This document shows, piece after piece, positions 1-28,645 of a stretch of DNA of 28,645 nt. This DNA comes from Rhodoferax sp. GTDB taxonomy: Bacteria > Pseudomonadota > Gammaproteobacteria > Burkholderiales > Burkholderiaceae_C. Made by a program: the position numbers and the translations under genes. Below the pieces are notes generated by a model. It saw only the letters and a program-made list of their open reading frames with translations, was not told where the DNA came from and searched no databases. Position 1 is the stretch's first letter, and each line of letters opens with the position of its first letter. The stretch lies in assembly GCA_029946045.1 (NCBI GenBank), contig JAQSDS010000333.1:1-28645 (forward strand), given 5' to 3'.

Positions 1-3000
1 TGATCAAGGCCGCGTATAAGGGCCAGCAGATTCTGGGCGCCAGCGCACCCGCGCCGAGCGCCAGACCCTACACGGAACAGGAACTGGCGGCGCAGCGCCA
101 AGCCGATCTGGAAAGGCGCCAGGCCGCCGCCCGGCTTGAAGCCGAAAACCAGGTGATCCGCTGGCTGGGTGAACTCGAACGCGGTGCTGCCAACGCCCCC
201 CTGGCGGCTCAACGCAGCGAAAAAGAGCTGCGCCACGAGCAGTTTCTGTACTTGCTCAATATCATTGCGCCGCAAGGGCCTCACCCGCTACTGACACTCG
301 AAGCGGTGGTGTCTTACACCAAGGTCAACGGCGCCTGGGCCAAGGCCAAGCCTATCAAGTCCATGCCCGTCAGCGGCCAGCCCGTTTACGACCTGGCTAC
401 CGAGGCCGACCACGACGTGCTGCAGTTGATGCACGCCATGCCGAGCGCGTCCAGCGCTTATTTTTACAGCTACAACGCCAAGTCACGGGTCACGATAGAG
501 GGCAAATACGGGGTCCAGGCGCTTGAGCTGGCCGCCAGCACCGGGCGTCTTTTCATCGGTGACAAGAATGGGCAGCCCACGACGCCCGCGCAATGGGGGC
601 CAGCGCTGGACGTGCTCTGGCAATGGCACGAGCTCACGTCAGCGCAAGCCGATGACAGCGCCTGGGTGTTGCGCGCCAGGCTCGAGCATTCCATGGCGCA
701 GTTGTGCCTGAACAACCCGCCGCTTTACCTGGACAGCCAGCGTGGCATCTGCGGTCTGGCCCGTGTCAAGGACATGAGCCTGGGCCAGGTGGCGGTGCTG
801 CTGCGTAGCCCGCCGCTGAAAGCGGCCGCCTTGAAAAAACACCATGCCGTGCTGGCCGAGCGGCTGGGGCCGGTGCCCTTGCCGCCGGTCATCGAGCCAC
901 TGCACACCCTGACCGGCATCACGCCCAGGGCCTGCCTGCATCTGACGCCAACGGCAGCGGCTGACGCGCCAACACTGGGCCTGGTGCAAGCCACACTGCG
1001 CTTTGACTACGCCGGCCACCGTGGCTGGTGGGTGGGCCAGGGCACCACGGTGCTGATAGATAACGCGCAGGGCCGCCTGCTGCTGCACCGCGACCCGCAA
1101 GCCGAGCTGGAAGCGATCGCCAGTTTGCTGCAACTCGGCCTCACCGCCGCCAGCCCTGGCGTGTTTGGCATTTCGGGTCGCGCATCCCAGCAAGCCTGGC
1201 TGCACTGGGCCGACAACAACTACGGCCCGCTGCGCCAGGCCGGTTTTGACGTGTCACTGGACAACGCGCTGAGCGGCTGGATTCAGCACGGCGAGGCGCT
1301 GGACGTGCGCTTCGACGACGAAGCCACCTCGCCCTGGTTTGACTTGTCGCTGGGCATGGAGATCAACGGCGAACGTCACAACATCCTGCCGCTGCTGCCC
1401 GAACTCATCAAAATGGCGGCCAACAGTCCGCGTGATGCGGTCACCGGCCTGCCCGAGCTGGCACCTTTCGTTTACCTGCCCGCGCCTACGGGCGGTTTTA
1501 TTCGCCTGCCCACCAACAACCTCAAACCCTGGCTGGGCGCGCTGCTGGAGCTGGTCGGCGAGCGCGACCATGATTTTGCTGGCGACAGCCTGAAACTGTC
1601 GCGCCTGGACGCCATGCGCACCACTGCCGCTTTAGGCGAAGGTGCGATCTGGCAAGGCGCGCAACACCTGCGCGAACTGGTGCAAGGCCTGCAGGGCCGC
1701 GCCGAATTGCCCGAAGTGTTGTTGCCCCCAAGCGTCAACGCCAGCCTGCGCCCGTACCAGCAGCAAGGCGTGAACTGGCTGCAGTTTTTGCGCGAGTACG
1801 GCCTGGCCGGCATTCTGGCCGACGACATGGGCCTGGGCAAAACACTGCAAACGCTGGTGCACATCCAGATCGAAAAAGACGCTGGGCGCCTGACCCACCC
1901 GGCGCTGATCATTGCCCCGGTGAGCCTGATGGGTAACTGGCAGCGCGAAGCCGAGCGCTTTTGCCCCGGCCTGCGCAGTCTGGTGATCCACGGCAAGGAC
2001 CGCCACGAGGTGGCAGCCAACATGATGGCGCACGACATCGTGATTGCGCCTTATTCCCTGCTGCACCGCGACCGCGAGCGCTGGCTTGAGGCGCAGTGGC
2101 ATCTGGTGGTGCTCGACGAAGCGCAAAACATCAAGAACGCCAACACCAACGCAGCGCAGGTGGCCAGCGAGCTCAACAGCAGGCACCGCCTGTGCCTGTC
2201 GGGCACGCCAATGGAAAACCACTTGGGCGAGATCTGGAGCCTGTTCCACTTTTTGATGCCGGGCTTTCTGGGCAGTCAAAAGCGTTTTGCCGAACTGTTT
2301 CGCGGCCCCATCGAAAAACAGGGCGACCCCGAAGCACTGCAGCAACTGCGTGCCCGCGTCACGCCCTTCATGCTGCGCCGAACCAAGGCACTGGTGGCCC
2401 ATGAGCTGCCACCCAAGATTGAGACCGTGATGCGCGTCGAACTGTCCGGCAAACAGGCTGACCTGTATGAAACCATCCGCCTGGGCATGGAAAAAACCGT
2501 GCGCGAGGCGCTTGATGCCAAGGGCCTGGCCAAGTCGCAAATCACCAGTCTGGACGCACTCTTGAAACTGCGCCAGGTCTGCTGCGACCCGCATTTGCTC
2601 AAGCTAGACGCTGCCAAAAAGGTCAAGGCGTCAGCCAAGCTGGAACAACTGATGGTCATGCTGCCCGAGATGCTGGCTGAGGGGCGGCGCATTTTGCTTT
2701 TTTCGCAATTCACCAGCATGTTGATGCTGATCGAGGCCGAGCTGAAACAGCGCGACATCCCATGGGTCAAGCTGACCGGCCAGAGCCAGAACCGTGACGC
2801 GCTCATTGACCAGTTCACCAGTGGCCAGGTGCCCCTGTTTCTGATCAGTCTGAAAGCGGGCGGCGTAGGCCTGAACCTGCCGCAGGCCGACACCGTGATC
2901 CATTTTGATCCCTGGTGGAACCCGGCCGTTGAGGCCCAGGCCACCGGCCGCGCCCACCGCATCGGCCAGAGCAACAGCGTGTGGGTGGTGAAACTGGTGG

Positions 3001-3149
3001 CACAAGGCACCATCGAGGAACGTATTTTGGCGCTGCAGGAACGCAAAGCGGCGCTGGCTGAAAGCATGTACAGCGGCTCGGTCGGGCGTAAGCAGCCCCT
3101 GTTTTCCGAGAGCGATCTGGCCGAACTGCTCAAGCCGCTGTCGACTTGA
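1..3149 (+). CDS. SNF2-family DEAD/DEAH helicase, C-terminal part (5' end outside window)
   Basis: This is an ATP-dependent DNA-translocating helicase of the SNF2/HepA-like superfamily 2 group. The reading frame is open from base 3 with no stop before the GTG at 153, so the gene starts upstream and that GTG is not a convincing start. Seen directly: Walker A region DDMGLGKT at 1821-1844, a DEAQ box at 2114-2125, the SGTPMEN motif near 2200, and the C-terminal helicase lobe with AHRIGQ at 2952-2969. The roughly 600 residues before the ATPase core have no motif I recognise. Bacterial members often carry a SWIM zinc finger at the N-terminus, which would lie upstream of this window. The likely role is chromatin-like or transcription/repair remodelling on DNA, but the substrate cannot be read from the sequence. 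Confidence 0.93.
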   Translation, partial: IKAAYKGQQILGASAPAPSARPYTEQELAAQRQADLERRQAAARLEAENQVIRWLGELERGAANAPLAAQRSEKELRHEQFLYLLNIIAPQGPHPLLTLEAVVSYTKVNGAWAKAKPIKSMPVSGQPVYDLATEADHDVLQLMHAMPSASSAYFYSYNAKSRVTIEGKYGVQALELAASTGRLFIGDKNGQPTTPAQWGPALDVLWQWHELTSAQADDSAWVLRARLEHSMAQLCLNNPPLYLDSQRGICGLARVKDMSLGQVAVLLRSPPLKAAALKKHHAVLAERLGPVPLPPVIEPLHTLTGITPRACLHLTPTAAADAPTLGLVQATLRFDYAGHRGWWVGQGTTVLIDNAQGRLLLHRDPQAELEAIASLLQLGLTAASPGVFGISGRASQQAWLHWADNNYGPLRQAGFDVSLDNALSGWIQHGEALDVRFDDEATSPWFDLSLGMEINGERHNILPLLPELIKMAANSPRDAVTGLPELAPFVYLPAPTGGFIRLPTNNLKPWLGALLELVGERDHDFAGDSLKLSRLDAMRTTAALGEGAIWQGAQHLRELVQGLQGRAELPEVLLPPSVNASLRPYQQQGVNWLQFLREYGLAGILADDMGLGKTLQTLVHIQIEKDAGRLTHPALIIAPVSLMGNWQREAERFCPGLRSLVIHGKDRHEVAANMMAHDIVIAPYSLLHRDRERWLEAQWHLVVLDEAQNIKNANTNAAQVASELNSRHRLCLSGTPMENHLGEIWSLFHFLMPGFLGSQKRFAELFRGPIEKQGDPEALQQLRARVTPFMLRRTKALVAHELPPKIETVMRVELSGKQADLYETIRLGMEKTVREALDAKGLAKSQITSLDALLKLRQVCCDPHLLKLDAAKKVKASAKLEQLMVMLPEMLAEGRRILLFSQFTSMLMLIEAELKQRDIPWVKLTGQSQNRDALIDQFTSGQVPLFLISLKAGGVGLNLPQADTVIHFDPWWNPAVEAQATGRAHRIGQSNSVWVVKLVAQGTIEERILALQERKAALAESMYSGSVGRKQPLFSESDLAELLKPLST

Positions 3150-3168
3150 GCCCCATCACGGTCGCCAG

Positions 3169-3184
3169 ACAAGCCACGGCTTGT
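3169..3184. repeat. Short perfect inverted repeat after the SNF2 gene
   Basis: ACAAGCCACGGCTTGT is self-complementary apart from its tight centre and begins 20 bases after the SNF2 stop codon. It is followed by an A-rich run rather than a T tract, so it is at best a weak terminator for the upstream gene. Confidence 0.4.
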
Positions 3185-3383
3185 ACAAAAAATATATACG
3201 AGCCCATATCTTCAGTAACTTGTTGATTTCAATTGGTTTTATTGGATTTTCGGCAAAAGCAGCCAGCCATGTGTATAAAATCAATGTACTTTCCCGCTTT
3301 TTAAGCGCGCTTCAGATTCTAAAAACTGCCTGGATATTTTCGCAACGCATTGATTCATATAGATTTTTTTAAGTATTTTCAAG

Positions 3384-3400
3384 TTGGCACGGGCTATGCT
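3384..3400 (+). promoter_or_regulatory. Sigma-54 (RpoN) -24/-12 promoter
   Basis: TTGGCACGGGCTATGCT matches the RpoN consensus TTGGCACG-N4-TTGC-W at every defined base except the first T of TTGC (A here), with correct GG-to-GC spacing. Transcription would start near 3411, about 36 bases before the ATG of the response regulator, leaving room for the strong Shine-Dalgarno AAGGAGA at 3434-3440. The spacer 3150-3383 is AT-rich compared with the GC-rich genes around it, which fits an upstream activator/IHF region, but I see no convincing enhancer or IHF consensus. The spacer contains no supported gene. Confidence 0.82.
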
Positions 3401-3446
3401 TAGAGATAAGCAGTCTGAACCCAATTGAACCTTAAGGAGAAATATC

Positions 3447-4322
3447 ATGAGTGCACTGCGTAAAGTCCTGGTCGTCGATGATGACGCTGTGGTTGGCAAA
3501 AGCTTCAACCGTGTTTTGTCAAGCAAAGGCTATATCGTCACAACCGCCCAGAATGCCCACGAAGCCCTGAAACAGATTCGCGAACAAGAGTTTGATGTCG
3601 TCTTCACCGACATCAAGATGCCCGGCATGGATGGGGTTGAACTGGCTGAACACGTCAAATCCAGTCGGCCCTGGACTCCTGTGGTCATCATCACCGGCTT
3701 TGGCACCACCGAAAACGAATCGCGCGCCAAGGCCGCAGGCGTCTCGGATTTCATGCGTAAACCTCTGTCACCCGAGATGATTGAAGCCAGTGCCGCCAAG
3801 GCCATGTCGGCCCCGGTGCTGTCAGTGGTTCCGGTGCCAGAAGTCAGTTTCAGTGCAGCACAGCCTGTTGAAGTCCTTGAAAAGCAACATGGCTTCAAGA
3901 GCCTGGCACTCGCTCTGGCAGCACCGTTCATCGGTCTGGCTTACGCGGTGTTGCTGCCCCTGATCGGCATCGCCATGCTGGCCTGGATCGGCGGCAAAGC
4001 CCTGGTGCAAACGCAGGCTGCCAAAAGAGCCCCCACCTACCTGAAAAATGTGGCCCTGTTCTTTGCCGCCCCGTTCATTGGCCTGGTCTATGCCATGTCG
4101 CTTCCTTTGGTTGGCATCTCGATCCTCGCATGGTCTGCCGGCAAGGCCATGATGGCCAACCCCAAAGGGCGCAAGCTACTGACTGCCCTGGCAACAGCCG
4201 GCAAGCTGGTCGCTGCCCCCTTCATCGGTCTGGCTTATGCGGTCATCATGCCTCTGGTTGGCATCGCCATGTTGCTCGGGATAGGCGCCAAGGCGCTGGT
4301 GAGCACCCGAACAGCTGAATGA
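3447..4322 (+). CDS. Response regulator receiver domain fused to three hydrophobic 49-residue-period repeats
   Basis: Residues 1-120 form a CheY-like receiver domain: acidic pocket D11-D13, phospho-acceptor D55 in the FTDIKMPGMDG segment, T83, and K105 in RKPL. Instead of a DNA-binding or enzymatic output domain, residues 158-187, 207-236 and 256-285 are three near-identical hydrophobic segments of the form AAPFIGLAYAV..PLVGIAML....KAL, spaced exactly 49 residues apart. Each could be a proline-kinked membrane helix, so phosphorylation may act on a membrane-inserted or oligomerising tail (inference). No kinase gene is adjacent. The start is fixed by AAGGAGA seven bases upstream. It is monocistronic: sigma-54 promoter in front, strong terminator behind. 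I do not recognise a named family for the tail. Confidence 0.9.
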   Translation: MSALRKVLVVDDDAVVGKSFNRVLSSKGYIVTTAQNAHEALKQIREQEFDVVFTDIKMPGMDGVELAEHVKSSRPWTPVVIITGFGTTENESRAKAAGVSDFMRKPLSPEMIEASAAKAMSAPVLSVVPVPEVSFSAAQPVEVLEKQHGFKSLALALAAPFIGLAYAVLLPLIGIAMLAWIGGKALVQTQAAKRAPTYLKNVALFFAAPFIGLVYAMSLPLVGISILAWSAGKAMMANPKGRKLLTALATAGKLVAAPFIGLAYAVIMPLVGIAMLLGIGAKALVSTRTAE

Positions 4323-4349
4323 GCACTCGGACCCGCCAGGGTCCTTCAT

Positions 4350-4380
4350 AGCGCCCTTGGTCAGACAAGGGCGCTTTTTT
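4350..4380 (+). terminator. Rho-independent terminator of the response regulator gene
   Basis: A perfect 10-bp stem, AGCGCCCTTG paired with CAAGGGCGCT, has a 6-base loop and is followed by a run of T. A smaller perfect 6-bp hairpin (GGACCC/GGGTCC, 4329-4344) sits just before it. Together they close the transcript 28 bases after the stop codon. Confidence 0.92.
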
Positions 4381-4459
4381 ATTGGCACCGGGCACGACAC
4401 CCACAGGCACAAGGTGACTCTGACTGGTCTGACGGTCCTGTGGCTAAATTTGAAGCTCA

Positions 4460-4491
4460 ATTTTGTCCAAAATTAAAGTTTTGTCTAAAAT
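4460..4491 (+). promoter_or_regulatory. Promoter and duplicated operator of the Phd/nucleotidyltransferase pair
   Basis: TTGTCC (4463-4468) and TAAAAT (4486-4491) are separated by 17 bases, a good sigma-70 layout. Two related boxes overlay them: ATTTTGTCCAAAAT at 4460-4473 (perfect inverted repeat around TC) and GTTTTGTCTAAAAT at 4478-4491, 18 bases apart. This is the pattern expected of antitoxin autoregulation. The predicted +1 falls at about 4498, which is the A of an ATG, so the mRNA is probably leaderless. Confidence 0.7.
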
Positions 4492-4497
4492 ATGACC

Positions 4498-4971
4498 ATG
4501 CTTACGTTCACCGCATCACAGGCCAAACAAAATTTCGGCGCCCTGCTGGGCCAACTCGCGCACAGCCCGGTAGCCATTGAGCGCCATCACAAAACCGTTG
4601 CGGTTGTACTGTCCCCTGAGGCGGCGCAATCTGTCATCGACCCGCGACGCCAGGCGCGCCAGGCGCAGCAGCAGCGCGAGTTGCAACGCTTGATGCAGCA
4701 CCAGCATTTGGCCATTGACTTGCTGTGCGCACCCCAGCCTGTCCAGAAAAACCGTGTTCAGGACGCGCTCAAACAGGTGAATCGATGGGAAGCCGAGCAC
4801 TTGTGCAGCGCCGACTACGTCGAGCGCTGGCGGCAATGGCTGGCCTTGCCTGTCTCGGAATTGGCACCGCTGATGTGCGGCCCAGCGCAAGGCTGGGGAC
4901 CCGCCATGCGGCAAAATTCACCGTTCACAGCCAACAGCAGCAACGTCCTTTTGGCAACTACCGCGCCATGA
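4498..4971 (+). CDS. Phd/YefM-family antitoxin-like protein
   Basis: The N-terminus (LTFTASQAKQNFGALLGQLA, then VAIERHHKTVAVVLSPEAA) is a typical Phd/YefM fold: a DNA-binding antitoxin head with the conserved S-x-A-x-x-N-F pattern. The protein is about 157 residues, longer than the usual 80-90, with a Gln/Arg-rich middle and a Trp-containing tail that could bind the partner. Two in-frame ATGs exist (4492 and 4498). I prefer 4498 because the predicted transcription start coincides with it and no Shine-Dalgarno sequence precedes either. The stop overlaps the next start as ATGA (4968-4971), so the two proteins are translationally coupled. Likely role: repressor and antitoxin of the downstream protein (inference from family and layout). 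Confidence 0.82.
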   Translation: MLTFTASQAKQNFGALLGQLAHSPVAIERHHKTVAVVLSPEAAQSVIDPRRQARQAQQQRELQRLMQHQHLAIDLLCAPQPVQKNRVQDALKQVNRWEAEHLCSADYVERWRQWLALPVSELAPLMCGPAQGWGPAMRQNSPFTANSSNVLLATTAP

Positions 4972-5495
4972 ATATTGATGTGCTCATGCACCTGCTGAGT
5001 GCCGCACAAAAACTCTGCGGTCACCGTGACTATGTCGTCATCGGCAGCTTGTCGGTACTTGGTATGGCGCAGGTGGAAGCCATCCCGTTGGACATGACGC
5101 TGTCGATCGATGCCGACTGTTACACCCTGACTGACCCGCCACGGGTATTTGACCTGGCCGAAGCCTTGGGCGAAGGCAGCCCGTATCACCAGTTGCACGG
5201 CGTGTATCTGGATCCAGTCTCGCCCCATTTACCCACACTGCCCTCCGGCTGGGAGCCGCGCCTGATCAAGGTGAAGCATGCGCAGGTGACTGCCCATTTT
5301 CTGGAACCCAATGACGCGGCCATTTCCAAACTGGCACGCGGCGAGCCACGGGATCTGCGCTGGGTTCGCGCGGGCCTGAAGGCGTCGCTGATTGCTTTGC
5401 CAGTGCTGCGACTGCGGGCGCGCAACACCACGTTTCTGGATGCTGCTGAGCAAGCGGCCACCTTGGCAAGGCTGGCCGAACTGGAAACCGACTAA
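4968..5495 (+). CDS. Nucleotidyltransferase-like protein (DUF6036-like), putative toxin partner
   Basis: 175 residues starting at the ATG inside the ATGA overlap with the Phd gene; the longer frame from 4725 only shadows that gene. Residues 22-50 read VVIGSLSVLG...LDMTLSIDAD, resembling the G-S and D-x-D elements of minimal nucleotidyltransferases, with a family-like FLEPNDAAISKLARGEPRDL segment at 111-130. The match to the DUF6036/AbiEii-like group is by recognition of pattern, not by a search. If active it would transfer nucleotides to an RNA or protein target and be held in check by the Phd protein. It ends by sharing two bases of its TAA stop with the convergent gene's stop. Confidence 0.75.
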   Translation: MNIDVLMHLLSAAQKLCGHRDYVVIGSLSVLGMAQVEAIPLDMTLSIDADCYTLTDPPRVFDLAEALGEGSPYHQLHGVYLDPVSPHLPTLPSGWEPRLIKVKHAQVTAHFLEPNDAAISKLARGEPRDLRWVRAGLKASLIALPVLRLRARNTTFLDAAEQAATLARLAELETD

Positions 5496-5971
5496 CGCTC
5501 GCCCGGCCGAGCAAAGCCGCCTTCAACCCACGCCACTGCGCTGCTGCGGTTGAGCTTGAACGATGGTGCCACGCGCACTTCGGCCAGCAGCTCATCCCCC
5601 TCGTCTTTGGCGCTCAGCATGGCGTAAGGCATGTCTTCATCGGGCACGATGTCCAGGCACACGGTGATACGGGTCGATCCGGCACTGACGGTGATGCTCT
5701 GGTGCAGTGTGGCGTGCAAGTGCTGTTCGTTGCGGCGAATGAACTCGTGGGCGGTCTTGACCAGGGTGCTGAAGGCGTTGCCGTCCAGCGGTTTGGGGTT
5801 CTTTTTGTCGCGCCCCATGGTCCAGGGGCCGACCAGCGCCGGCTCGGACTCGCCGTGCTTGAACATGGCCACGGCCCAGCCGTCATCATCTTCGTTTTTA
5901 ACCACCCGGGCGGTCCAGCCGTCGCCCCGCCACAAGCGTGGTTCCTGGATTTTTTCAGCGAATTCAGTCAT
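5492..5971 (-). CDS. Conserved hypothetical protein, third gene of the NodIJ operon
   Basis: A 159-residue soluble protein without signal peptide or membrane segment. It starts with MTEFAEKIQEPRLWRGDGWTA and has a central WTMGRDKKNPKPLDGNAF segment and a C-terminal acidic stretch (DEDMPYAML, DEGDELLAEV). I do not recognise a domain. Its ATG overlaps the stop of the permease gene by 4 bases, so it is very likely co-translated with the ABC exporter, which suggests an accessory role or simple co-regulation. The ORF is supported by the coupling and by coding-like composition. Confidence 0.75.
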   Translation of the reverse strand: MTEFAEKIQEPRLWRGDGWTARVVKNEDDDGWAVAMFKHGESEPALVGPWTMGRDKKNPKPLDGNAFSTLVKTAHEFIRRNEQHLHATLHQSITVSAGSTRITVCLDIVPDEDMPYAMLSAKDEGDELLAEVRVAPSFKLNRSSAVAWVEGGFARPGER

Positions 5972-6789
5972 GCCCGAAACCGTTTGCGCGTCAGTGCCAG
6001 CGCCACCCAGAAACCCAGACCCGCGTAGCTCGCAAGCACCGCCAGCGGACGCAGCCAGTCAGTGGGCCACTGGTCCATGAACAGCGGGCGCACCAGCACC
6101 ACCGCGTTGGTCAGGGGCAGCCATTGCGAAATGGCGCGCACCACGGCGGGCAACTGCTCCAGCGGAAAGAAGATGCCGCTCAGGAACATCATGGGCGTCA
6201 GAAAAAGCGTGAAGTAATAGGTAAAAAAGTCATAACCTTTGGCCAGCGCGTTGAAAATCAGCGCCACGCAACTGAAAGTAATGCCCACCCCCAGCAGCAC
6301 CGGCCAGGCCAACAACAACTTGGGGCTGTAGCTGATGCCAAGCACCAGCATCACGCCCAGGATGGCGGTCACAGTGAAGACCGACTTGAAAGCCGCCCAC
6401 AGCATTTCGGCCATCACGATGTCATCCAGATTGACCGGCGCGTTCATGATGCCGTCCCAGGTTTTTTGCACGTGCATGCGCGAAAACGCCGAGTACAGCG
6501 CCTCGAAACTGGCGGCGTTCATGGCGCTCATGCAAATCGAGCCACTGGCCAAAAACAAAATGTAGGGCACTTGCACGCCGTCCACCGTGATGCTGCCCAC
6601 CAGCGCGCCCATGCCGTAGCCAAAGGCCACCAGCCACATCAGCGGTTCGGCAATGTTGCCGACCAGGCTCGGAATGGCCAGCTTTTTCCAGACCAGCCAA
6701 TTGCGTCGAAACACCGGCCACCAGCGCATCGACAGCTGGGGTGCGCGCCAGACCGACTGCTTTATTTCTGAGCTCTTGTGGGTACTCAT
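5968..6789 (-). CDS. nodJ: ABC-2 type exporter permease, NodJ-like
   Basis: 273 residues from the ATG at 6789, which overlaps the ATPase stop as ATGA; a longer frame to 7185 runs antisense-like inside the ATPase gene and is not used. The sequence is a six-helix ABC-2 permease: EPLMWLVAFGYGMGALVG near the first helices, then FLASGSICMSAMN, MNAPVNLDDIVMAEMLW in the coupling region, and FLTPMMFLSGIFFPLEQLP, a strong NodJ/DrrB signature. NodJ proteins with NodI export lipo-chitooligosaccharides in rhizobia. In non-nodulating Burkholderiales the same pair is common and its substrate is unknown, so the symbol denotes family only. Confidence 0.85.
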   Translation of the reverse strand: MSTHKSSEIKQSVWRAPQLSMRWWPVFRRNWLVWKKLAIPSLVGNIAEPLMWLVAFGYGMGALVGSITVDGVQVPYILFLASGSICMSAMNAASFEALYSAFSRMHVQKTWDGIMNAPVNLDDIVMAEMLWAAFKSVFTVTAILGVMLVLGISYSPKLLLAWPVLLGVGITFSCVALIFNALAKGYDFFTYYFTLFLTPMMFLSGIFFPLEQLPAVVRAISQWLPLTNAVVLVRPLFMDQWPTDWLRPLAVLASYAGLGFWVALALTRKRFRA

Positions 6790-7709
6790 GCGTCCTCCCG
6801 AATTTGGCGACCGGTCAATTTCAGGAACAAATCCTCCAGATTGGCCGGGCGGTGCAGCGTGCGCAACTGCGGGTAAGCCGCCAGCGCCTGCAGCAGCGGC
6901 TTGGCGTCCTGGGTGTAGAAAAACACGGTTTCGCCACTCACCTCGACCCGCGCGGCCATCGTCTTGAGCGGCGATTCGGCCAGCGCCAGCGCGCCATGGC
7001 CAAACACCTCCACCACGTCGGGCTCCAGATATTGCCTGATGAGGTCGCGCGGCGCGCCTTCGGCAATTTTTTTGCCATGGTCCACCACCAGCAGGCGGTG
7101 GCACAGGCGCTCGGCCTCGTCCATGAAGTGCGTGGTCAGCAAAATCGACTTGCCTTGCTGCAGCAGCAATTGCAGGCGTTCCCACATCAGGTGGCGCGCC
7201 TGCGGGTCCAGCCCGGTGGTCGGCTCGTCAAGCAACAGCAGGCGCGGGTTGTTGACCAACGCGCGCGCCAGGCTCAGGCGGCGCTTCATGCCACCCGACA
7301 ACTCGCCGGGTTTGGCGTTGGCCTTGCTAGTCAGCGACGCGAACTCCAGCAGCGACGGAATACGCTCGCGAATCTGCGCGTCTTTCATGCCGAAATAGCG
7401 GCCGTACACCAGCAGGTTCTCGGCGCAGCTGAAGTCCGGGTCGAGCGTGTCCATCTGGCTCACCACGCCCAGCTGCGCCTTGATGGCTAGCGCATCTCGC
7501 GGCATGGGCAGGCCAAAAGCCGTCACCGTGCCTTCATCGGGCGTCGTCAGCCCCAGGCACATGCGGATGGTGGTGGTTTTACCCGCACCATTGGGGCCGA
7601 TCACGCCCAGGCATTCACCCGGTGCAATGGCAAAAGACAGGTCGCTGACCACCGTGGCTTCGCCATAGCGTTTGACCAGGTTTTGAACAGAGAGGATGGA
7701 TTCAGGCAT
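6786..7709 (-). CDS. nodI: ABC exporter ATP-binding protein, NodI-like
   Basis: 307 residues, the usual NodI length. Visible motifs are Walker A GPNGAGKT (38-45), Q-loop GVVSQMDTLD (81-90), signature LSGGMKRR (137-144), Walker B LLLLDEP (157-163) and the switch histidine in LLTTHFMDEAERLC. The C-terminal 80 residues are the accessory domain typical of the NodI/DrrA type. It powers the NodJ-like permease encoded next and is co-translated with it. The start codon at 7709 lies 39 bases from the divergent adaptor gene start, so both operons share one short control region. Confidence 0.9.
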   Translation of the reverse strand: MPESILSVQNLVKRYGEATVVSDLSFAIAPGECLGVIGPNGAGKTTTIRMCLGLTTPDEGTVTAFGLPMPRDALAIKAQLGVVSQMDTLDPDFSCAENLLVYGRYFGMKDAQIRERIPSLLEFASLTSKANAKPGELSGGMKRRLSLARALVNNPRLLLLDEPTTGLDPQARHLMWERLQLLLQQGKSILLTTHFMDEAERLCHRLLVVDHGKKIAEGAPRDLIRQYLEPDVVEVFGHGALALAESPLKTMAARVEVSGETVFFYTQDAKPLLQALAAYPQLRTLHRPANLEDLFLKLTGRQIREDA

Positions 7710-7748
7710 GAACAGAATTGTCGCCGAGCCTTGCCTGACAATAGCCGC
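7710..7748. promoter_or_regulatory. Divergent 39-bp control region with symmetric -10-like boxes
   Basis: The entire space between the start codons of the NodI-like gene (minus) and the HlyD-type gene (plus) is 39 bases. It contains ATTGTC at 7717-7722 and GACAAT at 7737-7742, an inverted repeat that places a GACAAT -10-like hexamer six (plus) or seven (minus) bases before each start codon. No Shine-Dalgarno sequence is seen on either side. The boxes match TATAAT at only 4 of 6 positions, so promoter function is tentative. Confidence 0.45.
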
Positions 7749-8993
7749 ATGAGCTTCAAGCGCGCGTATTTATTCTGGATCGTGGCAGTGCTGCTGGCGG
7801 GCGCAGGTGCCGTCGCCTGGATGCAGCGCGGCGCCGCCGTTGAGCTGACGCTGGTGTCGCAGGGGCCGATGCTGCAGTCGGTGGTGACCAGCGGGCGCAT
7901 CGCCGGTGTGGCGCGCACCGACGTGATGAGCCAGAGCACCGCACGCATCGAACAGATCCTGGTGCAAGAAGGCGATGCAGTGCAGGCCGGGCAGGTGCTG
8001 GTGCGCCTGCGCGACGACGAAGCCAGCGCCAATTTACAAGCGGCGCAGGCGGCAGTGGCCGAAGCCGAGGCGCGCTTGCGCCAGCTGGGTTCGGTCCAGT
8101 TGCCGGTCAGCGAGCAACAGCTCGCTCAGGCACGCGCTGCCGCCGTGCAAGCCGAGCAAGAGTTGGTGCGCGCGCAAGACCTGCTCAAACAGGGTTTTAT
8201 TTCGCAAGCGCGCCTGGACGACGCCTTGCGCCTAGCCCAAACCGCGCGCGCCGCGGTGCTGGCCGCCAGCGCCCAGACCCAGAGCAACCAGACCCATGGT
8301 GCCGAAGCGGCCGCCACCCGGGCACGACTGGCGCAAGCACGGGCCGGAGCCGCAGCGGCGGCCACGCGGCTGGACAACTTGAGTCTGCGCGCACCCGTGG
8401 CGGCCACCGTGATCAGCCGCAACGCCGAGCCGGGCGACACGGCACAGCCCGGGCACGTGTTGCTGACGCTGGTCAGCGGTACCGAGACCCGCATTGAGAC
8501 CAGCGTCGATGAAAAAAACCTCAAGGTCATCCGCCTGGGTCAAGTGGCCCGCGCCAGCGCCGACGCTTACCCGGACCAGCCGTTTGCCGCTAGCCTGAGC
8601 ACCATTGCCCCGGCCGTCGATGCGCAGCGCGGCACGGTCGACCTGAAGCTGCGGGTCACGGAGCCACCGGCCTTTTTGCGCCCCGACATGACCGTAAGCG
8701 TGGAGATCATCACGGCTCAGGCACCCGACGCCCTGCGGCTAAGCACCGACGCGCTGCGCCGCGACCCAACTGGCAAAACGTTTGTGCTGCTGGCGCGTGA
8801 TGGCAAAGCGATACGCGCCGAGGTCACGCTGGGCCTGCAAGGCATTGGCACGACGCAAATACTGACAGGCCTGGCCAACGGCGACACGGTGATCTTGCCC
8901 ACGACCAGCGCCGCAGCAGGCGACCGGGTGCGGCCCAAAAGCGAACCCGTGGCGCGCGGCAACGCTCAGCCCATTCCCGGGCTGACCCAGTAA
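7749..8993 (+). CDS. HlyD-family periplasmic adaptor (membrane fusion protein) of an ABC exporter
   Basis: 414 residues from the ATG at 7749 (MSFKRAYLFWIVAVLLAGAG), which puts the membrane anchor right at the N-terminus; the frame extends 22 codons upstream to 7683, but that would start inside the divergent NodI-like gene. Order of parts: N-terminal helix, lipoyl half-motif (VQEGDAVQAGQVLVRLRDDEA), a long alanine-rich coiled-coil hairpin (about residues 95-210), second lipoyl half (LRAPVAATVISRNAEPGDTAQPG) and a beta-barrel/membrane-proximal region. This is the MacA/DevB architecture. With the permease and ATPase downstream it forms a tripartite efflux system that would also need an outer-membrane TolC-like channel, which is not encoded here. 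Confidence 0.9.
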   Translation: MSFKRAYLFWIVAVLLAGAGAVAWMQRGAAVELTLVSQGPMLQSVVTSGRIAGVARTDVMSQSTARIEQILVQEGDAVQAGQVLVRLRDDEASANLQAAQAAVAEAEARLRQLGSVQLPVSEQQLAQARAAAVQAEQELVRAQDLLKQGFISQARLDDALRLAQTARAAVLAASAQTQSNQTHGAEAAATRARLAQARAGAAAAATRLDNLSLRAPVAATVISRNAEPGDTAQPGHVLLTLVSGTETRIETSVDEKNLKVIRLGQVARASADAYPDQPFAASLSTIAPAVDAQRGTVDLKLRVTEPPAFLRPDMTVSVEIITAQAPDALRLSTDALRRDPTGKTFVLLARDGKAIRAEVTLGLQGIGTTQILTGLANGDTVILPTTSAAAGDRVRPKSEPVARGNAQPIPGLTQ

Positions 8994-9001
8994 GGCGCGG
9001 C

Positions 9002-10219
9002 ATGTTGCGCCTGCCTTTTGCCCTCATGGTGTGCCTGCGCTACCTGCGCGAGGGCCGTATGCAAACTGTGTTGATCCTGGCGGGCGTCACCGGCGGCGTG
9101 GCCGTGATCATCTTTTTGACCACCCTGATCAGCCAACTGCAAGCCTCCATCATCGACAAAACACTGGGCAGCCAGGCCCATATCGTGCTCAAGGCGGCGC
9201 AAGCGGTCAACCGCACCACGCTGCCACCAGACCAAACGGCCGCCATCATCCAGCCGCGTGCGCAACGCCTGCGCTCCATCGACCAATGGTCGGCAGTGGC
9301 GCAACTGGCCGCGCAGACGCCCGGGGTGCTGGCGGTGTCGCCCATGCTCTCGGGCGCCGGCTTTGCCACCCGCGCCGATGCCAACCAGCCCATTGCCATG
9401 ATGGGCGTGGACGCGCAAGCCTACCAGCGCATTGTGCGCATGGACAAGTACCTGCAAGCGGGACGTTTTGATGTCAGCGGCGCCAACGCTGTCATCGGCA
9501 TGGAACTGGCCAAGGAATTGGGCGTGACGGTAGGCGACAAGGTCCGGCTGGTGACCATGGACGGGCGCAACGATTTGTTCAGCATTGCCGGTATTTTCGA
9601 CATGGGCAACCGCGATCTGAACCGGCGCTGGGTGTTTATCAGCGTCAAGGTAGCGCAAACCTTGCTCGACCTGCCCGGCGGCATCACGCAGATTGACCTG
9701 CGCGTGGCCGACCTGTTCGCAGCCGAGGCCATCGCCCGGCCCTTGCAAGCGCAAACCGGCTTGCAAGTGGAGAGCTGGATGCAAACCAACGCGCAACTGC
9801 TCTCGGCCCTGAACAGCCAGAGCATCTCCAACAACCTGATCCGCACCTTTGTGACCGTGATTGTGGCGGTGGGTATTGCCAGCGTGCTGGTGGTGTCGGT
9901 GGTGCAAAAACAGAAAGAAATAGGCATCTTGCGCGCCATGGGCGCCAGCCCGCAGCGCATCATGGCGGTGTTTTTGCTGCAAGGCAGTTTTTATGGTCTG
10001 GCGGGCTCGGTGTTGGGCTCGGCACTGGCGCTGGGCCTGGTACAGTTTTTTGCGCGCATCACGCGCAATGCCGACGGCTCAGCGCTGGTGAGCCCAAACC
10101 TCGACCCCATGGTGGTGATCAGCGCCTGCGCCCTGGCGCTGGTGGTGGGCCTGCTGGCCGCCAGCCTGCCGGCACGCCGCGCCGCCAGTTTGGACCCGGT
10201 GCAGGCCATCCGCGTCTAA
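9002..10219 (+). CDS. FtsX/MacB-type ABC exporter permease
   Basis: 405 residues. An N-terminal helix (LILAGVTGGVAVIIFLTTLI) is followed by a large periplasmic MacB-like core domain (about residues 50-270) and three C-terminal helices of the FtsX domain, including TVIVAVGIASVLVVSVVQKQKEIGILRAMGAS and a final ASLPARRAASLDPVQAIRV tail typical of the family. It starts 8 bases after the adaptor stop and the ATPase follows 13 bases later, so the three genes form one operon. The order adaptor-permease-ATPase is that of devBCA, and split MacB-like systems share it. The substrate is not readable from sequence. Confidence 0.9.
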   Translation: MLRLPFALMVCLRYLREGRMQTVLILAGVTGGVAVIIFLTTLISQLQASIIDKTLGSQAHIVLKAAQAVNRTTLPPDQTAAIIQPRAQRLRSIDQWSAVAQLAAQTPGVLAVSPMLSGAGFATRADANQPIAMMGVDAQAYQRIVRMDKYLQAGRFDVSGANAVIGMELAKELGVTVGDKVRLVTMDGRNDLFSIAGIFDMGNRDLNRRWVFISVKVAQTLLDLPGGITQIDLRVADLFAAEAIARPLQAQTGLQVESWMQTNAQLLSALNSQSISNNLIRTFVTVIVAVGIASVLVVSVVQKQKEIGILRAMGASPQRIMAVFLLQGSFYGLAGSVLGSALALGLVQFFARITRNADGSALVSPNLDPMVVISACALALVVGLLAASLPARRAASLDPVQAIRV

Positions 10220-10232
10220 AACGGCCAGCACC

Positions 10233-10919
10233 ATGGGCAACATCGTCGAACTCAAGCAAGTGCGCAAAAGCTACGGCGAGGGTACGCCGGTAGTCACCGA
10301 AGTGTTGCACGGCATTGATCTGGCCATTGCCGAGGGCGAGTTTGCCGCGCTGACCGGGCCGTCGGGCTCAGGCAAAAGCACGCTGCTCAACATCATCGGC
10401 CTGCTCGAGCACGCCAGTGCTGGCCAGTTGTTGATCAACGGTCAGGACACCGCGCAACTGGGTGACGCCGCCATCACCGCGCTACGCGGCCGCAGCATTG
10501 GCTTCATTTTTCAGTTCCACCACCTGCTGCCGGGGTTTAGCGCTCTGGAGAACGTGATGATGCCAGCCATCATCGACGACGGTTGGCCCAGCACCCAAGC
10601 GCACGACAAGGCCATGCAGCTGCTGACGCAGGTCGGACTCAAGGACGCGGCGCACAAGCGGCCGTCGCAACTCTCGGGCGGCATGCAGCAGCGCGTGGCC
10701 ATTGCCCGCGCACTGTCCTTGTCGCCGCGCCTGATCCTGGCCGACGAACCCACGGGCAACCTCGACAGCCACAGCGCCAACGACATTTTTGAGCTGCTGC
10801 AAAGCATCAACCAGGAAAGGCAGTCGGCCTGCCTGATCGTGACCCACGATGCCGGTCTGGCGGCGCGCTGCCAGCGTCAGATCCAGATGGTGGACGGGCA
10901 GTTGCTGACCCCATCCTGA
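10233..10919 (+). CDS. ABC exporter ATPase, MacB/LolD/DevA type
   Basis: 228 residues with Walker A GPSGSGKS (42-49), Q-loop [11 protein letters not shown] (90-100), signature LSGGMQQR (147-154), Walker [14 protein letters not shown] (167-179) and the switch histidine in LIVTHD. This is the MacB/LolD subclass that works by mechanotransmission with FtsX-type permeases, matching the upstream gene. It is the last gene of the exporter operon; a hairpin with a short T run lies 74 bases downstream. Confidence 0.93.
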
Positions 10920-10992
10920 GGTTGACACGGCAAAAGCCCGCACGAGTTTGACGAATCCGTGAGCTCGTGGCAACAGTTGATCAGAGGCATTT

Positions 10993-11033
10993 ACCTGCAA
11001 TCTGAAGAAATGATTTTCAAATTGCAGGTTTTT
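10993..11033 (+). terminator. Perfect inverted repeat with T run: terminator or operator before the AAA/DUF4143 gene
   Basis: ACCTGCAAT (10993-11001) pairs perfectly with ATTGCAGGT (11021-11029). An inner TGAA/TTCA extension leaves a 9-base loop, and TTTTT ends the element. It can terminate the exporter operon, but it ends only 14 bases before the next ATG, so it may also regulate that gene. A weaker GC hairpin (CACGAG/CTCGTG, 10941-10969) precedes it. Confidence 0.65.
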
Positions 11034-11047
11034 GGTACCATCAAGAT

Positions 11048-12238
11048 ATGATTCAACGCAACATTGCACCGGTACTGCAACACCTGGCCAGCCAGTACCC
11101 GGTGATTACACTCACTGGCCCCCGTCAGAGCGGCAAGACAACATTGGCCCGGAGTCTGTTTGCCGACAAGCCCTACGTAACATTGGAAGACCCTGATGTG
11201 CGCCGCTTCGCAACTGACGACCCGCGCGGTTTTTTGGCGGGCTACCCGCAGGGCGCCATTTTTGATGAAATACAGCGCGCGCCCGAGCTGACGTCTTATT
11301 TGCAGGGGATGGTCGACACCAATCCGCAACCGGGCCGCTTTATTCTCACGGGCAGCCATCAATTTGAGCTGATGACACAAGTCTCACAATCGTTGGCCGG
11401 TCGGACGGCGGTGTTGCGCCTGCTGCCATTCACCGTGGCCGAGGTGCACCGCATCAGGGGCACAGTGGCAACGCCTGGTCTGGCGCAAACCCTTCTCACG
11501 GGTTTCTACCCCCGCATTCACGACAAGGGCCTGAACCCGTCACAGGCCCTGGCCGACTACTTTGCCACCTATGTCGAGCGCGATTTGCGCCAGCTTGCCG
11601 CCGTTCAGGATTTGCAGCGCTTTGAGCGTTTTGTGCGCTTGTGCGCCGGACGCACCGGGCAATTGCTCAATCTCAACAGCCTGGGCAATGATGCCGGCGT
11701 GTCGCATGTCACCGCCAGAACCTGGATCGACCTGCTGCAAACCAGCTACATCGTGCACTTGCTGCCGCCCTGGTTTACCAACACCGGTAAGCGCCTGATC
11801 AAGGCGCCCAAACTGTATTTTTACGATGTCGGCCTGGCTTGCTGGTTGCTGGGCTTGCGCAGCGCAGAACAAGTGGCGCGCGACCCGCTCTGGGGCAGTC
11901 TGTTTGAGAATTTTGTCATCATGGAGGCCATGAAAGACCGCTTGAACGCAGGAGAAAGCGCCGAGATGTATTTCTACCGTGACTCCGAAGGCAACGAGGT
12001 CGATTTGCTGCTGCCCGTCGGCGGCAAGATGCACGCCATCGAAATCAAGGCCGGCGCCACCATCAACCCTGATTACTTCAAAGGACTCAAAACCTTTGCC
12101 GCCCATCATCCAGAAGCTGTCGCTGGCGGTGGGGTTATCTACGGCGGCGCGCAAGACCAAAGTCGCAGTGACTGGCCGGTCCATTCCTGGCTGACCTTGC
12201 AGACCAAACCAGCGACCGAGACCACACTGGCTGGATAA
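11048..12238 (+). CDS. AAA-family ATPase with DUF4143 domain
   Basis: 396 residues. The N-terminal AAA_14 ATPase shows Walker A GPRQSGKT (24-31), a Walker B-like IFDEIQ (71-76) and the sensor-like [10 protein letters not shown] (100-109). The C-terminal DUF4143 region carries [30 protein letters not shown] and, near the end, a PD-(D/E)xK-like [20 protein letters not shown] segment. Members of this widespread family are often stand-alone, horizontally mobile genes; their biochemical role is not settled. No Shine-Dalgarno sequence is seen. A TACCAT hexamer ends six bases before the ATG. It is not obviously linked to either neighbour. Confidence 0.9.
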
Positions 12239-12291
12239 AATCAATCTCATCCCTTCATCCTCTTCACAGGACGCCCATTCGCGCAAACCTC

Positions 12292-13533
12292 ATGACCACC
12301 ATCGGCACCCCCCTGTCCCCCAAGGCCACACGCGTCATGCTGCTCGGCAGCGGCGAACTGGGCAAGGAAGTCATCATTGCGCTGCAGCGCCTGGGCGTGG
12401 AAACCATCGCTGTGGACCGTTATGACAACGCCCCAGGCCAGCAAGTGGCGCACCACGCGCGCACCGTGGTGATGAGCGACCCAGCCTTGCTGCGGGAACT
12501 GATCGAAGAAGAAAAGCCCGACCTGGTGGTGCCCGAAATTGAGGCCATCGCCACCCCCATGCTCGAAGTACTGGAAGCCACCGGTTTGGTGCGCGTGATC
12601 CCAACCGCCCGCGCCGCGCGCCTGACCATGGACCGCGAAGGCATTCGCCGCCTGGCCGCCGAGACCCTGGGCCTGCCGACCAGTCCCTACCAGTTTTGCG
12701 ACTCGCTGGCCGAGTTGCAGGCCGCCATCGACGGCGTGGCTGGCAAGCCAGGTATTGCTTACCCGTGCATCGTCAAACCGGTGATGAGCTCCAGCGGCAA
12801 GGGCCAAAGCAAGCTCAACGGCCCGGCCGATGTGCAGGCCGCCTGGGACCACGCCATGGCGGGGGGGCGCGTCAGCCACGGCCGCGTGATTGTGGAAGGC
12901 TTTATTGACTTCGACTACGAGATCACCCTGCTCACGGTGCGAGCCAAAAGTGCTGGCGGCCAGATTGAAACCCATTTTTGCGAGCCTGTCGGCCATGTGC
13001 AGGTGAACGGCGACTATGTGGAAAGCTGGCAACCGCACCCGATGCACCCGGCGGCGCTGGCCAAAGCACAGCAGATTGCCAAAACCGTCACCGACGACCT
13101 TGGCATTGAGCTCGATGGTCAGGCTTCGGGCCTGGGGCTTTTTGGTGTTGAGCTGTTCGTCAAGGGCGAGCAGGTCTGGTTCAGCGAAGTGTCACCGCGA
13201 CCCCACGACACCGGGCTGGTCACGCTCACCACCCAATGGCAAAGCGAGTTCGAGCTGCATGCCCGCGCCATACTGGGCTTGCCAGTGAACACCGCGCTGC
13301 GCAACCCCGGTGCCAGTGCCGTCATTTATGGGGGCGTCGACGCCGCGGGCGTGGTCTTTGACGGAGTCGACGACGCGCTGCGCGTGCCCGGCACCGACAT
13401 CCGCCTGTTTGGCAAACCCGAGAGCTTCGTCAAACGCCGCATGGGCGTGGTGCTGGCGGCGCACGCCGACATCGAACAAGCGCGGGTGAATGCCAAATTG
13501 GCGGCGTCCAAGGTGCGGCCGCGGGCGAGCTAA
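12292..13533 (+). CDS. purT: Formate-dependent phosphoribosylglycinamide formyltransferase PurT
   Basis: 413 residues of the ATP-grasp family, starting [26 protein letters not shown]. The GSGELGKE Rossmann-like start, the PEIEAIAT segment, the [13 protein letters not shown] phosphate-binding loop and [11 protein letters not shown] near the end are PurT landmarks. The enzyme makes formyl-GAR from GAR, formate and ATP in de novo purine synthesis, in the cytoplasm, as an alternative to folate-dependent PurN. The leader (12239-12291) holds no clear operator or PurR-like palindrome that I can identify. Downstream are REP-type repeats rather than a standard terminator. Confidence 0.95.
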
Positions 13534-13546
13534 GCGCATTGATAAG

Positions 13547-13687
13547 CGGCGCCCTGTGGGAGCATTGCCCTGTGGGAGCGGCACCCTGTGGGAGCATTGC
13601 CCTGTGGGAGCGGCGCCCTCGCCGCGAATGTCCCCGTCCCCAAAACAGCCTTCGGCCCGAGGGCGGGCCTCCCACAAAGGCAGGGCC
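13547..13687 (+). repeat. Composite REP element, copy 1 (16-bp tandem units, REP hairpin, 26-bp arm)
   Basis: Four 16-bp units ending in CCCTGTGGGAG run from 13547 to 13610, alternating CGGC and CATT beginnings so that a 32-bp unit is repeated twice with one mismatch. They lead into the hairpin GCGGCG-ccct-CGCCGC (13610-13625), the GTGGGAGCGGC...GCCGCGA type of REP known from Pseudomonas and related bacteria. A 26-base arm (13662-13687) carries the inverse motif CTCCCACAA. An inverted copy of the whole architecture lies at 20738-20905. The element fills the space after purT. Confidence 0.85.
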
Positions 13688-13704
13688 TCCGCTGCATCTA
13701 ATCA

Positions 13705-13775
13705 GTTGGGGTCAAAGCACGTCTTTCTCATTTGTTGGGGTCAGAGCACGTTTGCTTCGCAAAGTGGTCTGACCC
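13705..13775. repeat. Second repeat family: duplicated GTTGGGGTCARAGCACGT and a long palindrome
   Basis: GTTGGGGTCAAAGCACGT (13705-13722) recurs with one change at 13734-13751, 29 bases later. The second copy opens a palindrome, GGGTCAGAGCACGTTTGC (13738-13755) against GCAAAGTGGTCTGACCC (13759-13775), with a 3-base loop. It resembles the palindromes spread by REP-associated transposases (RAYT), though no transposase lies in this window. It overlaps the 3' end of the Hen1-like gene. Confidence 0.75.
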
Positions 13776-14373
13776 GCAAGGTTTCAAAACTCGCCATCTG
13801 GGTCGAGCTGCCCCGCATCGGGTCGGGCGGGCCCAGGTCGGAAAAGCGCACGCTGTAAGCATGGCGCTGCGCCACCCCGCAAGCCCAATGCTGGAACTGG
13901 GCTCGCGTCCACTCAAAGTGGTGGCCGGCATGGCGTTTGCGCCCGGCGGCCATACCGTGCAGCACGTTGTATTCCTGGTTCGGCGTGGTCACCAACACCA
14001 GGCGCGGGTGCATGCCGGCAAACACGGCGCGCTCGACCCGGGGCAGGTGACCGAGCGCAATGTGCTCGATGGTCTCCAGCATCACGGCGGCATCGAAGCC
14101 CTTTAACTCGGTGTCGACCTCTTCAAAAGAACCCAGCCGCACGGCCAGTCGCCGGTCAGGCTGCAGCCAGTTCAGGCCCAGGGCAGCGCGCGCATCGGCC
14201 AGCGCGCGTTGGTCGATGTCGATGCCCAGCAGACGCACAAACTGCGGGTGTTCGCGCAGGCGCAGCAGCAACTCACCCGGCCCACAGCCCAGGTCAAGCA
14301 CGCTGGTCGCGCCGCTTTCCAGCAGCGTGCGCACCACCGCATCGAGGCGTTCAATGTGAAGCAGGGTCGACAT
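13741..14373 (-). CDS. Stand-alone Hen1-like RNA 3'-terminal ribose 2'-O-methyltransferase domain
   Basis: 210 residues, a Rossmann SAM-dependent methyltransferase. SAM motif I is LDLGCGPGE (26-34) and the acidic end of beta-2 is IDIDQRA (51-57). The Hen1-specific metal site is E100-x-x-E103-H104 in ETIEH, with H151/H152 in HHFEWTR; TTPNQEYN (129-136) and the TQMASF end (191-196) also match bacterial Hen1. Typical bacterial Hen1 has an extra N-terminal domain of about 250 residues and a Pnkp repair partner; both are absent here. It follows amn by 12 bases and is probably co-transcribed with it. Residues 200-210 and the stop are encoded inside the repeat palindrome, so the tail is likely acquired. 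Substrate is not proven; RNA 3'-end methylation is inferred from the metal-site motif. Confidence 0.8.
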   Translation of the reverse strand: MSTLLHIERLDAVVRTLLESGATSVLDLGCGPGELLLRLREHPQFVRLLGIDIDQRALADARAALGLNWLQPDRRLAVRLGSFEEVDTELKGFDAAVMLETIEHIALGHLPRVERAVFAGMHPRLVLVTTPNQEYNVLHGMAAGRKRHAGHHFEWTRAQFQHWACGVAQRHAYSVRFSDLGPPDPMRGSSTQMASFETLRVRPLCEANVL

Positions 14374-14385
14374 CGTTGACTGCTT

Positions 14386-15831
14386 TTACTGAAAGGCCAC
14401 CTCGGCAAAGCTGCGTAATTTGCGGCTATGAAGCTGGTCGATGCCTTGCTCGCGCAGCAACTCCAGCGCACGCATGCCAATGCGCAAATGCTGGTCCACG
14501 CGCTCGCGGTAAAAGTGGTTGGCCATGCCGGGCAGTTTGATTTCACCGTGCAGCGGCTTGTCGCTGACGCACAACAGGGTGCCGTAAGGCACGCGAAACC
14601 TGAAACCGTTGGCAGCGATGGTGGCGCTTTCCATGTCGAGCGCCACGGCGCGGCTCTGGCTGAAACGACGCTGCGGGCCATTGTCGGGCAGCAGTTCCCA
14701 GTTGCGGTTGTCGGTGCTGGCCACGGTGCCGGTGCGCATGATGCGCTTGAGTTCCGGCCCCTTGAGCTGGGTCACCTCGGACACGGCAGACGCCAGCGCC
14801 ACCTGGATTTCGGCCAGCGCCGGTATCGGCACCCACAGCGGCAGCTCTTCGTCAAGCACATGGTCTTCGCGCACATAGCCGTGGGCCAGCACGTAGTCGC
14901 CCAATTGTTGGCTGCTGCGCAGGCCGGCACAGTGGCCCAGCATGATCCAGGCGTGCGGACGCAGCACGGCAATGTGGTCGGTGATGGTCTTGGCATTGGC
15001 CGGACCGACCCCGATGTTGACCATGCTGATGCCGCTGCCGTCAGCGCGCACCAGGTGGTAGGCGGGCATTTGCGGCAGGCGCGGCGGCGGCGTGCCATGG
15101 CCCGGCTCGACAAAAGCCACGTAGTCGCTGGCAGGGTCCTGCATGGCCGCATGGCCCAGGGCGATGAATTCGTCGATGTAAAACTGGTAATTGGTGAACA
15201 GCACAAAATTCTGAAAATGCTCAGGGCCGGTACCGGTGTAGTGGCGCAGGCGCTGCAACGAATAGTCCACCCGGGGCGCCGTAAACAAGGCCAAAGGCAG
15301 TGGCTCGCCAGCGCGCGACTCATGGGTGCCGTTGGCAATGCCGTCGTCCATGGCGGCCAGGTCAGGCAGGTCAAACACATCACGCATCAGCTGGCGCCGT
15401 TGCTGGCTCAGGCTGCCTTCCACATGGCCGTCCTCAGCAAAGGAAAAATGCACCGGAATCGGCTGGTTGCTGGTACCCACCTCCAATTCAACACCATGGT
15501 TGTCCAGCAGCAGGGTGAACTGCTCCAGGTAGTAGCGGGCATAGAGGTCAGGCCGGGTCAAGGTGGTCTCAAAACGGCCCGGGCCGGCCACGAAACCATA
15601 GCTCAGGCGCGCTGACTGGTTGGACGCCTGTCGCGTCACGGTGTCGGTCTGCACCCGAACAAACGGGTAGCAGGCGCGCACGTGGCCCGGCAAGTCTTCA
15701 CCCGCCACATAGCGCTTCATGGCCTGGCGCAAGTGGTCGATGCTGTTGTCATAAATCAACCGGGCCTGCGCCAGGGCGGCGGCCGGGTCGGTAAAGCGCA
15801 TGGGCGCGATGAAGGCAGGCAGGTAAGACAT
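14386..15831 (-). CDS. amn: AMP nucleosidase
   Basis: 481 residues, close to the 484 of E. coli Amn. It hydrolyses AMP to adenine and ribose 5-phosphate, tuning adenylate pools in the cytoplasm. Recognisable regions are the N-terminal Amn-specific domain (YPFVRVQTDTVTRQ, GPGRFETTLTRPDLYARYYLEQ) and the C-terminal nucleoside-phosphorylase-like domain with SMVNIGVGPANAKTITDH, IMLGHCAGLR and the ALDMESATIAANGFRFRVPYGTLLCVSDKPLHGE substrate segment. The gene heads a probable two-gene operon with the Hen1-like gene. No Shine-Dalgarno sequence is seen, and an AACAAT hexamer ends six bases before the ATG. Confidence 0.95.
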   Translation of the reverse strand: MSYLPAFIAPMRFTDPAAALAQARLIYDNSIDHLRQAMKRYVAGEDLPGHVRACYPFVRVQTDTVTRQASNQSARLSYGFVAGPGRFETTLTRPDLYARYYLEQFTLLLDNHGVELEVGTSNQPIPVHFSFAEDGHVEGSLSQQRRQLMRDVFDLPDLAAMDDGIANGTHESRAGEPLPLALFTAPRVDYSLQRLRHYTGTGPEHFQNFVLFTNYQFYIDEFIALGHAAMQDPASDYVAFVEPGHGTPPPRLPQMPAYHLVRADGSGISMVNIGVGPANAKTITDHIAVLRPHAWIMLGHCAGLRSSQQLGDYVLAHGYVREDHVLDEELPLWVPIPALAEIQVALASAVSEVTQLKGPELKRIMRTGTVASTDNRNWELLPDNGPQRRFSQSRAVALDMESATIAANGFRFRVPYGTLLCVSDKPLHGEIKLPGMANHFYRERVDQHLRIGMRALELLREQGIDQLHSRKLRSFAEVAFQ

Positions 15832-15926
15832 GCGCTGATTGTTCCACGCCTGGGTGACATGGGGGCGGCTGGGCGTTCTTCAAAACTGCCATACTCTGTG
15901 CCCAAGAATCCGACCAGAACCCCGTC

Positions 15927-17489
15927 ATGCTGAAATTTACCTGTTGCAATGAAGTCCGCCAGTTTTCCGATGTCTCGCAAGCTCAGCTGCTGCGCGGGAT
16001 TCAACGCGGTTATGAGCGCGAATGCCTGCGCATTGACCGCGGCGGCCAACTCGCCAAATCACCCCACCCTGTGGCGCTGGGCTCCAAACTGACCCACCCC
16101 TGGATCACCACCGACTACGCCGAGGCGCTGCTGGAGTTCATCACGCCGCCGTCCAGCGCGCCTGGCTTTCCGCTGGAATTTTTGACCGATATCCATCGTT
16201 TTAGCGCCCAGCAGCTCGAAGGCGAGTTGCTCTGGGCCGGCTCCATGCCCTGCAAGATTGGCCTTGACGCCGACATTGCCATCGCCGACTACGGCAGCAC
16301 CAATGCGGCGCGTTTCAAGATGGTGTACCGCGAAGGTCTGGGGCTGCGCTACGGCCGTGCCATGCAAACCATTGCCGGGGCACATTACAACTGGTCGCTG
16401 CCACAAGAATTCTGGCTCAGCCTGCGCGACTGCTGCTGCGGCGAGCCCAACTTGCAGGACTTCATCGACCAGCGCAGCTTTGGCCTGATCCGCAACTTTT
16501 TGCGCTATGGCTGGTTGGTGCCCTACCTGTTTGGTGCCTCGCCGGCGGTGTGCCAGTCGTTCTTGCAGGGACACCCCAGCGATTTGACCGAACTGGTGCC
16601 CGGCACCCTGCACGGCGCCTATGCCACCAGCCTGCGCATGAGCGACCTGGGCTACCAGAACCACGCGCAAGACAAGCTCAACATCAACTTCAATTCGCTG
16701 GCCGAATACACCGACGGACTGGAAGCCGCCATCCGAACATCCGACCCCTATTACACCGAGCTGGGCGTGCGTGATGGCGACCACTGGAAGCAGCTCAGTG
16801 ACAGCTTGCTGCAACTGGAAGCCGAGTTTTATGCCCCCATGCGGCCCAAGCGCATTGCTCCCAACGGCGAGCGCCCGGCCAAGGCGCTGCGCAGCCTGGG
16901 CGTGCAATACCTTGAAATGCGGCTGTTTGACCTGAACCCGTTCATTGACATCGGCATTGCGCCCGAGCAAAGCCTGTTTGCCGACGTGCTGATGCTGATG
17001 TGCCTGTTTCGCGCCAGCCCGCCCATCACCAGCCGTGAACAAAGCGAAAACGACGAAAACAAACGCCGCGTGGTCACCCGAGGCCGCCAACCCGACCTGC
17101 AACTGCTGGTGCACAACCATGAGCAGCCGCTGCGCGCCCTGGCGCACGAGCTGTTTGACGACATGGCCCCGTTTGCCACCATGCTCGACACGGCTTACGG
17201 TGGCCAGCGCTACCAGCAGGCCATGCAAGACCTGCGCTTGCGCATTGACGAGCCCGAACGCACGCCGTCGGCCCAGGTGCTGGAAGCCATCAAACGGCAC
17301 GGTGGCTACTTCAACTTTGCCTTCGAGATGTCAAAAACCCACACCCAAAGCCTGCAAGCCAGCGCCCTGCCTGCGGCCACTCTGACCGATTTCAAGACCA
17401 GCGTGCAACAGTCCCTGAACGCACAGCAACAGCTGGACGCCGCGCCGCAAGAACCGTTTGAGGATTTTGTCGCGGCTTACTTTGCCTGA
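15927..17489 (+). CDS. gshA: Glutamate-cysteine ligase (proteobacterial GshA type)
   Basis: 520 residues. It joins glutamate and cysteine using ATP, the first step of glutathione synthesis. Family hallmarks are GIQRGYERECLRID near the start, DYAEALLEFITPP, MPCKIGLDADIAIADYG, the ATP/substrate region GAHYNWSLP, and YLEMRLFDLNPF(I)DIGI. It is divergent from amn with 95 bases between starts; I see no strong promoter consensus there, only a CATACT box at 15890-15895. Its stop lies 9 bases from the stop of the convergent M48 gene, with a TGAACT/AGTTCA inverted repeat (17487-17506) spanning both ends. Confidence 0.95.
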   Translation: MLKFTCCNEVRQFSDVSQAQLLRGIQRGYERECLRIDRGGQLAKSPHPVALGSKLTHPWITTDYAEALLEFITPPSSAPGFPLEFLTDIHRFSAQQLEGELLWAGSMPCKIGLDADIAIADYGSTNAARFKMVYREGLGLRYGRAMQTIAGAHYNWSLPQEFWLSLRDCCCGEPNLQDFIDQRSFGLIRNFLRYGWLVPYLFGASPAVCQSFLQGHPSDLTELVPGTLHGAYATSLRMSDLGYQNHAQDKLNINFNSLAEYTDGLEAAIRTSDPYYTELGVRDGDHWKQLSDSLLQLEAEFYAPMRPKRIAPNGERPAKALRSLGVQYLEMRLFDLNPFIDIGIAPEQSLFADVLMLMCLFRASPPITSREQSENDENKRRVVTRGRQPDLQLLVHNHEQPLRALAHELFDDMAPFATMLDTAYGGQRYQQAMQDLRLRIDEPERTPSAQVLEAIKRHGGYFNFAFEMSKTHTQSLQASALPAATLTDFKTSVQQSLNAQQQLDAAPQEPFEDFVAAYFA

Positions 17490-17498
17490 ACTTAAAAA

Positions 17499-18992
17499 TC
17501 AGTTCACCACCTTGACCAACTGCCCCACCTTGGGCTCACCACTGCCGTAAAAGCCGTTGATCAAACGCAACTGCGCTTCTGCTTGGGGCAGCGGCGTATT
17601 TTTGGCTAGCTGGGGAAACCCACCCGGCGGGAAAGGCGTGGTGTGCAAGGTCCAGGGTTTGGCGGCGGCACGGTCTTGCGCCGTCATGGCGCGAAAACTG
17701 CCCTGCGCCTGCGCCAAACCGGTTCTGGCCTGCTGCAGCGCGCTGACATTTTTACCGGCGGGAACCAGCACAAATACCGTGCCGCTGGGTCCGGTGACCA
17801 GCGTGGCATCGATCGCCTGCGGACCCTGGTTGCCAGCCCGGCTACCGACAAAACGCGTGGCCTGCAGTCCATTGAGGGTCAGGCGCTCGGTGCGACCCTG
17901 GCTGGGTTTGAGCAGCTTGCGGATCACCTCGTCATGCGTGCTGCCCGCCTTGGCGGGTGCCACCTGAATCATCAAGGCGGCATCTCTTGCGGCGTTGGTC
18001 AAGGCCAACTGGCTGGGCTCGTTCTGAATCTTCCAGCCAGTGGGGGCCGTGATGGCGATACCCATGTCGGCGTGGTAAAAATTCTGGCCGCGCGTCAAGC
18101 CCTGGTCGGCACTTTCGCCATAAGCCATGCCGGTAATGGCCTGCAGGTAGCGGGCCCGGCCATCATCAGCGTACTGACCTTTGAACTGGGCCGCCTGCTG
18201 ACTGATGTGCTGCAGGCGCTGGTCGTTGCTGGGGTGCGAAGACAGCCAACTGCCAGCCGTCGGGGCCGCCCGGCCCTCGGCACGGGCCTGGTCGGCGGCA
18301 AAACGCTCCTGGCTTTTCAGCGAGTTGATGACGTTGACCATGTTGCGCGGGTCATAGGCAGTGCGCGCCAGGTACTCGGCGCCCAGGCTGTCGGCCTGCA
18401 GTTCCTGGTCTCGGCTGTAGGAGGCAATGTAGCCCGACGCCACAGTTTGCGACAGTTCGCTGGCCAGCCTGCCGGCACCGCTCACACCCTGGTTTTCCAG
18501 TACGATTCCCAGCACACTGGCAGCCAGCACGCCCAGGCCGGCGTCCTGCTGGCGGGTGGCGCGCTGGGCACCGTGGCGCGCCGTGACATGGCCGATTTCA
18601 TGACCGATCACACCCGCCAGTTCGGCCTCGTTTTGCAGGTAAGCCATGATGCCGCGCGTGACATAAACGTATCCGCCGGGCAACGCAAAAGCATTGACTT
18701 CGGGGCTGTCGAGCACGGTAAAGTGCCATTGCAGCTGCTCACGGTGGGACTGCTTGGCCAAGCGCTGGCCCAGATTGTTCACATACGCCTGCAGCCGGGC
18801 ATCTTTGACCACGCCGTATTCCTGCAGCACTTGCTGGTGCGCCTTGGCGCCCTCGGTCAATTCCATCTGCTCGCTCATCACCGAGCGCTCAGCCTGCCCG
18901 CTCACCGGGTTCACGATGGGGCTGCCACAAGCGCTGAGCAGCGCCACCAGCAGCACAGGCGTGCCGAAGCGGAGCTTTGGTTTTTGCAACAT
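17499..18992 (-). CDS. M48-family zinc metalloprotease lipoprotein
   Basis: 497 residues from the ATG at 18992, chosen because AGGAGAA precedes it at good spacing and the product then begins with a lipoprotein signal (LLVALLSAC, lipid-modified Cys22). The longer frame up to 19217 lacks both. The zinc site is HEIGH (131-135) with the third ligand E197 in QELQAD. The next part (about 290-460) looks like a beta-rich domain of unknown role, and the last 60 residues end AQLRLINGFYGSGEPKVGQLVKVV, a LysM-like tail found in COG4784-type proteases. It probably works in periplasmic or outer-membrane protein quality control, like BepA/LoiP, though the C-terminal parts differ from BepA (no TPR seen). Confidence 0.88.
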   Translation of the reverse strand: MLQKPKLRFGTPVLLVALLSACGSPIVNPVSGQAERSVMSEQMELTEGAKAHQQVLQEYGVVKDARLQAYVNNLGQRLAKQSHREQLQWHFTVLDSPEVNAFALPGGYVYVTRGIMAYLQNEAELAGVIGHEIGHVTARHGAQRATRQQDAGLGVLAASVLGIVLENQGVSGAGRLASELSQTVASGYIASYSRDQELQADSLGAEYLARTAYDPRNMVNVINSLKSQERFAADQARAEGRAAPTAGSWLSSHPSNDQRLQHISQQAAQFKGQYADDGRARYLQAITGMAYGESADQGLTRGQNFYHADMGIAITAPTGWKIQNEPSQLALTNAARDAALMIQVAPAKAGSTHDEVIRKLLKPSQGRTERLTLNGLQATRFVGSRAGNQGPQAIDATLVTGPSGTVFVLVPAGKNVSALQQARTGLAQAQGSFRAMTAQDRAAAKPWTLHTTPFPPGGFPQLAKNTPLPQAEAQLRLINGFYGSGEPKVGQLVKVVN

Positions 18993-19027
18993 GTCAGGTT
19001 CTCCTCTCAAGCCACACACGGGCTTGA

Positions 19028-19055
19028 TTGTGCACAACCGGGTAAAAACGATAAT
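19028..19055 (+). promoter_or_regulatory. Probable dbpA promoter giving a leaderless mRNA
   Basis: GATAAT (19050-19055) matches TATAAT at 5 of 6 positions and lies 16 bases after a weaker TTGTGC box (19028-19033). The predicted +1 is base 19062, the A of the dbpA start codon, and no Shine-Dalgarno sequence precedes that ATG. Confidence 0.55.
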
Positions 19056-19061
19056 CCCACC

Positions 19062-20450
<1,389 letters not shown>

Positions 20451-20505
20451 GCCCCAAGTGCGGGATAATCGATTCTTTTTTACATTCATCCACTGGAGTC
20501 CACTC

Positions 20506-20673
20506 ATGGCCAAAGAATTCCGCACCGAAGCTGATCGTAAAGCAAGCCCCCGTCCTGTCGCCCCCAAAGGCGTTTGTTTTACTGCCCCGCACGGCCAGAT
20601 GCGCAGCCTGGAACGTGGCGTGGCCACCAACAACAAGAAAAACCCCGGCAAGCGCTGTAAAAAAGGCGGCTGA
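20506..20673 (+). CDS. Small basic conserved-looking protein (55 aa)
   Basis: The ORF starts at the ATG at 20506, with TGGAG at 20494-20498 as Shine-Dalgarno, 7 bases upstream; an earlier in-frame ATG at 20458 lacks one. The product begins MAKEFRTEADRKASPRPVAP, ends KNPGKRCKKGG and is strongly basic (many Lys/Arg), without a signal or membrane segment. It could bind nucleic acid or the ribosome (inference from charge and from position 55 bases after dbpA). A GATAAT box at 20464-20469 may give it its own promoter. A good terminator follows, which supports the reality of the gene. I do not recognise a family. Confidence 0.7.
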   Translation: MAKEFRTEADRKASPRPVAPKGVCFTAPHGQMRSLERGVATNNKKNPGKRCKKGG

Positions 20674-20705
20674 TGCGCGCCTTAGCCGCTTTGGCGGCAC
20701 CATGC

Positions 20706-20730
20706 AAAACGGCCCTTTTGGGCCGTTTTC
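20706..20730 (+). terminator. Rho-independent terminator after the small basic gene
   Basis: AAAACGGCCC pairs perfectly with GGGCCGTTTT around a TTTT loop (10-bp stem ending in a T run), 32 bases after the stop. Because the stem ends in A/T runs on both sides it could stop transcription from either strand. Confidence 0.92.
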
Positions 20731-20737
20731 TCATTCT

Positions 20738-20905
20738 GGCCCTGCCTCTGTGGGAGGCCCGCCTTCGCCGGGCGGGCCTAGGGGTATTCGCGGCGAGGTC
20801 GCCGCTCCCACAAAATGCCGGGGTATTCGCGGCGATGGCGCCGCTCCCACAAAATGCAGCTCCCACAAAATGCCGCTCCCACAGGGTGCCGCTCCTACAA
20901 AAATG
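20738..20905 (-). repeat. Composite REP element, copy 2 (inverted relative to copy 1)
   Basis: Read on the minus strand this has the same order as 13547-13687: 16-bp units such as GGCACCCTGTGGGAGC, REP hairpins GCGGCG/CGCCGC (20790-20805 and 20829-20844, in a 39-bp unit repeated twice), then the 26-base arm (20738-20763) that differs from copy 1's arm at one base. It fills the space between the dbpA operon terminator and the convergent icmF gene. Short ORFs over it are not genes. Confidence 0.87.
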
Positions 20906-20929
20906 ACACGGCTCGCAGAGACGCGGTAG

Positions 20930-23900
20930 TTACATGTTTCTGCGGTACTGCCCGCCTACCTCAAACAAGGCGTTGGTGATCTGGCCCAGCGAACACACCC
21001 GCACGGCGTCCATCAGCACCTCAAACACGTTCTTGTTGTCAATCACCGCCTGTTGCAGGCGCTTGAGCTGCGCCGGGGCTGCAGCGGCATGGCGGGCATG
21101 GAAGTCGGCCAGGCGCGCGAGCTGGCTCTGCTTTTCTTCTTCGGTTGAGCGCGCCAGTTCCAGCTTGTCATTGACCGGGTCGCCATGCGGGTTGCGGAAG
21201 GTGTTGACGCCAATGATAGGCAGCTCACCGGTGTGCTTGAGCATCTCGTAATGCATGGACTCGTCCTGGATCTTGCCACGCTGGTAGCCGGTTTCCATGG
21301 CGCCCAGCACGCCACCGCGCTCGGTGATGCGTTCAAACTCCAGCAACACGGCTTCTTCCAGTAACTCGGTGAGTTCTTCAATGATGAAGGCGCCCTGTGA
21401 CGGGTTTTCGTTCTTGGCCAGGCCCCACTCGCGGTTGATGATGAGCTGAATCGCCATGGCACGGCGCACCGAGTCTTCGGTGGGCGTGGTGATGGCTTCG
21501 TCAAAGGCGTTGGTGTGTAAGCTGTTGCAGTTGTCGTAAATGGCAATCAACGCTTGCAGCGTGGTGCGGATGTCGTTGAACTGGATTTCCTGGGCGTGCA
21601 GACTGCGGCCACTGGTCTGGATGTGGTACTTGAGCTTCTGGCTGCGCTCGTTGGCACCATACTTTTCTTTCATGGCCACCGCCCAGATGCGCCGTGCCAC
21701 GCGGCCCATCACGGTGTATTCCGGGTCCATGCCGTTGCTGAAGAAGAAGCTTAAATTGGGCGCAAAGTCGTCAATGTGCATGCCGCGCGCCAGATAGGCT
21801 TCGACAAAGGTGAAACCGTTGCTTAAAGTGAAAGCGAGCTGGCTGATCGGGTTGGCACCAGCCTCGGCAATGTGGTAGCCGCTGATCGACACACTGTAGA
21901 AGTTGCGCACGTTGTGGTGCACAAAGTAGCTTGCGATGTCACCCATGACTTTCAGGCTGAATTCGGTGCTGAAGATGCAGGTGTTCTGGCCCTGGTCTTC
22001 CTTCAAAATGTCGGCCTGCACGGTGCCGCGCACGTTGGCCAGCACCCATTCGCGAATCTTTTGCGCTTCGGTGTCGGTGGGCTCGCGGCCGTTGTCAGCT
22101 GCAAACTTTTCCAGGTTCTGGTCGATGGCGGCGTTCATGAACATGGCCAGAATACTGGGCGCCGGGCCGTTGATGGTCATGCTGACGCTGGTTTGCGGGT
22201 TGCACAAGTCAAAGCCACCGTACAGCACCTTCAGGTCGTCCAGGGTGGCGATCGACACGCCACTGTTGCCGACCTTGCCGTAGATGTCCGGTCGCGGATC
22301 GGGGTCGTTGCCGTACAGCGTGACCGAGTCAAACGCGGTACTTAGGCGCTTGGCCGCCATGCCGGAGCTGAGCAGCTTGAAGCGTTTGTTGGTGCGAAAC
22401 GGGTCGCCCTCGCCGGCGAACATGCGCGTGGGGTCCTCACCTTCGCGCTTGAAGGCAAAGGTGCCTGCGGTGTAGGGGTAGCTGCCAGGCACGTTGTCGA
22501 GCATCAGCCATTTGAGGATTTCACCGTGGTCCTCGTACTGCGGCAGCGCCACCTTGCGGATGGTGGTGCCGCTCAAGCTTTTGGTGGTGAGCGCGGTACG
22601 CAGTTCCTTGTCGCGGATTTTGACCACGTATTCATCACCGGCATAAGCCGCTTGCATCGCCGGCCACTGCGCCAGCAGTTTGGCGCTAGACGGGTCCTGT
22701 CGTTCGCTTCGGGCCTGAGCCAGCTCAAGCACGGTGCCATAAGCGCCAGGCTTGGCTGTGCCGTTCTTGCCCGGGTCAGCGGCAAGCAACATGTCTGCGC
22801 TGGCCTTGAGCTGCTGGATTTCCCGCGCCAATCGGGCCTGGGCCCGTGCCCGGGCCTTGTAGCCGCGCACGGTGTCGCTGATTTCGGCCAGATAGCGGGT
22901 ACGTGCGGCAGGCAGCACCGGGGTCTGGTTGGTGCTGTGGCGTACCGAAACTTGGGGCAGGCTGCCCTCGTTCACCTGCAGGCCAAGCTCGGCCAGACGG
23001 ATTTTGAGGGCCTGGTACAGCGCGGTGACGCCGTCGTCGTTGAAGCGTGCCGCCATGGTGCCAAACACCGGCATCTGTTCCATCGGCGTGGCCCAGGCTT
23101 CCTTGTTGCGCTGCACCTGTTTGGCGACGTCACGCAGCGCGTCTGAAGCACCTTTGCGGTCGAACTTGTTGATGGCAACAAACTCGGCAAAGTCGAGCAT
23201 GTCAATCTTTTCCAGCTGGCTGGCGGCGCCGAACTCGGGCGTCATGACGTACATGGGCACATCGACATGCGGCACGATGGCTGCGTCGCCCTGGCCAATG
23301 CCCGAGGTCTCAACAATGATCAAGTCAAAGCCCGCGACCTTGCAGGAGGCAATCACATCGGGCAGAGCCGCGCTGATCTCTGAACCAAAGTCGCGCGTGG
23401 CCAGGCTGCGCATAAAGACTCTGGGTCCGCTCTGCCAGGGTGTGATGGCATTCATGCGGATGCGGTCGCCCAACAAAGCGCCACCGCTCTTGCGACGGCT
23501 GGGGTCAATGCTGATGACGGCCACGCGCAGGCTGTCGTTCTGGTCGAGGCGCAGGCGGCGGATCAGCTCGTCAGTGAGGCTGGACTTGCCGGCGCCGCCC
23601 GTGCCCGTGATACCCAGCACCGGGATTTTCTTGGTGGCGGCGAGTGCCTTGATGTCCTGGGTCAAGGCCTTGAACGACTTGGACAGCGCGGCCTTGGTCT
23701 GGCCGGCGGCGACCTCGTTTTCCAGCCCGGTGATGAGTTGCGCCAGCGCGCGCCAGCTCATCTCAGAATGGCCCTGGATGGCCTCGATGGATTTGGGGGC
23801 GTATTGCGTTAAGTCTTTGTCGCAGCGCATGACCATGTCACCGATCATGCCGGCCAGGCCCATGCGCTGGCCGTCTTCGGGGCTGTAGATGCGGGCCACA

Positions 23901-24271
23901 CCATAAGCCATCAGTTCCTTGATCTCACTGGGCACAATCACGCCGCCGCCACCGCCAAAGACCTGGATGTGTGCGCCGCCCCGGCTTTTGAGCAAGTCGA
24001 CCATGTACTTGAAATACTCCACATGCCCGCCCTGGTAAGAGCTCATGGCAATGCCCTGCGCGTCTTCCTGCAGCGCGGCCGTGACCACTTCGTCGACGCT
24101 GCGGTTGTGGCCCAGGTGGATCACCTCGGCGCCCATGCTTTGCAGAATGCGGCGCATGATGTTGATGGCGGCATCGTGGCCGTCAAACAGGCTGGCCGCA
24201 GTGACAAAACGCACTTTGTTGACGGGGCGGTAATTGGCCAAGGCCTTGAAGTCGGCGGACAGGTCGGTCAT
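20930..24271 (-). CDS. icmF: Fused acyl-CoA mutase IcmF (isobutyryl-CoA mutase with built-in G-protein chaperone)
   Basis: 1113 residues in the IcmF order. The B12-binding domain (about 1-150) carries D30-G-H32-D, where His32 is the expected cobalt ligand. The MeaB/ArgK-like GTPase chaperone (about 210-420) has Walker A GTGGAGKS (223-230), ETSGIGQGD (321-329) and the guanine-specificity motif NKFD (368-371). The catalytic TIM-barrel mutase domain (about 560-1113) has [17 protein letters not shown] and a [10 protein letters not shown] segment. The enzyme uses adenosylcobalamin to interconvert isobutyryl-CoA and n-butyryl-CoA, and relatives accept other branched acyl-CoAs; the TFAFKRE stretch differs from methylmalonyl-CoA mutases. 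GGAGA precedes the start. A palindromic operator and a terminator separate it from the TRAP genes. Confidence 0.95.
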
Positions 24272-24336
24272 GGTGGATGTCTCCAGGTGGCAATTTATAA
24301 ATTTCAGAACCAGCGATCAGACAATGAAACGCTGAC

Positions 24337-24358
24337 TTGACGTTGACGTAAACGTCAA
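24337..24358 (-). promoter_or_regulatory. 22-bp palindromic operator upstream of icmF
   Basis: The two arms TTGACGTT and AACGTCAA flank a central ACGT; 20 of 22 positions are symmetric. It lies 66 bases before the icmF start and after the TRAP terminator. Motifs of this ACGT-centred kind are reported for MerR-family regulators of branched-chain acyl-CoA metabolism (LiuR type), which would suit an acyl-CoA mutase. The regulator assignment is inference; no clear -10 box is seen. Confidence 0.65.
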
Positions 24359-24374
24359 TCTTAGCGGGTTTTCA

Positions 24375-24404
24375 AATAAAAAAGAGGCGCCTGCGCGCCC
24401 CTTT
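24375..24404 (-). terminator. Rho-independent terminator of the TRAP operon
   Basis: On the minus strand AAAGGGGCGC pairs with GCGCCTCTTT (one G-T pair) around a GCAG loop and is followed by more T, 25 bases after the dctM stop. It separates dctPQM from icmF, which lies further downstream on the same strand. Confidence 0.9.
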
Positions 24405-24429
24405 CAAATTCACTCGCCTTGCCATCCGC

Positions 24430-26397
24430 TTATTTGTAGAGTACCTGTGGCAGCCACATGCCAATGGCAGGAAACTGATACAACAAAAAGATGGCAAACA
24501 CTTGAATACCCATGAACGGCAACATACCGGCGAAGATCTGATTCAGCGTGACATGCGGCGGGCTGACCCCCTTCAGGTAAAACGCGGCCATGGCCACAGG
24601 CGGGCTCAAAAATGCGGTTTGCAGATTGAGCGCTACCAGCAGACCAAAGAACAGCGGGTCAATGTTGAAGTGAGGCAAGAGCGGAATAAAGATCGGCATG
24701 AAGATAACGATGATCTCGGTCCACTCCAGCGGCCAGCCCAGCAAAAAGATGACCACCTGTGCCAGGATCATGAATTCCACAGGGGTCAGGTCCATGCCCA
24801 GCACCCAGGTATTGATCAGCTCCTGACCACCCAACAAGGCAAACGCAGCCGAGAAAATACTGGAGCCGACAAACAGCCAGCACACCATGGCACTGGTCTT
24901 GGCCGTCAGGTAAACCGACTCCCGCATCACCGTCATGTTGAGCCGCCGGTAGGCCCCGGCCAGCAGCAAGCCGCCCATGGAGCCCATGGCCGCCGCCTCG
25001 GTGGGTGTTGCCAGACCAAACACAATGGTTCCAAGCACCGCCAAGATCATGATCGCCAGCGGGAAAAACGAGCCCAGCAGCATCTTGAAAATCTCCAGTC
25101 TTGCGAAACTGAAGATGGCATAAAAAATGACAAGCGCCACGGCACAGCTCACCAGACCGATCCAGAAAGTCATCGGAGCCGGTACACGTTCCTGATCAAC
25201 CGCAGGCTCGGCTGCCGCTGCCGCCACTGGTGCAGCTGCCACCGGTTTGTCTACAACAGCTTCACTGGGAGCGGCTGGCGCCTGGGCCACAGCACCCAGC
25301 GCAGCGGGTGCCTCGCCCTCGGTCGGGGGCGGCTGCAAACCGTCCTCAGACGGGGGGGCGGCCAGACTCCCATCGCCTTCATCAGCCGACGAGTCAAACG
25401 ATGAGCCACCCATGGCCACGACTTCGCCAGCCACCTCCTGCGGAATCGGCGCTGTCATTTTGAAATAAATACCACCCATGATGAGCACCACGGCGATGGC
25501 GGGCAACAGCGTAATCACCAAATGGTTCAGCAGTGTCTTCATCGGCACCGCCGCATTGCGCTTGCCCTTGATGGCACCCATCAGACCCGGCAAGGCCTTG
25601 TTGCTGACGCTGGTGGACACAATTTCTGCAAACTCGGGCAGCGGCACACGCCGGTCTTCGGCCGACATAGGCGGTGCCAAATGCGGTTTGAGCTTGGCCA
25701 GCACGATCACATACACAATGTACAGACCGGCCAGCATCAGGCCGGGGAAAAAGGCACCGGCGTAGAGTTTGACCACCGACACACCCGCCGTGGCACCATA
25801 CACGATCAGCATGACCGAGGGCGGAATCAAAATGCCCAGGCAACCCCCGGCCGTGATGGCACCAGCCGATAATTGCACGCTGTAACCGGCACGCAACATG
25901 GCCGGCAAAGCCAGCAAACCCATCAGGGTGACCACGGCACCCACAATGCCGGTGGCGGTGGCAAAAATGGCGCAGGTGATGATGGTCGCCACAGCCAGCG
26001 AGCCCGGGACACGCGAGGTCGCCAGGTGCATGCTCTTGAACAGCTTTTCGATCAGATTGGCGCGCTCAATGAGGTAACCCATGAACACAAACAGCGGGAT
26101 GGAGATCAGCACGTCGTTGGACATCACCGAATAAGTGCGCTGCACCATCAGGTCGAGCGTCTGCTGCACCGCCAAGCCCGGGTTTTGGCTTCGGTAAGCA
26201 ATCCAGGCAAACACCATGCCCATGCCCATCAGGGTAAATGCGGTGGGAAACCCCAGCATGATGGCCACCACCACCAGCGCCAGCATCAGCAAACCCAGAT
26301 GGCCGTTGGTCATCTGGGAGGGCGACGGTAACAAGACAAACGCGGCCAACACGACCATGGCCATGATGGTCAGCCCGAACCAGACTTCTTTTCTCAC
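24430..26397 (-). CDS. dctM: TRAP transporter large membrane subunit with Ala/Pro-rich insertion
   Basis: 655 residues, against about 430 for a typical DctM. It forms the ion-coupled channel subunit. Typical parts are FPTAFTLMGMG, SNDVLISIPLFVFMGYLIERA, FATATGIVGAVVTLMGLLALP, AGGCLGILIPPSVMLIVYG and, late, GLATPTEAAAMGSMGG and FLGWPLEWTEI. Between them, residues about 241-430 form an insertion: a charged stretch, one hydrophobic helix (291-313), an acidic then Ala/Pro-rich linker (about 318-408) and another helix (409-430). The start is a GTG at 26397 whose GTGA overlaps the dctQ stop by 4 bases. Longer DctM variants occur in Burkholderiales, so this need not be a defect. Confidence 0.9.
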   Translation of the reverse strand: MRKEVWFGLTIMAMVVLAAFVLLPSPSQMTNGHLGLLMLALVVVAIMLGFPTAFTLMGMGMVFAWIAYRSQNPGLAVQQTLDLMVQRTYSVMSNDVLISIPLFVFMGYLIERANLIEKLFKSMHLATSRVPGSLAVATIITCAIFATATGIVGAVVTLMGLLALPAMLRAGYSVQLSAGAITAGGCLGILIPPSVMLIVYGATAGVSVVKLYAGAFFPGLMLAGLYIVYVIVLAKLKPHLAPPMSAEDRRVPLPEFAEIVSTSVSNKALPGLMGAIKGKRNAAVPMKTLLNHLVITLLPAIAVVLIMGGIYFKMTAPIPQEVAGEVVAMGGSSFDSSADEGDGSLAAPPSEDGLQPPPTEGEAPAALGAVAQAPAAPSEAVVDKPVAAAPVAAAAAEPAVDQERVPAPMTFWIGLVSCAVALVIFYAIFSFARLEIFKMLLGSFFPLAIMILAVLGTIVFGLATPTEAAAMGSMGGLLLAGAYRRLNMTVMRESVYLTAKTSAMVCWLFVGSSIFSAAFALLGGQELINTWVLGMDLTPVEFMILAQVVIFLLGWPLEWTEIIVIFMPIFIPLLPHFNIDPLFFGLLVALNLQTAFLSPPVAMAAFYLKGVSPPHVTLNQIFAGMLPFMGIQVFAIFLLYQFPAIGMWLPQVLYK

Positions 26398-27020
26398 TTT
26401 TCACTCCAGTTAGGCTTATTCACGAACGCATCTAGTTTGGCAATATCTTCATCTTTCACGTGAACCATTTCCTTCAGTTTTTCGATATCCACTTCTGCCA
26501 CATCAGCGCCGCGCGGGGGCCAATCGCCCTGCTTCAGACAGACGATACAGCGCACGATTTCAACCAGTCCCTGTGCCAACAAAATGGCACCCGCAATGGG
26601 TATCACGGTTTTGAATGGGTACACCGGTGGGCCGTTGGCGGTAATGTTGGAGTGCTCATTGATGGCCCAGGATTCGGCGGCAAAGTTATAGCCAGCCCAG
26701 GCCAAAGCCACGACCCCCGGAATAAAGAAAAGGATGTACAGGGCCAGATCAAGCCCAGCTTGCAGGCGTGGCGGGAAAAATCCGTAGAGCACGTCACCCC
26801 GCACGTGGCCGTTTTGCGACAAGGTGTAGGCGCCGGCCGTCATGAACAGCGTGCCGTACATCATGCTCATCACATCAAAAGCCCAGGGGTGCGGATTGTC
26901 CAGCGCGTAACGCGAGAACACCTCCCAGGTAATCAACAGCGTGAGCACCACAATCAGCCAGGAAAACGCCTTTCCGACCCAGGTGCTGAGCTTGTCAACT
27001 GCAAGCAATAATTTTTGCAT
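26394..27020 (-). CDS. dctQ: TRAP transporter small membrane subunit
   Basis: 208 residues from MQKLLLAVDKLSTWVGKAFSW at 27020; 30 extra codons to 27110 would overlap the dctP stop and the hairpin, so I reject them. Four membrane segments of the DctQ type: WLIVVLTLLITWEVFSRYAL, MYGTLFMTAGAYTLSQNGHVRGD (the conserved N-x-H-V-R-x-D segment), LALYILFFIPGVVALAWAGY and VIPIAGAILLAQGLVEIVRC. The C-terminus is a charged cytoplasmic tail of about 40 residues. No clear Shine-Dalgarno sequence precedes the start, so translation may depend on the intercistronic region. It partners DctM by GTGA overlap. Confidence 0.88.
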   Translation of the reverse strand: MQKLLLAVDKLSTWVGKAFSWLIVVLTLLITWEVFSRYALDNPHPWAFDVMSMMYGTLFMTAGAYTLSQNGHVRGDVLYGFFPPRLQAGLDLALYILFFIPGVVALAWAGYNFAAESWAINEHSNITANGPPVYPFKTVIPIAGAILLAQGLVEIVRCIVCLKQGDWPPRGADVAEVDIEKLKEMVHVKDEDIAKLDAFVNKPNWSEK

Positions 27021-27041
27021 TTTTATACCGTCAAAGTAAAT

Positions 27042-27070
27042 CAGCCATTCAGAATAGGTCTGAATGGCTG
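27042..27070 (-). promoter_or_regulatory. Intercistronic hairpin between dctP and dctQ
   Basis: CAGCCATTCAGA pairs perfectly with TCTGAATGGCTG (12 bp) around a 5-base loop, 20 bases after the dctP stop and 21 bases before the dctQ start. No T run follows in the direction of transcription, so it looks like an mRNA-stabilising or attenuating element that lets the binding protein be made in excess over the membrane subunits. Confidence 0.75.
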
Positions 27071-27090
27071 AAAGGTGGCACAAAAAAAGC

Positions 27091-28209
27091 TTATGCCTTC
27101 TTGGCTCCAAAGAAGTGGTTCACCGCCATGCGGCGATTCACATAGGTGTCCTGGTCCCACTTCACTGCACGGGAAGCAAAGGCCTTTTGGGACTCAACAA
27201 TTTCCTTGAACAAGGGGTTTTCAGCGGACTTCTTCTCGACAATCTCCGACCACAGCTTGAGCTGGTCTTGCAGCACGGAGTCGGGAGTTTTGTAAAACTT
27301 GACCTTGTCCTTGGTCTGCAGCTCGATGTAGTCTTTGGAATAGCGGTCGATCGCTTTCCAGGACATGTCTGCCGAAGCGGCTTCGGTGGCACCCGCAATG
27401 ATGGCCTTCATCTTGGCTGGCAGGGCGTCGTACTTGGTCTTGTTGAACATGATCTCGAAGGTTTCCGCGCTCTGGTGGTAGCTTTGCAGCATACAGACCT
27501 TGGACACATCCGGAAAGCCCAACAGGCGATCGGAGCTGGCGTTGTTGAACTCGGCACCATCAAGCAAACCGCGGTCCATGGCCGGCACGATTTCGCCACC
27601 GGGCAGTGCATTCACGGCAGCACCCATGGCGGTAAACAGGTCAATCGCGAGGCCGTTGGTACGGAACTTCAGGCCCTTGAAATCGCTTGATTTGGTGATC
27701 GGCTTCTTGAACCAACCCAGGGGCTGGGTGGCCATGGGGCCATACAGGAAGGACTGCACGTTGCCACCAATCGACGCATACAGCTTGGCCAACAATTCAG
27801 CACCGCCGCCGTACTTGTGCCAGGCCAGGACCATGTTGGCGTCCATGCCGAAGGCCGGGCCGGAGTTCCACAACGCCAGCGCGTTTTGTTTGCCGTAGTG
27901 GTAACCCAGCACGCCGTGGCCGCCATCGAGCGTGCCTTTGGACACGGCTTCGAGCAGACCAAAGGCCGGTACCACCGAGCCGGCAGGCAAGACCTCGATC
28001 TTGAGGTCGCCACCGGTCATGTCATTGACCTTTTTGGCATAGTCCAGCGCGTATTCGTGGAAGATGTCCTTGGCAGGCCAGGTACTCTGCCAGCGCATGG
28101 AAATGGGGCCGGTTTGAGCCTTGGCGATCATGGGGGCAGACATGGCACCTGCAGCAATGGCTGCGCCTTTGAGCAAACTGCGACGACGGGGGGTTTTGCT
28201 ATCGGTCAA
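27091..28209 (-). CDS. dctP: TRAP transporter substrate-binding protein (Tat-exported)
   Basis: 372 residues of the DctP family. The N-terminus has a Tat signal, RRRSLLKG (8-15), then a hydrophobic stretch and AKA-QTG near residue 31 as probable cleavage site. The mature part has MRWQSTWPAKDIFHEYALDYAKKVN, LKIEVLPAGSVVPAFGLLEAV, the LKFRTNGLAIDLF segment with the conserved Arg that binds a substrate carboxylate, and the DGAEFNNASSDRLLGF segment. This set resembles binding proteins for monocarboxylate or 2-oxo acids rather than C4-dicarboxylates, but specificity is not certain. The start is TTG at 28209, supported by AGGAGA (28215-28220 complement) 5 bases upstream. Confidence 0.92.
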   Translation of the reverse strand: MTDSKTPRRRSLLKGAAIAAGAMSAPMIAKAQTGPISMRWQSTWPAKDIFHEYALDYAKKVNDMTGGDLKIEVLPAGSVVPAFGLLEAVSKGTLDGGHGVLGYHYGKQNALALWNSGPAFGMDANMVLAWHKYGGGAELLAKLYASIGGNVQSFLYGPMATQPLGWFKKPITKSSDFKGLKFRTNGLAIDLFTAMGAAVNALPGGEIVPAMDRGLLDGAEFNNASSDRLLGFPDVSKVCMLQSYHQSAETFEIMFNKTKYDALPAKMKAIIAGATEAASADMSWKAIDRYSKDYIELQTKDKVKFYKTPDSVLQDQLKLWSEIVEKKSAENPLFKEIVESQKAFASRAVKWDQDTYVNRRMAVNHFFGAKKA

Positions 28210-28330
28210 GGGAGTCTCCTGTTTGGTTTAAATAACGACCGTCTTATTTTGAACACAGATGGACCGACAGGAAATAAGGGTTTCCACCCACACCAGAAAT
28301 TCCCTTCACAAAAGTCTTTTTACTTTTTTA

Positions 28331-28345
28331 ACTTGTATGACAAGT
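28331..28345. promoter_or_regulatory. GntR (FadR-subfamily) type palindrome in the TRAP upstream region
   Basis: ACTTGTATGACAAGT is a perfect inverted repeat about a 3-base centre and fits the TNGTNNNACNA operator pattern of FadR-type GntR regulators, which often control TRAP and organic-acid genes. It lies 122 bases before the dctP start and 146 before the divergent metallo-hydrolase gene. The rest of 28210-28490 shows no gene and no clear -35/-10 pair. Confidence 0.6.
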
Positions 28346-28490
28346 CATCAGCCCTGGTGCCCAGCCTCTGCTGTCACACATAGGGTGCCGATTTCATTGG
28401 TTTTGATGGGCTGCATCCCAAGCAGTTACAGTTCAGCCTCAATCTGCCAACCAGGGCGCCCTACCCCTATCGACCACGCCACGCCACGCT

Positions 28491-28645
28491 ATGAACCCGA
28501 TCCAACTCTTTGACACGGCCTCCAGCACTTACACCTATGTATTGTTTGACACGGCCACACGGGATGCCATCATCATCGACCCGGTGGACACGCAGCTCGA
28601 GCGCGACCTGCAGGTGCTGCGCGACTACGGCCTGAAGCTGGTGTG
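28491..28645 (+). CDS. Metallo-beta-lactamase-fold hydrolase, ETHE1/persulfide dioxygenase-like (3' end outside window)
   Basis: Only the first 51 codons are inside the window: MNPIQLFDTASSTYTYVLFD, then DAIIIDPVDTQLERDLQVLRDYGLKLV. The QLFD..SSTYTYL...IIDPV...ERDL pattern is the standard beginning of ETHE1-type persulfide dioxygenases and related rhodanese-linked hydrolases, which oxidise glutathione persulfide. The zinc/iron-binding HxHxDH motif would come after the window end. It is divergent from the TRAP operon. No Shine-Dalgarno sequence is evident immediately upstream. Confidence 0.8.
   Translation, partial: MNPIQLFDTASSTYTYVLFDTATRDAIIIDPVDTQLERDLQVLRDYGLKLV

Follow-up and report, generated by a model that had tools for sequence, protein, structure and literature searches.

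A receiver domain joined to a repeated hydrophobic tail of an uncatalogued family, behind a predicted sigma-54 promoter, in Rhodoferax sp.

The window, i.e. the whole stretch of 28 645 nt of Rhodoferax sp. DNA that was analysed (contig JAQSDS010000333.1), carries on its plus strand an uninterrupted reading frame (3447..4322; ATG at 3447, stop codon ending at 4322) for a protein of 291 amino acids. Its amino-terminal part is a receiver domain (residues 7-114, 3465..3788, plus strand) with D55 as phosphoacceptor: the match to PF00072 has an E-value of 1.7e-28 and a score of 99.5 bits, for a cut-off of 30.2, and the matches of the window protein in the PDB fold search are receiver structures. An earlier note on this DNA had pointed to D55, T83 and K105 as the visible receiver residues; these, together with D11-D12-D13, show no variation across the 26 sequences of alignment A1, which we picked among 121 proteins. 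The best NCBIfam scores of the protein are with FixJ, PorX, NosR and NtrC-type receivers, all far under their cut-offs, and every one of the best 25 of the 104 families lies on the receiver part. Phosphorylation by a cognate kinase is probable. A defence role was considered and rejected: the PADLOC matches of the window protein are confined to its receiver, and a stand-alone tail gave no PADLOC match. Beyond the stop codon, a hairpin with a 10-pair stem followed by Ts (4350..4375, plus strand) resembles an intrinsic terminator and would make the gene a one-gene transcript; by itself this is weak evidence, because the region has three such sites for 2.1 expected in shuffles. Just downstream, an ORF for a PhdYeFM antitoxin (4492-4971) overlaps one for a DUF6036 nucleotidyltransferase (4725-5495).

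The second half of the protein consists of three copies of a hydrophobic 49-residue unit, corresponding to residues 147-195 (3885..4031), 196-244 (4032..4178) and 245-291 (4179..4319), all on the plus strand. The spacing of exactly 49 residues between AAPFIGL segments, already claimed in the earlier note, is borne out by the motif starts (residues 158, 207 and 256) and by a self-identity of 42/98 at lag 49, the best value in 2000 shuffles, over lags of 30-69, being 26. Each of the units is strongly hydrophobic, Kyte-Doolittle 19-residue means reaching 2.4, 2.1 and 2.4, respectively. The copies are old, since DNA identity between units is just 54-62% (80/147, 80/141 and 87/141). In related loci, HMM match starts are about 40-57 residues apart, and once 86, so that 49 is a frequent period without being a required one. 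Within 179 units from these loci, a K or R is found at position -9 in 82% and at position +24 in 79%, and positions -4 to +19 are free of any K, R, D or E; the units were chosen with a regular expression fixing some P, G and L positions, and the invariance of these residues among them is therefore by choice. However, in alignment A6, made without the regular expression from 59 of the 60 two-unit tails retained by a spacing filter, P28, G31, L32, P39 and G42, and likewise P77, G80, L81, P88 and G91, are invariant in all 59 rows. Each unit has two PF-x-G motifs 11 residues apart, and unit self-identity at lag 11 is 0.24, versus 0.06-0.15 at other lags from 5 to 19.

Both the hydrophobicity and the distribution of charges are in keeping with a tail that would insert in the inner membrane. 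The linkers between units are net positive in all 101 cases counted (mean +3.48), and positively charged linkers lie, by the positive-inside rule, on the cytoplasmic side; each unit would therefore go into the membrane and back out, with both its ends cytoplasmic. This topology is argued from charge and is not supported by the AlphaFold2 models, in which each unit is one long helix of 40-50 residues containing the prolines, and not a hairpin. The mean pLDDT of these models is 76.1 for the window protein and 82.8 for the stand-alone tail of locus L064.

The earlier note had also stated that the receiver lacks a known output domain, and a catalogued domain was looked for in the tail in four ways. 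In a Pfam scan of 59 tails no family was consistently found (the commonest appeared in 8/59 with an E-value of 0.03, and the lowest E-value, 0.00039, was reached in 3/59), and the outcome was the same with NCBIfam (commonest family in 7/59, E-value 0.021; lowest E-value 0.00032, in 2/59). The tail has no sequence match in the PDB, and the predicted model of a stand-alone tail has no PDB fold match at E<=10. In these searches, where Pfam and NCBIfam gave no more than scattered and weak matches, the tail is recognised neither as a described output family nor as soluble helices of a known fold. Judged by these searches, the protein is an intact receiver without any catalogued output domain, and the receiver-tail proteins are an uncatalogued family. 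It resembles the PF00072 response regulators in having a complete receiver with its catalytic residues, but differs from them in that a repeated hydrophobic module stands in place of a DNA-binding, enzymatic or other catalogued output; with single-domain response regulators it shares a receiver devoid of a DNA-binding domain, but it differs from these by the attached hydrophobic module of about 140 residues. Among the literature matches listed, which consist of titles and abstract openings and cover the field in part, there is no description of a membrane-tail regulator or of its regulon.

Tail homologues are numerous: 2043 were scored at E<=0.001 in a sequence search and 2830 in a profile search, each among about 8000 candidates kept. 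One two-unit homologue, P0094, bears the database name Rhodoferax ferrireducens T118. The family is nevertheless sparse: the whole receiver-tail protein is present in 3 of 150 genomes of the taxonomic family, while the tail profile matches 7 of the 399 sampled from the order (at most 12 candidates being scored per genome) and 1 of 398 from the phylum, the window's own genome being counted each time. Out of 211 confirmed genome loci we analysed 80, several of which share a genome, with genes called by an ORF heuristic of our own; alignments A5, A2 and A3 hold 82 of 121 proteins, 12 of 16 tails and 16 of 87, respectively. Two units are found in 61 of the 80 loci, three in 18 and a single one in 1. 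The earlier note had not foreseen that the tail also occurs without a receiver, as in at least 10 of the 80 loci (L063, L064, L066, L069, L070, L073, L075, L077, L079 and L080; the L075 gene extends to the edge of its locus). Record titles place tail loci in Beta-, Alpha- and Gammaproteobacteria; L027 comes from a MAG labelled Chitinophaga, and its gene groups with proteobacterial ones in the tree.

Upstream of the window gene, on the same strand, lie an element resembling an upstream activator site (UAS; TGTATAAAATCAATGTACTT, 3272..3291), conserved in alignment A4; an IHF-like box (CAACGCATTGATT, 3343..3355), whose AA and TTGA are invariant in A4 and for which we took YAANNNNTTGATW to be the IHF consensus; a predicted sigma-54 -24/-12 promoter (TGGCACGGGCTATGCT, 3385..3400) starting 62 nt before the ATG; and a ribosome-binding site, AAGGAG (3434..3439), recognised from the sequence and also conserved in A4. 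The UAS and the IHF box are putative protein-binding sites. Scored against the -24/-12 consensus, the promoter matches 11 of 12 positions and has the GG at -24 and the GC at -12; when the 250 nt upstream were shuffled 2000 times, 0.15% of the shuffles did as well. A match of at least 10/12 is present in 32 of 76 upstream regions, whereas 0.4 would be expected from shuffles and 1.6 from random windows. The order UAS, IHF-like box, sigma-54 promoter is common to receiver-fused and stand-alone tail genes, and the element accompanies all 10 of the receiverless loci listed above. In this order of sites, and in the PF00158 activator beside cytochrome-linked relatives, the system is like known sigma-54/NtrC-type circuits; it differs in that the element, in the scanned loci, precedes one membrane family and, twice, a gene for a small CxxCH protein.

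The motif for UAS and promoter was drawn from the window and from 16 loci chosen for a promoter about 60 nt upstream. Searched on both strands of 87 loci (1.0 Mb), a strict pattern combining the two gave 43 matches, each of them upstream of a tail gene or of the operon containing one, versus 0-3 (mean 0.65) for 20 sets of permuted words; 14 of the 43 are in motif-defining loci and 29 outside them. UAS-to-promoter distances are 103-128, and an IHF box lies between the two in 34 of the 43 sites, for 0.37 expected in shuffles. A PWM version, trained on the strict matches and then run on the same loci, gave 74 matches, versus 0-4 (mean 0.9) for ten column-shuffled PWMs. With it the element is found in 62 of 74 eligible loci; the 12 lacking it are all seven viral-contig loci together with L027, L036, L039, L044 and L047. 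Only two PWM matches are not before tail genes, those of L042 and L055, and each directly precedes a gene for a small CxxCH protein (L042:14088-14426 and L055:11947-12366, minus strand) near a cytochrome-linked locus; since these genes have their own UAS/sigma-54 element, they are probably in the regulon. The exact UAS occurs in the window's 3.3-Mb assembly only at the present gene. With 2 mismatches allowed, the same search gave 3 matches versus 10 for a reversed control, and the two inexact ones are therefore meaningless. That tail genes are linked in one sigma-54 regulon is, from this distribution of predicted sites, well supported.

Genes for a multiheme cytochrome c and/or a cytochrome b561 lie near the tail gene in 36 of the 80 loci (as defined by score thresholds). 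A sigma-54 activator with its kinase is present in 23 of the 80, many loci being cut by contig ends, and in 19 it is accompanied by both cytochromes. The order in loci such as L007, L012, L017, L022 and L040 is single-domain receiver, receiver-tail protein, multiheme cytochrome c, cytochrome b561, followed on the opposite strand by a sigma-54 activator with a receiver and then by the kinase. In example loci scanned with Pfam, the cytochrome b561 (that of L007) belongs to PF01292 and the NtrC-type activator beside cytochrome-linked relatives to PF00158. Most of the multiheme cytochromes displayed have 9 CxxCH motifs, but 7 and 13 also occur, and a CxxCH motif is present in 23 of the 24 kinases above threshold, the exception, in L007, being cut at the end of the locus. 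Two of the 36 loci, L034 and L061, have a different set, named by eye: a cytochrome with 5 CxxCH, an FeS-like protein, a large membrane protein and a long CxxCH kinase.

The activator is associated with tail genes at the genome level as well. Starting from 20 loci where the tail gene is away from the cluster, 19 genomes were reached, 17 of which have an orthologue of the L017 activator, 82-100% identical, and two of which have none at the cut-off; in this count two matches are incomplete, one genome is that from which the query came and four, including the latter, were known beforehand to have the cluster. In the sample of 399 genomes of the order, with 4 candidates scored per genome, the activator was found at E<=1e-150 in four genomes, from four families, all of them among the 7 that are tail-positive, a co-occurrence with a probability of 3.4e-8 if genomes were independent. 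The other three tail-positive genomes (G000, G250 and G430) lack it, the tail match of G430 being weak (8.7e-4).

Among the nearest genes scanned around the window gene there is no set of multiheme cytochrome c, b-type cytochrome and sigma-54 response regulator, and the assembly, which is 86.7% complete, contains no orthologue of the cytochrome c, the kinase or the activator (best identities of 33%, 33% and 43%, respectively, when corresponding orthologues between the compared lineages have about 42-80%). This may reflect loss, or an assembly gap at such completeness. In a tree of 63 receiver-tail proteins, from which proteins lacking a readable receiver start were dropped, the window gene is one of 14 that form a clade (100/97) and have no cytochrome genes beside them; this clade adjoins seven cytochrome-linked copies from Rhodoferax, Polaromonas and uncultured betaproteobacterial MAGs (89/88). 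Four MAGs hold both a close relative of the window gene and a cytochrome-linked copy (L002+L012, L003+L020, L004+L017 and L005+L009). It is likely, though not proved, that the window-type gene arose by duplication out of the cytochrome operon.

Tail matches were also found on seven IMG/VR contigs, the one of L088 being weak (31%, 2e-5). A terminase large subunit is encoded on those of L084 (142 kb) and L087 (181 kb), with the proviso that phrog_2 alone also matches 11 of 14 control genomes, and the tail proteins of these two contigs are receiverless, with two units (L084:4331-4705) and one unit (L087:6013-6234). The L084 tail gene adjoins an NAD synthase gene. On the contig of L085 (166 kb) there are RIIA, ribonucleotide reductase, exonuclease and RNA ligase families but no phrog_2 match; its receiver-tail gene (5698-6387) codes for a protein that retains D, T and K and is followed, 3.6 kb on, by two multiheme cytochrome c genes (9959-10468 and 10562-11287). 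Nothing like phage multiheme cytochromes appears in the titles and abstract openings of the literature matches listed, the coverage of which is partial. Three viral-contig proteins form one branch in the tree (100/100). In INPHARED, 103 phage records were matched, none covering 80% of the query and all with less than 60% identity, and among the best 20 of the 103 the annotated ones mostly look like ordinary receivers. The presence of the module in phages suggests a product that is of use in its own right.

Our preferred reading, which we hold with slightly less than even confidence, is that the gene codes for a response regulator that acts on the membrane, represents an uncatalogued family and belongs to a sigma-54 regulon linked to multiheme cytochromes. 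In this scheme a redox change would be sensed by a kinase bearing a CxxCH (c-heme-like) motif; the kinase would phosphorylate the NtrC-type activator, which would bind the TGTA..TGTACTT element while IHF bends the DNA; transcription by sigma-54 RNA polymerase would then yield the receiver-tail protein and, from other sites in the genome, the multiheme cytochrome c/cytochrome b561 pair. The receiver-tail protein would enter the inner membrane through its units, both ends of each remaining cytoplasmic; D55, probably phosphorylated by the activator's kinase, would change the packing of the tail against itself or against the cytochrome complex and so tune electron flow. Such a circuit may exist in the window's own cell. 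Against this reading stand the 44 of the 80 loci that are without such a cytochrome, many loci being truncated where a contig stops, and, from the results above, the missing orthologues in the window's assembly, the tail-positive genomes without the activator (2 of 19 and 3 of 7), the 12 eligible loci without the element and the long AlphaFold2 helices. A broader proposal, which we consider possible but put forward with marked reserve, is that two-component signalling acts here in a new manner, phosphorylated receivers operating directly on the inner membrane and its electron-transfer complexes via a modular repeat within a dedicated heme-kinase/sigma-54 regulon, and that large phages carry switchable and switch-free forms of it to control host respiration. 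Of the new output type envisaged in the earlier note, the intact receiver and the uncatalogued tail hold, as against signal-controlled membrane insertion, which rests on sequence only, and pore formation, to which nothing found points; the sigma-54 promoter common to the window gene and its relatives, many of which stand beside multiheme cytochrome genes, goes beyond that note. The targets of most response regulators are DNA, RNA, enzymes or partner proteins; if our reading is true, a membrane-like module attached to a receiver, but also existing without it and in phages, widens what phosphorylated receivers control, and the promoter element and cytochrome neighbourhood give a family without a function a concrete, testable hypothesis.

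A comparable assembly of gene kinds is provided by Geobacter, where a multiheme c and a membrane b-type cytochrome also go with a sigma-54-type activator: BccR, reportedly described by Joshi in 2021, is said to be the sigma-54-dependent regulator of CbcBA. We know of no receiver-tail protein in that system, and here the receiver-tail gene often stands alone. CbcBA is treated in PMC12307469 and PMC10553843.

The main rival of a membrane-acting output is a membrane-anchored phosphate sink: the receiver would compete with the activator for kinase phosphate and damp the circuit, the tail serving only to hold it near the kinase. Cytochrome-linked loci such as L007, L009, L012, L017, L022, L040 and L052 have three receivers, single-domain, receiver-tail and activator, beside one kinase, and the receiver-tail gene has the promoter element of the regulon, as feedback would need. 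We nevertheless judge it unlikely, though worth serious attention, because the tail is conserved motif by motif, beyond the needs of a plain anchor, and because at least 10 of the 80 bacterial loci, those 10 with the promoter element, and phage contigs L084 and L087 carry the tail without a receiver to act as sink. Another possibility, to which we give little credit, is a membrane-shaping module, in principle reticulon-like if, as we presume, the tail wedges can be likened to reticulon hairpins: hydrophobic wedges would bend or order the inner membrane for the respiratory complexes, the receiver being the switch. Uncharged cores in tandem between basic linkers, in copy numbers of 1-3, would suit it, as would the intracytoplasmic membranes of Geobacter under limiting energy, the subject of PMC10082016, but there is no structure match and the AlphaFold2 helices are continuous rather than hairpins. 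That the gene is a low-function leftover, having outlived the cytochrome system in the window's lineage, is quite improbable: the cluster of cytochrome, kinase and activator was not found in the assembly (86.7% complete), but nothing is missing from the receiver residues, the units or the promoter, and the four close relatives mentioned above hold both a window-like gene and the cluster. A pore or holin-like oligomer under phosphorylation control, of which the small unit-only proteins on large phage contigs might be reminiscent, is very improbable, as in bacteria the tail is accompanied by respiratory genes and the common promoter element, and positions -4 to +19 have no K, R, D or E in the 179 units.

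Two further tail contexts were noted. P0048 is a predicted protein of 224 amino acids, on a contig of 802 bases, in which HypA (PF01155) is joined to three tail units; we set it aside as a probable, though unproven, assembly chimera, because the HypA-tail junction falls at residues common to the linker of P0051. A stand-alone tail gene with a full promoter element (L064:7986-8357) lies inside a [NiFe] hydrogenase cluster together with a sigma-54 regulator and a kinase; the idea that the tail is a hydrogenase subunit was rejected, since other copies are in unrelated surroundings.
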